DNA of 64,000 nucleotides from Crossiella sp. SN42 (GTDB lineage: Bacteria; Actinomycetota; Actinomycetes; Mycobacteriales; Pseudonocardiaceae). The stretch is from contig NZ_JAMHIV010000027.1 in the NCBI RefSeq assembly GCF_023897065.1, positions 62,001-126,000 of the forward strand, read 5' to 3'. This document shows positions 1 through 64,000 of this stretch, one piece after another. The notes below the pieces were generated by a model, which searched no databases, was not told where the DNA came from, and was given only the letters and a program-made list of their open reading frames with translations. Position 1 is the first letter of the stretch. Every line of letters starts with the position of its first letter. A program made the translations under genes and the position numbers.

Positions 1-323
1 GGCCCGCGCCGCGCCACATCGGTGGCCGTGCCGCTGATGCCGGCCCCGCGGATCTCCCAGTCGACGATCAGCAGTGCCAGGTCGTCGACGACGTAGGTGT
101 GCCGGGGCCGGACCTCGATGGGATGGCCGAGGGCTTGCAGCCGGGCGTTGGCGGCCAGGCGGTCCTGGCCGGTGACCGGGTTGCCGGGCTGGGGAGCGAG
201 CAGGCCGCCGGGCTCGTAGACCTGTTCCACGGCGGCCGGGTCGCCGGTGTTGAAGGCGGCGGCGAAGACGTGCGGGTGCTGGCCGGGATCGGTGGTCAGC
301 CGCACACTGGTGTTGTGGTCCAT
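1..323 (-). CDS. SnoaL/DUF4440-like protein, partial
   Basis: The reading frame starts at an ATG on the minus strand (position 323) and runs off the left edge, giving about 107 residues with no stop. The N-terminal part has the look of an NTF2/SnoaL-type small-molecule-binding protein: an HVFAAAFNTGDPAAVEQVYEP helix-strand opening, then GGLLAPQPGNPVTGQDR and a VVDDLALLIVDWEIRG strand. This family covers polyketide cyclase-like and steroid-isomerase-like folds, but the substrate cannot be told. It is divergent from an HxlR regulator with only 24 bases between the starts, so it may be that regulator's target. The C terminus is missing. Confidence 0.7.
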   Translation of the reverse strand, partial: MDHNTSVRLTTDPGQHPHVFAAAFNTGDPAAVEQVYEPGGLLAPQPGNPVTGQDRLAANARLQALGHPIEVRPRHTYVVDDLALLIVDWEIRGAGISGTATDVARRG

Positions 324-347
324 GCCGACACCCAAGAGCCCCGCGAC

Positions 348-752
348 GTGGGTCACCAAACGGAAACCCCCGGCTGGGACGCCGAACTGGTCCCGGACGA
401 GCGGGGCCGCACCGACCGGCCGGAGCCGGACTGCCCGGTCGAGGTGGCCCTGGCCGCGATCGCCGGGCGGTGGACGACGCTGGTGCTGCGCGAGCTGATG
501 CACGGTCCGCGCGGCTTCTCCGAGCTGCGGGCCGCGCTGCCCACGCTCAGCGCCAAGATCCTCACCGAGCGGCTGCACGAGCTGACCGCCCGCGGCCTGG
601 CGCACCGCGAGCAGGTCAACGCCTTCCCGCCCCGGGTCAGCTACCGGCTCACCGAGGCGGGGCTGGCGCTGCGGCCGCTGCTGATCTCCCTCTACGACAC
701 CGGGGCCGCGCTCATCCGCTCGCGCGCAGGAACTCCAGCACCGCCGCGCTGA
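348..752 (+). CDS. HxlR-family winged-helix transcriptional regulator
   Basis: The protein has about 134 residues and begins at a GTG. The HxlR signature is clear: a conserved Cys-Pro (CPVEVALAAIAGRWT) opening the winged helix, LVLRELMHGPRGFSELRAAL, ISAKILTERL-type recognition helix (here LSAKILTERLHEL), and a PPRVSYRLTEAG wing. HxlR proteins are dimeric DNA-binding regulators that often sense thiol-reactive or oxidising compounds; the Cys near the N terminus fits that role but this is inference. It is divergent from the SnoaL-like gene. Its last 41 bases overlap the convergent hydrolase gene. No good ribosome-binding site precedes the GTG, so the start is approximate. Confidence 0.85.
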   Translation: MGHQTETPGWDAELVPDERGRTDRPEPDCPVEVALAAIAGRWTTLVLRELMHGPRGFSELRAALPTLSAKILTERLHELTARGLAHREQVNAFPPRVSYRLTEAGLALRPLLISLYDTGAALIRSRAGTPAPPR

Positions 753-1476
753 ACTCCTCGGGCACCTCCAGCGGCGGCAGGTGGCCGCTGCCGGGCAGTT
801 GCACCAGGCGGGAGGAGGGCACCAGTCCGGCCATGGCCGCGGCCAGCGCGGGCGGGATCAGCGCGTCCTCCCGGCCGGTGATGACCAGGGTCGGCACGGT
901 CACCGCGGCCAGGGTGGCGGTGGAGTCCGGCCGGGCCGCCATCGCCCGCTGCGCCCAGCTGATCCCCTCGGCGGACTGGGCCGCGACCAGCTCGCGCACC
1001 GCGGCGACCACCTTGGGTCGTTCGGCGTGCGTGTACTGGCCGAGCAGGCCCTCGACCACGGTGCCCGGCAGCCAGTCCACGCCCTCGGCCTCGATCCGGG
1101 CGACCATGGCCAGCCGGTTGGCCCGCTGTTCCGGGGTGTCCGCGACCGCCTTGGTGTCGGCCAGCACCAGCCCGGACACCCGCTCCGGCGCCAGCCGCAG
1201 CAGCGCCATGGCCACGTAGCCGCCCATCGAGCAGCCACCCAGCACGACCCGGTCCAGACCCAGCTCGTCCAGCAGCGCGAGCACGTCCCTGGCGACCACG
1301 TCCAGGTCCGGCGGTTCCGCGCCGAGCGGGGTGCGGCCGAGGCCGCGCTGGTCCGGGGTGATCACCCTGGCGTGTTCGGCCAAGGTCCGGCGCACCGGGT
1401 CCCACATGCGCGAGTCCAGCGGAAACGCGTGCAGCAGCACCAGCGGGCGGCCAAATCCAGTGTCGTTGACGGGCAC
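712..1476 (-). CDS. Alpha/beta-fold hydrolase
   Basis: A 254-residue cytoplasmic alpha/beta hydrolase. An oxyanion-hole segment LVLLHAFPLDSRMWDPV sits near the N terminus, the nucleophile elbow is GCSMGGY, the acid is probably in VITGREDALIPP, and the catalytic His is in GSGHLPPLE near the C terminus. The size and layout match the 3-oxoadipate enol-lactonase/haloperoxidase-like group, but no substrate can be assigned. The start is a GTG. The gene is divergent from the kinase-acetyltransferase fusion, with 20 bases between the start codons, and convergent with the HxlR gene, whose end it overlaps. Confidence 0.85.
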   Translation of the reverse strand: MPVNDTGFGRPLVLLHAFPLDSRMWDPVRRTLAEHARVITPDQRGLGRTPLGAEPPDLDVVARDVLALLDELGLDRVVLGGCSMGGYVAMALLRLAPERVSGLVLADTKAVADTPEQRANRLAMVARIEAEGVDWLPGTVVEGLLGQYTHAERPKVVAAVRELVAAQSAEGISWAQRAMAARPDSTATLAAVTVPTLVITGREDALIPPALAAAMAGLVPSSRLVQLPGSGHLPPLEVPEEFSAAVLEFLRASG

Positions 1477-1483
1477 GGGTTCC

Positions 1484-1489
1484 TATCCT
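1484..1489 (+). promoter_or_regulatory. Candidate -10 box for a leaderless transcript
   Basis: TATCCT lies 7 bases before the GTG at 1497, the spacing expected when transcription begins at the start codon. No Shine-Dalgarno sequence is present. No clear -35 box is visible in the GC-rich upstream DNA. Confidence 0.45.
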
Positions 1490-1496
1490 GCCCGCT

Positions 1497-2927
1497 GTGA
1501 CCACGCCACGCCTGATCGTGCTGACCGGGATCTCCGCCGCCGGGAAGACCACCGTGGGCAGACTGCTGGCCGAGTCCTTCCCGCGCGGCGCGTTCGTCGA
1601 GGGCGACCAGGTGCGCGAGATGGTGCGCACCGGGCGGGTGGACATGAGCCCCGACCCCGGTCCGGACGCGCTGGACCAGCTGCGGCTGCGCTACCGGCAG
1701 GCCGCGGCGCTGGCCGACTCCTTCGTCGCCACCGGGTTCACCGCGGTGGTCGAGGACGTGATCATCGGGGCGGAGCTGCGCACCTTCCTGGCCGCGGTGC
1801 GCTCCCCGCTGGTGCACCTGGTGGTGCTCGCGCCGGAGACCACCGCGGTCGGCGCGCGGGAGACCGGGCGGGACAAGACCGGCTACGGCGGCGAGTGGAC
1901 CGTGGACGTGCTGGACCGGATCTTCCGCGAGCAGACGCCCCGGCTCGGGCTGTGGCTGGACTCCTCCGGCCAGACCCCGGCGGAGACGGTGCGGGAGATC
2001 CTGGACCGGCTGCCGGAGAGCCTGCTCAGCGACCCGCCGGAGCTGCTGCGCACCGAACGGCTGCTGCTGCGCCGGGTCACGGACGCGGACCTGCCCTCGG
2101 TGCTGGAGATCCAGTGCGACCCGGCCACCAACGAGCACAACGCCACCCCGCCCAGCGTCGCCGAGGCCACCGCGCACCTGGAACGCTGGCAGCGGGACTG
2201 GACCGAGCACGGCATCGGCTACTGGGCGATCGTCCTGTCGGAGACCGGCGAGACCATCGGCTTCGGCGGCATCGTCCAGCGCCGGGTCGGCGACACCGAC
2301 GGCTTCAACCTGTACTACCGGTTCCGGCCGAGCGCCTGGGGCAAGGGCTACGCGCCGGAGATGGCTCGCGCCGCGATCGACTGGGCCGCCGGGGCGAGGC
2401 CGGAGCGCCCGGTCTTCGTGGCCACCAGGCCGGAGAACACCGCGGCCAAGCGGGTCGCGCTGAAGCTGGGCATGGTCAGGGTCGGCCTGAACCGCGACCA
2501 CCAGGGCGAATCCCCGATGGCCCAGTACCGCAGGCCGCTGCCCGCGCCCGAGGAGCTGCACACCGAACGGCTCTGGCTGCGCCGGCTCAGGGCGAACGAC
2601 CTGGGCGACTGCGCGGAGATCGGCGGTGCGGAGGCGACCGGGACGCACGCGCAGGCGATGGCGGACTGGGCCGAGCGCGGCCTTGGGTACTGGGCGATCT
2701 GCTCGCCGGAGACCGGTGAGCTGCTCGGCTACGGTGGCCTGCGGCACACCACGATCGACGGCGCGCCCGCGCTGGACCTGGCCTACCGGTTCCGGGACCC
2801 GGCGCGCGGCCAGGGCTTGGCGGCCGAGCTGTCCCGGGCGGCGCACAACTGGGCCGAGCGCGCGCACCCGGAGCTCGCGGTGGTGCCCCGGCCCGCGGCG
2901 GACGATCTTGTCGGTGGGTCGGTCTAA
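1497..2927 (+). CDS. P-loop kinase fused to two GNAT acetyltransferase domains
   Basis: This 476-residue protein has three parts. Residues 1 to about 175 form an AAA33/shikimate-kinase-like P-loop domain with Walker A GISAAGKTT and an acidic EDV strand. Residues about 182-340 form a complete RimJ/RimL-type GNAT domain (LRTERLLLRRV start, acetyl-CoA loop RPSAWGKGYAPEMAR). Residues about 345-476 form a second GNAT domain that is degenerate: it is shortened after the first strand and loses the last strand and helix. The acetyl-CoA loop survives as RDPARGQGLAAELSR. A TATCCT -10 box lies 7 bases before the GTG, which suggests a leaderless mRNA. A third, free-standing GNAT gene follows directly. 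The substrates are unknown; aminoglycoside-like modification is possible but unsupported. Confidence 0.8.
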   Translation: MTTPRLIVLTGISAAGKTTVGRLLAESFPRGAFVEGDQVREMVRTGRVDMSPDPGPDALDQLRLRYRQAAALADSFVATGFTAVVEDVIIGAELRTFLAAVRSPLVHLVVLAPETTAVGARETGRDKTGYGGEWTVDVLDRIFREQTPRLGLWLDSSGQTPAETVREILDRLPESLLSDPPELLRTERLLLRRVTDADLPSVLEIQCDPATNEHNATPPSVAEATAHLERWQRDWTEHGIGYWAIVLSETGETIGFGGIVQRRVGDTDGFNLYYRFRPSAWGKGYAPEMARAAIDWAAGARPERPVFVATRPENTAAKRVALKLGMVRVGLNRDHQGESPMAQYRRPLPAPEELHTERLWLRRLRANDLGDCAEIGGAEATGTHAQAMADWAERGLGYWAICSPETGELLGYGGLRHTTIDGAPALDLAYRFRDPARGQGLAAELSRAAHNWAERAHPELAVVPRPAADDLVGGSV

Positions 2928-2937
2928 CGTGCCGGAC

Positions 2938-3504
2938 ATGACCGAAGCGCCTGATCAGCTGCGCACCGAGCGCCTGCTGCTACGCCGGCTGCGCGAGGAG
3001 GACTTCGCGGAGTTCGCCGCGGTGCAAGGGGATCCGGCGACCAACCGGTTCAACCGCAAGCCGCAGACCCCGGAGCGGGTGGCCGAGCTGCACCGGATGT
3101 TCCTGGAGGACTGGGCGCGCGAGGGCATCGGCTACTGGGCGGTGTGCCTGGCCGAGACCGGCGAGCTGCTCGGCTACGGCGGGGTGCGCAAGACCGAGAT
3201 CGACGACCGCCCGTCGCTCAACCTGGCCTACCGGTTCCGGCCCTCGGCCTGGGGCAAGGGCTACGCGCCGGAGATGGCCAGGGCCGCGGTGGACTTGGCG
3301 GCGCGGGCCTACCCGGAGCTGCCGGTCAGCGTGGTCACCCACTTCGACAACCTGCCCTCGATCCGGGTCGCGGAAAAGCTCGGCTTCGTGCTCGCCGGGA
3401 CCACCGAGTACGGCGGCCAGGGCCCCTCGGCGCTCTACCGCGATCCGGCCCACTGCCGGGGCAGCGGGGTTGGGATCTCCGGCGCGACCACGCCGACCAG
3501 CTGA
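2938..3504 (+). CDS. GNAT family N-acetyltransferase (RimJ/RimL type)
   Basis: A 188-residue single-domain GNAT protein. It opens with LRTERLLLRRLREEDF and keeps the acetyl-CoA loop RPSAWGKGYAPEMARAA, the latter almost word for word as in the first GNAT domain of the upstream fusion. This shows recent duplication. The ATG at 2938 follows a TAACGT box by 7 bases, which suggests a leaderless mRNA; a GTG at 2929 is an alternative. The TAA of the upstream fusion gene is part of this -10-like box. The last 70 bases overlap the convergent hydrolase gene. The acceptor substrate is unknown. Confidence 0.85.
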   Translation: MTEAPDQLRTERLLLRRLREEDFAEFAAVQGDPATNRFNRKPQTPERVAELHRMFLEDWAREGIGYWAVCLAETGELLGYGGVRKTEIDDRPSLNLAYRFRPSAWGKGYAPEMARAAVDLAARAYPELPVSVVTHFDNLPSIRVAEKLGFVLAGTTEYGGQGPSALYRDPAHCRGSGVGISGATTPTS

Positions 3505-4154
3505 TCCAGCACCACGTCCGCCTGCCCGACCAGCAGGTGCTTCGCCCCGGGCAGCTCCACCACCCTGGCCTGGGCCAGCGGCGCGAACCGGACCCGTGCC
3601 TCGGCCGGTCGCAGGTGGTCGTCCAGCTCCGGCACCAGGCAGGTCACCGGCAGCCCGGACGCCGTCCACCGGGCCAGCGCCGCCGGGGTGCTCCAGCGCA
3701 GCGGCGGCGCGACCAGCACCGCGCCCCGCACCGCCGGGTGCACGCCGTGCAGCAGGGCGAGGTCGGTGCCGAAGGACCAGCCGAACAGCCACACCTCGGG
3801 CAGGCCGCGGGCCTGGGTGAAGGCCAGCGCGGCGGCCAGGTCGTGCCCTTCGCCCACGGCCGCCTCGAACTCGCCCTCACTGCGCCCGGCCGCGCTGGCG
3901 GTGCCCCTGGTGTTGAACCGGAGCACCGCGAACCCGGCCAGCGCGGGCAGTCGCCAGGCGGCCTTGCGCAGCAGGTGGGAGTCCATCATGCCGCCGTGCG
4001 TGGGCAGCGGGTGCAGGCAGACCAGGGTGGCCCTCGGCGGCCGGTCCACCGGCAGCGCCAGCTCGCCGACCAGGGTCAGGCCGTCCTCGGTGCGCAGCGA
4101 CACGGGTTCGCGCACGGCGGGCAGCACGGTGTTCGGGCCGATCGGCGTGCTCAC
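3435..4154 (-). CDS. Alpha/beta hydrolase (dienelactone-hydrolase-like)
   Basis: A 239-residue hydrolase of the type with HP(LM)P.HGG and GWSFGT motifs: oxyanion region CLHPLPTHGGMMDSHLL, nucleophile elbow LFGWSFGTD, acid in VPELDDHLRP and His in LPGAKHLLVG. Such proteins are soluble serine hydrolases with unknown natural substrates. The GTG at 4154 overlaps the TGA of the upstream small gene as GTGA, so translation is probably coupled. A GTG two codons earlier is the alternative start. The 3' end overlaps the convergent GNAT gene by 70 bases, and the tail beyond VVAPEIP may be dispensable. Confidence 0.8.
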   Translation of the reverse strand: MSTPIGPNTVLPAVREPVSLRTEDGLTLVGELALPVDRPPRATLVCLHPLPTHGGMMDSHLLRKAAWRLPALAGFAVLRFNTRGTASAAGRSEGEFEAAVGEGHDLAAALAFTQARGLPEVWLFGWSFGTDLALLHGVHPAVRGAVLVAPPLRWSTPAALARWTASGLPVTCLVPELDDHLRPAEARVRFAPLAQARVVELPGAKHLLVGQADVVLDQLVGVVAPEIPTPLPRQWAGSR

Positions 4155-4453
4155 GACCACCGCCGGGTCGGGCCGCGCCGGGACCGCGCGCCCCAGCAGC
4201 CGCTGTGCCAGTGCCGCCGGTCCGAGGCCGAGCCCAGCTCGTCCGCAGGCCAGGCCACCACGTGCGGCACGCCCGGCCGGATCTCGTGGTCGCAGCCGGG
4301 GCAGCGGTAGTACTTGGTGGTCTGGGAACCGGGCACCGAGCGGACGATCCAGTCGCCGTCCGGGCCGGACTCGGTGCGGTTGTCCCCCAGGCCGCCGCCC
4401 AGCGGCCGGTGGCCGCCACGATCGGCGCCCTGGGATCGGTTACGGCGGGGCAC
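4151..4453 (-). CDS. Small actinobacterial zinc-ribbon protein, often labelled ATP/GTP-binding protein
   Basis: A 100-residue basic protein. It has the conserved actinobacterial pattern of a tryptophan-rich strand (DGDWIVRSVPG), the motif TKYYRCPGCDHEI, then PHVVAWP, and RRHWHSGCW near the C terminus. Two Cys in CPGC and a His-x3-Cys further on could form a zinc site; this is seen in the sequence but the metal is inferred. The family is commonly annotated as ATP/GTP-binding protein although no P-loop is visible. It overlaps the downstream hydrolase by 4 bases and is probably co-transcribed with it. Confidence 0.75.
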   Translation of the reverse strand: MPRRNRSQGADRGGHRPLGGGLGDNRTESGPDGDWIVRSVPGSQTTKYYRCPGCDHEIRPGVPHVVAWPADELGSASDRRHWHSGCWGARSRRGPTRRWS

Positions 4454-4492
4454 GAGGAAAAACGGTAACCCGGGCGGATCAGCGGAGCGCGG

Positions 4493-5041
4493 TCAGACCT
4501 CGGTGGCGATCCGCGGCCACAGCCCGCCGGGGTGCTCGGCCAGCGGCAGCCACAGGCTGGGCTGGCGCTGACGGCAGGTGTCGCCGGCTTCCGGGTGCCA
4601 TGGCCAGTGGCCGTGCCGGTCCGGCCAGACCACCTGGAGGAACGGCGGGGTCCGGTGCCGGTAGAAGCCGACCGCGATGCCGAAGAGTCCGTCGTGCCAG
4701 CTGTCATCGGCCGCGCGCAGCCGCACCGGGTGGCCCTCCAGCACGTCGGTCAGCTCCGCGCCGTCGGTCAACCTGCCACCGCCGGGCACCCGGTCGGCCA
4801 GCTCGTTCACCCCGGTCAGCATGTCCTCGCCGTGGAGCCCGAACATGGCCAGTTCCGGCTGCCGGAAGGAGTGCCAGAGGCCGTAGCTGAACGCCCAGCC
4901 GGGCTCCCGCGCGCCGTCCAGGATGCCCACCACGCCCCAGCCGTGCCTGCGCACGGTGCCGATCTCGCGCTCCCACTCCGCGCCGCCGCGGGCATCCGGC
5001 GGCTCGCAGATCAGGCAGGCGCACTCCGTTGTGGTCGGCAC
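4493..5041 (-). CDS. DUF4262 domain-containing protein
   Basis: About 182 residues if the GTG at 5041 is used; an ATG at 5080 would overlap the divergent FmdB gene. The protein opens with a Cys-rich segment (CACLICEPP) and then shows the DUF4262 pattern: IGTVRRHGWGVVGI, PGWAFSYGLWHSFRQPELAMFGL, and a C-terminal FLQVVWPDRHGHWPWHP. This domain is widespread in actinobacteria and has no known function. No membrane segment is present. Confidence 0.8.
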   Translation of the reverse strand: MPTTTECACLICEPPDARGGAEWEREIGTVRRHGWGVVGILDGAREPGWAFSYGLWHSFRQPELAMFGLHGEDMLTGVNELADRVPGGGRLTDGAELTDVLEGHPVRLRAADDSWHDGLFGIAVGFYRHRTPPFLQVVWPDRHGHWPWHPEAGDTCRQRQPSLWLPLAEHPGGLWPRIATEV

Positions 5042-5078
5042 AGCCGAACGGTAACCCCGGATGCCGCACAATGGCGGC

Positions 5079-5291
5079 ATGCCGCGTTATGAGTTCCGCT
5101 GCCGCGAGTGCGCGGGCACCTTCGAGCTGTCCCGCCCGATGAGCGCGTCCAGTGACCCGGCCACCTGCCCGGACGGCCACACCGACACGGTGAAACTGCT
5201 GACCACGCTCGGGATGACCGGTCGCGGTGGCGCCGCGCCCGCGCCCGCCGGTGGCGGCGGGGGTTGCTGCGGTGGCGGCTGCTGCAGCTGA
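5079..5291 (+). CDS. FmdB family zinc-ribbon protein
   Basis: A 70-residue protein beginning MPRYEFRCREC, the hallmark of FmdB putative regulatory zinc ribbons. The first Cys pair is CREC, and a further Cys lies in ATCPDGH. The C terminus is a Gly/Cys tail with five Cys residues. A CACAAT box sits 6 bases before the ATG, which argues for a leaderless start here rather than at the in-frame ATG at 5061. The function of FmdB proteins is not established; links to formamidase and amidase expression are known only for the founding member. Confidence 0.8.
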   Translation: MPRYEFRCRECAGTFELSRPMSASSDPATCPDGHTDTVKLLTTLGMTGRGGAAPAPAGGGGGCCGGGCCS

Positions 5292-5298
5292 TCCGCCC

Positions 5299-5329
5299 TT
5301 GACCTCCAGTTAGCTGGAGCAGCCAGCCT
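5299..5329 (+). promoter_or_regulatory. MerR/SoxR-style promoter with operator in an elongated spacer
   Basis: TTGACC (5299-5304) and CAGCCT (5324-5329) are separated by 19 bases. The spacer contains the inverted repeat CTCCAG-TTAG-CTGGAG (5304-5319). A stretched spacer with a centred palindrome is the architecture used by MerR-family activators. The oxidoreductase ATG follows the -10 by 6 bases, implying a leaderless mRNA. No merR-type gene is in the window. Confidence 0.65.
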
Positions 5330-5335
5330 GGCGGC

Positions 5336-6241
5336 ATGTCGTCCGCGAAGAAGCTCACCCTCGGCGTGATCCTGCCGCCGATCCCCGCCACCGACCCGGC
5401 GCTGACCGTGCCCGCCGCCGCCCGCTTCGCCGAGGAGCTCGGCCTGGACGGGGTGTGGCAGGGCGACCACCTGGCCCCCGGCAGGCCCAGCCTGGACCTC
5501 GGCGTCGGCCTGGCCGCGGCCGCCGCGGCGACCACCAGGGTGCGCATCGGGGCCAGCGTGTTCGTGCCCGCGATCCGCCCGCTGGCCTGGGCGGCGAAGC
5601 TGGCCGCCAGTCTGCAGGAGGTCTCCGGCGGCAGGCTGGTGCTGGGCATCGGCTCCGGCGGCGGCGAGGCACAGTGGGCCGCGGCCGGCATCCCCTACGC
5701 CGAACGCGGCCCGCGCACCGACCGCGCGCTGACCCTGCTGCCCAGGCTGCTCTCCGGCGAGGCGGTGCCGCTGCCCGACGAGCCGGGCACGCCCGAGCTG
5801 GACCTCGCCGTGCGGGTGCCGGTGCCGCCGTTCTGGGTCGGCAACGACTCCCCGCCCGCGCTGCGCCGGGCCGCCCGGCTGGGCCAGGGCTGGTTCCCCT
5901 CGCTGGTGTCCCCGGACCGGGTGCGCGCGGGCCGGGCGCGGCTGGCCGAGCTGGCCGGGGACCGCCCGCTGCCCACCATCGCGGTCGGCGCGGTCTCCGC
6001 CCTCGGCGACGAACCGGGCCTGGCCGACCGCCACGGCATCGCCGAGCAGATCAGCCACGCCTACCAGCGGCCCGTGGCGGAGGTGCTGTCGGTGCCGCTG
6101 ACCGGCACTCCGGCCCAGGCCGCCGAGCAGCTGGCCGCCTACCGGGAGGCCGGGGCCGAGCACATCGTCTGCGGTTTCGCCGGTGGCGCCTGGCGGCGGC
6201 AGGCCGAGCTGCTGGCCGAGGCGGGCAGGCTGCTGGACTGA
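5336..6241 (+). CDS. LLM class flavin/F420-dependent oxidoreductase
   Basis: A 301-residue luciferase-like monooxygenase-superfamily protein with a TIM-barrel pattern. Visible markers are GVILPPIPATD at the first strand, EELGLDGVWQGDHL, TTRVRIGASVFVPAIRPLAWAAKLAASLQEVSGGRLVLGIGSG, and FWVGNDSPPALRRAARLGQGWFPS. The family is dominated in actinobacteria by F420-dependent reductases, but FMN cannot be excluded. The gene stands alone behind a MerR-like promoter, which suggests induction by redox or toxic small molecules. Confidence 0.85.
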   Translation: MSSAKKLTLGVILPPIPATDPALTVPAAARFAEELGLDGVWQGDHLAPGRPSLDLGVGLAAAAAATTRVRIGASVFVPAIRPLAWAAKLAASLQEVSGGRLVLGIGSGGGEAQWAAAGIPYAERGPRTDRALTLLPRLLSGEAVPLPDEPGTPELDLAVRVPVPPFWVGNDSPPALRRAARLGQGWFPSLVSPDRVRAGRARLAELAGDRPLPTIAVGAVSALGDEPGLADRHGIAEQISHAYQRPVAEVLSVPLTGTPAQAAEQLAAYREAGAEHIVCGFAGGAWRRQAELLAEAGRLLD

Positions 6242-6342
6242 CCTGACCGGGTGGCGCCACGCACCCGAACCGGCGACCGGGGCTGTCCCGCGCCGCCGCG
6301 ACCGGCTAACCAGGGAGACAACCCGGCCAGTCGGAGGAACCC

Positions 6343-6585
6343 ATGCGCAAGCCAGTGGCAACGGTCATCATCGCGGCGGCCCTGGGCGCGGCCCTGGCCA
6401 GTCCGGCGGCCGCCGAGCCCGCCGACGCCGAGGAGTGCGTGGCCTACGCGGTGTCCGAGGCGGACGCGGGTTTCCTGCTCGCGGACCTGGCCTGCTCCGC
6501 GGTCACGCTGATGGAGTGCTACCAGCTCTTCCGCGCCGAGTACGGGCCGCAGCTGTGGGCACTGACGGCCTGCGCGATGCGCTAG
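6343..6585 (+). CDS. Small secreted protein with four cysteines
   Basis: An 80-residue protein with a clear Sec signal peptide: MRKP, then the hydrophobic run VATVIIAAALGAALA, then an SPAAAEP cleavage region. The mature part of about 55 residues holds four Cys (ECVAYA, LACSAV, MECYQL, TACAMR), which could make two disulfides. GGAGG at 6333-6337 gives a proper Shine-Dalgarno. I do not recognise the family. Nothing in the neighbourhood explains it. Confidence 0.65.
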   Translation: MRKPVATVIIAAALGAALASPAAAEPADAEECVAYAVSEADAGFLLADLACSAVTLMECYQLFRAEYGPQLWALTACAMR

Positions 6586-6700
6586 GGCCGGTCCGCGCGG
6601 CCGGGCTGCTCCGGCTGGTCCCGGACGGCCCGGCGCCTCCGGCTCGCCCCCACGCCCTGGCTCCTCCGGCTGGCCCTTGCGTTCCCCCGGCCCGACTCCT

Positions 6701-6715
6701 AGCGTTGCAAACGCT
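6701..6715. promoter_or_regulatory. LacI-type operator upstream of the GH28 gene
   Basis: AGCGTTGCAAACGCT is a perfect palindrome with 6-base arms around GCA, and resembles LacI/GalR-family operators. It lies between a poor -35 (GACTCC, 6694-6699) and a TACATT -10 (6717-6722), so binding would block transcription of the glycosidase gene starting at 6808. Confidence 0.6.
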
Positions 6716-6807
6716 TACATTCTGTCCCAACTGAAAACCGCCGCCTCTTCGCAGCAGTCCCCGCTCCGCCACGCGGGCCCGTGGAACCGCATCGAGGAGA
6801 CCCGCTC

Positions 6808-8088
6808 ATGAACCGAACCTGGCGCTCCCGCCTGCTCGTCCTGGGCATCGCGGCCGCCACCACGCCGGCCGTGGCCACCCCAGTCCTGGCCGCCCCCGGC
6901 GCCACCTTCAACATCCGCGACTACGGCGCCAAGGGCGACGGCAAGGCCATCGACTCGCCCGCCATCGACAAGGCGATCAGCGCGGCCAGCGCCGCGGGCG
7001 GTGGTGTGGTCGAGGTGCCCGCCGGGACCTACCTGTCCCGGACCATCCACCTCAAGAGCGACATCACCATCAACCTGGCCGCCGGGTCGAAGATCATCGC
7101 GGCCGGCAGCGGCATGGACAAGCCGGAGCCCAACGAGTTCGACGACTACCAGGACTTCGGGCACAGCCACTTCCGCAACGCCCTGATCTGGGGCGAGCAC
7201 GTGTCCAACGTGCACTTCACCGGCGCCGGCGCGATCGACGGCGACAACAAGCTGGAGACCAGCAACACCCCGGCCGCCGGCGTCGCGGACAAGGCGATCT
7301 CACTGAAGTACTGCCAGAACGTCACCTTCACCGGCATCACCCTGCGCCAGGGCGGGCACTTCGCGGTGCTGGCCAACGGCTGCGACCGGATGCGCTTCAG
7401 CCGGGTCAAAATCCTCACCTCGGCGGACCGGGACGGAATCAACATCATCAACAGCTCGAACGTGGAGGTCGCCGACTCCCTGGTGGAGGCCAGCGACGAC
7501 GCGGTGGTGTTCAAGAGCGACTACGCGCTGGGCCGGACCTTCGTCAGCCGGCACAACGTGGTGCGCGACTCCACCATCAAGTCCACCGAGAACAACGCGC
7601 TCCAGTTCGGCTCGGAGACCTGCGGCGACTTCCGCGACCACCGGTTCAGCAACCTCAAGATCACCGGCGCGGGCAAGGCAGGGCTGGGCATCGTGTCCAT
7701 GGACGGCTCGGTGATCGAGGACATCCACTTCAACAACATCACCCTGACTCGCACCGCCGCGCCGATCTTCCTGCACGTGGGCAAGCGCTCGCGCTGCCCC
7801 GGCAAGCCACCGGCGGGCAAGATCCGGAACATCACCTTCACCGGCATCTCCGGCACGAACCTGACCTCGCCGACCACCGTGCCCGGCGGCCCCGAGCACA
7901 CCAGCACCATCACCGGCCGCACCGACTCGGCGATCGAGAACGTCAGCTTCACCAACGTCCGGCTGACCGTGCCCGGCAACCACCCCGCCTCGGACGCGAA
8001 CCGGGTGCCGCCGGAGAACAGCACCGAGTACCCGCCGCGGATCTTCGGCGTGCGGCCCTCCTTCGGCTTCTGGCTCCGGCACGCCTAG
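6808..8088 (+). CDS. GH28-like secreted glycoside hydrolase, cut short by an in-frame TAG
   Basis: The first 426 codons encode a signal peptide (RSRLLVLGIAAATTPAVATPVLA) and a right-handed beta-helix glycosidase of the polygalacturonase/rhamnogalacturonase group. Motifs include FNIRDYGAKGDGKAIDS, ADRDGINI with the paired acids ASDDAVVFKS, and GLGIVSMDGSVIEDI. These place the candidate catalytic acids at DGIN and DD. GAGGAGA at 6795 is the Shine-Dalgarno. The frame stops at TAG 8086-8088, yet the same frame continues with family-like beta-helix sequence for 71 codons. The protein made would lack its last coils. The cause could be a true nonsense mutation, a sequencing error or readthrough. A LacI-type operator lies upstream. 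Confidence 0.75.
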   Translation: MNRTWRSRLLVLGIAAATTPAVATPVLAAPGATFNIRDYGAKGDGKAIDSPAIDKAISAASAAGGGVVEVPAGTYLSRTIHLKSDITINLAAGSKIIAAGSGMDKPEPNEFDDYQDFGHSHFRNALIWGEHVSNVHFTGAGAIDGDNKLETSNTPAAGVADKAISLKYCQNVTFTGITLRQGGHFAVLANGCDRMRFSRVKILTSADRDGINIINSSNVEVADSLVEASDDAVVFKSDYALGRTFVSRHNVVRDSTIKSTENNALQFGSETCGDFRDHRFSNLKITGAGKAGLGIVSMDGSVIEDIHFNNITLTRTAAPIFLHVGKRSRCPGKPPAGKIRNITFTGISGTNLTSPTTVPGGPEHTSTITGRTDSAIENVSFTNVRLTVPGNHPASDANRVPPENSTEYPPRIFGVRPSFGFWLRHA

Positions 8089-8304
8089 GACATCCGGTTC
8101 ACCGGCAGCACGGTCGAGTTCGACAAGAACGACGGGCGGCCCGCGTTCCTGGCCAACGACACCAGCGGCGTGGTGATCAACGGCGTCCGGGTGGAGCGCA
8201 GCACTGGGCCCTACGACGTGACCTTCCAGCAGAGCAGCGGCCAGTCGATCACCGGTAGCTCCACGACCACGGGCGCGGAACTGCGCACCCGCACTCAGAA
8301 CTAG
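8089..8304 (+). pseudogene. In-frame 3' continuation of the GH28 gene after TAG
   Basis: Directly after the TAG the same frame reads DIRFTGSTVEFDKNDGRPAF and continues with beta-helix-like sequence (SGVVINGVRVERSTGPYDV) to a second TAG at 8302-8304. It has no plausible start of its own. Joined to the upstream part it would give a 498-residue enzyme. Its codon use stays coding-like, so the interruption seems recent. Confidence 0.75.
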
Positions 8305-9302
8305 TCAGCGCCGGTCGCGGCCAGCACGGCCACCGCGCCGTCCGGCCGCACCGCGAGCAGGCCCAGCGAGCCCGGCTCGCGGTAGAACCACGGGCCGTCC
8401 ACCGCGAACTGCCACCACCGGCAGCGCGCCTCGCCCGGCCGCGCGACATCGGCGAGCCGGGCGAGCGCCTGCCTGGTGTGCAGCCGGGCGTAGGCGCCGC
8501 TGCCCTCCTGAGCGGTGGTCGCGAACACCGCGGCGAAGGCCCCGGCCAGCTCCAGCTCGCGCACCCGCACGCGCTCCGCCCCGGCCAGGCACTCCAGCGG
8601 CAGGCTGGTCAGCAGGTCCGGCTGCCAGGGCGCGCTCAGCCGGAACAGTCCGCTCTCCACCCGGCCACCGGCCCCGGCCAGGCGATGGCTGGTGCCGGGG
8701 GCGACCTCGTCCAGCGCCCAGGGCAGCCGCTTGACCGTCGCGGTCGGCTCCGCGCCGCCCTGGTCCGGCCACAACGGCAGGGTCCGGTAGGGCTCGGTGA
8801 CCGCGCGGACGTGCTCGAACTCGGCCAGCCGCAGCGGCAGCTCACCCAGCGGGTGGGTGCCGTGCAGCGCCTCGGCGAAGGCCACCGCCTCCGGCACCGC
8901 GGACAGGTCGCCGTGCCGCAGCACCGTCTCCTGCAGCAGACAGGCCAGCACCTCGTCCTTCGGCCCGGCGTCGGCGAAGAAGGCGTCCAGGTTCTCCAGC
9001 GGCTGCCCGGCGGCCAGCAGCGCGGCGGCCCTGCGCTTCTCCGGCACCGGGATCCGCTCGTCCCCGGCCAGTTGCAGGGCGGCCACCACGCTGAACGCGC
9101 CCGGCCGGGCGGCCAGCGCGGTGATCACGCGCCAGCGCACCGCCGCCGCGGCCGCGGAGTCCTCCTCCAACAGCGCTTCGCCGAGGTGCAGCAGCTCGTC
9201 GATGCGCCCGGCGTCCGCCCAGCCCTGGACCAGGATCAGCTCCTCGTCGCAGGACTCGGCGGTGCGCAGCCTGCTGACCATCTCCTCGATCGTGGCCTCC
9301 AC
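8301..9302 (-). CDS. DUF6183-like hypothetical protein
   Basis: A 333-residue soluble, Ala/Leu-rich protein with helical repeat character in the first half (EEMVSRLRTAESCDEELILVQGWADAGR, then a run of short amphipathic helices). The C-terminal part contains RCRWWQFAVDGPWFYREPGSLGLLAVRPDG, which I associate with DUF6183-type actinobacterial proteins; this link is from memory and moderate. No catalytic motif or membrane segment is visible. It is convergent with the GH28 gene, and the two share four bases at their stop codons. Confidence 0.65.
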   Translation of the reverse strand: MEATIEEMVSRLRTAESCDEELILVQGWADAGRIDELLHLGEALLEEDSAAAAAVRWRVITALAARPGAFSVVAALQLAGDERIPVPEKRRAAALLAAGQPLENLDAFFADAGPKDEVLACLLQETVLRHGDLSAVPEAVAFAEALHGTHPLGELPLRLAEFEHVRAVTEPYRTLPLWPDQGGAEPTATVKRLPWALDEVAPGTSHRLAGAGGRVESGLFRLSAPWQPDLLTSLPLECLAGAERVRVRELELAGAFAAVFATTAQEGSGAYARLHTRQALARLADVARPGEARCRWWQFAVDGPWFYREPGSLGLLAVRPDGAVAVLAATGAD

Positions 9303-9326
9303 GATCCCTGAGGCTACCGAGCCCGC

Positions 9327-11099
9327 TCAGGCGGTGTAGTCGCGGAATCCCTTGCCGGTCTTGCGGCCCAGCCGACCTGCGGTAACCAGGTGTTCCAGCA
9401 GCGGAGCCGGTGCGAACCCGGCCTCGCGGAACTCCAGGTACAGCTCGCGCTGGATGGCCAGGGCCACGTCCAGGCCGACCACGTCCAGCAGCGCGAACGG
9501 GCCCATCGGCAGGCCACAGCCGACCTTCATCGCGTTGTCGATGTCGTCGGCGGAGGCGTAGTGCGCCTCCAGCATCTTCACCGCGTCGTTGAGGTAGGGG
9601 AACAGCAGCGCGTTGACGATGAACCCGGCGCGGTCGCCGCAGGTCACCGGGTGCTTGCCGAGCTTGCGGCAGACCGCCTGCGCGGTGGCCACCACCTCGG
9701 GCGCGGTGGAGATGGTGTGCACCACCTCGACCAGCTTCATCACCGGCGCGGGGTTGAAGAAGTGCAGGCCGACCACGTCGGCGGGGCGGCTGGTGACCGC
9801 GGCCAGCTCGATCACCGGCAGCGAGGAGGTGGTGGTGGCCAGCACCGCGCCCGGCTTGCACACCTCGTCCAGGGTGGCGAAGACGGCCTTCTTCACCGAG
9901 AGCTCCTCGGCGACGGCCTCGACCACCAGGTCGGCGTCGGCCAGGTCGCCGAGGTCGGTGGTCACCTGCACCCGGCCCAGCGCGGCGTCCCGGTCCTCCT
10001 CGGACAGCTTGCCGCGCAGCACGGCCTTCTCCAGCGAGCGGCGCAGCGCGTCCAGCGCGGACTTGGCCTTGCCCTCGCTGCGGGCCCGCACGATCACGTC
10101 GTGCCCGGCCTTGGCGAAGACCTCCACGATGCCGGTGGCCATGGTCCCGGTGCCGACCACGCCAACCCGCTGCACCTCGCGGACCTGCTCGTGCTCGCCG
10201 CCCTCGGGGTTGACCGCGTCCACCACGGTGGGCGAGTCGGGCGCGTCGTAGGTGTAGAAGCCGCGTCCGGTCTTCCGGCCGAGCAGCCCCGCGGTGATCA
10301 TCTGCTTGAGCAGCGGCGCGGGCGCGTGCAGCCGGTTGCGGGACTGGTGGTACATCGTGTCGAGGATCTCGTAGGCGGTGTCCAGCCCGATCAGGTCGAG
10401 CAGCGCCAGCGGGCCCATCGGGTAGCCGCAGCCCAGCTTCATGGCCGCGTCCAGGTCCTCGCGGGTGGCGTAGCGGCCCTCGAACATGCGCACGGCGTGG
10501 TTGAGGTAGCCGAACAGCAGCGCGTTGGCGATGAAGCCCGCGCGGTCGCCGATGACCACCGGCACCTTGCCCAGGCGCTCGGCCAGCGCGGTCACGTCGT
10601 CGACCACGTCCGGCTCGGTGACCACGGTGCGGACCACCTCGACCAGCTTGAGCACCGGGGCCGGGTTGAAGAAGTGCATCCCGACGACCTTGCCCGGCCG
10701 GGAGGTGTGCACGGACAGCTCGGTCACCGACAGCGAGGAGGTGTTGGAGGCCAGGATGGTCTCCGGCGGGCAGATCCGGTCCAGCTCGGCGAAGACCTGC
10801 GCCTTGAGCTCCATCCGCTCCGGCACCGCCTCGATCACCAGGTCCGCCTCGGCCAGCGCCTGCAGCGAGGTGGTGAACTCGATCTGCGCGAACAGCGCGT
10901 CCTTGCCCGCCTCGTCCAGCTTGCCCCTGCGCAGCGCCCGGTCGGTGGAGTGCTCCACGTGGCCACGGCCGCGGGCCAGCGCGTCCTCGGTCACCTCAAC
11001 CGCGATCACCTTGAGCCCGGTGCGCGCGAACACCTCCGCGATACCAGCGCCCATGGTGCCCAGACCGACGACTCCCACGGTGGTGAAATCACGCGTCAC
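9327..11099 (-). CDS. Tandem 3-hydroxyacyl-CoA dehydrogenase (3-hydroxybutyryl-CoA dehydrogenase family)
   Basis: A 590-residue protein made of two full NAD-binding 3-hydroxyacyl-CoA dehydrogenase copies. Each copy has its own Rossmann GxGxxG (VGLGTMGAGIAEVF; VGTGTMATGIVEVF), an ASNTSSLSVTEL or TTTSSLPVIEL segment, a catalytic HFFNPAPVLKLVEVV or HFFNPAPVMKLVEVV, and the C-terminal domain GDRAGFIANALLF or GDRAGFIVNALLF. It should oxidise (S)-3-hydroxyacyl-CoA to 3-ketoacyl-CoA in beta-oxidation or butyryl-CoA metabolism. The GTG start is chosen because GGGAGG precedes it by 7 bases. A palindrome shared with the meaA promoter lies 43 bases upstream. Confidence 0.88.
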   Translation of the reverse strand: MTRDFTTVGVVGLGTMGAGIAEVFARTGLKVIAVEVTEDALARGRGHVEHSTDRALRRGKLDEAGKDALFAQIEFTTSLQALAEADLVIEAVPERMELKAQVFAELDRICPPETILASNTSSLSVTELSVHTSRPGKVVGMHFFNPAPVLKLVEVVRTVVTEPDVVDDVTALAERLGKVPVVIGDRAGFIANALLFGYLNHAVRMFEGRYATREDLDAAMKLGCGYPMGPLALLDLIGLDTAYEILDTMYHQSRNRLHAPAPLLKQMITAGLLGRKTGRGFYTYDAPDSPTVVDAVNPEGGEHEQVREVQRVGVVGTGTMATGIVEVFAKAGHDVIVRARSEGKAKSALDALRRSLEKAVLRGKLSEEDRDAALGRVQVTTDLGDLADADLVVEAVAEELSVKKAVFATLDEVCKPGAVLATTTSSLPVIELAAVTSRPADVVGLHFFNPAPVMKLVEVVHTISTAPEVVATAQAVCRKLGKHPVTCGDRAGFIVNALLFPYLNDAVKMLEAHYASADDIDNAMKVGCGLPMGPFALLDVVGLDVALAIQRELYLEFREAGFAPAPLLEHLVTAGRLGRKTGKGFRDYTA

Positions 11100-11141
11100 G
11101 ACTCTGCCTCCCACGACTTCGGGGGACCCGCTGACGGGTGC

Positions 11142-11153
11142 TACGGGCCAGTA
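11142..11153. promoter_or_regulatory. Palindromic operator, copy 1
   Basis: TACGGGCCAGTA is a near-perfect palindrome (one mismatch) 43 bases upstream of the hydroxyacyl-CoA dehydrogenase start. The segment GGCCAGTAAC (11146-11155) is identical to a site in front of meaA, in the same orientation and at nearly the same distance from the gene. A TetR-type regulator of acyl-CoA metabolism is the likely binder, by inference. Confidence 0.5.
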
Positions 11154-11217
11154 ACTTGTGGTGATAGTGCCACGCTGCGTGTTGTTTTCCCCGGTGAGGT
11201 TCGCCACGGGGGTAAGC

Positions 11218-12135
11218 CTAGAGAGCGGGCAGGCGCGACCAGACCTCGGTGGCCACCTCGCGGGCGAGGGGACAGTTCTCCTCCGCAGGCAGGGCGCTGT
11301 AGACCGCGACCCGCGCGTTCTCCAGGTAGTTCTGGCCGAACCGGATGTGCCTGGTGTCCACCCGGCAGGACGGCAGCAGGCCGCTGCCCGCGGGCTGGGC
11401 GCGGACCAGCGAGTCCCGCCCGCCGATCCGCTCCTCGGCCACGGGCGTGGCCGGGTCGGGGTCGACCACGCTGAAGGTGACCAGCAGTGAAGGCGAGTCG
11501 GGGCGGCGGCCGCCCCACTGGCAGACGTGCCGGTTGCCGTCGCCGTTGGGCTGCGGGGTGTCGATGCCGGGGACCTTGGCGGCCAGTCCGGCAGGCACCA
11601 GCGGGCAGGGGTCCACGCCGGCCAGGGAGTTGGGCGGGTAGGCGCGGGTGCGGGTGCCACCGGCGCGCAGCACCGTGCGCACCGACTCGGCCGCGGCCTC
11701 GGCCACCTCGCAGAGCTGGGCGTCCGCGCCGCTGACGTCCACCGTGACGTAGCGCAGGTCGGGCAGCAGCACCACCGAGCCGCAGGAGTCGGCCACCGCC
11801 TTGGCCCGGCCCACCCGCACCCCGTCCCGCTCGACCAGCTCGAAGCCGAGCTGGTCGGCCCCGTTCGCCGAGGCCAGGCGGCCGCCGGAGGCCAGCGTCA
11901 CGGTCAGCTCGTCGACCCCGTTGCGCAGTGCGAAGCGGCAGTCGTCGAAGTTGAGCTCAGGTCCGGGCACCTGGGTGCCGAAGCGGCTGAGCGCGTCCGG
12001 CGCGACCAGGCTGCACGGGTCAAGGCGAGGCCAGTCCGGCGCGGGGGCGGCCGCGCCAGGACCGGCCTCCGGCGTGCCGCAGCCGACCAGCACGGTCGCC
12101 AGGACCGCGCAGGTCAGAACGCCGCTGGCACCCAT
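11218..12135 (-). CDS. DUF3558-like lipoprotein
   Basis: A 305-residue predicted lipoprotein: signal peptide MGASGVLTCAVLATVLVGC with a VLVGC lipobox. Two related halves follow, each beginning with a DPC-L pattern (RLDPCSLVAPDALSRFG and GVDPCPLVPAGLAAKVPG) and containing a Cys-bearing strand (DDCRFALR; HVCQWGG). This double arrangement is typical of DUF3558-type surface lipoproteins of Pseudonocardiales, whose function is unknown. Paired Cys may form disulfides. It precedes the dehydrogenase gene on the same strand by 118 bases, with a separate promoter region between them. Confidence 0.75.
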   Translation of the reverse strand: MGASGVLTCAVLATVLVGCGTPEAGPGAAAPAPDWPRLDPCSLVAPDALSRFGTQVPGPELNFDDCRFALRNGVDELTVTLASGGRLASANGADQLGFELVERDGVRVGRAKAVADSCGSVVLLPDLRYVTVDVSGADAQLCEVAEAAAESVRTVLRAGGTRTRAYPPNSLAGVDPCPLVPAGLAAKVPGIDTPQPNGDGNRHVCQWGGRRPDSPSLLVTFSVVDPDPATPVAEERIGGRDSLVRAQPAGSGLLPSCRVDTRHIRFGQNYLENARVAVYSALPAEENCPLAREVATEVWSRLPAL

Positions 12136-12165
12136 GATCCGCAGGGTAGGCGCGGATCAGCGGGC

Positions 12166-12906
12166 TCACTCGTCGAAACCGCGTTCCGCCAGCGCTGCCA
12201 CCCGAGCGAGTGCCTCCTGGGCGTCCGGGCCGACCGCGCGCAGCGTGATCCGGTCGCCGCCGCGCGCGCCCAGGCCCATCAGCGCGAGCACGCTGGCCGC
12301 GCTGACCTCCTGGTCGCCGAAGCGCACCGAGGCCTCCACGTCCAGCTCGGCCACGGTCCTGGCCAGCAACGCGGCCGGCCGGGCGTGCAGGCCGACCTCG
12401 TTGCGCAGCTCGATCTCCAGCTCGACCAGCCCGCTGGAGCTGGGCTCGGCGTGGCCGTGGCCATGGCCGTGGTCGTGCCCGTTGGCGCTGAGGAACAGCT
12501 CGTCCACGGTCTCGCCGATGGCGAAGGCGGTCGCGGTCGCCGCGGCGTCGGCCACCTCGTCCAAAGTGGACCCGCCCTGCGCGGAGACCGCGGCGGCCAC
12601 CGCGCCCTCGGCCAGCGGCGCGTCCACCACCACCGCGCGGCTGGGGTCGCCCAGCACCTCCACGGCCAGCTCGGCGATCATCTGCGCGCTGCCCAGGTCG
12701 TAGAGCAGCACCACGCCCTCGCCGTCGTCGGCGCGTTCCAGCGCGGCCGAGACGGTGTCCAGGTCGGTGCCCAGGCCGCCGTTCTCCGGCAGGCCGCCCG
12801 CGGCCAGGATGCGCACCTCCGGCGCCATCTGCTGGGCCAGCTCCACCACGCCCTCGGCCAGCTTCGCGCTGTGCGAGACGATCACCAGCCCCACCCGGCG
12901 GCTCAT
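12166..12906 (-). CDS. dhaM: Dihydroxyacetone kinase phosphotransfer subunit DhaM fused to HPr
   Basis: A 246-residue protein. Residues 1 to about 130 form an EIIA-mannose-type domain with the phosphoacceptor His12 in VIVSHSAKLAEG. A His-rich linker (NGHDHGHGHGHAEP) leads into a complete HPr domain with its phosphoacceptor His in NEVGLHARPAALLA. The protein passes phosphate from PEP via enzyme I to DhaL-bound ADP, driving dihydroxyacetone phosphorylation. It is the last gene of dhaKLM. Its ATG overlaps the TGA of dhaL as ATGA. No EI domain is fused here, so EI must be encoded elsewhere. Confidence 0.92.
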   Translation of the reverse strand: MSRRVGLVIVSHSAKLAEGVVELAQQMAPEVRILAAGGLPENGGLGTDLDTVSAALERADDGEGVVLLYDLGSAQMIAELAVEVLGDPSRAVVVDAPLAEGAVAAAVSAQGGSTLDEVADAAATATAFAIGETVDELFLSANGHDHGHGHGHAEPSSSGLVELEIELRNEVGLHARPAALLARTVAELDVEASVRFGDQEVSAASVLALMGLGARGGDRITLRAVGPDAQEALARVAALAERGFDE

Positions 12907-13541
12907 CGCGCGCCGCCAGCGTGCCGCGCCAGCGCGGTCAGCAGCAGGGAGGTCGAGCGCGCACCCGGGTCGATGTGCCCCGCGCTGCGCTCGCCAAGGT
13001 AGGAGGCGCGGCCCTTGCGGGCGACGAGGGGCTCGGTCGCCGCCGCGCCGTCCGCCGCCGCGACGGCGGCCGCGGACAGGGTCGCAGGCACATCGGCGCC
13101 CTCGGCCGCGGCGGACTCCGCGGCGAGCACCGCGGGGGTCAGCGCGTCCACCATCGTCTTGTCCCCCGGTTCGGCCTTGCCCCTGGCCACCACGCCGTCC
13201 AGCGCCGCCCGCAGCGCCGTGGCCACGGCGGTCGCGTCCAGCTCGGCGAGCCCGTCCACCGCCGCGCCCGCGCGCAGGAACGCGGTGCCGTACAACGGCC
13301 CCGCCGCCCCGCCCACCGTGGAGATCAGCGTCTTCGCCGCCGCCTTGAGCACCGATGCCGGCCCCGACCATCCTCCTCCGTCCATTGTGGACACCACGGC
13401 GGTGAAGCCCCTGCGCAGGTTCTCCCCGTGGTCGGCGTCACCGATCCGGCGGTCCAGCTCGACCAGCTCGTCCCGGTGCTCGATCACCACCGCGGCCGCC
13501 GCGGCCAGCGCGGCGACAAGATCCTCTGTCGAACAGCCCAT
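12903..13541 (-). CDS. dhaL: Dihydroxyacetone kinase ADP-binding subunit DhaL
   Basis: A 212-residue DhaL with the nucleotide-binding acids in LDRRIGDADHGENLRRGF and DKTMVDAL, and GGAAGPLYGTAFL in the middle. It holds ADP/ATP as a fixed cofactor that is rephosphorylated by DhaM and donates to dihydroxyacetone bound on DhaK. The ATG overlaps the TGA of dhaK (TGATG), so it is probably translated by coupling. The C-terminal RKGRASYLGERSAGHIDPGA is characteristic of the family. Confidence 0.93.
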   Translation of the reverse strand: MGCSTEDLVAALAAAAAVVIEHRDELVELDRRIGDADHGENLRRGFTAVVSTMDGGGWSGPASVLKAAAKTLISTVGGAAGPLYGTAFLRAGAAVDGLAELDATAVATALRAALDGVVARGKAEPGDKTMVDALTPAVLAAESAAAEGADVPATLSAAAVAAADGAAATEPLVARKGRASYLGERSAGHIDPGARSTSLLLTALARHAGGAR

Positions 13542-14542
13542 CACATCCCCCACCGCAGAGCCGCGGTCCGCACCGGCGCGTCCCAAAGATCAACCAGTTC
13601 GTCATCGAGCTTGAGCAAGGTCAGGCTCATCCCCTGCATCTCCAGACTGGTCACATAGGACCCGACCAGTCGCCGTCGCACCGTGATCCCGCGCTCGGAC
13701 AGCAGGTTCTCCGCGATCCCGTGCGCGAGGTAGAGCTCGATCTGCGGGGTGCCGCCCATGCCGTTGGTCAGCAGCAGCACCTCATCGCCCTCGGCGTAGG
13801 GCAGGTCCTCGACCACCGCGTCCACCAGCCTGCGCACCAGCGCGTCGGCGGGCTCCACCGGCAAGCGGGCCCGGCCCGGCTCGCCGTGGATGCCGATGCC
13901 CAGCTCCATCTCGTCCTCGGCCAGGGTGAAGCTGGGCTGCCCGGCGTGCGGCACGGTGCACGCGCTCAGCGCCATGCCCAGGGTGCGGGTGCGCTCGACC
14001 ACCTTGCGCGCCAGGTGCTCGCACGCGTCCAGGTCGTCCCCGCGCTGCGCGGCCGCGCCGACGATCTTCTCCACCAGCACGGTGCCTGCCACGCCCCGGC
14101 GGCCCGCGGTGTAGAGCGAGTCCTTGACCGCCACGTCGTCGTCGACCACCACGGTGCGCACCTCGGTGCCCTCGACCGCGGCGAACTCGGCCGCGGTCTC
14201 GAAGTTGAGCACGTCCCCGGTGTAGTTCTTCACGATCAGCAGCACCCCGGCCCCGCCGTGCGCCGCCTCAATCGCGGCCTGCACGCCGTCCGGGGTGGGC
14301 GAGGTGAACACCGGGCCGGGCACCGCGGCGTCGAGCATGCCGGGCCCGACGAACCCGCCGTGCAGCGGCTCGTGTCCTGATCCCCCGCCGGATATCAGCG
14401 CGACCTTGCCCGCCACCGGCGCGTCGGCCCGGTGGATGACGGCCGGATCGGTGCGCACGGTGAGCAGGTCGGCATGGGCCAGTGCCATCCCGCGCAGCGC
14501 CTCGGACACCACGTCGGCCGGATCATTGATGATCTTCTTCAC
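13541..14542 (-). CDS. dhaK: Dihydroxyacetone kinase substrate-binding subunit DhaK
   Basis: A 333-residue DhaK of standard length. GGGSGHEPLHGGFVGPGM binds the substrate phosphate region, and the His that forms the covalent hemiaminal with dihydroxyacetone is in MELGIGIHGEPG. DhaK presents dihydroxyacetone to DhaL for phosphorylation to DHAP in the cytoplasm. The GTG start is preceded by GAGGAG at good spacing. It is the first gene of a tightly overlapping dhaKLM operon. A well-formed promoter lies just upstream (14577-14605). Confidence 0.94.
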   Translation of the reverse strand: MKKIINDPADVVSEALRGMALAHADLLTVRTDPAVIHRADAPVAGKVALISGGGSGHEPLHGGFVGPGMLDAAVPGPVFTSPTPDGVQAAIEAAHGGAGVLLIVKNYTGDVLNFETAAEFAAVEGTEVRTVVVDDDVAVKDSLYTAGRRGVAGTVLVEKIVGAAAQRGDDLDACEHLARKVVERTRTLGMALSACTVPHAGQPSFTLAEDEMELGIGIHGEPGRARLPVEPADALVRRLVDAVVEDLPYAEGDEVLLLTNGMGGTPQIELYLAHGIAENLLSERGITVRRRLVGSYVTSLEMQGMSLTLLKLDDELVDLWDAPVRTAALRWGM

Positions 14543-14576
14543 GCCGGTCTCCTCGCGGTTGGGGGACTGATCGTCT

Positions 14577-14605
14577 TTACTACACCGCCTTCGCCCCAGT
14601 GCCAA
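14577..14605 (-). promoter_or_regulatory. Sigma70-type promoter for dhaKLM
   Basis: Read on the minus strand: TTGGCA (14605-14600), 17-base spacer, TAGTAA (14582-14577). Transcription would start near 14570, giving a leader of about 28 bases that carries the GAGGAG ribosome-binding site of dhaK. Confidence 0.6.
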
Positions 14606-14647
14606 AGGGCACATCCGCGATGGGCCTGACGAGCGCTTTCCCGGAGT

Positions 14648-14666
14648 TATGGTGAGCCTAACCTCA
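14648..14666 (+). promoter_or_regulatory. Iron box (DtxR/IdeR type) over a -10 region
   Basis: TATGGTGAGCCTAACCTCA matches 15 of 19 positions of the TTAGGTTAGCCTAACCTAA iron-box consensus. It overlaps a TATGGT -10 (14648-14653) that sits 16 bases after CTGACG (14626-14631). Iron-loaded DtxR/IdeR would repress the siderophore-binding lipoprotein gene at 14685. Confidence 0.8.
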
Positions 14667-14684
14667 GGAAAGTCAGGAGAACCG

Positions 14685-15695
14685 GTGACAAACAGGACCA
14701 GGCGGCTGGCGGCGGCGGCCATGGGCGGGCTGCTCGTCCTGCTCGCGGGCTGCGGCGGCGCGAAGCCGGCGGACGTGCCCGCGGTGGCCGCGGGCGGCGC
14801 GGACTTCGGCAAGGCGGGCGAGCAGTCCGCGCAGTTCGGCACCACCGCCGCGCCGGGGGTCTTCCCCAGGGTGGTCAAGCACGGCATGGGCGAGACCACG
14901 CTGACCAAGCGCCCGGAGCGGGTGCTCGTGCTGGACACCGGCGAGCTGGACAACGTGGTCGCCCTGGGCGTCAAGCCGGTCGGCGTCGCCTACACCGAGG
15001 GCAGCCCGGCCATGCCCGCCTACCTGGCTGATCGCGCCGGGACGCCGGAGAACGTGGGCACCGCCAACGCGCTGAAGCTGGAAGCGATCAAGAAGCTACA
15101 GCCGGACCTGATCCTGGGCTCCAAGCTCCGCGCCGAGGCCCAGTACAAGATCCTTTCTGACATCGCCCCCACCGTCTTCAGCCTCCGCCCGGGTTACCCC
15201 TGGAAGGAGAACTTCCGCCTCAACGCCGCCGCCCTGGACCGCACGGCCGACGCGGAGAAGATGATCAAGGACTACGAGGCGCACGCGCTGGCCGCGGGCA
15301 ACCGGATCGAGGCCAAGCAGGGCAAGCGCCCCACGGTGTCCATGGTCCGGTTCATGCCCGGCCGGATCCGGCTGTACGCGAACAAGTCCCTGATCGGCAC
15401 CGTGCTCACCGACGCCAAGCTGCCCCGCCCGCAGTCCCAGCAGGTCGACGACCTCGCGGTGGAGGTCAGCTCGGAGAACCTGGCCAAGGCCGACGGCGAC
15501 GTGATCTTCATCGGCACCTACGGCGACCCGGCCAAGACCGCGCAGAAGGACGTGCTGGCCTCCCCGATCTGGCAGCAGCTCAGCGCGGTCAAAGCGGGCA
15601 AGTCCCACTCCGTCAACGACGAGACCTGGTACCTGGGCCTGGGCGTGCTCGCCGCGGACTCGGTCATCTCGGACCTGGAGCGCCTGCTCGGCTGA
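14685..15695 (+). CDS. Iron-siderophore ABC transporter substrate-binding lipoprotein
   Basis: A 336-residue FepB/FecB-type lipoprotein: signal peptide with LLVLLAGCGG lipobox, then TLTKRPERVLVLDTGELDNVVALGVKPVGVAY, LEAIKKLQPDLILGS and IAPTVFSLRPGYPWKENF, the fold typical of ferric-siderophore binding proteins. It is tethered outside the membrane and should hand ferric siderophore to an FecCD-type permease, which is not encoded nearby. The GTG at 14685 is chosen because CAGGAGA precedes it. An iron box overlaps its promoter, so it should be induced in iron starvation. A hairpin terminator follows the stop. Confidence 0.9.
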   Translation: MTNRTRRLAAAAMGGLLVLLAGCGGAKPADVPAVAAGGADFGKAGEQSAQFGTTAAPGVFPRVVKHGMGETTLTKRPERVLVLDTGELDNVVALGVKPVGVAYTEGSPAMPAYLADRAGTPENVGTANALKLEAIKKLQPDLILGSKLRAEAQYKILSDIAPTVFSLRPGYPWKENFRLNAAALDRTADAEKMIKDYEAHALAAGNRIEAKQGKRPTVSMVRFMPGRIRLYANKSLIGTVLTDAKLPRPQSQQVDDLAVEVSSENLAKADGDVIFIGTYGDPAKTAQKDVLASPIWQQLSAVKAGKSHSVNDETWYLGLGVLAADSVISDLERLLG

Positions 15696-15701
15696 CCCGC
15701 G

Positions 15702-15724
15702 AGGGGCGGCCCAGCGCCGCCCCT
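15702..15724. terminator. Bidirectional hairpin terminator
   Basis: AGGGGCGGC and GCCGCCCCT form a 9-bp stem with a 5-base loop between the stop codons of two convergent genes (14685-15695 and 15747-17231). There is no long T-run, as is usual in this GC range. Confidence 0.65.
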
Positions 15725-15746
15725 TGCCAGCCGCGTTCCTGCTGGC

Positions 15747-17231
15747 TCAGCGCCGGTGCACCAGTCGCAGGATGCGCAGCAGCCGCCGCACGGTCCGCGA
15801 GCCGCGCGCGAAGGACATCGGCTGCAACGGCGCCTTGAACTTCTGCCGCGTCACCGCCTGCGTCCTGGCGAACTCGCGCAGCCCGTCCGCACCGTGGATC
15901 CGCCCGAACCCGGAGTCCCCGATCCCGCCGAAGGGCAGCGCGGGCACCGCGGCGAAGGAGACCACCGAGTTGACCGAGACCATCCCGGCGCGCAGCCTGC
16001 GGGCCAGCTCCATGCCGCGCGAGCGGGAGAAGACCGTGCCGCCGAGCCCGTAGCGCACCGCGTTGGCCAGCCGGACCGCCTCGTCCACATCGGCCACCCG
16101 GTTGATGGTCAGGGTCGGCCCGAAGGTCTCCTCGGTGATGGCCAGCGAGTCCTCCGGCACGTCCAGCAGCACCACCGGTTCGACGTAGGGCGCGCGCACC
16201 GACTCCTTGCCGCCGACCACCGCCATCGCGCCCTTGCTCAGCGCGTCCTCGATGTGCGACTGGATGATCGGCACCTGGCCCGGCATGGTGATCGGCCCGA
16301 GGTCGGCGGTCGACTCGGCCCCCGGCTTGAGCCGCCCGGCGATCCTGGTGACCCGCTCGATGAACTCCTGGGCCACCGAGTCGACCACATACACCCGCTC
16401 CACGCCGACGCAGGTCTGCCCGGCGTTGGCCATCGCGCCCCACACCGCGGCCTGGGCCGCGGCCTCCAGGTCGGCGTCGGCGTCCACGATCAGCGCGTCC
16501 TTGCCGCCGCACTCCACCAGCACCGGGGTCAGCGTCTCCGCACAGGCGGCCATCACCCGCTTGCCGGTGGCGGTCGACCCGGTGAACGCGAGCTTGTCCA
16601 CCCCGGCCTTGCACAACGCGGCCCCGGTCGCGCCGAACCCGGTGACCAGCGAGAACACCGGCCACTCCGGCACCACCTCGGCGAAGGTGTCCACCAGCCA
16701 GGCGCCGACCCCAGGGGTCAGCTCACTCGGCTTGAACACCACCGCGTTGCCGGCGGCCAGCGCGTAGGAGATGGAGCCCATCGGCGTGTGCGCCGGGTAG
16801 TTCCACGGCCCGATCACCCCGATGACACCCAGCGGCAGGTACTCCACCGTGGCCGCCTGGTTGGACATCAGCAGACCGGCGGAGACCTTGCGCCGCTTGA
16901 GCACCTTCTCCGCGTTCTTGGCCGCCCACTGCAGGTGGTCGACCACGAGCACCAGTTCCAGCCGGGCGTCATCCAGCGGCTTGCCGGTCTCCGCGCAGAT
17001 CACGCCCGCCAGCTCGTCCAGCCGCTTGAGCAGCAGGTGCCGCCAGGCGTCCAGCCGCTTCTTCCGCTCGGCGAACCCCAGCTCACCCCACCACTGCTGA
17101 GCCTCCCGCGCCCGCTCCACCGCGGCGCGCACCTGCAACGCCGAGTGCACCGGGTACTCGCCGACCACCTCGGCGGTCCGAGGGTCCAGCGAGGTGAAGG
17201 ACTCGGCCTGTTCGCGTACCGCCCCGGTCAT
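15747..17231 (-). CDS. Aldehyde dehydrogenase family protein (succinate-semialdehyde dehydrogenase-like)
   Basis: A 494-residue NAD(P)-dependent aldehyde dehydrogenase. The cofactor Lys is in NAVVFKPSELTP, FTGSTATGKRV carries the Rossmann loop, the general-base Glu is in VLVECGGKDA, and the nucleophile is the Cys in NAGQTCVGVERV. EETFGPTL is the second conserved acidic motif. A basic C-terminal tail with many Arg residues follows (SRTVRRLLRILRLVHRR) and might form an amphipathic membrane-associating helix; that is inference. The substrate is not identifiable. It stands alone between two convergent or tandem unrelated genes. Confidence 0.88.
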   Translation of the reverse strand: MTGAVREQAESFTSLDPRTAEVVGEYPVHSALQVRAAVERAREAQQWWGELGFAERKKRLDAWRHLLLKRLDELAGVICAETGKPLDDARLELVLVVDHLQWAAKNAEKVLKRRKVSAGLLMSNQAATVEYLPLGVIGVIGPWNYPAHTPMGSISYALAAGNAVVFKPSELTPGVGAWLVDTFAEVVPEWPVFSLVTGFGATGAALCKAGVDKLAFTGSTATGKRVMAACAETLTPVLVECGGKDALIVDADADLEAAAQAAVWGAMANAGQTCVGVERVYVVDSVAQEFIERVTRIAGRLKPGAESTADLGPITMPGQVPIIQSHIEDALSKGAMAVVGGKESVRAPYVEPVVLLDVPEDSLAITEETFGPTLTINRVADVDEAVRLANAVRYGLGGTVFSRSRGMELARRLRAGMVSVNSVVSFAAVPALPFGGIGDSGFGRIHGADGLREFARTQAVTRQKFKAPLQPMSFARGSRTVRRLLRILRLVHRR

Positions 17232-17355
17232 CGGCGCCTCCGACAGCTCAACGTCGCACGGACCCTTGTTACCGCACAGTAGTCGTCCGTGTGGGCTGCT
17301 GTCAGCCCGCCCGCGGCGTGGCCCCGGGCATGAACCGCCCGGATGACCGGCGGGC

Positions 17356-18360
17356 TCAGGTCTTGGGGAACTTGGCCTTGAGCGCCTTGACCACGCCGAT
17401 GGCCTTGCCGCAGGCGTCGTAGCCTGGCGTGTTGGGCACGTCGGTGACCTCGACCTCGACCACCTCGGCCTTGGTGCCCTCGGTCGTCCGGTAGGGCCAG
17501 CTGATCTCGCACCGGGGGTGGCTGGTGTTGGAGAACTTCTTGTAGACGGTCAGGCTGTCATCCACCTTCACCTCCTCCGGCTTGAGCGACTTGATCTCCT
17601 TGGGGTTGGTCGCCACCCCCAGCTCGATCTTGAGCGCGAGCCCGTCACTGCGCCGCCAGCTGCACTGGTGCAGCCGCCACGGGAAGACCGGCGGCACGTT
17701 GGTCAGCACCTCGGCCAGCGCGACCTGGTCCAGCACGGTGCAGGTGTCCACCTGGGCCAGCACCCCGGACTCGGGCGTCCGCTGCGGCGCGTTGCCCTTG
17801 ATCCGGTTGATCACGGCCGCGCCCGCCTTGTTGCTCAGGTCGCAGCGGTTCTCCACCTCCGACCGCACCGAGACGCCGATCCCGAGTGAGTACGAGCCCT
17901 CCTGGACCAGGATCTTGTGGTCGCAGAAGCTCTGGTTCACGCTCTGGTCCGCTTTGAGCCCGCCCACCTCCTTGGTCAGCCGCTTGCTCTCCAACAGCAT
18001 GTTGATCCCCAGCTCGACCTTCACCGAGGCGGTCTTGCCGTCCTTGCGCAAGGTCACCGAGCACTCGTCGTACCCGGTCTGCACCGGCGACCCGGCCTCA
18101 CCCAGCTCCGCCAGCGGCTCCGCGTCGATCACCCCACACGGATCCACCTTGCGCAGCCGCTCCGGCGCGAACGCGGGATCCACCGGCCGCCCTTCAGGCA
18201 CCCCGCCGTTGCTCCCGGACGGCTCGGCGGCCGGGATGGTCGACCGCGAGTGGTTCACCTTGGCCAGGTTGGCGTCGGTGCCACAGGAGGCCACTCCCGC
18301 CAGCAGGGCGAACGCGGCGAGCAGTGAGGGCAGAGGCTTCACGCGGAACACGAGGTGCAC
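17356..18360 (-). CDS. DUF3558 family lipoprotein
   Basis: About 334 residues from the GTG at 18360; a GTG at 18342 (reading KPLPSLLAAFALLAGVASC) gives a more ordinary signal peptide, and neither has a good ribosome-binding site. The lipobox is GVASC. The mature protein holds two DPC/DTC-type repeats (VDPCGVIDAEPLAELG, VDTCTVLDQVALAEVL) with Cys-bearing strands (DECSVTLRKDG, HQCSWRRSDG), the DUF3558 layout. It resembles the lipoprotein at 11218-12135 in design, so the two are paralogues in a broad sense. Function is unknown. The upstream DNA is a repeat-rich, gene-free stretch. Confidence 0.75.
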   Translation of the reverse strand: MHLVFRVKPLPSLLAAFALLAGVASCGTDANLAKVNHSRSTIPAAEPSGSNGGVPEGRPVDPAFAPERLRKVDPCGVIDAEPLAELGEAGSPVQTGYDECSVTLRKDGKTASVKVELGINMLLESKRLTKEVGGLKADQSVNQSFCDHKILVQEGSYSLGIGVSVRSEVENRCDLSNKAGAAVINRIKGNAPQRTPESGVLAQVDTCTVLDQVALAEVLTNVPPVFPWRLHQCSWRRSDGLALKIELGVATNPKEIKSLKPEEVKVDDSLTVYKKFSNTSHPRCEISWPYRTTEGTKAEVVEVEVTDVPNTPGYDACGKAIGVVKALKAKFPKT

Positions 18361-18565
18361 GGTAGCGAGCCCACGCCCACGCCGTGCGCCGAACCCGCCG
18401 ATCCAGGCCGCCACATCCGCAGACCGCCGGGGTGAAGGCCCCAGGGACGGCCGAGGTGGAGGCCCCGAGACAACCGCGCGGAGGCCCCGAAGCTGCCACG
18501 GCCATCGCCAGCACCGCGCCACCATCGGAGACGCGACGCGCGGCGCTCGCCGGGCCGCGACGCCG

Positions 18566-18893
18566 CGGGACCAGGGTTGCCACGGGGGGCGGGACCAGTG
18601 CTGCCATGGTCGGGACTGGGCTGCCATGGTCGGGACTGGGCTGCCACGGTCGGGACTGGGCTGCCACGGCTCAAGACCGGGGCTGCCATGGTTCGGGACC
18701 AGGACCGCCACGGCTCAAGACCAGGGCAGCCACTGTTCGGGACCGAGGCTGCCACTGTTCGGGACCGAGGCTGCCACTGTTCGGGACCAAGGTTGCCGCA
18801 GGTCGGGACCAAGGCCGCCGCGAGTTGAGACCGAGGCCGTCACAAGTCGAGACCGAGGCCATCGCGAGTCGAGACCGGGCATCGTGGCCGGCA
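18566..18893. repeat. Degenerate minisatellite, about 14 units of 20-22 bp
   Basis: The array begins with 20-bp units: three copies of CGGGACTGGGCTGCCAYGGY run from 18611 to 18670, with a variant at 18591-18610. It then shifts to 22-bp units of the form TTCGGGACCGAGGCTGCCACTG, cited here only by position (18735-18800). Units grow more divergent toward 18893. The change of unit length in mid-array suggests slippage or unequal exchange. Two adjacent units near 18740-18780 are identical. Confidence 0.85.
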
Positions 18894-19053
18894 CCGGGGC
18901 TGTCCCTGCCGACAGCCGGGGCCGTGCTCGACGACCGATCACCTCTTGGCCGCTCTCCTCACTATCTGAGTCGCATCTGGTCCTCCTCCGCTCGCTGGGC
19001 TGGTCGCCGGGGCACGGGAACGACGCTGCCAGACCAGCCGAGGCCGGGAAAGC

Positions 19054-19100
19054 CAACTCGGCACCACCTGTGGACAACTCGGCACTTGTGGATAACTCGC
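19054..19100. repeat. Direct repeats carrying two DnaA boxes
   Basis: CAACTCGGCAC occurs at 19054-19064 and 19075-19085 (21-bp period), with a partial third copy at 19094. Between them lie TGTGGACAA (19069-19077) and TGTGGATAA (19087-19095), which on the minus strand read TTGTCCACA and TTATCCACA, exact DnaA boxes. Both point the same way. No dnaA, dnaN or replication gene is near. Confidence 0.65.
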
Positions 19101-19287
19101 CGGGTTCGCCCTCGGACGGCGCGAGAGGGCCGCCGGGATGCGGTAGGCAGGTTCCATGCGACGACGAGCGAGGACGCGGTTTGGTTACCGCAAGTCAACA
19201 GAGGCGTTAAAGCGCCAGGTGAAAAGCCGTGTGCCGGATCACGGACAGCTTCGGGAACGATACAGAAGCCTGGAGCGATGTACTAGG

Positions 19288-19306
19288 TGAGCGGATCGGC
19301 CGCTCA
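19288..19306. promoter_or_regulatory. Inverted repeat before a small gene
   Basis: TGAGCGG and CCGCTCA flank a 5-base spacer, ending 24 bases before the ATG at 19331 and 14 bases before its AAGGAG. It could be an operator or an mRNA hairpin. Confidence 0.4.
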
Positions 19307-19330
19307 GGCAATCAACCACGAAGGAGCAAG

Positions 19331-19471
19331 ATGAGCGACCGCAACACCAGGAACGCCGGGACCCGCACTCGTCCGGTGCGCGCCAGGCTGGGCCGGGCGG
19401 TGCGGTGGGTGGACGCCTGGACGCTGGAGGCGTTCAACCCGGTCTACCCGCACCGCCGGACCAACCGTTGA
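19331..19471 (+). CDS. Small basic protein of 46 residues, function unknown
   Basis: The ATG follows AAGGAG at 19320-19325 with proper spacing, which is the main support for this gene. The product is strongly basic (MSDRNTRNAGTRTRPVRARL start, then GRAVRWVDAWTLEAFNPVYP and a HRRTNR end). It has no signal peptide or membrane segment. I do not recognise a family. It ends 9 bases before the convergent small membrane-protein gene. Confidence 0.55.
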   Translation: MSDRNTRNAGTRTRPVRARLGRAVRWVDAWTLEAFNPVYPHRRTNR

Positions 19472-19479
19472 GCTAGCGG

Positions 19480-19776
19480 CTAGTGTCCGCCGGCGCCAGT
19501 GGCGTCGTCGGCGGCTTCCGCCTCCGCCGGCATCCGCAGCGGGCGCGCGACGGTCCAGATGACGAAGAACGCGGTGACCGCGAGCATCGAGACACCGGTC
19601 CACAGGTTGATGTTGATCCCGCCGGTCTTGAACAGGTCTGCCTCAGTGGTGTCGAACAGGCCCACGAAGGTGAGGACCACCCCGTAGATCCCGAACAACA
19701 GCGCGATGATCAGGCGCAGGTCGAACAGGCTCGCCATCCCACTGGACGGCTTCGCCCCGGTCGCTTGTTCAGCCAT
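19480..19776 (-). CDS. Small two-span membrane protein beside an SSS symporter
   Basis: A 98-residue protein with two predicted membrane segments (LIIALLFGIYGVVLTFVGLF and WTGVSMLAVTAFFVIWTVA), short polar ends and an acidic C terminus. It lies 10 bases downstream of the symporter gene on the same strand, so the two are almost certainly co-transcribed. It may be an accessory subunit of the symporter, as small membrane partners are known for other SSS-family transporters; this is inference from position. No domain is recognised. Confidence 0.7.
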   Translation of the reverse strand: MAEQATGAKPSSGMASLFDLRLIIALLFGIYGVVLTFVGLFDTTEADLFKTGGININLWTGVSMLAVTAFFVIWTVARPLRMPAEAEAADDATGAGGH

Positions 19777-19786
19777 GGTCCCTCCC

Positions 19787-21490
19787 TCAGCCGACGAAGA
19801 TGTTGAGCAGGATGGTCAGCACCAGCACGCCGCCGCCCAGCAGCGCGGGCGAGCGGTACCAGCCGGCGTCGTCGCCGGTCTTGGAGTGGGTGCGGGTCTC
19901 CTTCGGCGTCAGGCTGTAGACCAGGCCGACCAGCTCGGAGTCCGGCTTGGGCTTGGTCGCCAGCGAGACCGCGACACTGACCAGGATGTCCACCACGAAC
20001 GCCGCGCCCGCGCCGATGAAGCTGGCGCCCTGGCCGGGCAGGTCCAGCACCTGGATGCCCAGCTTCGGCTCCGACAGCAGCCACACGATGACCGCGGCCA
20101 GGGTGCCCGCGACCAGGCCGGTCCAGCCCGCGGTCGGGGTCATCCGCTTCCAGAACATGCCCAGGATGAACGTGGCGAACAACGGCGCGTTGAAGAAGGA
20201 GAACAGCGCCTGGATGTAGTCCATGATGTTGGACCCGCCCAGGTTCGCCGCGATGAACGCGGTGCCGATCGCGATCACGCACGCGCCGACGGTGGCCAGC
20301 CTGCCGATCCGCAAGTAGTACTCGTCCGGCCGGTCCTTGCGGACGTAGTCCTGCCACAGGTCGTAGGTGAAGACCGTGTTGAACGAGCTGACGTTGGCCG
20401 CCACACCGGCCATGAACGAGGCCAGCAGACCGGCGATGGCCACGCCGAGCACGCCGTTGGGCAGCAGGTCGCGCATCAGGTACAGCAGGACCTGGTTGTA
20501 CTCCGCGCCGGAGCTGTGGTCACCGGCCTTGATCGCGGCGATGTCCGGCACCAGGACCGCGCCGATGATGCCGGGGATGATGATGATCGCCGGGATCAGC
20601 GCCTTGGGGTAGGCGCCGATGATCGGGGTGCGCCGGGCGGCCGACATGCTCTTGGCCGACATCGCGCGCTGGACCTCGGCGAAGTTCGTGGTCCAGTAGC
20701 CGAAGGACAGCACGAAGCCGAGGCCGAAGACCAGGCCGATGACGCTGAGCGTGCCGTCGGCGATGCCGGTCAGGTTGCTGGCCGGCCAGGTGGACAGGTT
20801 CTGCGCGCCGCCGGTGCTGGCGGTGACCTTGGCGACCAGGCCCTCCCAGCCGCCGATCTTGTGCAGCGCGATGATCGTGATTGGCGCCAGCGCGGCCACG
20901 ATGACGAAGAACTGCAGCACCTCGTTGTAGATGGCCGCGGACAGCCCGCCCATCGTGGTGTAGGCGAGCACGACCACCGCGGCGATCACGATGGACAGCC
21001 AGATCGGCCAGCCGAGCAGCACGTTGATGATCACCGAGAGGGCGAACAGGTTGATGCCTGCGATGAGCACCTGCGCCACCGCGAAGCTCAGCGCGTTGAC
21101 CAGGTGCGCGGGGCGGCCGAACCGCCGTCGCATGAACTCGGGGACGCTGCGGACCTTGGATCCGTAGTAGAACGGCATCATGACCAGGCCGAGGAAGACC
21201 ATGGCCGGGATGGCGCCGATCCAGTAGTAGTGCACGGTGGCCATGCCGTACTGGGCGCCGTTGGCCGTCATGCCCATCAGCTCGAGAGCGCCGAGGTTGG
21301 CCGAGATGAAGGCCAGCCCGGTCACCCACGCCGGCAGCGAACGGCCGGAGAGCAGGAAGTCGAGACTGGTGGACACCGAGCGTCGGGCCATGTAGCCGAT
21401 GCCCAGCACCAGTACGAAATACACCGCGAGCAACGCGTAGTCGAGCAGGCTTGCGTCTAGACGCAGGCTCGAAGCGGCGAGCGCTTCCAC
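19787..21490 (-). CDS. Sodium:solute symporter (SSS) family transporter
   Basis: A 567-residue polytopic membrane protein of the SSS family, with about 13-14 hydrophobic segments. Family markers are GIGYMARRSVSTSLDFLLSGRSLP, the FISANLGALELMGMTANGAQYG stretch of TM1-2, the YTTMGGLSAAIYNEVLQFF segment, and GYWTTNFAEVQRAMSAKS. The overall pattern is that of the sugar (SGLT-like) branch, so a sugar or polyol substrate with Na+ coupling is likely but unproven. The start is a GTG. Two LacI-like boxes, one over the start codon, support carbohydrate control. Confidence 0.88.
   Translation of the reverse strand: MEALAASSLRLDASLLDYALLAVYFVLVLGIGYMARRSVSTSLDFLLSGRSLPAWVTGLAFISANLGALELMGMTANGAQYGMATVHYYWIGAIPAMVFLGLVMMPFYYGSKVRSVPEFMRRRFGRPAHLVNALSFAVAQVLIAGINLFALSVIINVLLGWPIWLSIVIAAVVVLAYTTMGGLSAAIYNEVLQFFVIVAALAPITIIALHKIGGWEGLVAKVTASTGGAQNLSTWPASNLTGIADGTLSVIGLVFGLGFVLSFGYWTTNFAEVQRAMSAKSMSAARRTPIIGAYPKALIPAIIIIPGIIGAVLVPDIAAIKAGDHSSGAEYNQVLLYLMRDLLPNGVLGVAIAGLLASFMAGVAANVSSFNTVFTYDLWQDYVRKDRPDEYYLRIGRLATVGACVIAIGTAFIAANLGGSNIMDYIQALFSFFNAPLFATFILGMFWKRMTPTAGWTGLVAGTLAAVIVWLLSEPKLGIQVLDLPGQGASFIGAGAAFVVDILVSVAVSLATKPKPDSELVGLVYSLTPKETRTHSKTGDDAGWYRSPALLGGGVLVLTILLNIFVG
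21476..21489. promoter_or_regulatory. LacI-like box over the symporter start codon
   Basis: GGCGAGCGCTTCCA matches 11 of 14 positions of the CebR-type box TGGGAGCGCTCCCA and overlaps the GTG start of the symporter. Confidence 0.4.
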
Positions 21491-21603
21491 CCGGGCTCCA
21501 CCTCCAAGGTCAGCACGGTCGTCGTCCGACGTGACGGCGGTACCGTAATGCCTTCATCACAGGTCAGCTACACAGAGGTCAGGGGCCTCTCCATCGATGC
21601 AGG

Positions 21604-21617
21604 TGGGAGCGCTTTCA
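21604..21617. promoter_or_regulatory. LacI/CebR-like box between divergent genes
   Basis: TGGGAGCGCTTTCA matches 12 of 14 positions of the CebR box. It lies 114 bases upstream of the symporter start and 61 bases before the divergent zinc-ribbon gene. Confidence 0.55.
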
Positions 21618-21677
21618 AATTTCCGGCCTGTGGATGTCTCCCACAACCGGGCGGGAAAGCTGCGTACTCTCGCATAT

Positions 21678-22040
21678 GTGATTTGTCCGAAGTGCCAGAA
21701 CGTGATGCAGACCGTGGACCGCGGCGGGGTGCACATCGAGCAGTGCCAGGGCTGTCGGGGGATCTTCCTCGACCGCGGCGAGCTCGAGCAGATCGCCGGC
21801 GCCGAACGCAACTACTACGCGGCCGCGCCGCCGCCCCCGCCGCCCATGGCGCCGGGGTACCGGCACGACTCGCCGCCCCCCTACGGCGGCCACCGCAGCC
21901 ACGGTGGCCACGGCCACCGGGACTCCCCGCCGCCCTATGGCGGGCACCGGCCGGGCCACCGCGACTCACCGCCCCCCTACGGCGGCCACGGTTACGGCCA
22001 CAAGCGGAAGAAGAGCTTCCTGGAAGGGCTGTTCGACTGA
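21678..22040 (+). CDS. TFIIB-type zinc-ribbon protein with proline/histidine-rich tail
   Basis: About 120 residues. The N-terminal domain carries two Cys pairs (ICPKCQNVM and QCQGCRGIFLDRGELEQI), the zf-TFIIB pattern of small actinobacterial proteins. The tail is low complexity: a poly-Pro run, then repeated SPPPYGGHR-type blocks rich in His and Gly, and a basic KRKKSFLEGLFD end. The GTG at 21678 lies 7 bases after a TACTCT box, which suggests a leaderless mRNA. Its role is unknown; the His-rich tail may bind metal. The kinase gene starts 17 bases downstream. Confidence 0.8.
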   Translation: MICPKCQNVMQTVDRGGVHIEQCQGCRGIFLDRGELEQIAGAERNYYAAAPPPPPPMAPGYRHDSPPPYGGHRSHGGHGHRDSPPPYGGHRPGHRDSPPPYGGHGYGHKRKKSFLEGLFD

Positions 22041-22057
22041 TTCCCGGTCCGAACCCC

Positions 22058-22714
22058 GTGGACCTCAAGATCTGCGTCAACTGCGGCGACAAGGCCGAGG
22101 TCCCGGTGGTCCTGCCGGGCGATCCGGTCCTGCTCTGCGTGCGTTGCGGACATCGGCAGCCGTTCCTGCGGCTGCCGATGTTCGCGCTCACCGGGCCCAG
22201 CGGCACCGGGAAGTCCACCGTGGGCAAGATGCTGACCGCCGAGCTGGGCGACGCGGTCGTGGTCATGGAGCAGGACGTGCTGTGGTCGGCCGGGTTGCAG
22301 GACCCGGCCGACGACTACCGCGTCTTCCGCGCCACCTGGTTGCGGATGGTCGCGATGGTCAACCAGAGCGGCCGTCCGGTGGTGCTGTGCGGCACCGTGG
22401 TGCCGGTCCAGTTCGAGCGGCTGCCCGAACGCGCCTTCCTCGGCGACATCCACTACCTGGCGCTGACCTGCGCGCCGGACCTGCTGGCCAGCCGGCTGCG
22501 CGCGCGGCCCGCCTGGCGGGAGTGGGACGACGAGGACCGGATCACCGAGATGCTGGAGTTCAACGAGTGGGTCCGGGCCAACGCGGCCACCATGGACCCG
22601 CCGATGGAACTGCTGGACACCACCGGCATCAGCCTGGCCGAGTCGGTGCGGGTGGTGACCGACTGGGTGCGCAGGGGGCTGGCTCAGGAGAAGGGCAGCC
22701 GGTCCACCGGGTAG
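22058..22714 (+). CDS. P-loop nucleoside/nucleotide kinase-like protein with N-terminal zinc ribbon
   Basis: About 218 residues from the GTG. A short zinc-binding head (ICVNCGDK and LLCVRCGHRQ) precedes a kinase-like domain with Walker A GPSGTGKSTVGKML, a VVMEQDVLW acidic strand, and RPAWREWDDEDRITEML in the lid region. The family resembles predicted AAA-type kinases; the substrate is unknown. It is 17 bases downstream of the zinc-ribbon gene and probably co-transcribed. Its last 31 bases overlap the convergent secreted hydrolase gene. Confidence 0.75.
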   Translation: MDLKICVNCGDKAEVPVVLPGDPVLLCVRCGHRQPFLRLPMFALTGPSGTGKSTVGKMLTAELGDAVVVMEQDVLWSAGLQDPADDYRVFRATWLRMVAMVNQSGRPVVLCGTVVPVQFERLPERAFLGDIHYLALTCAPDLLASRLRARPAWREWDDEDRITEMLEFNEWVRANAATMDPPMELLDTTGISLAESVRVVTDWVRRGLAQEKGSRSTG

Positions 22715-24084
22715 GTGGTCCCCGGCGGCGGTAGCCGGACCGTGCGCAGGTAGTCCTCGATCGCGCCGATCAGCGCGGGACTGTGCGGGATGTGCCCCGC
22801 GCCGTCCGCGACGACCAGCCGCGCGTTGCCCAGCAGCCGTTCGGCCCGCCGCGCCCCGTCCAGCGGCGTGGTGGGGTCGATCCGGTTGTTGGTCAGCAGG
22901 ATCGGCGCGGTGCGGCGGTGGAACGGGCCGGTGTAGCGCTCGGCGGGTTCCGGCCAGTACGCGCAGGCGTCGACCAGGTGCAGCCACATCCGGCCGAACA
23001 GCTCACCGCGGCGGTCGGACTCGGCGGCCAGTTCCGGCCAGCGCGCGGGGTCGCGCGGGTAGGCGGAGTCGGTGCACTGCACGGCGCGGAACTGGTCGAG
23101 TCCGGCCGCGGGCGAGGGTTCGGCGGCAATGGCGGAAAGAGTGGCGGCCAGGTCCGTCCAGCGGTCGGTGTCGTACAGCGCGACGGTGATGCCCGCGATC
23201 AGGTTGGCGTAGTCCCCCGGCGAGACCCGCGCCTTGGCCAGCGCCGCCTCCGCCGCGCGGCGCACGGCGGCCGGATCAGCGCCTTGTGCGGTCAGCGCGC
23301 ACCGGGGTCCGGCCGCGGCACAGGTCGCCAGGAAGTGGTCCCAGGTGGCGGCGGTGGCGGCCGGGTTGCGGCCCAGTGCCCAGTGCTGCCACTGCTTCGG
23401 GTCGACCACCGCGCTCAGCGCCATCGCCCTGACCCGGTGCGGGAACAGGTTGGCGTAGACCATGCCGAGGTAGGTGGCGTAGGACGCGCCCCAGTAGTTC
23501 AGCCGGGACTCGCCCAGCGCGCGGCGCAGCAGGTCCAGGTCCCGCGCCACGTCCAGGGTCGAGACGTGCCGGAGCAGGTCCCCGTTGGCGGCCGCGCACC
23601 GGCGCGCGTACTCGGCCTTCTTCGCCGTGTTGGCCGGTTCCTGGGCCGGGGTGGCGGGAAAAGCGGGCTGGCCGGCCCAGAACGCGTTCTCCTGCTCGGC
23701 GGAGTCGAAGCAGCGCACGCCCTCGCTGCGGGCCACGCCGCGCGGGTCCATCGCGAGCAGGTCGAACTCCGGGAAGCGGTCCGGGTTCCGGCGCAGCGCG
23801 TCGTGCGCTTCCTGGCCGGGGCCGCCCGGCTGGTTGACCAGCACGCCGAGCCGCCGGGCCGGGTCCAGCGCGGGGCGGCGGATCACCTTGACCGTGATGG
23901 CGCGGCCGTGCGGCCGGCGGTGGTCCAGCGGAGCGCGCAGGTCCGCGCACTCGAACGGCGGGCCGCAGGGCTGCCAGCGCAGCACCGGGGTGGCCACCCG
24001 GTCCACCGGGTCGGCGGCCGCTTCCGCCGGTGGCAGCGCGGTGGCCGCCAGCGTGATCGCGAGCAACAACAACCTCAGCCGCAC
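22684..24084 (-). CDS. Secreted alpha/beta hydrolase (tripeptidyl aminopeptidase-like)
   Basis: A 466-residue protein with a signal peptide (LRLLLLAITLAATALPPAEA). The sequence matches the SlpD/SlpE/TAP group of secreted serine exopeptidases: WQPCGPPFECADLRAPLDH, NQPGGPGQEAHDAL (oxyanion region), FDLLAMDPRGVARSEGVRC, nucleophile in YWGASYATYLGMVYANLFP, Asp in LLTNNRIDPTTPLDGA, and His in VVADGAGHIPHSP. In the nucleophile elbow the second Gly of GxSxG is Ala, as the motif reads GASYA. Related enzymes remove N-terminal tripeptides from secreted proteins. Specificity here is not known. Confidence 0.85.
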   Translation of the reverse strand: MRLRLLLLAITLAATALPPAEAAADPVDRVATPVLRWQPCGPPFECADLRAPLDHRRPHGRAITVKVIRRPALDPARRLGVLVNQPGGPGQEAHDALRRNPDRFPEFDLLAMDPRGVARSEGVRCFDSAEQENAFWAGQPAFPATPAQEPANTAKKAEYARRCAAANGDLLRHVSTLDVARDLDLLRRALGESRLNYWGASYATYLGMVYANLFPHRVRAMALSAVVDPKQWQHWALGRNPAATAATWDHFLATCAAAGPRCALTAQGADPAAVRRAAEAALAKARVSPGDYANLIAGITVALYDTDRWTDLAATLSAIAAEPSPAAGLDQFRAVQCTDSAYPRDPARWPELAAESDRRGELFGRMWLHLVDACAYWPEPAERYTGPFHRRTAPILLTNNRIDPTTPLDGARRAERLLGNARLVVADGAGHIPHSPALIGAIEDYLRTVRLPPPGTTYPVDRLPFS

Positions 24085-24116
24085 CGGACCCCCCGAGCGA
24101 ATCAGAACAGAGCGAA

Positions 24117-24776
24117 TCAGAACAGGCGGAACTCGTCCGACTCGATGCCGCGCAGCGCGTCGTAGTCCAGGGTGACGCAGCGGATGCCGCGGTCCTCGGC
24201 CAGGGTTCGGGCCTGCGGCTTGATGATCTGCGCCGCGAACACGCCCTTGACCGGGGAGAGCAGCGGGTCCCGGTTGAGCAGCTCCAGGTACCTGGTCAGC
24301 TGCTCCACACCGTCGATCTCGCCGCGGCGCTTGATCTCCACGGCCACCGCGGCGCCCGCGCCGTCCCTGGCCATGATGTCCACCGGGCCGATCGCGGTGG
24401 GGTACTCACGGCGGACCAGCGTGTAGCCCTCGCCGAGGGTGGCGATGTGCTCGGCGAGCAGTTCCTGCAGGTGGGCTTCGACGCCGTCCTTGACCAGGCC
24501 GGGTTCGGGACCCAGCTCGTGCGCGGAGTCGTGCATGACCTCCTCGAGGGTGATCACCAGCTTCTCCCCCGCCTTGTTCTGCACGGTCCAGACCCCCGGG
24601 TCCTGGATCAGCCAGCAGGGCGGGCTCATCCAGTTCAGCGGCTTGTAGGCGCGGTCGTCGGAGTGGATCGACACCGAACCGTCGGCCTTGATCAGCAGCA
24701 GCCGATTGGCCATGGGCAGGTGGGCGGTCAAACGTCCGACGTAGTTGACCTGGCAGCGGGCGATGACGAGGCGCAC
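24117..24776 (-). CDS. nucS: Endonuclease NucS
   Basis: A 219-residue NucS, the mismatch-specific endonuclease that provides non-canonical mismatch repair in actinobacteria lacking MutS/MutL. The N-terminal DNA-binding domain opens [21 protein letters not shown]. The C-terminal RecB-like nuclease domain shows [23 protein letters not shown], with the catalytic Asp and ExK motif, and [12 protein letters not shown]. The length is normal. It acts with the replication clamp, through a C-terminal peptide. The gene starts at a GTG and is divergent from the APC permease. Confidence 0.95.
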
Positions 24777-24895
24777 CGCGACAGGTTAGTGACTGCCTGG
24801 CACAGCCGTTTCACCGGCGCTCCAATGCGGGGTCGTATTCGACAAGTCACACCGGACTGGAGGCCGGACTGGACCGGGCGGTAGGTTCGCGCCTC

Positions 24896-26299
24896 GTGCC
24901 GCCGAACAGCCAGCGCAGCCTGCTGCGCACCAAGCCAGTGGAACAGCTCACCAGCGAGGGCGAGCACAGTGGCCTGCGCCGGAGCATGGGGCTGATCTCG
25001 CTGGTCTCGCTCTCCGTCGGCGCGACCCTGGGCACCGGGATCTTCGTGGTGCTCGGCGAGGCCGCGCCCAAGGCGGGTCCCGCGGTGGTGGTCTCCTTCG
25101 CGCTGGCGGCGCTGGCCGCGCTGTTCTCGGCGCTGTCCTACGCCGAGCTGGCCGGCGCGGTGCCGGTGTCCGGCTCGGCCTACTCCTACACCTACGCGAC
25201 GCTGGGCGAGCTGGTCGCCTGGGTGTGCGGCTGGTGCCTGCTGCTGGAGTACGGCGTGTCGGTGGCCGCGGTCGCGGTCGGCTGGGGCGGGTATCTCAAC
25301 GTGTTCCTGGAAGCCACCATCGGGGTGCGCATCCCGGAGGAGCTGGCCGCGCCGCCGGGCGCCGGTGGCGTGGTGAACATCCCGGCCGCGGTGGTGGTGC
25401 TGCTGGCCACCGCGGTGCTGCTGGCCGGGGTCAGGGAGAGCGCGCGGGCCACCACGGTGACCACGATGATCAAGGTCGGCGTGCTGGTGTTCTTCGTCGC
25501 GGTGGCGGCCACCGCGTTCAACACCGGCAACATGACCCCGTTCGCGCCGGAGGGCCTGGTCGGCATCGCCGGTGGCGCCTCCGCGGTGTTCTTCTCCTTC
25601 ATCGGTTTCGACGCCGCCTCCACCGCCGGTGAGGAGGCGCGCAACCCGCAGCGCGACCTGCCGAGGGCGATCATGATCTCGCTCGGCATCGTGACCTTCG
25701 TCTACGTGGCGGTCGCGCTCACCGCGATCGGCGCGATCGGGGTGGACAAGCTGAGTGCGAAGGGCGCCTCGCTGTCCACGGTGATGGCCGAGGTGACCGG
25801 ATCCGGCTGGGCCTCCACCGTGCTCGCGGTTGGCGCGGTGATCGCGATCGCCTCGGTGGTGCTGACCGTGCTCTACGGCCAGACCCGGGTGCTGGTCTCG
25901 ATGTCGCGGGACGGCCTGATGCCGCCGGTGTTCGCCAAGGTCGGCTCCCGCGCGGTGCCCACCACCAACATCCTGGTGGTCGGCGTGCTGGTGGCGATCC
26001 TGGCCGCGCTGGTGCCGCTGGGCGAGCTGACCAACGCCACCAGCATCGGCACCCTGGTGGCCTTCGGACTGGTCAACGTGGGCGTGCTGGTGCTGCGCCG
26101 GACCAAGCCGGACCTGCCGCGCTCCTTCCGCACCCCGCTGATGCCGCTGGTGCCGCTGCTCGGACTGGCGCTGTGCGTGATCCTCATCGTCGGCCTCGGC
26201 GCCACCACCTGGATCGCGTTCCTGATCTGGACCGCGGTCGGCCTGGTGCTCTACTTCGCCTACGGCAGGCGGCGCTCGCGGCTCAACAACGACGCCTAG
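24896..26299 (+). CDS. APC family amino acid permease (cationic amino acid transporter type)
   Basis: A 467-residue membrane protein with about 12 hydrophobic segments. APC landmarks are SVGATLGTGIFVVLGEAAPKAGPAVVVSF in TM1-2, ALSYAELAGAVPVSGSAYSYTYATLGELVAWVCGW in TM3, and FFSFIGFDAASTAGEEARNPQRDLPRAIM. These fit the cationic amino acid transporter subgroup. A TAGGTT box 8 bases before the GTG suggests a leaderless mRNA. Substrate is inferred as an amino acid. The Nudix gene begins immediately after its stop. Confidence 0.88.
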   Translation: MPPNSQRSLLRTKPVEQLTSEGEHSGLRRSMGLISLVSLSVGATLGTGIFVVLGEAAPKAGPAVVVSFALAALAALFSALSYAELAGAVPVSGSAYSYTYATLGELVAWVCGWCLLLEYGVSVAAVAVGWGGYLNVFLEATIGVRIPEELAAPPGAGGVVNIPAAVVVLLATAVLLAGVRESARATTVTTMIKVGVLVFFVAVAATAFNTGNMTPFAPEGLVGIAGGASAVFFSFIGFDAASTAGEEARNPQRDLPRAIMISLGIVTFVYVAVALTAIGAIGVDKLSAKGASLSTVMAEVTGSGWASTVLAVGAVIAIASVVLTVLYGQTRVLVSMSRDGLMPPVFAKVGSRAVPTTNILVVGVLVAILAALVPLGELTNATSIGTLVAFGLVNVGVLVLRRTKPDLPRSFRTPLMPLVPLLGLALCVILIVGLGATTWIAFLIWTAVGLVLYFAYGRRRSRLNNDA

Positions 26300-26309
26300 G
26301 GTGGGGATT

Positions 26310-26843
26310 GTGGACAAGGTCGACACCCGTGAGGTCTACGCGAACGCCTGGATGACGGTGCGTGAGGACGGCATCCGCCGCGCCGACGGCTCCCTGGGCA
26401 TCTACGGCGTGGTGGACAAGCCCGACTACGCCCTGGTCATCCCGCTGGACGGGGAACGGCTGCACCTGGTCGAGCAGTACCGCTACCCGATCGGCCTGCG
26501 CCGCTGGGAGTTCCCGCAGGGCACCGCGCCGAACCGGGCCGAGCTGGACACCGCCGAGCTGGCCGCCCGCGAGCTCCGCGAGGAGACCGGTCTGCGCGCC
26601 GGGAAGATGACCGACCTCGGCCTGCTCGACGTGGCCCCCGGCATGTCCAGCCAGCGCGGCCGGGTGTTCCTGGCCACCGAGCTGACCACTGGCCCGCCGG
26701 AGCGCGAGCACGAGGAGCAGGACATGCGCACGGCCTGGTTCGCCAGGGCGCGGTTCGAGGAGATGATCGCCTCGGGTGAGGTGACGGACGCGCAGTCGAT
26801 CGCGGCGTACACGTTGCTGCTGCTGCACGAGCACCGGAGCTAG
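26310..26843 (+). CDS. Nudix hydrolase (ADP-ribose pyrophosphatase-like)
   Basis: About 177 residues. The Nudix box is FPQGTAPNRAELDTAELAARELREETGL, given here in two parts: FPQGTAPNRAEL and AARELREETGL. It lies in the ADP-ribose/NDP-sugar pyrophosphatase type of fold (VIPLDGERLHLVEQYRYPIG strand before it, WEFPQG at the entry). The GTG at 26310 follows a TAGGGT box by 7 bases, so this start is preferred over GTG 26301; the upstream permease stop codon is part of that box. It hydrolyses a nucleoside diphosphate linked to X; the substrate is not defined. Confidence 0.88.
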   Translation: MDKVDTREVYANAWMTVREDGIRRADGSLGIYGVVDKPDYALVIPLDGERLHLVEQYRYPIGLRRWEFPQGTAPNRAELDTAELAARELREETGLRAGKMTDLGLLDVAPGMSSQRGRVFLATELTTGPPEREHEEQDMRTAWFARARFEEMIASGEVTDAQSIAAYTLLLLHEHRS

Positions 26844-27181
26844 CCGGGTTCGAGCTGCGGCACGGCGCGGGTGCCGGGGGCGCGGGTGTCAGCGGCGAAG
26901 TGCTCGCCGAGACGCGCACCGGGTTCGGCATCCGCGCCGGGCGCACCTGGCCGGCAGCCGCCCAGGGCGATGTGACGGAGCCAACGCGACTGGTGCCAAG
27001 GCGACCCGGGCCATAGTCACCGCACCAATATGACCGGTCATCTTGAGCTGGCACAGCCGTCTTGGTTCGCGGGCTAGCTACAGCCGCCCTGGTTCGCGGG
27101 CTGGCTGCGACCGCCCTGACCCGCGGACTGGCTGCCCACCTTCGCGGCAGTGGCCGGGCTGACCAACGCGCTGAAGCGGGA
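26844..27181. other. Intergenic region with 27-bp tandem repeats
   Basis: No gene is supported. The first 180 bases show coding-like base use but no start with a ribosome-binding site and no recognised protein, so it may be a decayed gene. An AT-richer patch occurs near 27018-27045. Three 27-bp units follow at 27054-27134. Confidence 0.5.
27054..27134. repeat. Three 27-bp tandem repeat units
   Basis: Units at 27054-27080, 27081-27107 and 27108-27134 share CAGCC-CCTGGTTCGCGGGCTGGCT in outline, for example CTGGTTCGCGGGCTGGCTG in the second. The period is nine codons, and in one plus-strand frame it would read as a repeat of ALVRGLATA-like blocks, but no start or continuing gene supports translation. 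Confidence 0.65.
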
Positions 27182-27955
27182 CTAGTCCGGCCACACCGGC
27201 TTGCGCTTCTCCAGGAACGCGGTCATGCCTTCCTTCGCGCCACCGGTCTGCGAGGCCGCGGCCATCACCTCCAGCGCGATCGCGTAGGCGTCCGCCTCCG
27301 GCCGGTCCAGCTGGGCGTACAGGGTCTGCTTGCCGAGGGCCTTGCTGGCGCGGCTGCCCCTGGTGGCGCGGGCGAGCAGGTCCGCGACCGCCTGGTCCAG
27401 CTCGGCGTCCGGGACCACCCGGTTCACCAGGCCCCAGGACTCGGCGGTGCGGGCGTCGATGACGTCGCCGGTGAGGGCCAGTTCCATCAGGCGTTTGCGG
27501 CCGACGGCGCGGGCCACCGGCACTGCTGGGGTGTGGCAGAACCAGCCGCCCTTGCCGCCGGGCAGGGCGAAACCGGCGGACTCGGCGGCGATCGCCAGGT
27601 CGCAGCCCGCCACCAGCTGGCAGCCTGCCGCGGTGGCCAGACCGTGCACCCTGGCGATCACCACCTGCGGGATGGACTGCATAGTGTGCATGAGCTTGGT
27701 GCACAGCTTCAGCAGTTCCCGCACGCCGAGCAGCTCGCGGTCGACCAGGTCGGCGAAGTCGTGGCCCGCGGAGAACACCGGGCCGTTGCCCGCCAGCACG
27801 ATGCCGGTGGCCGCGGTGTCGGCGACCGTGACGAACGCGTGCTGGAGCTCGGCCAGGTGCTCGCCGGAGAGCGCGTTGCGCCGGTCCGGCCGGTTCATGG
27901 TGATCCGCGCGATGTCGCCGTCCACGGAGACGATCACGTTGCGATAGGCGGCCAT
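27182..27955 (-). CDS. Enoyl-CoA hydratase/isomerase family protein
   Basis: A 257-residue crotonase-fold protein: ARITMNRPDRRNALSGEHLAEL at the start, oxyanion-hole Gly in GNGPVFSAGHDFADL, and the second site segment ARVHGLATAAGCQLVAGCDLAIAAESAGFALPGGKGGWF. The place of the catalytic Glu164 of canonical hydratases is occupied within the segment ALPGGKGGW, so hydratase activity is uncertain; it resembles the ECHDC3 type. It lies 17 bases downstream of the FAD monooxygenase stop on the same strand and may be co-transcribed with it. Confidence 0.85.
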   Translation of the reverse strand: MAAYRNVIVSVDGDIARITMNRPDRRNALSGEHLAELQHAFVTVADTAATGIVLAGNGPVFSAGHDFADLVDRELLGVRELLKLCTKLMHTMQSIPQVVIARVHGLATAAGCQLVAGCDLAIAAESAGFALPGGKGGWFCHTPAVPVARAVGRKRLMELALTGDVIDARTAESWGLVNRVVPDAELDQAVADLLARATRGSRASKALGKQTLYAQLDRPEADAYAIALEVMAAASQTGGAKEGMTAFLEKRKPVWPD

Positions 27956-27972
27956 GAGGCGACCGTAGCGCC

Positions 27973-29481
27973 TCAGCGGGCCGGGGTCAGCGTGGCGCCG
28001 AGCCAGGTTTCCAGCGCGGCGCGCAGGCCCGCCCGGTCCGGGTTGTCCCGGTCGGCGGCCCAGGCCACGTAGCCGTCCGGGCGGATCAGCGCCGCGGCCA
28101 GCTCGGGCCGGGACGGGTCCTCGGCCGGGAACACGCGCACGTGGTCGCCTGCCAGCCCGGCCAGCTCCGGATCGCCGGTGAGGTCGGCCAGGACCCAGCC
28201 GGCGTAGACGGGCAGGTTGAGCGGCGGGGCGAACCGGCCGGTCAGCTCGTGGCCGCCGCCCAGGTCGTAGCGGGTGTGCTGGCCCGCGATGAACTTGACC
28301 AGGTACTGGTTGGTGTCCCCGGTCCCGATCAGCTCGGTGAGCAGCTCGCGCAGCGCGGCCGCCTGCGGGGTGTTCCGCATGACCGCGACCTGGGCCCGGT
28401 TCATCCGCAGCACGAACTCCGCGGCCGGGCGCCGTTCCGCGGTGTAGGTCTCCAGCAGCGACTCCCCGGCCCGGCCCGTGGCCACCGCGGCCAGCTTCCA
28501 GCCCAGGTTGGCCGCGTCCTGCAGGCCCAGGTTGAGGCCCTGGCCGCCGAAGGGCGGGTGCACGTGCGCGGCGTCGCCCGCCAGCAGGATCCGGCCCCTG
28601 CGGTACTCCGGGACCAGGCGGGCGTTGTCGGTGAAGCGGGTGGCCACCTCGACCTTGGTCACGGTGACCTCGGCGCCGCTCACCCGGCGCAGCGCCCTGG
28701 TCAGCTCCTGCGCGGTGATCGGCGCGTCCCGGTCGGCGGGCGGACCGTCCAGTTCCACGGTGAGGATCCGGCCCGGCGTCGGGCCGTAGACCAGCACGCC
28801 GCCGGGAAGGTGTTGCCAGCCAAGGGAAAGCGCCAGCGGGTCGTCCAGCTCGACGATGGCCTGGTAGCCGGTGATGGTGGCCGGGGTGCCGGGGAAGGGG
28901 AAGCCGCCCTGCTTGCGCACCAGGCTGCGGCCGCCGTCGCAGCCGACCAGGTAGGAGCCGCGCACGGTCTCCCCGGAGGCCAGCGTGACGGTCACGCCCT
29001 CGGCGTCCTCGGCGAACCCGGTCAGCTCCACGCCTCGGCGCACCGGCACGCCGAGCCGGGCCGCCCAGCCGCCCAGGATCGCCTCGACCTCCTGCTGGGT
29101 CATCGGGTACACGCCCTCGGCCGCGCGCGGGCTGAGGTCGGGGTCGGTGAAGTCCAGCCTGGACAGGTCGAGGCCGGTCAGCCCGGCGAAGTGGCCGCCG
29201 AACCTCGCCGGCCGGTAGTCCTCAGGCAGGTCGGGGTTCTGCCGTCGCATCATCTCGACGAACCTGTTCAGGTTGCCGCCGATCGCCCGGTGCACCTCGG
29301 CCAGCAGACCGTGCCTGGCCCAGGTGTCCGCGGTGCGGGTGTTGATGGCGCCTGCCTTGACCACCTGGCTGGGCTCGGTGAGTCGTTCCAGGACGAGCAC
29401 GTCCGCGCCATGGGTGCGCAGCTCGCAGGCCAGCATCAGTCCGGTGGGGCCAGCGCCTGCCACGATCACGGGTTTGGTCAT
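27973..29481 (-). CDS. FAD-dependent aromatic monooxygenase
   Basis: A 502-residue group A flavin monooxygenase of the polyketide/aromatic hydroxylase class. The Rossmann motif is VIVAGAGPTGLMLACEL, the DG motif is YLVGCDGGRSLVRKQGGFPF, and GRILLAGDAAHVHPPFGGQGLN is the GD motif. A thioredoxin-like C-terminal part (RPDGYVAWAADR) follows, as in RdmE/PgaE-type enzymes. It should hydroxylate an aromatic substrate with NAD(P)H and O2. A divergent TetR gene 60 bases away, with an inverted repeat between, suggests substrate-induced control. Confidence 0.88.
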   Translation of the reverse strand: MTKPVIVAGAGPTGLMLACELRTHGADVLVLERLTEPSQVVKAGAINTRTADTWARHGLLAEVHRAIGGNLNRFVEMMRRQNPDLPEDYRPARFGGHFAGLTGLDLSRLDFTDPDLSPRAAEGVYPMTQQEVEAILGGWAARLGVPVRRGVELTGFAEDAEGVTVTLASGETVRGSYLVGCDGGRSLVRKQGGFPFPGTPATITGYQAIVELDDPLALSLGWQHLPGGVLVYGPTPGRILTVELDGPPADRDAPITAQELTRALRRVSGAEVTVTKVEVATRFTDNARLVPEYRRGRILLAGDAAHVHPPFGGQGLNLGLQDAANLGWKLAAVATGRAGESLLETYTAERRPAAEFVLRMNRAQVAVMRNTPQAAALRELLTELIGTGDTNQYLVKFIAGQHTRYDLGGGHELTGRFAPPLNLPVYAGWVLADLTGDPELAGLAGDHVRVFPAEDPSRPELAAALIRPDGYVAWAADRDNPDRAGLRAALETWLGATLTPAR

Positions 29482-29495
29482 GTCCCCAGCGTCCA

Positions 29496-29530
29496 ACCAA
29501 ACTTTTACCGAGTCAAATTATATGTTTGGT
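29496..29530. promoter_or_regulatory. Probable TetR operator between divergent genes
   Basis: ACCAAAC (29496-29502) and GTTTGGT (29524-29530) form an inverted repeat with a 21-base AT-rich spacer. A TACATT -10 box (29530-29535) overlaps its right edge, 6 bases before the tetR ATG. A third GTTTGGT occurs at 29472-29478, inside the monooxygenase start region. Confidence 0.55.
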
Positions 29531-29541
29531 ACATTTCCGAC

Positions 29542-30147
29542 ATGGACATGGGGCTCCGGGAGCGGAAGAAGCGCGAGACGCGGCAGCGGATCTCCAATGT
29601 GGCCACCAAGTTGTTCCTGGCCAGGGGCTTCGACGAGGTGACCGTGGCCGAGGTCGCCGAGGCGGCCCAGGTGTCCAAGATGACCGTGTTCAACTACTTC
29701 CCGCGCAAGGAGGACCTCTACCTCGACCGGCACGAGGAGATCATCGAGGTGCTGACCTCGGCGATCACCGGCCGCGGCGAGCTGTCGGTCACCGCGGCGG
29801 TGCGCAGGCTCTGCCACGAGCTGACCGCGGCCGGCCACCCGCTCTCCGGCGCGGACGACGGCGTCCCCCGGTTCTGGAGCGTGATCAAGGCCAGTCCAGC
29901 CCTCCAGCTGCGCGTGCTGGAGCACCTGCGCGACACCGAGGAGGCGTTGGTGGAACTTCTTGGCGGGCAACGGGATCCGCGGGCCTGGCAGGTCGCGGGC
30001 ATGCTGCTGGCCACGGTCCGCTCGGTGTTCCTCGCCAACGCCAGGGCCGTCCTGGACGGCACTCCGGCCACGACGGTGGCCCGGCGGCGCAAGCACATCG
30101 ACCACGCCTTCGACCTGCTGGAGTCCGGGCTGGGTCAGCAGACCTGA
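29542..30147 (+). CDS. TetR/AcrR family transcriptional regulator
   Basis: A 201-residue TetR. The N-terminal helix-turn-helix is textbook: RKKRETRQRISNVATKLFLARGFDEVTVAEVAEAAQVSKMTVFNYFPRKEDLYLD (cited in part, residues 7-61). The rest is a variable ligand-binding domain. The ATG sits 6 bases after TACATT, so the mRNA is probably leaderless. Divergence from the FAD monooxygenase and an inverted repeat in the 60-base gap suggest it represses both genes until an aromatic ligand binds. Its 3' end overlaps the convergent GlxA-type gene by 13 bases. Confidence 0.9.
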   Translation: MDMGLRERKKRETRQRISNVATKLFLARGFDEVTVAEVAEAAQVSKMTVFNYFPRKEDLYLDRHEEIIEVLTSAITGRGELSVTAAVRRLCHELTAAGHPLSGADDGVPRFWSVIKASPALQLRVLEHLRDTEEALVELLGGQRDPRAWQVAGMLLATVRSVFLANARAVLDGTPATTVARRRKHIDHAFDLLESGLGQQT

Positions 30148-31085
30148 TGGGTCCGGCGGTAGGCCGCCGGGCTGACGCCGAGCTCGGCGTGCAGGCGGCG
30201 GCGCAGGTTCGCCGCGGTGCCCAGTCCGGACCGCTGCGCCACCCGCGCCACCGGCAGCGCCGTGGTCTCCAGCAGCTGCCGGGCGAAGCGCAGCCGCTCG
30301 GCCTGCAACCAGCGTCCCGGCGTGGTGCCGGTGGCGGCGGTGAACGCGCGGTGGAAGGTGCGCTCGCTCATGCCGGACCGCTCGGCGAGCTCCGGCACGC
30401 CAAGGGGTTCGGCCAGCCGTTGCCGCGCCCAGTCCACAGTGGACCCGATGTCCGGGCCGTCCGGACGGCCGGGCAGCGGGGTGTCCACGAACTGCCGCTG
30501 GCCACCGGAGCGAGCCGCCGGCATCACCATCCGCTTGGCCAGCCGGGCGGCCAGGTCCGCGCCGAAGTCCCGGCGCACCAGGTGCAGGCACAGGTCCACG
30601 CCGCCGACCACGCCCGCCGAGGTGAGCACGTCGCCGTCGTCGGTGAACAGCACCTCAGGGCTCAGCCTGGCCAGCGGCGCGCGCTCGGCCAGCGCGGCCA
30701 GCAGCCGCCAGTGCGTGGTGGCCGGGCGGCCGTCCAGCACACCGGCGGCGGCCAGGGTGAACGCGCCGGAGCACAGCGAGGCCAGGGTGATCCCGGCCGC
30801 GTGCGCCTGCCGCAGCACCCGGACCGCGGCCGCGGGGACCGGCGCGTGCGGGTCGGCCCGGCCCGGCGCGATCACCAGGTCGCAGTCCAGCAAACCGGAA
30901 AACCCGTGCGTGGCACGGAGATCGCCGACCGGGTGCAGCGCCAGCGGCTTGCGGCCCTGGGTGCAGATCCGCAGCGCGAACGGGCCGATGGCGGAGTCGG
31001 TCCGGTCCACGCCCCACACCTCGGCGGGCACCGCGATGTCGAAGGTCCGGGTCCCGGGCAGCACGAGCAGGCCCACGGTGTACAT
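30135..31085 (-). CDS. GlxA family AraC-type transcriptional regulator (DJ-1/PfpI domain)
   Basis: A 316-residue protein with an N-terminal DJ-1/PfpI-like domain (VGLLVLPGTRTFDIAVPAEVWGV, and the nucleophile-elbow-like ITLASLCSGAFTLAAAGVLDGR). Two AraC helix-turn-helix motifs follow in the last 100 residues (VPELAERSGMSERTFHRAFTAATGTTP and LPVARVAQRSGLGTAANLRRRLHAELGVSP). Such regulators often control amidase or nitrogen genes. It is divergent from the isochorismatase-family hydrolase with 71 bases between, the usual arrangement for regulator and target. ATG 31103 is an alternative start. Confidence 0.9.
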   Translation of the reverse strand: MYTVGLLVLPGTRTFDIAVPAEVWGVDRTDSAIGPFALRICTQGRKPLALHPVGDLRATHGFSGLLDCDLVIAPGRADPHAPVPAAAVRVLRQAHAAGITLASLCSGAFTLAAAGVLDGRPATTHWRLLAALAERAPLARLSPEVLFTDDGDVLTSAGVVGGVDLCLHLVRRDFGADLAARLAKRMVMPAARSGGQRQFVDTPLPGRPDGPDIGSTVDWARQRLAEPLGVPELAERSGMSERTFHRAFTAATGTTPGRWLQAERLRFARQLLETTALPVARVAQRSGLGTAANLRRRLHAELGVSPAAYRRTHQVC

Positions 31086-31156
31086 GGCAGAAAAGTAGCG
31101 CATCGTGCCAGTTCTGCCACTCCCCCGCGGGCCGAGGCACAGCGCAGACTTCCGGC

Positions 31157-31738
31157 ATGACCACCGCACTCATCCTGATCGACGTACAACGCGGCTTCGA
31201 TGACAGCGCCTTCTGGGGCCGCCGGAACAACCCGGAAGCCGAAGCCAACATCCACGCGCTGGCCACCACCTGGCAGCGGGCCGGACTGCCGATCGTGGTG
31301 GTGCGCCACGACTCCACGAAGCCCGGCTCGCCGCTGGCCGCCGGCACACCCGGCAACGAGCTCAAGCCCGAACTCGACGGCATCACCCCCGCGCTGCTGG
31401 TGCGCAAGAGCGTGCACTCGTCCTTCCACGGCGACGTGGACCTGCACAAGTGGTTGCGGGACAACGGGATCGAGCAGGTGGTGACCGCGGGCATCCAGAC
31501 CAACCGGTGCGTGGAGACCACCAGCCGGGTGGCCGGCGACCTCGGCTACCGGCTGCGGGTGGCCCTGGACGCGACCTTCACCTTCGACGAGACCGCACCG
31601 GACGGCTCGGTGATCACCGCGGCGGAGTTCACCAGGGCCACCGCGGCCAACCTGCACGGCAACTTCGGCGAGGTAACCACGACCGCCGCGGTGCTCGCTA
31701 CCGTCCCGGCAACCCGTGCGCTTCCCGGACCACGGTGA
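31157..31738 (+). CDS. Cysteine hydrolase (isochorismatase family)
   Basis: A 193-residue isochorismatase-fold hydrolase. The catalytic triad is visible: Asp in LILIDVQRGF, Lys in LVRKSVHSSF, and Cys in AGIQTNRCVETTSR. Members hydrolyse amides or ureas such as nicotinamide, carbamoylsarcosine or biuret; the exact substrate is unknown. It is divergent from a GlxA-type regulator that probably controls it. The last 41 bases overlap the end of the convergent meaA gene. Confidence 0.88.
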   Translation: MTTALILIDVQRGFDDSAFWGRRNNPEAEANIHALATTWQRAGLPIVVVRHDSTKPGSPLAAGTPGNELKPELDGITPALLVRKSVHSSFHGDVDLHKWLRDNGIEQVVTAGIQTNRCVETTSRVAGDLGYRLRVALDATFTFDETAPDGSVITAAEFTRATAANLHGNFGEVTTTAAVLATVPATRALPGPR

Positions 31739-33722
31739 CGATCTCGTCCATGATCTCGGTCAGCTCGTAGTCCTTGGGCGTGAACACCCTGGCCACACCC
31801 CGGCTCAGCAGCACCTCACCGTCCTCCGGCGGGATGATGCCGCCCAGGATCACCGGCACGTCCTCCGCCCCGGCCGCGCGCAGGCCCTCGACCACCGCGG
31901 GCACCACCTCCAGGTGCGAGCCGGAGAGCACGGACAGGCCGACCACGTGCACGCCCTCCTGCACCGCGGCGGCCACGATCTGCGCCGGGGTGAGCCGGAT
32001 GCCTTGGTACACAACCTCAAACCCGACGTCACGGGCGCGCACCGCGACCTGCTCGGCGCCGTTGGAGTGCCCGTCCAGGCCGGGCTTGCCGACCAGGATG
32101 CGCAGCCGGGAGCCGATCTCCTCACCCGTGACCCGCACCCGCTCGCGCACCACGGCCAGCGCCTCACCGGCTGGACCAGCGGCAGAGGCCGCGGCCACCC
32201 CGGTGGGCGCGCGGTACTCGCCGAAGACCTCGCGCAGCGCGCCTGCCCACTCGCCGGTGGTCACCCCGGCCTTGACGCAGGCCAGGGTGGCCTCCACCAG
32301 GTTGGCCTCGGTCTTGGCCGCGTCCCGCAGCTCGTCCAGCACTCTGTCCACAGTGGACTGATCGCGGTCCGCCCGCCAGGCGGCGACCGCCTCGGCCGCC
32401 TGCCGCTCGACCGCGGGGTCGATGGACTCGATCGACTTGGCGCCCTCGGCCTGCAACGGGCTGGGCTCGGTGGTGGTGAACTTGTTCACCCCGACCACCA
32501 CGTCCTCACCGGACTCCACCCGGCGGCGGCGCTCCACCAGCGAGGAGACCAGCGCGGACTTCATGTAGCCGCTCTCCACCGCGGTCACCGCGCCGCCCAT
32601 GGCCTGCACCCGGTCGATCTCCGCGCGCGCCCCGCTGACGATCTCCTCGACCTTGGCCGCCACCACCGGCGAGCCGTCGAAGAGGTCCTCGTACTCCAGC
32701 AGGTCGGTCTCATACGCCAGCACCTGCTGCATGCGCAGCGCCCACTGCTGGTCCCAGGGGCGCGGCAGGCCAAGCGCCTCGTTCCAGGCGGGCAGCTGGA
32801 TCGCGCGGGCGCGGGCGTTGCGGGACAGGCTCACCGCGAGCATCTCCAGCACGATCCGCTGCACGTTGTTCTCCGGCTGCGCCTCGGTCAGCCCGAGCGA
32901 GTTGACCTGCACGCCGTAGCGGAACCGGCGCTGCTTCGGGTCGGTGATGCCGTAGCGCTGCTCGGTGATCTCGTCCCACAGCTGCGCGAAGGCCCGCAGC
33001 TTGCACATCTCCTCGACAAAACGCACCCCGGCGTTGACGAAGAAGGAGATCCGCGCGACCACCGCGCCGAAGCGCTCCGGCGGCACCTGTCCCGAGTCGC
33101 GCACCGCGTCCAGCACCGAGATCGCCGTGCACATCGAGTAGGCGAGCTCCTGCACCGGCGTCGCGCCGACCTCCTGCAGGTGGTACGAGCAGATGTTGAT
33201 CGGGTTCCACTTCGGCACGTGCTGCACCGTCCAGGCCACCATGTCGGTGATCAGGCGCAGGCTCGGCCCCGGCGGGAAGACGTAGGTGCCGCGGGAGAGA
33301 TATTCCTTGATGATGTCGTTCTGGGTGGTGCCGGACAGCTTGCCCAGCACCTCCTCCGGGTCCTGCCCGGCCTCGACGGCCTGCTCCTGCGCGACGGTGA
33401 CGTACATGGCCAGCAGCCACATCGCGGTCGCGTTGATGGTCATCGAGGTGTTCGCGGTGTCCAGCGGGATCCCGTCGAAGAGCTGCCGCATGTCCCCGAG
33501 ATGACTGACCGGCACCCCGACCTTGCCGACCTCACCCTTGGTCAGCTCGTGGTCGGGGTCGTAGCCGGTCTGGGTCGGCAGGTCGAAGGCGACCGAGAGC
33601 CCGGTCTGCCCCTTCTCCAGGTTCCGCCGGTAGAGCGCGTTGGAGGCCGCCGCCGAGGAATGGCCCGCGTACGTGCGCATCACCCACGGACGGTCGCGCT
33701 CGTGGTCGGTCGGGTACGGCAT
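31698..33722 (-). CDS. meaA: MeaA-type acyl-CoA mutase (ethylmalonyl-CoA mutase-like), B12-dependent
   Basis: A 674-residue single-chain mutase. The N-terminal catalytic barrel shows RPWVMRTYAGHSSAAASN, GQTGLSVAFDLPTQTGYDPDH and a long conserved barrel through NNVQRIVLEMLAVSL. The C-terminal B12-binding domain has the base-off signature: LDGHSNGAEQ (DxHxxG), LSVLSGSH and ILGGIIP. The domain order and length match MeaA/ethylmalonyl-CoA mutase rather than two-subunit methylmalonyl-CoA mutase. It rearranges the carbon skeleton of a branched acyl-CoA using adenosylcobalamin. The adenosyltransferase that makes the cofactor is encoded nearby. A perfect palindrome lies 38 bases upstream of the ATG. 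Confidence 0.9.
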   Translation of the reverse strand: MPYPTDHERDRPWVMRTYAGHSSAAASNALYRRNLEKGQTGLSVAFDLPTQTGYDPDHELTKGEVGKVGVPVSHLGDMRQLFDGIPLDTANTSMTINATAMWLLAMYVTVAQEQAVEAGQDPEEVLGKLSGTTQNDIIKEYLSRGTYVFPPGPSLRLITDMVAWTVQHVPKWNPINICSYHLQEVGATPVQELAYSMCTAISVLDAVRDSGQVPPERFGAVVARISFFVNAGVRFVEEMCKLRAFAQLWDEITEQRYGITDPKQRRFRYGVQVNSLGLTEAQPENNVQRIVLEMLAVSLSRNARARAIQLPAWNEALGLPRPWDQQWALRMQQVLAYETDLLEYEDLFDGSPVVAAKVEEIVSGARAEIDRVQAMGGAVTAVESGYMKSALVSSLVERRRRVESGEDVVVGVNKFTTTEPSPLQAEGAKSIESIDPAVERQAAEAVAAWRADRDQSTVDRVLDELRDAAKTEANLVEATLACVKAGVTTGEWAGALREVFGEYRAPTGVAAASAAGPAGEALAVVRERVRVTGEEIGSRLRILVGKPGLDGHSNGAEQVAVRARDVGFEVVYQGIRLTPAQIVAAAVQEGVHVVGLSVLSGSHLEVVPAVVEGLRAAGAEDVPVILGGIIPPEDGEVLLSRGVARVFTPKDYELTEIMDEIVTVVREAHGLPGR

Positions 33723-33759
33723 TCGCCACCTCGCTCACGACTGTGTGTGCGAGTCAGCG

Positions 33760-33771
33760 TACTGGCCAGTA
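33760..33771. promoter_or_regulatory. Palindromic operator, copy 2
   Basis: TACTGGCCAGTA is a perfect 12-base palindrome 38 bases upstream of meaA. Its right part, GGCCAGTAAC, is repeated upstream of the hydroxyacyl-CoA dehydrogenase gene (11146-11155). Confidence 0.6.
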
Positions 33772-33811
33772 ACCAGCCTGCGAGGTGCAATTCCTCACAG
33801 CGTGTCCGGGC

Positions 33812-35080
33812 TCAGCGCTCCGGGTCGGCGGTGACCCGCTGCACGTCGGCGCCCAGGCGCTGCAGGTTCTCCACGAAGCGGGGGTAGCCGCGGTCGATGT
33901 GGAAGACGTCCCAGACCTCGGTGACGCCCTCCGCGCACAGACCCGCGATGACCAGGCCGGCACCGGCGCGGATGTCGGAGGCCCAGACCGGGGCGCTGGA
34001 GAGCTTCTCCACGCCGCGGACCACCGCGTGGTGGCCGTCGGTGCGGGCGTCCGCGCCCAGCCGCATCATCTCCTCGATGAAGCGGAAGCGGGCCTCGAAG
34101 ACGTTCTCGGTGATCATCGAGGTGCCCTCGGAGACCGCGGCCAGCACCACCGCGAACGGCTGGTTGTCGGTGGCGAAGCCCGGGTAGGGCAGCGTGACGA
34201 AGTCCACCGCCTGTGGGCGGCCCTCCTGCACGACCCGGAAGCCCTCCTCGGTCAGCGTGACCTCGGCGCCGGCGGCGCGCAGCTTCTCCAGCACCAGGTC
34301 CAGGTGGTGCGGGTCCACGCCCTTGATGTGCAGGTCGCCCCGGGTGGCCACGGCGGCCAGCGCCCAGGTGGCGCCCACGATCCGGTCGCCGATGACCCGG
34401 TGCTCGGTCGGCTCCAGCTTGGTCACCCCGTGCACGGTCAGCGTGGAGGTGCCGGCGCCCTCGATCTTGGCGCCCATCTGCTGCAGCATCACGCACAGGT
34501 CGACGATCTCCGGCTCGCGCGCGGCGTTGTCGATCAGCGTGGTGCCCTCGGCCAGCACCGCGGCCATCAGGATGTTCTCGGTGGCACCGACGCTGGGGAA
34601 GTCCAGCCAGATCTGCGCGCCGTGCAGGTTCTCCGCCTCGGCGACCACGCAGCCGTGCTCGATGCCGCTGGTGGCGCCCAGCTTGCGCAGGCCGTTCTGG
34701 TGCATGTCCAGCGGCCGGGAGCCGATCGCGTCGCCGCCGGGCAGCGCCACCACGGCCTTGCGGCAGCGGGCCACCAGCGGGCCCAGCACGCACACCGAGG
34801 CGCGCAGCTTGCTCATCGAGGCGAAGTCGGCCCGGTGGTTCAGCTCGGCGGGCGTGGTGATCCGCGCGACGTCGCCGTCGATGTCCACCTCGCAGCCAAG
34901 ACCCCGCAGCACGTCACCCATCAACGGGACGTCCAGGATCTCCGGGCAGTTCGTGATCGTGGTGGTGCCCTCGGCCAGCAAAGCTGCCGCCATGAGCTTC
35001 AACACGCTGTTCTTCGCGCCTACGACGTCGACCTCGCCGACCAGTCGTGCGCCACCCTTGACCCGGAAATGCTCACCCAC
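33812..35080 (-). CDS. murA: UDP-N-acetylglucosamine 1-carboxyvinyltransferase
   Basis: A 422-residue MurA, which transfers enolpyruvate from PEP to UDP-GlcNAc in the first committed step of peptidoglycan synthesis. Family landmarks are [55 protein letters not shown] (in parts), [14 protein letters not shown], and NIRAGAGLV-type [16 protein letters not shown]. The active-site loop has Asp117 (GGDAIGSRP) where fosfomycin-sensitive enzymes have Cys, the same swap as in Mycobacterium tuberculosis. GTG start; divergent from the adenosyltransferase gene. Confidence 0.95.
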
Positions 35081-35136
35081 GATGACCCATCGTATGGGGA
35101 CGCCGGAGCGTGACCGAAACCCGTACTGTGCAGGGC

Positions 35137-35709
35137 ATGTCGGTGCACCTCACGCGTATCTACACCCGTGTCGGCGATGACGGCACCACCGCGCTCGGCG
35201 ACGGCGCCCGGGTTCCCAAGACGGACCCCAGGCTGGCCGCCTACGCCGACGTCGACGAGACCAACGCCTCGCTCGGCGTCGCGCTGGCCCTCGGCGACCT
35301 GGCCGAGGCCGTGCGGCCGGTGGTCCAGGCCATCCAGAACGACCTCTTCGACGTCGGAGCGGACCTGTGCGCCCCGATCGTGCCCGACCCGCCCTATCCC
35401 GCGCTGCGCATCACCCAGGCCTACGTGGACCGCCTGGAGGGCTGGTGCGACGAGTTCAACGCCGACCTGCCCAAGCTGAACTCGTTCATCCTCAACGGCG
35501 GCACCCCCGGCGCGGCCCTGCTGCACCAGGCCCGCACCATCGCCCGCCGGGCCGAGCGCAGCACCTGGGCGCTGCTGGAGGCCGACCCCGAGCGCACCAA
35601 CAAGCTGGCCGCGAAGTACCTGAACCGGCTCTCCGACCTGCTGTTCATCCTGGCCAGGGTGGCCAACCCGGACGGCGACGTGCTGTGGGTGCCCGGCAAG
35701 AACGGCTGA
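35137..35709 (+). CDS. Cob(I)alamin adenosyltransferase, PduO type
   Basis: A 190-residue PduO-type ATP:corrinoid adenosyltransferase. It has the N-terminal ATP loop [34 protein letters not shown]-like [13 protein letters not shown], and the C-terminal [11 protein letters not shown] with [15 protein letters not shown]. It makes adenosylcobalamin from cob(I)alamin and ATP, the cofactor of MeaA. The ATG at 35137 follows TACTGT by 7 bases (leaderless pattern), so it is chosen over the GTG at 35110. It is divergent from murA. Confidence 0.93.
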
Positions 35710-35762
35710 GACGACTGTGGCCCGCCGGCACGAGAGCCGACGGGCCACAGGTCAGGTCTTCT

Positions 35763-36206
35763 TCAGGATGCCCAGGGAATGGAGCGTCCGGGCGGTGCGG
35801 ACTCCAGCCAGGACAGGAAGCCGGTGAGCGCGTCGGTCGGCATCGCCAGCTCCAGCTCCAGGTCCTCGCCCCGGCAGCGCAGCACGGTGGACCCGGCAGG
35901 CACCACGTAGGTCTCCGAACCGGTCGGCTCGCGCCGGGTGTCGATCTCCAGCCCGGCCCGGCTGATCACCTTGTCCGGGCCCGAGCGCAGGCTCAGCACG
36001 CGGTACCAGGTGAACTCGTCGCCCCGGTACCGGCCGATGCCCAGGTGCCAGCCGCGTTCCTTCTCACCGAGCTGGTCGCGCAGGGCGACGTCGATGCCGC
36101 CCTGGCGCAGCAGGCGCAGCCGGCGCCAGGCGAGCAGGGCGATGGCGACCGCCACCGCAGCCAGGACCAGTCCGATGATTTCGGCGATGTCCACGGCTGC
36201 GTCCAC
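35763..36206 (-). CDS. DUF2550 membrane protein
   Basis: A 147-residue protein with one N-terminal membrane span (IAEIIGLVLAAVAVAIALLAW) followed by a basic stop-transfer stretch and a soluble beta-rich domain containing RGWHLGIGRYRGDEFTWYRVLSLR. This is the DUF2550 family, regularly found next to atpC in actinobacteria; its function is unknown. It starts 12 bases downstream of the atpC stop, so it should share the atpC transcript. Start is a GTG. Confidence 0.85.
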   Translation of the reverse strand: MDAAVDIAEIIGLVLAAVAVAIALLAWRRLRLLRQGGIDVALRDQLGEKERGWHLGIGRYRGDEFTWYRVLSLRSGPDKVISRAGLEIDTRREPTGSETYVVPAGSTVLRCRGEDLELELAMPTDALTGFLSWLESAPPGRSIPWAS

Positions 36207-36218
36207 CCGTCCCGCGCG

Positions 36219-36584
36219 TCAGACCGGCTGACCGGCGGCCTTGAGGCGGCTTGCGGCCCTGGCCCTGGCCGCCTCGTCGGCGTGGCTGAGGTCCTGGCGG
36301 GCCGCCTCCACGTCGATCTCGTGGCCCAGCTCGGCGCTCTCGGCCAGCACGCTCACCGTGTCGGCGGTGACCGACAGGAAACCGCCGTGCACGGCCGCGG
36401 TGACCACCTCGCCGTCGGTGGTGGTGATCCGCACCACACCACCTTCGACCAGCTGGCCCAGCACCGGCTCGTGGTTGGGCAGGATGCCGATCTCGCCCTC
36501 GGTCGTCTGGGCGACCACCATCTTCGCGGTACCAGACCACAGGCGGCGCTCGACAGCGACCAACTGGACGGACATCTCAGCCAC
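36219..36584 (-). CDS. atpC: ATP synthase epsilon subunit
   Basis: A 121-residue F1 epsilon subunit: a beta-sandwich with [20 protein letters not shown] and [16 protein letters not shown], and a C-terminal helical part ([21 protein letters not shown]). It forms the rotor with gamma and c-ring and can inhibit ATP hydrolysis. GTG 36584 is chosen since AAGGAG lies 6 bases ahead; the ATG at 36590 would touch the ribosome-binding site. It is cut off from atpD by 2 kb holding two opposite-strand genes and a strong terminator, so it must have its own promoter; AGTTTA at 36616-36621 (TAAACT on the minus strand) is a candidate -10. Confidence 0.93.
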
Positions 36585-36632
36585 GGGCATCTCCTTCGCG
36601 TGCTCGTTGAAGGCCAGTTTAGTCGGTGCCCT

Positions 36633-36659
36633 GGCAACTTGGTGGGGCGGGCCGGTGTC
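36633..36659 (+). promoter_or_regulatory. ECF-type promoter of the sigma factor gene
   Basis: GGCAAC (36633-36638), a 16-base spacer and GTGTC (36655-36659) have the form of an ECF/SigE-family promoter, 41 bases before the sigma factor ATG. This suggests positive autoregulation. Confidence 0.5.
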
Positions 36660-36699
36660 AGAAGTGCTGAAGGGACGAAAGAACCGGGGAGGGGGGCTC

Positions 36700-37242
36700 A
36701 TGGGGCGAGCCGATGAGGGCTTCGACGCGTTCGTCGAGACCCGTTCGACCGCCTTGCTGAGAACGGCGTACCTGCTGTGCGCCGGGGACCGGGGCGCGGC
36801 CGAGGACCTGCTGCAGGACGTGCTGGAACGCACCTACGGCAAGTGGCGCCGGATCAACACCGCGCCGGAGGCCTACGTGCGCGCCGCGCTGGCCAACGCC
36901 GCGGCCAACCGCTGGCGGCACCGCTCCCGCCGGGTCAGGGAGGCCCCGCTGGAGGACGGGGTCCCGCCCAGCCTGCCCGGCCACGAGCAGCAGGTCGCCG
37001 ACCGCGACGCGCTGCTGCGGGCGCTGGCCGAGCTGCCGCACAAGATGCGGACCGTGGTGGTGCTGCGCTACTTCGACGACCTGACCGAGGCGCAGGCCGC
37101 GCAGGCCCTCGGCTGCGGCGTCGGCACCATCAAGAGCCAGACCTCCCGTGGCCTGGCCCGCCTCCGAGACCTGCTCGACCCCGTGGGGGCCGAACTCACC
37201 GCCGACCAAGACCGGGACCGCCGATGCGCACCGACGAGCTGA
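36700..37242 (+). CDS. SigE family RNA polymerase sigma factor
   Basis: A 180-residue ECF-like sigma factor of the actinobacterial SigE group. Region 2 reads [42 protein letters not shown] (partly cited), and region 4 reads [44 protein letters not shown] purine-rich GGGGAGGGGGG precedes the ATG. The last 19 bases overlap the next gene, whose membrane-anchored product may modulate it. The pair is inserted, on the opposite strand, between atpD and atpC. Confidence 0.9.
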
Positions 37243-38582
37243 AGGAAGCACTCACCGCCGCCGTGTCCACTGTGGACACCCTGCCCGGGTTCACCGACCG
37301 GGTGGTGCACGGTGGCAGGCGGCGCAGACGACGCAGGCGGCTGCTGGTGCTGGCCACCGCGCTGAGCACAGTGCTCGCACTGGCGCTGGGCACGGTGGTC
37401 TGGGACTTCCTCGGCCGGTTCCGGCCGGAGCAGTTCGCCGCGGACGCCAGGTTCGGCCAGCACGCCCTCGGCGGCCGGGCCGGGGACACCGCGCTGAGCC
37501 GGGAGGCGGTGGCCGTCTTCGACCGGGACTGGCCGAGGTCCCGGCTGAAGTCCTGGTACAGCACCCGGATGGCGAACAACCCCTCGGCCGACCTGCTCGG
37601 CGGGCCGCACGTGTACTGGGCGGGCGAGACCCCGGCCGGTCCCGCGGTGGTGCTGCTGCACCGGGTCGTGATCCACAGCGCGGGCGGCCGGGAGGGCACC
37701 ATGCTCTCGCTGGTCGGCCGGGACGCCCGCACCGGCCAGGTGCGGCTGCTCGGCGTGGACGTGCCGCGTGAGCCCGGCGCCCCGGCAGGCGCGTTCCTGT
37801 TCGGCCCAGGGGACCGCACGCTGCTCGCGGTGGACCAGGGCAGGCCGGCGGAGCTCTCCGCCGGCCTGGCGGTGGCCGGCGACGGCGTGGTGACCAGGGA
37901 CCGCGCCCGGCTGGCCTTCGGCGACGGGGTGAGCCTCAGCACGCTGCCGGAGACGGCGGAGCCGGTGCAGAGCGTGCTCACTCTCGCCGACGGCGCCCGG
38001 CTGCGCCCCCAGCTGGCCTCGGAGCACGTCTGGCACCTGGACCTGCCGCCGGACGACCCGACCGGGATGATGCCGCCGCCGAGGCAGGTTCGCGGCATCA
38101 ACTGGCAGGGCAACGGCGGACCGCTGGTGTTCCAGCCCAGCCAGCCCTTCTTCTCACCGCAGGCCCTGCACCGGATGGGCACGGCGGAACTGCTCCGCGA
38201 GCCGTACCTGGACCCCTACGGCGAGCCCCAGCCGATCCAGTGGGAGCTGATGGCCGGCCTGGCCGGGGACCGCTCGCTGTACCTCACCGAGATCGCCGAC
38301 GGCGGCCCCACCCGGCTGTACGGAGTGGTCTTCCGCCCCGACCGCTCGGTGGAGACGGTGCGCTTCGGCGGGCACGGCGAGCCGTCCGCGCTGCCGGTGC
38401 GGCTGCGCCTGCCCGGCGACGAGGGCTGGGTGGTGGCCAAGCGGCACGCCGGACTGCGCTGGCGCACCGGCCCGGACGCGGCCTGGCAGGCAGGCGGCCG
38501 GGACGCCGCGGTGCTGCCGGGCAACGCGCGGGAGGTCGAGGTGACCGTGGACGGCCGGACCCAGGTGGTCGCGCTCGGCTAG
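37224..38582 (+). CDS. Membrane-anchored protein partnered with a SigE-family sigma factor
   Basis: A 452-residue protein. A cytoplasmic head of about 38 residues ([20 protein letters not shown] and an eight-Arg run) is followed by one span (LLVLATALSTVLALALGTVVW) and a long extracytoplasmic domain of about 390 residues. The outside domain is rich in short beta-strand-like segments (VVLLHRVVIHSAGGREGTM, LTLADGARLRP). The layout is that of a regulator or sensor beside its sigma factor, but no anti-sigma motif (HxxxCxxC) is seen. It overlaps the sigma gene by 19 bases. A strong hairpin follows its stop. Confidence 0.75.
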   Translation: MRTDELKEALTAAVSTVDTLPGFTDRVVHGGRRRRRRRRLLVLATALSTVLALALGTVVWDFLGRFRPEQFAADARFGQHALGGRAGDTALSREAVAVFDRDWPRSRLKSWYSTRMANNPSADLLGGPHVYWAGETPAGPAVVLLHRVVIHSAGGREGTMLSLVGRDARTGQVRLLGVDVPREPGAPAGAFLFGPGDRTLLAVDQGRPAELSAGLAVAGDGVVTRDRARLAFGDGVSLSTLPETAEPVQSVLTLADGARLRPQLASEHVWHLDLPPDDPTGMMPPPRQVRGINWQGNGGPLVFQPSQPFFSPQALHRMGTAELLREPYLDPYGEPQPIQWELMAGLAGDRSLYLTEIADGGPTRLYGVVFRPDRSVETVRFGGHGEPSALPVRLRLPGDEGWVVAKRHAGLRWRTGPDAAWQAGGRDAAVLPGNAREVEVTVDGRTQVVALG

Positions 38583-38592
38583 TCCGGACAAG

Positions 38593-38633
38593 CACGAAGG
38601 CCGGGCCTCCCAGTGGGAAGCCCGGCCTTCGTG
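38593..38633. terminator. Strong bidirectional hairpin terminator between the sigma operon and atpD
   Basis: CACGAAGGCCGGGC (38593-38606) pairs perfectly with GCCCGGCCTTCGTG (38620-38633), a 14-bp stem with a 13-base loop. It lies 11 bases after the stop of the plus-strand gene and 21 bases after the stop of atpD, so it should end transcription in both directions. Confidence 0.85.
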
Positions 38634-38653
38634 GTGTTCGGGGGTGCTACCGG

Positions 38654-41006
<2,353 letters not shown>

Positions 41007-41014
41007 GGGTCAGC

Positions 41015-42661
41015 TCACTTCTTCGCCGGGTCGGGGCGGTTGACCTTGACGGACTCCGCGCCGACCTTGTCAGCGGCCAGCGCTTCCGCGGCGGCCTCGT
41101 TCACCACGCGGCTGCCGTCGGAGGTGGTGAAGCCCTGCTTGAACTTCTCGATCGCGGCCGACAGGCGCTCCTCGTTGTCCGAGGAGAAGTCCCGGCTCTC
41201 CCGGATCTCGTCCAGGATGCCCTTGTGGTTGCGGCGCAGCGAGTCGAGCAGCTCGGTCTCGAAGCGACGGACGTCGGCGACCGGCACCGAGTCCAGGAAG
41301 CCCTTGGAGCCGGTGAAGATCGAGACGACCTGCTCCTCGACCGGGAACGGGCTGTACTGGGACTGCTTGAGCAGCTCGGTCAGGCGGGCGCCGCGCTCCA
41401 GCTGGGCCTTGGAGACCGGGTCCAGGTCGGAGGAGAAGGCCGCGAAGGCCTCCAGCTCGCGGTACTGGGACAGCTCGAGGCGGAGCGAACCGGCGACCTT
41501 GCGCATGGCCTTGATCTGCGCCGAACCACCGACTCGGGAGACCGAGATACCGGTGTTCACCGCGGGCCGGACACCCTGGTTGAACAGGTCCGACTCGAGG
41601 AAGCACTGGCCGTCGGTGATCGAGATGACGTTGGTCGGGATGTAGGCCGAGACGTCGTTGGCCTTGGTCTCGATGATCGGCAGACCGGTCATCGAGCCCG
41701 CGCCCAGCTCGTCGGAGAGCTTCGCGCAGCGCTCCAGCAGCCGGGAGTGCAGGTAGAAGACGTCACCCGGGTAGGCCTCGCGGCCCGGCGGACGGCGCAG
41801 CAGCAGCGAGATCGAGCGGTAGGCCTCGGCCTGCTTGGTCAGGTCGTCGAAGACGATCAGGACGTGCTTGCCCTGGTACATCCAGTGCTGACCGATGGCC
41901 GAGCCGGTGTACGGGGCCAGCCACTTGAAGCCTGCCGCGTCGGAGGCGGGGGCCGCGACGATGGTGGTGTACTCCATCGCACCGCGGTCCTCCAGCGCCT
42001 TCTTCACCGCGGCGATGGTGGAGCCCTTCTGGCCGATCGCGACGTAGATGCAGCGCACCTGCTGCTTCGGGTCGCCGGTCTCCCAGTTGGCCTTCTGGTT
42101 CAGGATGGTGTCGACGCAGACCGCGGTCTTGCCGGTCTTGCGGTCACCGATGATCAGCTGGCGCTGGCCGCGGCCGATCGGGGTCTGCGCGTCGATGGCC
42201 TTGATGCCGGTCTGCAGCGGCTCCTTCACCGACTGCCGCTGCACCACGGTGGCCGCCTGCAGCTCCAGCGCGCGGCGCTCCTCCGCGACGATCTCGCCGA
42301 GACCGTCGATGGGGTCGCCCAGCGGGTTCACCACGCGGCCGAGGAAGCCGTCGCCGACCGGCACGGAGAGCACCTGGCCGGTCCGCTTGACCTCCTGGCC
42401 CTCTTCCAGACCCTCGTAGTTGCCGAGGATCGCCACGCCGATCTCGCGGACCTCCATGTTCAGCGCGACACCAAGCACGCCACCGGAGAACTCCAGCAGC
42501 TCGTTGGTCATCGCCGAGGGCAGGCCCTCGACAGTGGCGATGCCGTCACCGGTGGTGGCGACGACCCCGACCTCTTCCCGGCTGACCTCCGGGGAGTAGC
42601 TGGAGACGTAGTTCTCGATCGCACTGCGGATCTCGTCCGACGAGATCGTCAGCTCCGCCAT
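41015..42661 (-). CDS. atpA: ATP synthase alpha subunit
   Basis: A 548-residue alpha subunit, the non-catalytic nucleotide-binding F1 subunit. Its P-loop is GDRKTGKT (172-179), with Lys and Gln as usual for alpha rather than the beta pattern. Arg-finger and hinge regions [17 protein letters not shown] and GIRPAVN-like [17 protein letters not shown] are present. It is longer than the E. coli protein because of a C-terminal extension ([23 protein letters not shown]), typical of actinobacteria. AGGA lies upstream of the ATG. Confidence 0.96.
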
Positions 42662-42746
42662 TGTCGTTCCTGCTCTCGCTTCGTTCTTCAAGAAGGGGGG
42701 TGCTTCGTCGTGGGGGACCCGGGTCCCGGATCCCCCTGCCCTGGCG

Positions 42747-43577
42747 TCAGCCGGCCAGGGTTCGGCGCAGCGCCTCCAGGCGGCCTGCCGCGCTTCCGTC
42801 GATGACCTCGTCACCGACCTTGATCACCAGGCCACCGGCCAGCGATGGGTCCAGCTCGACGTGCAACGCGATCGGCCGCGAGTAGATCCGCGTCAGGGTG
42901 GCGGTGAGCCGCTCCTGCTGCGCCTCGGTCAGCTCGAACGCGGTGCGGACGTGCGCCACCGAACGCTCCCGGCGCTTGGCGGCCGCATCGGCCAGTTCCT
43001 CGAGACCGTCCACCGCGTTGCGCCCGCGGAGGCTGGTGACCAGCTGCTCCGCCAGTGCGAGGGTGGCCTTCTCGACCTTGCCGCCGAGCAGCCCGCGCAG
43101 CAGCGCGCGCTTGCCCTCGGGGTCGCCGGTGGCCTCGGAGAGCAGCCAGTCGAGCTGACCGTCCGCGGCCACGATGCGGCCGAGGCGGAACAGCTCGTCC
43201 TCCACCGCGTCCAGCCGCCCGGCCCGCTCCGCCTGCGTGAGCAGGGCGGTCCGGCCGAGCGTCTCGACCCCGTCCACCAGCTCGCGCGGGCTGGACCAGC
43301 GCGCGGTGACCACCGCGGAGAGCACGCTCAGCGTCTCCTTGGTCACCTTGCCGCCGAGCAGCCCTCGGACGAGCTGGTCCCGTGCGGCCGGGTCGGTCGC
43401 CGGGTCGGCCACCGTCCGGCGCAGCCCGGGCTCCCTGCCGAGCAGGCTGACGACGGCGAACAGCTCGTCGGCGAGCGTGCCCAGCGTGTCGCCGCTGGCG
43501 TCGGAGGTGACCTGGGACAGCCGCGCGGCGGCGGCGGCGAAGGCCTCTCGGCTCGCGGCGTGCTGCGTCGCAGTCAT
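42747..43577 (-). CDS. atpH: ATP synthase delta subunit
   Basis: A 276-residue F1 delta subunit (OSCP equivalent), which links F1 to the peripheral stalk. It matches the longer actinobacterial type, with [29 protein letters not shown] and a C-terminal [27 protein letters not shown]. The ATG at 43577 is taken; a GTG at 43589 overlaps the TGA of atpF (GTGA) and is a fair alternative. Confidence 0.94.
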
Positions 43578-43585
43578 CGTCCCGC

Positions 43586-44143
43586 TCACTTCCCGGCCGG
43601 CGCCGAGGTGGCGTCCAGCTCGTCGAGGAAGCGGTCGACGGTGCCGCGGCGGCGGGACTCGTCCTCAAGGGACTCGCCCACCACGCGACCGGCCAGGTCG
43701 ACCGCGATCCGGCCCAGGTCACCGCGGAGCTCCGCGACGATCTGCGCCCGCTGCGCGGCGAGCGCGGCCTGGCCCTGAGCCACGATGCGCGCGGACTCGG
43801 CCTGAGCCTGCTCCCGCATCTCGGCGACGATCTGCTGCCCTTCGGCACGCGCGTCGTCCCGGATCCGGGCCGCTTCCGCGCGGGCGTCGGCCAGCTGCGC
43901 CCGGTACTGCTGCAGCGCTTCCTCTGCCTTCGCCTGGGCCTGCTCGGCCCTGGCGATACCGCCCTCGATCGCCTCGGTGCGAGCCGCGTACGCCTTCTCG
44001 AACTGCGGGAAGACGTACTTGTTCAGCACGAAGAGGACGACGCCGAAGGCGATCAGGCCGAGGATGATCTCGCCGATGGGCAAGCCGAGCGGGCTCAGCT
44101 CACCCCCGGCGGCCAGCACGGTGGCTGCCGAAACCTCAGTCAT
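43586..44143 (-). CDS. atpF: ATP synthase b subunit
   Basis: A 185-residue F0 b subunit. One N-terminal membrane span ([26 protein letters not shown]) is followed by a long, charged coiled-coil helix rich in Ala, Glu, Gln and Arg ([20 protein letters not shown] onward) that forms the stator stalk. GGAG lies 8 bases before the ATG at 44143. Confidence 0.95.
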
Positions 44144-44173
44144 CACGACTCCTACGGATCAGCTGGGCGTTGG

Positions 44174-44443
<270 letters not shown>

Positions 44444-44483
44444 TTACTTGCCGCACCGAGTGCGGAAGATCTTGCTGGGCGAC

Positions 44484-45284
44484 TCAGTGCTCGTCGGCGA
44501 GAGCACTCTGGATGTAGAAGGCGGCCAGGACCGTGAAGACGTAGGCCTGGAGACCCGCCACCATCAGCTCGAAGAAGGTCATGATGATCAACATGCCCGC
44601 GGACAGCGGCGCCACCAGAGTGACCAGGCTGGCCTGGTCGATCATGTAGAGCGTCGCGGTACCGAAGATCGTCAGGATCAGGTGACCGGCGAAGGTGTTC
44701 GCGAAGAGCCGGACCGCCAGGGTGAACGGGCGGATCAGGAAGTTGGACGCGAACTCGATCGTCATCACCAGCGGCAGCACCGCGACCGGGACGCCCGGCG
44801 GGATGGTCATCAGCTTGAAGTAGCCGACGAAGCCGTGCTTGCGGATACCGACCACGTTGTAGATGACGTAGACGATGCCGGCCAGCACGACCGGGATGGC
44901 GAAGTGGCTGGTCACCGGGAACTGGGCCAGCGGCACGATGCCGAAGAGGTTGAGCACCAGGATGAAGATGAACAGGGAGGCCAGGAACGGCGCCCAGCGC
45001 AGCCCGTCCCGCTTGCCCATCATCTCCACGGCGATGGAGTTGCGCACGAAGCCGTAGAGGCTCTCACCCAGGAACTGCAGCTTGCTCGGCACGACCTTGG
45101 CGTTGCGCGAGGTCCAGATCATGAACGCAATGATCAGCACCACGCCCAGGCCGAGCAGCGTCATCGCCTTGACCGACGCGATCCACGAGCCATCGCCGAT
45201 CTTGTCGAAGAAGAAGGCGTGTTCGACGGTCGGCGGCTTGTACTTGTCGCCCTCGCCGGTCGCGGCCAGCAACATCTGGCTCAC
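44484..45284 (-). CDS. atpB: ATP synthase a subunit
   Basis: A 266-residue F0 a subunit with about six membrane spans. The essential Arg of the proton channel is in PFTLAVRLFANTFAGHL, and SLFIFILVLNLFGIVPL and MIIMTFFELMVAGLQAYVFTVLAAFYI-like segments (LIIMTFFELMV) are conserved. Its GTG start overlaps the TGA of the upstream small gene (GTGA). Confidence 0.95.
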   Translation of the reverse strand: MSQMLLAATGEGDKYKPPTVEHAFFFDKIGDGSWIASVKAMTLLGLGVVLIIAFMIWTSRNAKVVPSKLQFLGESLYGFVRNSIAVEMMGKRDGLRWAPFLASLFIFILVLNLFGIVPLAQFPVTSHFAIPVVLAGIVYVIYNVVGIRKHGFVGYFKLMTIPPGVPVAVLPLVMTIEFASNFLIRPFTLAVRLFANTFAGHLILTIFGTATLYMIDQASLVTLVAPLSAGMLIIMTFFELMVAGLQAYVFTVLAAFYIQSALADEH

Positions 45285-45619
45285 CCTTTGTCCTCCGTGT
45301 CGTCAGTCCTACTAGGCGGCACGTCAGCCTTGGGGGAACCGGGAAGGTCGCCCTGGCGGCCGTACTTCATCATGATCAGGTAGATCGACCCGGCGAAGCC
45401 CAGGAGGACACCGACCGGAGTCAGGAACCTGGTGCCGAACAGCTGGTCGAATGCCCATCCGACGCCGCCCCAGAAGATGAGACCGGCGAACAGGACGGAG
45501 ATCACGGACCATGCTTGGCCGACTCCCGCGTGACCGGCTGGGGATCTATCCTCATCGGTCGAAGGCACCATATCAGGCGATTGCGGGCCGCCCGGACGGG
45601 GGTTTTCGGTGTTGTTCAT
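45281..45619 (-). CDS. AtpZ/AtpI-like small membrane protein
   Basis: A 112-residue protein with two membrane segments (WSVISVLFAGLIFWGGVGWAF and TPVGVLLGFAGSIYLIMMKYG), the AtpZ-type pattern found ahead of atpB. AtpZ/AtpI proteins assist c-ring assembly or Mg2+ supply. Both ends are polar and probably disordered. Its start overlaps the upstream gene stop as TAATG, and its stop overlaps the atpB start. Confidence 0.8.
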   Translation of the reverse strand: MNNTENPRPGGPQSPDMVPSTDEDRSPAGHAGVGQAWSVISVLFAGLIFWGGVGWAFDQLFGTRFLTPVGVLLGFAGSIYLIMMKYGRQGDLPGSPKADVPPSRTDDTEDKG

Positions 45620-46062
45620 TACTTACCGGAGCCAGGTCGCACGCCGCCGAGCCCCGGTCGCATCCGCACCACGGTGATCGTCATCGAGACGCACCAGCCG
45701 AGCACGGCGGCGACCACGCCCGCGCCGATCCACATGGGCGGCAGACCGGCCGCACGCAGCAGGAACAGCGTGCCGAGCACCGCGAGCAGCCGGAAGATGT
45801 AGGAGCCGAGACCGACCGCGAGGACCATCTCGGGCATGTGCCGGGCGACCCGGGAGACCACCCAGGCCCCGGAGAAGAAGAACAGGACCGTGATCAGCGC
45901 GCCGACCACCGGGGACAGCGCCGCCAGCGGTCCGGCGGCGAACCAGCCCACCACGGCGACCGCGACGGCGAGCGCCCCGACGACCAGGATCGTCGGCCTC
46001 GTCTTCGGTTCCACCCAGTTGACCTGGACCTCTTCGCTCACGGGCACCAGTGTGTCAGCCAC
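45619..46062 (-). CDS. AtpI-like membrane protein, first gene of the atp operon
   Basis: A 147-residue protein with about four membrane segments (TILVVGALAVAVAVVGWFAA, LSPVVGALITVLFFFSGAWVV, MVLAVGLGSYIFRLLAVLGTLFLL and MWIGAGVVAAVLGWCVSMTI). It matches the position and character of AtpI-type proteins at the head of bacterial atp operons. The GTG at 46062 is chosen because AGGGCGG lies 6 bases ahead; a GTG at 46041 is the alternative. Confidence 0.75.
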   Translation of the reverse strand: MADTLVPVSEEVQVNWVEPKTRPTILVVGALAVAVAVVGWFAAGPLAALSPVVGALITVLFFFSGAWVVSRVARHMPEMVLAVGLGSYIFRLLAVLGTLFLLRAAGLPPMWIGAGVVAAVLGWCVSMTITVVRMRPGLGGVRPGSGK

Positions 46063-46254
46063 GTTAAGCCGCCCTAACAGGGGGGTTGACCTGACGCCGG
46101 AACAGGCGTATCTAGACGATCTTGCCCGATCCCGCCCGGAGCCATCCCGGTCGAATTCGCCGGCATTCCCGACGTACCGGACATTTGCCCGCGCCAGACC
46201 GCGGCGCGCAATACCGCCGCGCATTTCCCAGGCTGCCGAAAAAAATCACCCAAA

Positions 46255-46274
46255 GGAATTCATCAGTGAATTCC
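46255..46274. promoter_or_regulatory. Inverted repeat 1 upstream of the atp operon
   Basis: GGAATTCA and TGAATTCC flank the 4-base spacer TCAG: a perfect 8-bp inverted repeat, about 195 bases before the first atp-operon gene. Confidence 0.5.
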
Positions 46275-46454
46275 CGGCCGGACCGCCGGCCGCCGCGAAC
46301 CGGGACCGCCGCCCCCGGCACAGGTCCGGCTCGTGTGCGCGCTCGCGCAGGGGCACGCCCGGCCGCGCCCGCGAGCCCGCCGCCGCGGCGTCCCGGCCGC
46401 CATACCGCACCGCGCAATGGCGGCCTCAAGCCCCGTCCCCAGCGCGGGAAAAGC

Positions 46455-46483
46455 GGAAATCACGATGTCGGACAGTGATTTCC
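46455..46483. promoter_or_regulatory. Inverted repeat 2 upstream of the atp operon
   Basis: GGAAATCAC and GTGATTTCC flank an 11-base spacer: a perfect 9-bp inverted repeat, about 47 bases after the stop of the WecA-like gene. It could be an operator or an mRNA hairpin; there is no T-run. Confidence 0.5.
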
Positions 46484-46529
46484 ACGGCCAGACTCACCAC
46501 TCTTCCGAATGAATGTGACCAGCCGATGA

Positions 46530-47675
46530 TCACCGCGCGCGACGGGCGTCCCGCAGCCTCGGCACCGCGGAGGCGAGCAGGGCGAGCAGCAGTCCGATGC
46601 TCACGCCCCAGACCACCGTGGAGATGTCGAACAGGCTCAGCGAGACCGCGCCGAAGGCCAGCACGGCGGCCCACAAGTAGATCAACAGCACCGCCCGCCG
46701 GTGCGAGTGGCCGATCTCCAGCAGCCGGTGGTGCAGGTGCATCTTGTCCGCCGAGAACGGGCTGCGCCCGGCCCGCGTCCGGCGGATCACCGCCATCACC
46801 AGGTCCAGCAGCGGCACGAACAGCACCGCGGCCACCACGACCAGCGGGGACAGCATCGCGATCAGGTCGGAGGCCTTGTAGGCGCTGTAGTCCATCTTGC
46901 CGGAGGCGGTGGTGCTGGCCGCGGCCAGCATCAGGCCGATCAGCATCGACCCGGAGTCGCCCATGAAGATCCGGGACGGGTTGAAGTTGTGCGGCAGGAA
47001 GCCGAGGCAGGCCCCGGCCAGCACCGCGCCGATCAGCGCCGGTGAGTAGACCTGCACGTCCCCGTTGCGCTCGACCAGCAACCCGATGGAGAAGGCGCAG
47101 GTGGCCGCGGCCGCGATCATGCCGATGCCGGCGGCCAGGCCGTCCAGCCCGTCCACGAAGTTCATCGCGTTGATCATCGTCACGGACAGGAACACGGTCA
47201 GCAGCGCGCCCTGGTCCGGCCCCAGCGAGAGCACCCCGCCGCCGTTGGCCTCCCACGGCACCCAGAAGTAGAACCAGGAGACGCCGAAGAGCACCAGCAG
47301 CCCGGAAGCGGTGATCTGTCCGGCCAGCTTGGTCAGCGAGTCCAGCTCGAACCGGTCATCCAGCGCGCCGACCAGCACGATCACCCCACCGGCCACCACC
47401 ACCGCGACGATGTCGGAGGAGTAGTCGAAGGCCCGGCGCAGCGCGGGCAGGTGCAGCGCGAGCAGCATCCCGGCCAGCACCCCGCCGTACATGGCCACCC
47501 CGCCCATCCTGGGCATGGGTTTGGCGTGCACGTCGCGTTGCCTCGGGTAGGCCACCGCGCCGACCTTGCGGGCCAGCAGCCGGACGAGCCCGGTGAGCAG
47601 GAAGGTCACCGCGGCGGTGACCAGGCAGACGAGCAGGTACTCCCGGACGGGGAGTCCGGCTGCGATGGCAGGCAT
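46530..47675 (-). CDS. WecA/MraY-family undecaprenyl-phosphate GlcNAc-1-phosphate transferase
   Basis: A 381-residue polytopic membrane enzyme with about 11 spans. Hallmarks are RQRDVHAKPMPRMGGVAMY, MINAMNFVDGLDGLAAGIGM (catalytic Asp region), FNPSRIFMGDSGSMLIG, and the His motif SADKMHLHHRLLEIGHSHRR. It should transfer GlcNAc-1-P (or a similar sugar phosphate) from UDP-sugar to decaprenyl/undecaprenyl phosphate, starting wall polymer or arabinogalactan-type linker synthesis. The order sua5-wecA-atp is typical of actinobacteria. GTG 47684 is an alternative start. Confidence 0.9.
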   Translation of the reverse strand: MPAIAAGLPVREYLLVCLVTAAVTFLLTGLVRLLARKVGAVAYPRQRDVHAKPMPRMGGVAMYGGVLAGMLLALHLPALRRAFDYSSDIVAVVVAGGVIVLVGALDDRFELDSLTKLAGQITASGLLVLFGVSWFYFWVPWEANGGGVLSLGPDQGALLTVFLSVTMINAMNFVDGLDGLAAGIGMIAAAATCAFSIGLLVERNGDVQVYSPALIGAVLAGACLGFLPHNFNPSRIFMGDSGSMLIGLMLAAASTTASGKMDYSAYKASDLIAMLSPLVVVAAVLFVPLLDLVMAVIRRTRAGRSPFSADKMHLHHRLLEIGHSHRRAVLLIYLWAAVLAFGAVSLSLFDISTVVWGVSIGLLLALLASAVPRLRDARRAR

Positions 47676-48037
47676 CGGGCCCACTTCGGAGACAAACCTC
47701 GCGGATCGGGAGCGCGGTGGGGACGACCTTCGGGGAGATGATCTTCCCAGCCGAGCGACGGTGGCGTGCGGGGTGGCTGGCTGCGCTCCAACGTTACCCG
47801 CCCGAGATGCGACGGCCGGAGCTAGGGCAAGCGTAGGGGCAGGGCCGGTCGGCACCTGAACAGGGGACGCGGGAGGGGCGCGTCCGGTTGCACGGGCGGC
47901 CGGGGCGGAGCGGCCAGCGGTGCCCGGCGGCGGGTGGCGGGGGTGACAGCGGCGCGCGGGGCAAGCGGCAGTCCGCGTGGCGGGGAACACGCCCTGCCGC
48001 CTCACAACCGATCACCCGCACGCGCGTCTCAACCCAT
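47676..48037. other. Divergent intergenic region, nothing recognised
   Basis: A 362-base stretch between the divergent WecA-like and polysaccharide deacetylase genes. It must contain both promoters, but I see no convincing -35/-10 pair, strong inverted repeat or small gene. Confidence 0.5.
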
Positions 48038-48844
48038 GTGAGGGACGCACGATGGAGAACTCTGCTCGCCCTGGGTATCGCCGCGGCCGCCCTGGTCGCC
48101 TGCGGCACCCCCGACCAGGTGGAGCAGCCGCCCCCGTCCGCGAGCTCCCCGACCTCCGGCGCACCCGACCCGGCCGCTCGCCCGCTGCCGCCCATCCCGC
48201 CGCCCCGCCCCGGCGAGCCCCAGCTGGTCCGCAAGGGTCCCGCCGACGCCGGGAACCGGTTCGCGCTCACCATCGACGATGGGACCTGCAAGGAGTGCGT
48301 CGCCGGGTACGTGGCGCTGGCGGAGCGGGGGCTGCACCTGACCTTCTGTCCCAACGGGCAGTACCACGCCAACTGGGAGCCGTTCGCCGACCGCATCCGC
48401 AAGCTGGAGCAGGCAGGCACCGTGCAGCTGTGCAACCACACCTACAGCCATCCCAACCTGCTCAAGCTCTCCGACGAGGAGATCGGCCGGGAGATCGAGC
48501 GCAACGAGGCCTGGATCGAGAAGACCTTCGGGGTGACCGCGCGGCCCTGGCTGCGGCCGCCCTTCGGCAACCGGGACGCCAGGGTGGACCGGGTCGCGGC
48601 CAAGCACGGGTACACCCGGATGGTGCTGTGGAACGGGTCCTTCGGCGACTCCGGCAAGCTCGCGCCCGAGGTGCTCTACGGCGAGGTCGAGAAGTGGCTC
48701 AAGCCCGGCTCGGTCATCCTGGCGCACGCCAACTACCCGACCGCGGTGCACGAGTTCGGCCGGATCCAGGCGCTGATCGAGCAGCGCGGGCTCCAGCCGG
48801 TGACGCTGGACGAGCTGTTCGGAACTTCGCGGGCTACCGGCTAG
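48038..48844 (+). CDS. Polysaccharide deacetylase lipoprotein
   Basis: A 268-residue NodB-domain protein with a lipoprotein signal (LLALGIAAAALVACGTPD) and a Pro-rich linker (PPPSASSPTSG and RPLPPIPPPRPGEP). The NodB motifs are FALTIDDGTCKECVAGYVA (metal/base Asp), LCNHTYSHPNL (metal His pair) and RPPFGNRD. It should deacetylate a cell-wall polysaccharide or peptidoglycan at the outer face. The GTG start lacks a good ribosome-binding site. Its TAG overlaps the TAG of the convergent cyclase gene within the four bases CTAG. Confidence 0.87.
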   Translation: MRDARWRTLLALGIAAAALVACGTPDQVEQPPPSASSPTSGAPDPAARPLPPIPPPRPGEPQLVRKGPADAGNRFALTIDDGTCKECVAGYVALAERGLHLTFCPNGQYHANWEPFADRIRKLEQAGTVQLCNHTYSHPNLLKLSDEEIGREIERNEAWIEKTFGVTARPWLRPPFGNRDARVDRVAAKHGYTRMVLWNGSFGDSGKLAPEVLYGEVEKWLKPGSVILAHANYPTAVHEFGRIQALIEQRGLQPVTLDELFGTSRATG

Positions 48845-49488
48845 TCCGGGATCACCGCTACCGCGCGCACCGGCAGGGTGGCCATCCCGGCCACCGGGGC
48901 GGGCAGGGCGGTGAACCGGGCGCCGCGGGGCGGGAGGGCGGCCAGGCCGGTGAGGTGCTCGATGATCGGGATGCCCGCGCCCAGCAGGCCGTGGTGGGCC
49001 GGGCGGGCCGGGTCGGTGTTGTCGTCGATGTTGAGCGAGTCGATGCCGACCAGGGCCGGGTCGGCGGCGATCAGGCCGGCCACCAGGTCGGCGGTCAGGA
49101 ACGGGTGGCCGACGAAGTAGTCCTCGCTGCCCCAGTGCCGGGACCAGCCGGTGTGGATCAGCACCGCGCAGTCGGAGAGGTCGCCCGCGTCGCGGAGCAG
49201 GTCCGGGCCGATGCCGCCGGTGGCGTCCAGCACCACCGCCGGCACGTCGACCACCCTGGTCAGCGGCAGGCCGGCCAGGTCGTAGCCGTCCGGGTGGAAG
49301 TGCGCCGGGGTGTCCAGGTAGGTGCCGGTGTTGCCGACCAGCTCGAGCCGGTCGATGCGGAAGCTGACGCCGGGGGCCATCCGGGCGGCGGTCTCGGCGT
49401 AGCTGACCTCGGTGCTGATCCGCGGCGCGGCCATGCCGGGGTAGGTGCGCAGGCCGTCGGTGATCCGGTGGCTCAGGTCGATGATCAC
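48841..49488 (-). CDS. Cyclase family protein (kynurenine formamidase-like)
   Basis: A 215-residue cyclase-fold metal hydrolase. It opens VIIDLSHRITDGLRTYPG and carries the metal-binding motif TGTYLDTPAHFHPDG (HxGTHxDxPxH family, with NTGTYLDTPAHF here), plus VLIHTGWSRHWGSEDYF and IGIDSLNID-like VGIDSLNIDDN. The second position of the usual HTGTH is replaced (GNTGTYLD), so metal binding may differ. The GTG overlaps the sua5 TGA, so it is translated with sua5. The substrate is unknown. Confidence 0.85.
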   Translation of the reverse strand: MIIDLSHRITDGLRTYPGMAAPRISTEVSYAETAARMAPGVSFRIDRLELVGNTGTYLDTPAHFHPDGYDLAGLPLTRVVDVPAVVLDATGGIGPDLLRDAGDLSDCAVLIHTGWSRHWGSEDYFVGHPFLTADLVAGLIAADPALVGIDSLNIDDNTDPARPAHHGLLGAGIPIIEHLTGLAALPPRGARFTALPAPVAGMATLPVRAVAVIPD

Positions 49489-50135
49489 TGGGCCAGCTGG
49501 ACGTCGAAGCCCAGCACCTGGCTGATCTCGGCGAGCTTGACCGCGCCCTCGCGCAGCACCACCGGGTCCGAGCCGGTGAGGTCGACGATGGTGGAGGCCA
49601 CCGCGTGCTCGCACGGGCCGCCGTCGAGGTAGATCGGCACCAGCTCGCCCAGCTGGTCCCTGGCCTCGGTGACGGTGGTGGCGGGCAGTTGCCCCGACCG
49701 GTTGGCGCTGGAGACCGCCATCGGGCCGACCTCGCGCAGCAGCTCGATGGCCACCGGGTGCAGCGGCATCCGCAGCATCACCGTGCCCCTGGTGTCGCCG
49801 AGGTCCCAGGCCAGCGAGGAGGCGTGCGGCAGCACGATGGACAGCCCGCCCGGCCAGAACGCCTCGATCAGCGACCGCGCCTGGTGCGGCACGGAGAGCA
49901 CCAGGCCGTCGATGGTGGTCCAGCTGCCGACCAGCACCGGGACCGGCATGTCCCGGCCCCGGCCCTTGGCGTCCAGCAGCGACTGCACGGCATTGGCGTC
50001 GAAGGCGTCGCAGCCGATGCCGTAGAGGGTGTCGGTCGGCAGGACCACGAGCTGGCCGGCGCGCAACGCGCCGGCCGCGGCGGCCAGCCCGGCCTCGCGG
50101 GACTCCGCTTGGCCACAGTCGTAGACGGTGCTCAC
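49485..50135 (-). CDS. L-threonylcarbamoyladenylate synthase
   Basis: A 216-residue Sua5/YwlC/TsaC-type enzyme, which makes threonylcarbamoyl-AMP for the t6A modification of tRNA. Visible motifs are LVVLPTDTLYGIGCDAFD, LLDAKGRGRDMPVPVLV (KxR motif) and GPMAVSSANRSGQLP (SxxN). The length corresponds to the single TsaC domain without the Sua5 C-terminal domain. It is usually downstream of prmC in actinobacteria; here an acyltransferase gene lies between. Confidence 0.93.
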   Translation of the reverse strand: MSTVYDCGQAESREAGLAAAAGALRAGQLVVLPTDTLYGIGCDAFDANAVQSLLDAKGRGRDMPVPVLVGSWTTIDGLVLSVPHQARSLIEAFWPGGLSIVLPHASSLAWDLGDTRGTVMLRMPLHPVAIELLREVGPMAVSSANRSGQLPATTVTEARDQLGELVPIYLDGGPCEHAVASTIVDLTGSDPVVLREGAVKLAEISQVLGFDVQLAQ

Positions 50136-50145
50136 ACCGTGCAGC

Positions 50146-51252
50146 CTACGAGACCGGGGTCAGCGCCGGACGCTGCTCCTCCGGTTCGGCCTTCGGCTTG
50201 CCCGCGATCACCCGCCGGCCCAGGTTGATCATCGGCACCTCGACCGTGCGGTAGAGCACCGCGGCCAGCGCCAGCGCGACCACGGTCACCGCGGTGGCCA
50301 GCCAGCTGCCCTCCAGGCCGAACCCGAGGCTGACGACGATGCTGGCCGCGAGGGACTGCACCAGGTACAGCGAGTACGAGCGCTCGCCGATGTAGGCCAT
50401 CGGGCGGCAGGACAGCAGCTTCTGCACTGGACCCGGCGCGACCACCGCGGGCAGCAGCAGGGCGATGGCCAGCGGGTAGAAGGAGAGCACCCAGACGAAG
50501 CCGGGGATGCCGGCCTGGCCGTTGAGCGCGTCGCCGAGCGGCTTGAGGAAGCTGTGCAGCACGACGACCGCGATGGCCATGCCGATGGCGGCCGCCGGGT
50601 GGGTCAGCGGCTGCAGGAACCGGTAGCCGCTCTTGTGGTGCATCAGCAGCGCCACCACGCAGCCCAGCAGGATCGAGACGTAGTGCGCGGGCCAGCCGGA
50701 GGCCAGCGGGGCGATGGTGAACGGGGTGGCCACCACCGCGAGCGCGATCAGCAGGCCGGTGATGCCCAGTCGCTTGCGCAGGCTGAACGCGCCGAAGGCG
50801 AAGGCCAGCAGCGGCCACAGCAGGTAGAACTTCTGCTCGATGCCCAGCGACCAGGAGTGGCCGTACGGGGTGCCGCCGGCGAACTCGTTGAAGAAGGTCA
50901 GGTACAGCGGCATCTCGGGGCCGAGGTTGGAGCTGGCGTAGGTGCCCGTGGCCAGGGCGCAGATCGCGGTGACCGCCAGGACCAGGAAGTACACCGGCAG
51001 GATGCGGAAGGCCCGGCGCAGGTAGAACGCCTTGAGCGCGACCTTGCCGGTGCGGCTCTCCTCACGCAGCATCAAGGTGGTGATCAGGTAGCCGGAGAGC
51101 ACGAAGAACACCTGCACCCCGATCCAGCCCTGCAACCGGTCCGGACCGCCGTAGTGGAAGAAGACGACCATCAGCGCGGCGATGGCGCGGAGCCCGTCCA
51201 GGCCGTCGAAACGGCGCATGGCCAGGTACTCGGAGTGGGCTAGTGACCTCAT
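50146..51252 (-). CDS. Acyltransferase 3 family membrane protein
   Basis: A 368-residue protein with about ten membrane segments. It has the acyltransferase-3 opening FDGLDGLRAIAALMVVFFHYGG (catalytic His), VQVFFVLSGYLITTLML, FYLRRAFRILPVYFLVL, and the HSWSLGIEQKFYLLWP signature. Such enzymes O-acylate surface sugars or antibiotics. An in-frame ATG at 51219 just before MRRFDGLDGL is an alternative start. The gene is inserted between prmC and sua5 and has its own upstream region with a strong hairpin. Confidence 0.88.
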   Translation of the reverse strand: MRSLAHSEYLAMRRFDGLDGLRAIAALMVVFFHYGGPDRLQGWIGVQVFFVLSGYLITTLMLREESRTGKVALKAFYLRRAFRILPVYFLVLAVTAICALATGTYASSNLGPEMPLYLTFFNEFAGGTPYGHSWSLGIEQKFYLLWPLLAFAFGAFSLRKRLGITGLLIALAVVATPFTIAPLASGWPAHYVSILLGCVVALLMHHKSGYRFLQPLTHPAAAIGMAIAVVVLHSFLKPLGDALNGQAGIPGFVWVLSFYPLAIALLLPAVVAPGPVQKLLSCRPMAYIGERSYSLYLVQSLAASIVVSLGFGLEGSWLATAVTVVALALAAVLYRTVEVPMINLGRRVIAGKPKAEPEEQRPALTPVS

Positions 51253-51257
51253 GCGTG

Positions 51258-51290
51258 CTTGCTCCCGAAGTTGGCGCGTTCGTGAGCAAG
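51258..51290. promoter_or_regulatory. Hairpin ahead of the acyltransferase gene
   Basis: CTTGCTCCCGAA (51258-51269) pairs with TTCGTGAGCAAG (51279-51290) with one mismatch, an 11-of-12 bp stem and a 9-base loop, ending 6 bases before the ATG at 51252. It could be an operator, or an mRNA hairpin that hides the ribosome-binding site of that start. Confidence 0.5.
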
Positions 51291-51391
51291 TTGCCGGAAC
51301 GGGCTACCGGGTTGCAAAAATCGGACACTTAGTGGCGTTAATCACGTCCACTTGCCCGCATGCAACACCCCCGAATGGTCTACTTCTGCCC

Positions 51392-52258
51392 TTATTGGGT
51401 GCGTCGGGCAGTGACGAACCTCGGACGGCCGGCCAGGTCCAGGTGCCCGGTGACCTCGGCCAGCACCCTGCGCGTGGACAGCAGCGCCACCGCGGCCTCG
51501 CCGTGGGTGTCGTCGTGCTCCACCGCGAGCCCGCCACCGGGCCGCAGCAGCCGGGCCGCGCAGCGCACCACGTGCCGGATCACCGCCAGCCCCTCGTCCT
51601 CGGCGAAGACCGCCGCGTGCGGGTCGTGCTCGGCCACCTCCGGCGGCACCGGGGTGCCCTCCGGCACGTACGGCGGGTTGCACAGCACCAGGTGGACGGT
51701 GCCGTCCAGCTCGGCCAGCAGGCCGGGATCGGCCACATCGCCCGCGTGCAGCCGCACCCTGGTGTCGCCCCGGTCGGCCTGGGCGTCGGCGTTGCGCCGG
51801 GCCCAGGTCAGCGCGGCCGGGTCGCGCTCGACCGCGTGCACCGTCGCGTCCGGCCGCTCGTGCGCCACCGCCAGGGCCAGCGCGCCGGAGCCGGTGCACA
51901 GGTCCACCACAACCGGCCTGCTCACCCCGGTCAGCGCGCGCAGGCCCCACTCCAGCAGCAACTCGGTCTCCGGCCGCGGCGTGAACACGCCGGGGCCGAC
52001 GGCCAGCTCCAGCGAGCCCAGCCAGGCCCGGCCGGTCAGGTGCTGCAGCGGCACCCGCTGCGCGCGCCTGCGGACCAGCCGGTGGAAGGCCTCGATCACC
52101 GGCGGGTCGACCAGCGGGATCAGGCCGAGCTTCATCCGGTCCACGCCGAGCACGTGCGCGGCGAGCAGTTCGGCGTCCACCCTCGGGCTGGCCACCCCGG
52201 CCTGGGTCAGGATCCGCTCGGCGTCCATGACCGCGAGGCGCAACGGCTGTCGGTTCAC
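51392..52258 (-). CDS. prmC: Peptide chain release factor N5-glutamine methyltransferase
   Basis: A 288-residue PrmC. An N-terminal helical domain (QPLRLAVMDAERILTQAGVASPRVDAELL) leads to the SAM-binding domain with VVDLCTGSGALALAVA and the substrate motif VLCNPPYVPEGTP (NPPY). It methylates the Gln of the GGQ motif of PrfA and PrfB. It sits downstream of prfA on the same strand, separated by 168 bases. Start is a GTG. Confidence 0.94.
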   Translation of the reverse strand: MNRQPLRLAVMDAERILTQAGVASPRVDAELLAAHVLGVDRMKLGLIPLVDPPVIEAFHRLVRRRAQRVPLQHLTGRAWLGSLELAVGPGVFTPRPETELLLEWGLRALTGVSRPVVVDLCTGSGALALAVAHERPDATVHAVERDPAALTWARRNADAQADRGDTRVRLHAGDVADPGLLAELDGTVHLVLCNPPYVPEGTPVPPEVAEHDPHAAVFAEDEGLAVIRHVVRCAARLLRPGGGLAVEHDDTHGEAAVALLSTRRVLAEVTGHLDLAGRPRFVTARRTQ

Positions 52259-52426
52259 AACGCGCGAGGTTACTGGCTACCGGGTATCACTCGATTGATC
52301 GACGCGTTGCGCCGGTCGGCAGTCAGCTCTCCGGGGAGCCGCTCACTGGCTTCGGCGGCAAGTTCATTCGTTCCGGGGAGGGGCCATCGAACGTGCGTAG
52401 TTCGGCCGCGCGGTGCGCTGGAGGCC

Positions 52427-53506
52427 TCAGGCAGTGGCTCCGGCCGCGGCGAGGCGCTCGGCCTTGTCCGCGGAGGTGAGCGCGTCCAGCACCCCGTCCA
52501 GCTCGCCGTCGAGCACCTGGTCCAGGTTGTAGGCCTTGTAGTTGACCCGGTGGTCGGAGATCCGGTTCTCCGGGTAGTTGTAGGTGCGCACCCGCTCGGA
52601 GCGGTCCACCGTGCGGACCTGGCTGCGCCGGTCCGCGGAGGCCTTGCGGGCGGCCTCCTCCTCGGCGAGGGCGACCAGCCTGGCCTGCAGCACGGTCATC
52701 GCGCGGGCCTTGTTCTGCAGCTGGCTGCGCTCGTTCTGGCAGGAGACCACGATGCCGGTGGGCAGGTGGGTGATGCGCACCGCGGAGTCGGTGGTGTTCA
52801 CGCTCTGGCCGCCGTGGCCGGAGGAGCGGAAGACGTCCACCCGCAGGTCCTTCTCGTCGATCTCGACCTCGACGTCCTCCTGCTCGGGGTAGACCAGCAC
52901 CCCGGCCGCGGAGGTGTGCACGCGGCCCTGGGACTCGGTCACCGGCACCCGCTGCACCCGGTGCACGCCGGCCTCGTACTTCAGCCGGGCCCACACGCCG
53001 TCCAGCTCGGCCCCGCCCTTGCTCTTGACCACCATGGTGACGTCCTTGAACCCGCCCAGGTCGGACTCCACCGAGTCGAGCACCTCGGTCTTCCAGCCCT
53101 GCCGCTCGGCGTAGCGCAGGTACATCCGCAGCAGGTCGCCGGCGAACAGGGCGGACTCCTCGCCACCCTCGCCGGACTTGATCTCCATGACCACGTCGGC
53201 GGAGTCGTGCGGGTCGCGCGGCAGCAGCAGCTCGGTGAGCTTGCGCTCCAGCGCCGGGATGGTCTCGGCCAGCGTGGCGGCCTCGGCGGCGAAGGCCTCG
53301 TCCTCGCCGGCCAGCTCCAGCGCGGCCTCCCGGTCGGAGCGGGCCTGGTCCAGCTCGCGCAGGGTGCGCACCACCGGGGTCAGCTCGGCGTAGCGACGGC
53401 CCAGCTTGCGCGCCACGGCCTGGTCGGCGTGCACCGCGGGATCGGCCAGCCGACCCTCCAGCTCGGTGTACTCGGTGAGCAGGGTGTCCAGGGAGGCGGT
53501 GTCCAC
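52427..53506 (-). CDS. prfA: Peptide chain release factor 1
   Basis: A 359-residue RF1 that recognises UAG and UAA. The stop-codon-recognising tripeptide is PVT at 188-190 (PAT/PVT of RF1), and the catalytic GGQ is at 232-234 in [17 protein letters not shown]. The C terminus carries [16 protein letters not shown]. The GTG at 53506 is chosen because GAAGGAC lies 6 bases upstream. It lies between rpmE and prmC, the usual actinobacterial order. Confidence 0.96.
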
Positions 53507-53579
53507 GGCGGTCCTTCCGTTGGCGGTAGCCGACACGACAACGGCGCCCACCCCGATGGGATGGGCGCCGTGAAGTCGG

Positions 53580-53792
53580 CTACTTGTTGCGCTTGCCGTA
53601 GCGGGCCTCGAAGCGCGCCACCCGGCCGCCGGTGTCGAGGATCTTCTGCTTGCCCGTGTAGAACGGGTGGCAGTTCGAGCAGACCTCGACCGTGATCTGG
53701 CCGGTCTTCTTGGTGCTGTGGGTCTCGAAGGTGTTGCCACAGCCGCAGTTCACCTGGGTGACCACGTAGTCTGGGTGGATACCGCTCTTCAC
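53580..53792 (-). CDS. rpmE: 50S ribosomal protein L31
   Basis: A 70-residue L31 with the zinc-binding Cys pattern intact (VNCGCGNTF and [12 protein letters not shown]), the zinc-containing paralogue that is replaced under zinc limitation. It ends with [15 protein letters not shown] start, with AGAAAGGA upstream. It heads the prfA-prmC-sua5 block. Confidence 0.96.
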
Positions 53793-54044
53793 CTGTTGTG
53801 TCCTTTCTCAGGGGCCGCCGGGTCCCCACCAGCCGTACAACGGGGTGAACCGGAGCCTTATTCCGACCTGTGAGTATGCCAGGTCTTCGGGGGTGCTCTC
53901 GCCGTGGGACCGCTCACCTCCAGAAACCGACCTCCGGGCGCAATGGCCGGACCATCGGGCGCATTGCCAGCGCAGACTGCTGTTATCGGTGACTGCGAGC
54001 AGCACACTGACCACGTGCTGTGTGCAGCGAGCTGGCGGCTTCCC

Positions 54045-54419
54045 ATGCGGACCTGGCTGGGCATCCCGCTGCTGGTCATCGGGTCGATGATCGGCATCGG
54101 CGGTCTGGGCCTGCTCGCGGTCGGCTCCCCCACCGAGCTGTTCAGCGCCATGTTCGGCGTCGGCGCCGCGATGGGCGTGCTCACCAGCCGCAACATCGCC
54201 TGGCGGGCGTCCTGGCAGCGGCACGGCCTGCGCTGGCCCTACCTCATCGCGGTGGTGGCCGCCGGGGTCGCGCTGGACGGGGTCGAGCTGCCCTCCGGGC
54301 TGGCGGTGGCCATCGGCGTGCCCTGCCTGCTGCTGCTCGTGCGCACCCTGCGCCAGCTGCAGACCGTGGACCCCGACGGCGGCTGCGCCGAGACCAGGGA
54401 CCTGATCAGCTCCACCTAG
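54045..54419 (+). CDS. Small membrane protein, function unknown
   Basis: A 124-residue protein with about four hydrophobic segments (WLGIPLLVIGSMIGIGGLGLL, LFSAMFGVGAAMGVL, YLIAVVAAGVALDG and LAVAIGVPCLLLLVRTL) and a polar C-terminal tail. No domain is recognised. The ATG at 54045 begins the first span. A strong hairpin terminator follows its stop. Confidence 0.65.
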   Translation: MRTWLGIPLLVIGSMIGIGGLGLLAVGSPTELFSAMFGVGAAMGVLTSRNIAWRASWQRHGLRWPYLIAVVAAGVALDGVELPSGLAVAIGVPCLLLLVRTLRQLQTVDPDGGCAETRDLISST

Positions 54420-54441
54420 CCCGCTCCCCTGCTGAAACGGG

Positions 54442-54478
54442 AACGGCGCGTCCCCCGCAGGCCCGGGGACGCGCCGTT
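54442..54478. terminator. Bidirectional hairpin terminator
   Basis: AACGGCGCGTCCCC (54442-54455) pairs perfectly with GGGGACGCGCCGTT (54465-54478), a 14-bp stem with a 9-base loop. It lies between the convergent small membrane-protein and ketosynthase genes. Confidence 0.85.
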
Positions 54479-54497
54479 TCCGGCTTTCCTGAGGCGA

Positions 54498-55760
54498 TCA
54501 GCCGTCCCAGCGCTTGGCGACCAGCACCGCGTTGTGCCCGCCGAAGCCGAAGGAGTTGCTCATCGCGTACCGCACCTCGTGCTCCTGCGGCGCGTTGGCC
54601 ACGAAGTTCATCTCCGCGTCCAACGGCTGGTGCAGGTTCATCGTGGGCGGCACGATCCCGGTGCGCATGGCGAACCCGCAGGCGATCAGCTCGACCGCGC
54701 CCGCCGCGCCGATCATGTGCCCGGTCATCGACTTGGTGGAGCTGACCGGGATCTTGGTGGCGTGCTCGCCGAGGACCTGCCGGATGGCGAAGGTCTCGGT
54801 CTTGTCGTTGAGCTCGGTGCTGGTGCCGTGCGCGTTGATGTAGTCGATCTGCTCCGGCGCGATGCCCGCGTCGGCCAGCGCCCGGCTCATCGCGCGCACC
54901 GCGCCCGCCGCCTCCGGGTGCGGGGCGGTCCAGTGGTGCGCGTCGGAGGTCGCCGCGTAACCGACCACCTCGGCCAGGATCGGCGCGCCCCGGCGCAGCG
55001 CGTGGTCCAGCGACTCCAGCACGACCACCCCGGCGCCGGCGGCCATGATGAAGCCGTCCCGCTCGGCGTCGAAGGGCCTGCTGGCCCGCTCCGGGTCGTC
55101 GTTGCGCCGGGACAGCGCCCTGGCGTTGGAGCTGGAGGCGATGTCCAGCGGGGTGACGCTCATCTCGGTGCCACCGGCGATGACCACGTCGGCCTCGCCG
55201 TACTGGATCCACCTGGTCGCGGTGCCGATGGCGTCGGTGCCGGTGGCGCAGGCCGCGCTGATCGCCAGCGTCGGGCCCGCCGCGCCGAACATCAGGCTGA
55301 CCTCACCGGTGGGCGAGTCGTGCGCGCCGGTGATCGCCTGGTAGGCGCCGACCGCGCGGCCGCCCTTCTCCTGCAACAGCTTCACCGAGTCCTGCATGTA
55401 CTTCATCGCGCCGTAGCCGGTGCCCAGCAGCACGCCGGTGCGCGGCGCCAGCTCGCTGTCGATGGTCAGCTTGGCCGACTCCACCGCCTGGATCGAGGCG
55501 GCCACCCCGTACTGGGCGAACAGGTCCATCCGCCTGCTGAGCTTGCGTGGCATGTGGTCCTCGGCGACGAAACCCTTGACCTCACCGGCGATCTGGGTCG
55601 GGAAGGGTTCGGCGTCGAAGGTGGTGATCCGGGCGATCCCGCTGCGCCCGGCCATGAACGCGGCCCAGGTGTCCTCCGCGGTCAGGCCGACCGGGCTGAT
55701 GGCTCCCCAGCCGGTGACGACGACCCTGGGCCGCCGCTTCCTGAACTCCTCTACCGACAT
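54498..55760 (-). CDS. Beta-ketoacyl-ACP synthase II-like (FabF family)
   Basis: A 420-residue ketosynthase. The active-site Cys171 is in SAACATGTDAIG, with His311 in YINAHGTSTELND and Lys343/His348 in SSTKSMTGHMIGAAG, so the Cys-His-His set for decarboxylative condensation is intact. Its length and GTGYGAMKYMQ pattern fit FabF. It starts 30 bases after the ligase-reductase fusion stop on the same strand, with a GAGGTGGAG ribosome-binding region. No ACP, ketoreductase or acyltransferase gene is near, so it probably works on acyl-ACP from fatty-acid synthesis or on a product of its operon partner. Confidence 0.88.
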   Translation of the reverse strand: MSVEEFRKRRPRVVVTGWGAISPVGLTAEDTWAAFMAGRSGIARITTFDAEPFPTQIAGEVKGFVAEDHMPRKLSRRMDLFAQYGVAASIQAVESAKLTIDSELAPRTGVLLGTGYGAMKYMQDSVKLLQEKGGRAVGAYQAITGAHDSPTGEVSLMFGAAGPTLAISAACATGTDAIGTATRWIQYGEADVVIAGGTEMSVTPLDIASSSNARALSRRNDDPERASRPFDAERDGFIMAAGAGVVVLESLDHALRRGAPILAEVVGYAATSDAHHWTAPHPEAAGAVRAMSRALADAGIAPEQIDYINAHGTSTELNDKTETFAIRQVLGEHATKIPVSSTKSMTGHMIGAAGAVELIACGFAMRTGIVPPTMNLHQPLDAEMNFVANAPQEHEVRYAMSNSFGFGGHNAVLVAKRWDG

Positions 55761-55790
55761 CAGCTCTTCTCCACCTCGTGTGTCCGCCGG

Positions 55791-58421
55791 TCAGGCGTTG
55801 GCCATCCGGTTCTTGCGGGCTGCCGGCAGGTGCTCGGCGACGGCCTTGGAGATCAGCAGCGGCTCGGCCACCCGCTGCCCCTGGTACGCCACGTAGTTCG
55901 CGGCCACGCCGTACCCGCCGAACGGCTTGTTGCCGTCGTCGGTGTCCAGCACGGTCAGGTTCACCGACACGATGTGCCGCTTGCCCAGTGCCGCGACCAC
56001 GTCGGGCGCGTCGCCGTAGACCATCGCCCCCATCGCCCGCTCGTTGACCGTGGGGTGGTTGGCGAAGGCGCGCAGCTGCTGGGTGTTCTGGTAGATCACC
56101 ACGTTGAAGATCGGGGCGAAGGTCTCCTCGATCGGCATCTTCTTGTTGTAGGGCCGCACCAGGACCGCGGGCTCCAGGTGCCGGGAGCGGAAGTCCAGCC
56201 GCCCGCCGGCCACGATGTGCTCGCGGTTGAGCCGCAGGTAGTCCGCGGCCGCCTCGATCGCGGTCTCGTAGTACAGCGGGCCGTAGTCCGCGCCGGGGTC
56301 GGTGTAGCTGCCGTAGCGCAGCTCGGAGACCCGCTTGGTGAGCTGGTCCACGAAGGCGTCGGCCTCGTTGGCGTGCACCAGGAACACGTCGGGGGCGAAG
56401 CAGTCCTGGCCGGAGTTGAGCATCCGGATGCGCACCGCGTCGGTGACCGCGAGGTCGATGTCCGCGCCCTCGGTCACGATGAACGGGTTCACGCCCTGGC
56501 CGAAGAACAGCAGCATCTGGTCATCGCGCAGCTCGGCGCGGACCAGCTCGGCGTTCTGGTACGCGCCGGTGAACACCAGCACGTCCGCCTCGGCCACCGG
56601 CACCTCGACGAACTGCCGCTGGCTCAACGTGGTCAGCTCGATGTTGTCCAGCTTGTGCACCGGCGCGAGCAGCTCGTGCAGCCGCTTGGTGGTGCCGGTG
56701 ACCTGGCTGGACGGCCGGAAGATGATCTCGTCGGTGTACAGCGACGGGATCAGCGTGTAGAGCACGTAGGAGTAGAACAACACGTTGGAGGACATGAAGA
56801 CCGCCATCTTCGGCACCCGGCCGGGGCGGTAGGCCGAGACCTCCGACAGCGCGCCCTCCAGCGCGCTCAGCCCGGCCTCGACCTCGTCGAGCACGGCCTT
56901 GTGGTTGGAGATCTCGGTCAGCACGTCGATCAGCGGCTGCGGGTCGCTGCGGATGAACTCGGCCACCGCGCGCAGGGCGGCCAGCCGCTGCGGGTGCGGC
57001 ACCGCGGCCAGGTCGGTGAGCCGGGTCAGGTCGGGCTTTCCGTTGTTGTTCAACGGGAACTCGGTGACCACCAGCACCTGGTTGGGCTGCTCGTAGGAGG
57101 GCAGCAGCGCGCAGATCTTCTCCCGCCAGTAGCGGGCCTCGCGCAGTTCCGGGTCGGCCACCACGAACACCAGCTGGCTGCCCCGGCGCTCGTCGTCCAG
57201 CGCGACCACCTTGACCGGCGCGCCGGCCTCCTCGGCCTTGCGCGCCAAGGCTTCCGGGTAGAGCGTGTGGCCCATCCGGTGCACCGCGTACTTGCGCCCC
57301 ACCACGTAGAGGTTGCCCTCGGCGTCGGTGTAGCCGATGTCGTTGGTGCGGTAGACGTCCTCGGTGTGCTCGGTGACCGAGCCGTCCGCGGCCAGGTAGC
57401 CGGTGAGCTGGCCCGGCGAGCTGACCAGGATCTCGCCGATCTCGCCCGGTGGGACCGCGTTGCCGTCCTCGTCCAGGATCCGCACCACCACCCCGTCCAG
57501 CGGCTGGCCGCAGCCGACCGCGTTGCCGGGGGCGGCCAGCGCGATGTTGCCGACCTCGGTGCTGCCGTAGCCGTCCAGCAGGGGCTGGCCGGTGGCCGCG
57601 ATGAACTTCTCCGCCAGCGCGCGGTCCAGCGGCGCGCCGCCCACGCACCACATCCGCACGTCCCGCAGGCTCGCCGCCGACTCCGGCCTGCGCTCCACCA
57701 GCTTCAACATGGTGTGGTAGGTCGCGGGGGTCGCGTCCACCACGGTCGCCCGGTAGCGCCCCGCCATGTCGACCGCGTGGTCCAGGCGGGCGTACGGCGC
57801 CACGATCAGCGAGCAGCGGGCCACCCACCACAGCAGCACGAGCGAGAGCCCGTACTGGTGGGAGAAGGGCAGCAGCGGCATGAGGACGTCGGCCTCGGTG
57901 TAGTTCATCCGCTGCTGGGTGCGCTCGATGTTGCCCAGGAACGAACGACCGGAGCGGACGATGCCCTTGGGCTCGCCGGTGGTGCCCGAGGACCAGGCGA
58001 TCAGCGCGTCCGGCCGGGTGAACCAGTCCACAAAGGACAGTGAGCCGCCGAGCGCGGGGATCGACTGCGCCTCTTCCAGCAACCCGTCCAGGCTGATCAC
58101 GTGGTCGGGGTCCAGCACCGTCAGGTCCTTGCTGACCTCAGGGCGCACCAGCGCCCAGCCCGCCCTGGCGAAGGCGGTGATGCGCGCGGTCTCCTCCGGC
58201 GTCTGCCGGTGGTCCACCAGCACGATCGAGGTGTCCAGGTGCACCAGGGCCAGGAGCACGGTGACGTACCCGGCCGAGTTGTCCGCCTTGAGGATCACCC
58301 GGCTGCCTGGACACAGCCCTCGTGCGCGCAGCGCCGCGGCCACCCGCAGCGCGTCCTGCTCGACCTCTGCCGCCGATCGCACGGAGTTCGCTGTCACCAA
58401 CCTGGCTGCCACAGGTTCCAC
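55791..58421 (-). CDS. Acyl-AMP ligase fused to an aldehyde-dehydrogenase-type acyl reductase domain
   Basis: An 876-residue fusion. Residues 1 to about 470 are an ANL adenylating enzyme with complete core motifs: AWSSGTTGEPKG (142-153), DGYGSTEVG (283-291), YRTNDIG (357-363), and the catalytic Lys462 in NNNGKPDLTRL. Residues about 500-876 are an aldehyde-dehydrogenase-fold domain: IIFRPSSQ where VVFKPS is usual, nucleophile Cys674 in MLNSGQDCFAPDV, EETFAPIF at 765-772, and KPFGGYG at 832. The LELGG motif with the general-base Glu is replaced by LLFFGQG (637-643), so acid formation by hydrolysis is unlikely. An activated acyl group reduced to an aldehyde, as LuxE plus LuxC do, is the best guess. 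No carrier-protein domain is present. Confidence 0.8.
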   Translation of the reverse strand: MEPVAARLVTANSVRSAAEVEQDALRVAAALRARGLCPGSRVILKADNSAGYVTVLLALVHLDTSIVLVDHRQTPEETARITAFARAGWALVRPEVSKDLTVLDPDHVISLDGLLEEAQSIPALGGSLSFVDWFTRPDALIAWSSGTTGEPKGIVRSGRSFLGNIERTQQRMNYTEADVLMPLLPFSHQYGLSLVLLWWVARCSLIVAPYARLDHAVDMAGRYRATVVDATPATYHTMLKLVERRPESAASLRDVRMWCVGGAPLDRALAEKFIAATGQPLLDGYGSTEVGNIALAAPGNAVGCGQPLDGVVVRILDEDGNAVPPGEIGEILVSSPGQLTGYLAADGSVTEHTEDVYRTNDIGYTDAEGNLYVVGRKYAVHRMGHTLYPEALARKAEEAGAPVKVVALDDERRGSQLVFVVADPELREARYWREKICALLPSYEQPNQVLVVTEFPLNNNGKPDLTRLTDLAAVPHPQRLAALRAVAEFIRSDPQPLIDVLTEISNHKAVLDEVEAGLSALEGALSEVSAYRPGRVPKMAVFMSSNVLFYSYVLYTLIPSLYTDEIIFRPSSQVTGTTKRLHELLAPVHKLDNIELTTLSQRQFVEVPVAEADVLVFTGAYQNAELVRAELRDDQMLLFFGQGVNPFIVTEGADIDLAVTDAVRIRMLNSGQDCFAPDVFLVHANEADAFVDQLTKRVSELRYGSYTDPGADYGPLYYETAIEAAADYLRLNREHIVAGGRLDFRSRHLEPAVLVRPYNKKMPIEETFAPIFNVVIYQNTQQLRAFANHPTVNERAMGAMVYGDAPDVVAALGKRHIVSVNLTVLDTDDGNKPFGGYGVAANYVAYQGQRVAEPLLISKAVAEHLPAARKNRMANA

Positions 58422-58465
58422 CGCTGGTCTCCCACCCCTCGCCCGGTTTACCCCGGCGTGGCCGC

Positions 58466-58486
58466 GTCCGTACCCGGAGTACGGAC
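58466..58486. promoter_or_regulatory. Operator-like inverted repeat upstream of the ligase-reductase operon
   Basis: GTCCGTAC and GTACGGAC form a perfect 8-bp inverted repeat with a 5-base spacer, 45 bases upstream of the GTG at 58421 and 21 bases downstream of a consensus TTGACA (minus strand, 58513-58508). A repressor bound here would cover the -10 region. Confidence 0.6.
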
Positions 58487-59118
58487 ACGCGCGATTGCCT
58501 ACCGGAGTGTCAATGCGTTACTTTTGATCACGTTGTGTGTCGGCCCGCTGACGGTGGGTTCCCACCCGGGTCAGCAACCCCAGTTCCTCGTGACCCGCCA
58601 CCGGTCACGGTTCCGAGCCATCAATTCCAGCATTGGTCGGAACACCCACTCAAATTACCGGGGGACCGTCGCGTTTCGACAATGAGAACTTTCTGACGTT
58701 CTTCCGGCTGGATAAAACTTCCTGAAGCAAGTACCGGCGCGAGGGCCCCGCGACCGTCCGCACTCGATCGGCGCCTGAGGTACCGCTCGATGGAGGCAGT
58801 CCGCCACCCGCGTCTGCGGAGAACCGCCATACCCGTCCTGATCTGCCCCGATCACCGGACGTCCGGCCCGCTGGGCCGCCCGGACCGGCAGACCGGCGTT
58901 GACGGGGCAGGCTCGTCCTACCTAGTCCGGTTCACGTCGGGACTAAGCCGTACAGCCCATTAAGCACCCGGCTGAACGGATCAGTCAACCCCGTTCGCGT
59001 GTCCCGGAGAGTGTGCAATGCGACCCGCTGACACACATCGCGTTAACTCCGGCAAACCTTTCCCTCGCCCTTGCGACCGACACGAAGTCTATTATTGAAC
59101 AGACGACCGAATTCCCCG

Positions 59119-59133
59119 CTTTTCCGGGAAAAG
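59119..59133. other. Short palindrome in an AT-richer patch
   Basis: CTTTTCC and GGAAAAG flank a single G. It stands in one of the few AT-richer segments of the 58.4-59.5 kb gap. Its role is not known. Confidence 0.35.
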
Positions 59134-59474
59134 ACGTCAAGCCTGTGCAAAGTGTGTCGGCGAATAGCCCACTGCCGGGCGGAAGAACGTGAACCCGCCA
59201 CCGGCCCCGCGCGGCCTCCTCGGACCGGGCCCCCGGCGGCGCGCACCGGGCTGACCAGGCGCCTCCCACCTGCACGGAAGCGCGGACACCGCGGGCCGGG
59301 CGACCGGCGGCCCGGGGACTGCACGGACGAGGCTGGAAGTCCAGCGGCGGCACCGCTGTGGATCAGCGAAGTGAGAGTCGGGCACGTTGCGCCCGCGGGC
59401 CCGCAAGGCGGTCGAAGCGGACGCGCCGGGGTACGAGATGTCGATGCGGGCGCGGGATCGGCCCTGGCATAGGT

Positions 59475-59511
59475 CGGGGGATGCTCCCGGTCGCGGCGAG
59501 AGCATCCCCCG
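59475..59511 (-). terminator. Hairpin terminator of the lanthipeptide operon
   Basis: CGGGGGATGCTC (59475-59486) pairs perfectly with GAGCATCCCCCG (59500-59511), a 12-bp stem with a 13-base loop, beginning 25 bases after the stop of the precursor peptide gene. Confidence 0.8.
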
Positions 59512-59535
59512 ATGGCACACACGGTGTGCGGTGGA

Positions 59536-59640
59536 TCACCAGCAGATCAGCAGACTCAGGGTGCTGATCAGGCCCATGCCGAGCTCGGCAGAGCCGTCGA
59601 CCTCGGCAGGTTCGATGGCCTGCAGGTCAAGAACGTCCAT
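59536..59640 (-). CDS. Class III lanthipeptide precursor (LanA)
   Basis: A 34-residue peptide encoded 8 bases after lanKC. GGGGAGGTGA, which includes the lanKC stop codon, is its ribosome-binding site. The leader begins MDVLDLQAIEPAEVDG, with the LDLQ motif (residues 4-7) that class III synthetases such as AmfT and RamC recognise. The C-terminal part is ELGMGLISTLSLLICW. It holds Ser26, Ser29 and Cys33, the S-x2-S-x3-C motif that gives a labionin or a lanthionine, and then one Trp. There is only this single ring motif, making the core unusually short and hydrophobic. Leader cleavage site is unknown. Confidence 0.85.
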   Translation of the reverse strand: MDVLDLQAIEPAEVDGSAELGMGLISTLSLLICW

Positions 59641-59648
59641 CCGGGTTG

Positions 59649-62204
59649 TCACCTCCCCTCGCGCACTCGGCCGAACAGGGGCAACGCCCCGGTGGCCACG
59701 GTGTGCAGCGCGAGCAGCACACCCGCCGATCCGGTGGCGAGATCGTGGGACAGCCGCAGCAGCGCGTCGCCGGGGAAGGCCAGGCCGCCGCCGTGCGGCA
59801 CCGCGTGCCAGGCCAGCCTGCTGACGTGCCGGTGCAGCGCGGCGTCCAGCTGATCGGAGTCGACCTCGGGCAGGCCGCGGAGCGCGGCGAGCGCGCAGAC
59901 CAGCCCGGCCCGGCCGGTGAACAGCCCGCTGTGCACGGTGAACTCGGCTTCCAGCGCCCTGCGCACCGAGGGCAGCGCGCCGAGGAACACCGGGTCCGGC
60001 CGCCGCCGCAACAGCTCGGCCATGGCGATGGCGATGCCCGCGGTGCCCGCGGCCAGATAGGGCAGCAGCTTGCGGCCCGCGCGCACGTGCAGCGCGCCGG
60101 CGGCGGTCAGCTCGGCGTGCTGGAGGTCCCGGTGCAGCGCGGTGCCCGCCGCGTCCAGCAGCCGGTCCGGGCCGCCCTCGGCGTGCGCGTGGCTGAGGAA
60201 CAGCGCCGCGCCCGCGCCGCCGCGGCTGAGCCCCGGCAGCCCGAACGGGACCGCCTCCACCCCGGCGAGCACCCGGCCCGCCACCCGGTCGGCGAGGTCC
60301 AGACCCCATTCGGTGAGCCAGCTCCGGCCGACCGTGCGGCCCAGGTGCAGCAGGGTCAGCCCGATGCCGGAGAGACCTTCGTACAGGTCCGCGCCCGCGC
60401 AGGCCTCGGTGCTCGCGGCGGCCCGCTCTACCAGCTCCAGCGCGGTCCCGGTGTGCCCGAACTCGGCCAGCACCAGCGCGATGCCGTGCCGTCCGGCGAA
60501 CAGGCCGGGCCGGCCCGCGCCGCGCCGGATCAGCGCGCGCAGCAGCCAGTCCTCGAACTCGGGGAAGCGCCCGCAACCGCTGGTGTGCAAGGCGTGCAGC
60601 ACCCCGGCCGCGCCGTGCGCCAGGCCGAGCCCGTCCTCGGCGAACTGGGCGATGTCACCCGGGAAGAGCCGGTCGCTGCGCTGCGGGGTGGCCGAGGCCA
60701 GGATCGCCGCGGTGATCCGCTCGCGCAGCCGGTCCAGGTCAGCCGGTCCGGTCGGGAACATCGGCGGCACCGCCTCCGCGGCCTCCGGCGGCGGCACCGA
60801 GCCCGCGCAGAGCCGGTCGAGGATGGGCCGCACGTACTCCGGCGGCACCGGGAACCGGGCCAGCACGGCCGCGCACAGCGAGCGGACCTTGCCGGGTGCC
60901 AAGGCGCACAACGAGTTCAGCGGCAGGAACAGCGCGAGCCGGAGCGCGGCCAGCGCGTAGTGGTCCACGTCGAAGCCGCCGACGCCGGGCGGCGCGGTGT
61001 AGCCGGGCGCGCCCAGCGGCGGCCGGGTCGCCGCGTCCACCGGTGCGGCCAGCTCGAAGTCCAGCAGGGTCACCCGGCCGTCCGGGCCGACCATCACGTT
61101 GTTCGGGTGCAGGTCGCCGAAGACCACGCCACGCTCGTGCAGCGCGGCCACCGCGGCGGTGACCTTGTCCACGATCTCCAGCGCCCACCGGGTGTACGAG
61201 GCCACCTCGGCCTCGTCCGCGGCCGCCCCGGCCAGCGGGTAGCGGCGGACCAGCTCGGTGGCCAGCGGCACGCCCTCGACGTGGCTGAGCGCGAGGAACT
61301 CGTGCTCCCAGCAGCGGAACCGGCCCAGCACCTCGGGCACGCCGGGCAGTCCGGCCAGCAGGGTGAGCATGTCGTGCTCGTTGGCCAGCCGGTGCACCGC
61401 GTCGTGGCCGTCGGTGTCCAGCCCGGCGTGCGGGCGGCCCTCCTTGAGCACCACGGTGCGCCCGGTCGCCGGCTCCTCGGCCAGGTAGACCCCGCCCGCG
61501 TTGGAGAAGTGCAGCGGGCGCAGCACCCGGTAGGGCAGCGCGGCCCTGGCCCGGCGACGGTCCAGGTGCGGTCGCAGCACCTCCGGGATGGCCACCCAGG
61601 ACGGCGGGCTGAACCGGGGGCCGCGCTCATCCGGCACCAGGTTGCCCTCGGGGTCGGCCAGCGCGGGCACCAACTCGCCGCGCGCCGACTGGCAGTACCG
61701 CTCGGTGAAGGCGCCGTAGCGCACGTAGAGCGGGCCCTCGCCGAAGCGCAGGTCGTTGAGGATGTACGGGCCGGGCCGCCCGGCCAGCCGGGGGCCGAGC
61801 CTGCGCAGCTGACGGGTCAGCTCGGTCTCGTCGGCCGGGTAGAGCGTGATGAACTTGCCGCTGGAGCCGCGGGCGGCGTACTTGGCGTTGTGCGCGAGCA
61901 CCGCGGCCCTGCTGTCCAGGAACTTGAACGGCACCCGGTGCAGCAGGCAGTCCTCGGCCACCGCCGCCAGCACCTCGGCCGCGCCGTCGGGGGTGGCCGA
62001 GACGTGGATCTTCCAGCCCTGCTCGGGCGTGGCCGCGCCCCTGGGGTGCAGCATCACCCAGGACTCCCGCCTGCTGCGCCGCCACTGCGGCGGCAGCGGC
62101 GCGCTGACCAGCGGGTACCGCTCGACCGCGGCGGTGCGGTGGGCCGGCGAGTCGTAGAAGTAGCGGTCGACGAAACAATACTTCTCATATTCGACTTCAA
62201 TCAT
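59649..62204 (-). CDS. lanKC: Class III lanthionine synthetase LanKC
   Basis: An 851-residue three-domain enzyme. Residues 1 to about 215 are the phosphoserine/threonine lyase domain (start VEYEKYCFVDRYFYD). Residues about 225-490 are a Ser/Thr kinase domain with Lys254 (VVLKEG), the catalytic loop VVFGDLHPNN (360-369) and the DFE motif (382-384). Residues about 500-851 are a LanC-like cyclase domain (GLAHGAAGVLHAL, FAGRHGIALVL, YEGLSGIG) that lacks the Cys-Cys-His zinc ligands, which defines class III. It phosphorylates precursor Ser, eliminates phosphate and closes the rings. GGGGAGGTG precedes the ATG, with an inverted repeat just upstream. Confidence 0.93.
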   Translation of the reverse strand: MIEVEYEKYCFVDRYFYDSPAHRTAAVERYPLVSAPLPPQWRRSRRESWVMLHPRGAATPEQGWKIHVSATPDGAAEVLAAVAEDCLLHRVPFKFLDSRAAVLAHNAKYAARGSSGKFITLYPADETELTRQLRRLGPRLAGRPGPYILNDLRFGEGPLYVRYGAFTERYCQSARGELVPALADPEGNLVPDERGPRFSPPSWVAIPEVLRPHLDRRRARAALPYRVLRPLHFSNAGGVYLAEEPATGRTVVLKEGRPHAGLDTDGHDAVHRLANEHDMLTLLAGLPGVPEVLGRFRCWEHEFLALSHVEGVPLATELVRRYPLAGAAADEAEVASYTRWALEIVDKVTAAVAALHERGVVFGDLHPNNVMVGPDGRVTLLDFELAAPVDAATRPPLGAPGYTAPPGVGGFDVDHYALAALRLALFLPLNSLCALAPGKVRSLCAAVLARFPVPPEYVRPILDRLCAGSVPPPEAAEAVPPMFPTGPADLDRLRERITAAILASATPQRSDRLFPGDIAQFAEDGLGLAHGAAGVLHALHTSGCGRFPEFEDWLLRALIRRGAGRPGLFAGRHGIALVLAEFGHTGTALELVERAAASTEACAGADLYEGLSGIGLTLLHLGRTVGRSWLTEWGLDLADRVAGRVLAGVEAVPFGLPGLSRGGAGAALFLSHAHAEGGPDRLLDAAGTALHRDLQHAELTAAGALHVRAGRKLLPYLAAGTAGIAIAMAELLRRRPDPVFLGALPSVRRALEAEFTVHSGLFTGRAGLVCALAALRGLPEVDSDQLDAALHRHVSRLAWHAVPHGGGLAFPGDALLRLSHDLATGSAGVLLALHTVATGALPLFGRVREGR

Positions 62205-62222
62205 GCCGGCACACCTCCCCAG

Positions 62223-62256
62223 TTATTTCTAGATTTTCCCCTCGATCCAGAAATAA
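62223..62256. promoter_or_regulatory. Inverted repeat in the lanKC leader
   Basis: TTATTTCTAGAT and ATCCAGAAATAA (one mismatch in 12) flank a 10-base spacer, ending about 19 bases upstream of the lanKC ATG. It is AT-rich against a GC-rich background. It may be the binding site of the adjacent response regulator or an mRNA hairpin next to the ribosome-binding site. Confidence 0.6.
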
Positions 62257-62365
62257 ACCCTACCCCGCCGCAAATGTTTCTCAATAGCCCACGCGGTCTA
62301 CCTTTTCCGCCACGAAAGTCGCGCACCCGTTCTGGCGTGCAACTTTAGTCGCAAGCAATCCGTTG

Positions 62366-63043
62366 CTACTCGGGGGAAATCGAGACCAGCCCGGTCCGGT
62401 ATGCGAAGATGGCCAGCTGAACACGATTGTCCAGGTCCAGCTTGGCCAGCACCCTGGTCACCCGGCTCTTGACCGAGGACTCGGTGGTGTCCAGCTTTTC
62501 CGCAATCGCGGCATTGGACCAACCGGTGGCCACCAACTTCACCACATCGATCTCCCGCTCGCCAAGCAGGTCAATTCCCTTGGCGACCGCCGGATCGGGT
62601 TGCACCATCCGGTGCACGGTGTGCTCGATCAGGCGCAGGGTCACCGCGGGCGAGAGCATCGCATCGCCGCGGGAGACCACCCGGACCGCGTGCGCCAGCT
62701 CATCCGGCGAGGTGTCCTTGCGCAGGAACCCGCTCGCTCCGGCGGCCAGCGCGGAGTAGACGTGGAAGTCGGAGTCGAAGGTGGTCAGCATCAGCACCCT
62801 GGGCCGGGGCGCGGGCCCGGTCCACTCGCCGAGCAGCCGCCGGGTGGCCGCGATGCCGTCCAGCTCGGGCATCCGCACGTCCATCAGCACCACGTCGGGG
62901 CACAGCTCGGCCGCCCTGGCCAGCGCCGCGCCGCCGGTGGCCGCCTCGCCCACCACTTCCAGGTCCTCGCGCAGCGAGAGCAGGGTGGACAGCCCCGCCC
63001 TGACCACCGCGTCGTCGTCGACGAGCAGCAGGCGAATGGTCAC
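62366..63043 (-). CDS. NarL/FixJ-type two-component response regulator
   Basis: A 225-residue response regulator. The receiver domain opens IRLLLVDDDAVVRAGLSTLL, has the phosphoacceptor Asp55 in VVLMDVRMPELDG and the conserved Lys in GFLRKDTSPDEL. The C-terminal LuxR-type helix-turn-helix is LLGEREIDVVKLVATGWSNAAIAEKL. Its GTG overlaps the TGA of the histidine kinase gene. It lies just upstream of lanKC on the same strand, as RamR-type regulators lie by the SapB genes, so it probably controls lanKC-lanA. Confidence 0.92.
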   Translation of the reverse strand: MTIRLLLVDDDAVVRAGLSTLLSLREDLEVVGEAATGGAALARAAELCPDVVLMDVRMPELDGIAATRRLLGEWTGPAPRPRVLMLTTFDSDFHVYSALAAGASGFLRKDTSPDELAHAVRVVSRGDAMLSPAVTLRLIEHTVHRMVQPDPAVAKGIDLLGEREIDVVKLVATGWSNAAIAEKLDTTESSVKSRVTRVLAKLDLDNRVQLAIFAYRTGLVSISPE

Positions 63044-64000
63044 GAGGCGCTCCGCAGCGGGATCCGCGCGTCCACCACGTAACCGCCGTCCGGCGCGGCC
63101 GCCGAGCTCAGCTCACCGCCCAGCCTGGCCACCCTGGCCTGCATGCTGAGCAGGCCGAGCCCGCTGCCCGGCACCGAGGGCAGCCGGGCCGCCCTCGGCG
63201 GCTCGTTGACCACCCGCAGCCGCAGCGCGTCCGCCTCGGCGTCCACGCCCACCTCGATGCTCACCCTGGTCGGCGAGGCGTGCTTGACCACGTTGGTCAG
63301 CGCCTCCTGGAGCACCAGGAAGCCCTCCGCGCCGACCTCGCGGCTCATCGAGCGCGGCAGCTCGGCCACCGAGAACTCCACGTCGTTGCCCGCGTTGCGC
63401 ACCGCCGAGGCCAGCCGGGTCACCCCCTCCGGCCCACAGTCGGCCCCTTCGGGCGCGTCGGCGATCCCGCGCAGCAGGTTCTGCAGCCGGACCATCTCGG
63501 TCATCGCCTGCCTGCTGGACTCGCGGATCTGGTTGGCCGCCAGCACCGCCTGCGGGTCCCGCCTGGCCAGCAGCTCCTCGAAGACGTGCGTCTGCACCGA
63601 CAGCGCGCTGAGGTGGTTGCCCACCACGTCGTGCAGGTCCAGCGCGATCCGCTCGCGTTCGGCGCCCACCGCCGAGCGCACCTCGCGGGTGCGCCGCTCG
63701 CGCTGCCGGTGCACGCTGCGGCGCAGCGAGCCCACGTGCGCGGCGAAGCGGTGCTGGTGGCTGCCGATCAGGTAGGCCAGGCCCACCGCCAGCGCCGCCA
63801 CCAGCCAGTCCGCCAGCTGGATCTGCGCGGTGTACATCAGGCTGACCACCACCGCGTGCGCGCCGCCCCAGCCGGCCACCACCCAGGCCACCCAGGGCCG
63901 GTGCCGCCGGGCGCCGTAGCGGCCCAGCGCGTGCGCGGCGACGAACAGCGGGATCACCCCGGTCGCCTCCGGCGCGCCGATCGCCGCCCTGGCCAGCACC
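63040..64000 (-). CDS. NarL-type sensor histidine kinase, N terminus missing
   Basis: The gene runs in from beyond the right edge; 319 residues are visible. Two or three membrane spans are present (VIPLFVAAHALGRYG, VAWVVAGWGGAHAVVVSLMY and WLVAALAVGLAYLIG). The HisKA_3 domain has the phosphoacceptor His in ERIALDLHDVVGNHLSALSV, and the HATPase domain has FLVLQEALTNVVKHA and SGLGLLSMQARVARLGGEL. It pairs with the overlapping response regulator (GTGA junction). The signal is unknown. Confidence 0.92.
   Translation of the reverse strand, partial: VLARAAIGAPEATGVIPLFVAAHALGRYGARRHRPWVAWVVAGWGGAHAVVVSLMYTAQIQLADWLVAALAVGLAYLIGSHQHRFAAHVGSLRRSVHRQRERRTREVRSAVGAERERIALDLHDVVGNHLSALSVQTHVFEELLARRDPQAVLAANQIRESSRQAMTEMVRLQNLLRGIADAPEGADCGPEGVTRLASAVRNAGNDVEFSVAELPRSMSREVGAEGFLVLQEALTNVVKHASPTRVSIEVGVDAEADALRLRVVNEPPRAARLPSVPGSGLGLLSMQARVARLGGELSSAAAPDGGYVVDARIPLRSAS

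Follow-up and report, generated by a model that had tools for sequence, protein, structure and literature searches.

The closest described relatives of the locus considered here are the SapB (RamS/RamC/RamAB/RamR) and AmfS systems. Their characterised members usually carry two tandem SxxSxxxC motifs, and an ABC exporter is usually encoded in the locus. According to the available portion of one report (PMC13380574), the SapB/AmfS family includes more than 4000 sequences, and the ring type can hardly be predicted from the synthetase. Class III peptides can also derive from simpler precursors. The class III bacinapeptins and paenithopeptins arise from precursors with one S-x2-S-x2-5-C motif, and most class III clusters are without protease genes, as stated in the accessible sections of PMC8960859. 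Furthermore, andalusicin has three residues in its labionin ring (PMC10604976, in part), there are one-ring class III peptides that bear acyl tails, and the acylated lipolanthine nocaviogua consists of eight residues (both from excerpts of PMC10435860). Another partly accessible source (PMC11251773) predicts 179 single-cysteine precursors, recognises no characterised single-cysteine lanthipeptides besides the lipolanthines, and cautions against false positives. Finally, lanthipeptide clusters with fatty-acid genes are described for all four classes in the available text of PMC7268733.

Here we describe a locus of the soil bacterium Crossiella sp. SN42 (genome size 9.7 Mb) that very probably produces a member of this class. 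The window, by which we mean the whole 64,000-nucleotide stretch of DNA analysed, carries the locus toward its right edge. The minus-strand order is histidine kinase, response regulator, a 161-bp gap, lanKC, lanA, and a hairpin. Beyond the hairpin there is a 1.1-kb spacer, followed by an AMP-ligase/acyl-reductase fusion gene and a FabF ketosynthase gene, all on the minus strand. This lanthipeptide island is flanked by rho and prfA and, as read from translations, has housekeeping surroundings, with thrB, thrC, and the homoserine dehydrogenase gene to the right and ATP synthase genes to the left. The earlier note on this DNA had the locus continuing past the right edge of the window. This is true of the histidine kinase gene, which runs on for 311 nt, after which rho and other genes follow. 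Our literature search found no paper on the window precursor. The available text of PMC9415966 mentions a Crossiella class III cluster that has one core gene and is listed for two cave strains exclusively; it may or may not be the window locus.

The lanKC gene (59649-62204, minus strand) encodes a protein of 851 amino acids with a RamC N-terminal domain, a kinase domain, and a LanC-like cyclase (RamC_N, Pkinase, and LANC_like matches). It scores 995 bits against the class III equivalog NF038151 (cut-off 575) and 400 bits against the class IV model, which is under the cut-off of 650, and the earlier assignment to class III is borne out by this pair of results. The kinase loop GDLHPNN and the DFE motif are retained. 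Zinc cyclases carry CHG. The cyclase region of LanKC carries GRAG at what we take to be the position of CHG in those enzymes and, because the class IV model also stays under its cut-off, the cyclase appears to be without zinc ligands and of class III rather than class IV.

Directly after lanKC lies lanA (59536-59640, minus strand), whose product of 34 amino acids is MDVLDLQAIEPAEVDGSAELGMGLISTLSLLICW. The peptide has an LDLQ leader, a single S-x2-S-x3-C motif formed by Ser26, Ser29, and Cys33, and a C-terminal Trp34; Thr27 is a possible further dehydration site. A Shine-Dalgarno-like GGGGAGG (59652-59658, minus strand) abuts the lanKC stop codon TGA (59649-59651), 11 nt before the ATG, and GGGGAGGTGA is kept in all five Crossiella genomes compared. 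Thus, the gene is as the earlier note had depicted it, from its place and ribosome-binding site to its leader, lone ring motif, and terminal Trp. LanA scores 30.6 bits against the Pfam RamS family PF19402 (cut-off 24.3) and 29.9 bits against the NCBIfam SapB/AmfS model NF033212 (cut-off 25). The latter alignment stops at model position 31 of 42, and LanA holds one SxxSxxxC motif only, with no second one in tandem.

The gene for a synthetase need not lie next to that for its substrate. Accordingly, the 34-codon open reading frame (ORF) might be a chance occurrence, and LanKC might act on a precursor located elsewhere, but we find this scarcely credible. An ORF of the lanA pattern appeared in 0 of 20000 mononucleotide shuffles of a 260-nt stretch on the lanA strand, both profile scores exceed their cut-offs, and the gene is conserved in 5/5 genomes of the genus; lanA is therefore more than a product of chance. 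We consider it very probable that this is a class III lanthipeptide locus in which LanKC modifies Ser26, Ser29, and Cys33.

The genus comparison covered five Crossiella genomes, including that of the window. An orthologous lanKC is present in all of them; relative to the window, identity in the other genomes is 98, 87, 87, and 75%, and the lanKC-lanA order between rho and prfA is the same. The earlier note had made its proposal depend on conservation of the peptide gene next to orthologous lanKC genes, and lanA does stand beside lanKC in 5/5. Its product varies in the middle in both sequence and length. In contrast, the ten-residue C-terminal stretch ISTLSLLICW is invariant, and Cys followed by Trp ends the peptide in every genome.

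A hidden second ring encoded after the lanA stop codon was also considered. The RamS profile crossed the TGA in 3/5 genus genomes in the genome search, and the in-frame codons after it read STAHRVC in the window and STAHSVC, HTAHPVC, HTAHHVC, and TTAHLVC in the others, so that T-A-H-x-V-C is readable in 5/5, with Thr and Cys kept in all five and Ser in two. We took the untranslated reading instead, as the DNA there forms a small hairpin preceding the main hairpin, and one genome (G002) has a 2-nt insertion. A read-through tail on LanA is unlikely. Likewise, the strongly diverged spacer between lanA and the fusion gene contains no conserved small ORF, by eye, that could serve as a second precursor.

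The main hairpin after lanA (59476-59510, minus strand) is a 35-nt sequence identical in 5/5 genomes. For the 71-nt stretch 59466-59536 around this sequence, the folding energy is -40 kcal/mol (z -5.2), and 0 of 200 shuffles folded as well. It is a probable terminator, albeit one without a T tract. On the other side of lanKC, between it and the response regulator gene, two 14-bp sites in inverted orientation are separated by a 16-bp spacer (62309-62352, minus strand). The spacing is 16 bp in 5/5 genomes while the spacer sequence varies, and the first site is identical throughout; the second is conserved to within one base, differing in G002. In a scan of the 9.7-Mb genome with exact patterns, the half-site GCSACKAAAGTYGC has no match beyond these two, and the pair is found once, before lanKC. 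Because the sites are found only before lanKC and are conserved, a pathway-specific operator is supported, and we regard the paired sites as a probable operator on the strength of these sequence features. It seems reasonable to propose that they are bound by the neighbouring NarL/LuxR-type response regulator, a probable pathway regulator (62366-63043, minus strand; Response_reg and GerE domains). This gene adjoins that of a sensor histidine kinase (HisKA_3 and HATPase_c; 423 amino acids in total), which occupies 63040-64000 of the minus strand plus the 311 nt past the edge and is complete as an ORF at 6041-7312 of the right-flank stretch (L009).

Several of these features are shared with SapB and AmfS, namely the matches to PF19402 and NF033212 above cut-off, the LDLQ leader, a LanKC beside its precursor, and a LuxR-type regulator nearby. 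The window locus differs in having one ring motif rather than two, in the absence of any ABC exporter seen, in a regulator that adjoins its own kinase gene, and in the terminal Trp. Because there is one motif only, we class the product as a class III lanthipeptide and not as a SapB-type two-ring morphogen. Bacinapeptins and paenithopeptins (Pre_24) resemble the window locus in their class III synthetase and one-motif core, and their proteases too are often outside the cluster. They differ in that they come from Firmicutes, that the ptt cluster has a methyltransferase gene and several precursors, and that paenithopeptins have an extra disulfide ring (all from the accessible sections of PMC8960859).

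Relatives were sought in 297 genomes drawn evenly from the family. At least 137 of these contain RamS-family precursors and at least 156 contain a lanKC at E<=1e-100. Outside the genus, lanKC identity is at most 53% among the matches listed, and the orthologue therefore looks restricted to Crossiella in this sample. We fetched 20 loci with RamS matches, 17 for a short or stop-crossing match and three for a near-full one; further short matches in two genomes (G024 and G246) were outside this set. Among the 17, 16 hold a precursor with one S-x2-S-x3-C motif and one (L080) gave no candidate by pattern, while the near-full matches gave one two-motif precursor (L071) and two loci with no candidate by pattern (L081 and L083). 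The proportion of 16 in 20 is no measure of frequency because short or stop-crossing matches were the ground for selecting 17 of the loci. The 16 loci (within L064-L082) belong to four other genera of the family, g3 (13 loci), g5, g15, and g37, where single-motif precursors are thus not rare. Like LanA, their precursors have an LDLQ or LELQ leader and one motif and lie near lanKC where the contig shows it. They differ from the window locus in that 11/16 have an ABC-type ORF nearby and that several precursors carry extra Cys residues or His/Asp-rich linkers. Such linkers (e.g., DDHGHGHG) stand before the ring motif in g3 precursors of L065, L067, L068, L069, L072, L076, and L077, and they are possibly metal-binding.

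A tree of LanKC sequences places the five window-type enzymes on a branch of their own (100/100), apart from the g3 single-motif loci and nine GNAT-linked rows. A long-branched row from the genus (L149) joins this branch and may be misplaced. The tree has long branches and covers 35 of 41 loci; L071, L075, L076, L077, L078, and L080 were left out for want of a lanKC piece with 500 aligned residues.

These comparisons alter what the earlier note had made of the product. It had been taken for a one-ring peptide of a predicted 12-16 residues, smaller than characterised members, which normally have two ring motifs. Single-motif class III products are already known, namely bacinapeptins and paenithopeptins (PMC8960859), andalusicin (PMC10604976), and lipolanthines (PMC10435860), and a one-ring product outside the characterised range is therefore not supported by the available text of these sources; the eight residues of nocaviogua (PMC10435860, same excerpts) likewise speak against the size claim. 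Nor is a single ring new to the surroundings, given the precursors of the four other genera and the 27-residue single-motif precursors beside a second lanKC in the same genome.

The absence of a local exporter and protease, which the earlier note had remarked on, was upheld. A screen for ABC genes by strict Walker A and signature motifs found no ORF in the window or in the 12.9 kb to its right (L009), no RamAB-type exporter was encountered in the locus, and no protease gene is present among the identified neighbours. Elsewhere in the genome, 27 proteins match a lanKC-linked Prauserella transporter, and because they reach just 29-37% identity, none can be named as the exporter. The same motif screen gave the 11/16 figure above, and in a two-ring Prauserella locus (L012) an ABC-type ORF directly follows the precursor. 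Five of the single-motif loci are ABC-negative: L073, L078, and L079 have enough flank and no ABC ORF, while L067 and L077 end at most about 1.2 kb past the precursor. Because single motifs recur, mostly with an ABC ORF nearby, the missing exporter is the odder trait of the window locus.

It could be argued that a locus lacking both the second motif and an exporter is a decaying SapB/AmfS system, whose peptide became a nonfunctional relic once the second ring and RamAB had been lost. However, one ring does not imply decay, because 11/16 single-motif loci have an ABC-type ORF nearby. Moreover, the last 11 lanA codons show synonymous changes only, except for a Leu-to-Met change before Ile25 in G002, and the LDLQ motif, operator, hairpin, and LanKC reading frame are all kept across the five genomes. 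We therefore judge decay to be very unlikely.

The two genes beyond the spacer raise another alternative. The fusion protein (55791-58421, minus strand) combines an AMP-ligase with an aldehyde-dehydrogenase-type acyl reductase (AMP-binding and Aldedh matches), and 30 bp after it comes the FabF-type ketosynthase gene (54498-55760, minus strand; TIGR03150 at 538 bits, cut-off 493.75). Between FabF and prfA there is also a plus-strand ORF of 171 amino acids (53904-54419), 65-96% identical within the genus and without an NCBIfam match. Upstream of the fusion gene, a block at 58640-58720 (core 58686-58706) is near-identical in five genomes within the otherwise diverged spacer. It contains AGAAC-N8-GTTCT and is a probable operator/promoter of the fusion-FabF pair. 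No operator shared by lanKC and the fusion gene was detected: the lanKC operator was not found before the fusion gene even with two mismatches allowed, and the two upstream regions have no 9-mer in common.

The product might be acylated and lipolanthine-like if the fusion and FabF proteins supplied a fatty acyl group or an aldehyde for attachment to the one-ring peptide. Acyl-tailed one-ring class III peptides (PMC10435860) and fatty-acid genes in lanthipeptide clusters (PMC7268733) offer precedents, at least in the available text of both. In particular, the lipolanthines (microvionin, nocavionin, goadvionins, and nocaviogua) share with the window locus a single-motif class III core and fatty-acid-type genes near lanKC, but their avionin ends in a modified C-terminal Cys (PMC10435860, excerpts), whereas Trp follows Cys in LanA. 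We compared 42 loci. Both halves of the fusion are present in 26, and 11 of these also have lanKC within the stretch (up to 20 kb). Three (L010, L011, and L146) had been fetched via lanKC, and 8/23 is the fairer count; in two of the 26 (L151 and L152), the halves are encoded apart, and FabF stands between the two or next to them. On the other hand, 15/26 fusion loci are without lanKC in the stretch compared. Fusion and FabF do keep the same strand and order in the four other Crossiella genomes, but synteny confined to one genus counts as a single event, and a functional link to the adjoining window locus rests on adjacency in that one genus. Furthermore, the diverged spacer and the hairpin part the two gene sets, the lanKC operator does not recur before the fusion gene, and a conserved block peculiar to the fusion gene lies upstream of it. 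Lipolanthines require LanD. No LanD decarboxylase or acyl-joining enzyme was found among the called genes scanned from prfA to rho, and neither a decarboxylase nor a joining acyltransferase was recognised beside the window locus. Taken together, these observations make an acylated product improbable.

Most lanKC-positive fusion loci belong to a distinct type, marked by a GNAT-like gene and by precursors of roughly 27 amino acids arranged in tandem. This type includes the second lanKC locus of the SN42 genome (L010 7510-15000, contig C56), in which 27-residue single-motif precursors lie beside lanKC. FabF and a GNAT-like gene are also present there, as is a gene whose weak resemblance to acyltransferases stays below the Pfam cut-off. 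Loci with lanKC, a GNAT-like gene, and the fusion are L010, L116-L119, L127, L133, L135, and L146, and their tandem precursors follow the pattern M(A/S)ILDLQ...GSTxSxxC. FabF is found in L010, L116-L119, and L146, and MFS genes were seen in L010 and L116. Additional L116 genes encode a ThDP enzyme, a ribonucleotide-reductase-small-chain-like protein, and a short-chain dehydrogenase, and its MFS genes number two. The ThDP-dependent enzyme is located between fusion and FabF (L116 6934-8568), as it is in L115 (11037-12785, from a reading of the translation), which is without lanKC. Perhaps this ThDP-fusion-FabF cassette makes an independent aldehyde- or acyloin-type unit.

The recurring GNAT-type loci look like a family of acylated class III lanthipeptides. 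A literature search for GNAT- or ligase-linked class III clusters found none, only a preprint on a class II peptide. One could go further and unite these loci with the fusion and FabF genes beside the window locus as an undescribed acylated class III branch, of which the window locus would be the minimal, Cys-Trp-ended form. This we consider improbable. The genes named in the window locus include no GNAT, and its lanKC falls outside the GNAT-linked clade.

The most likely reading is that the window holds a SapB/AmfS-type locus pared down to the regulators, the synthetase, and the precursor, and equipped with a two-component switch of its own. From this, we infer its regulation, ring chemistry, maturation, and function as follows. 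The histidine kinase and response regulator would respond to a signal, and the regulator would probably bind the paired operator and turn on transcription of lanKC and lanA as a single unit as far as the hairpin. LanKC would then bind the LDLQ leader and phosphorylate and eliminate Ser26 and Ser29, and perhaps Thr27. The dehydrated serines would be joined to Cys33 in one labionin or lanthionine ring, and a protease and an exporter encoded elsewhere would complete the maturation and secretion of a short, hydrophobic peptide with one ring. This product most likely serves its own producer, on the surface or as a signal, instead of acting as a potent antibiotic, and membership of the family makes a developmental or surface role plausible.

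In chemical terms, the product would add a member to a known class. Its interest lies in the locus, a compact, genus-conserved test case in which a synthetase and its 34-residue substrate come with a kinase/regulator pair and an operator that has a single exact match in the genome. Such a system would allow one to ask whether a single ring is enough for morphogen activity, and how a peptide of this kind may be exported without a local RamAB.
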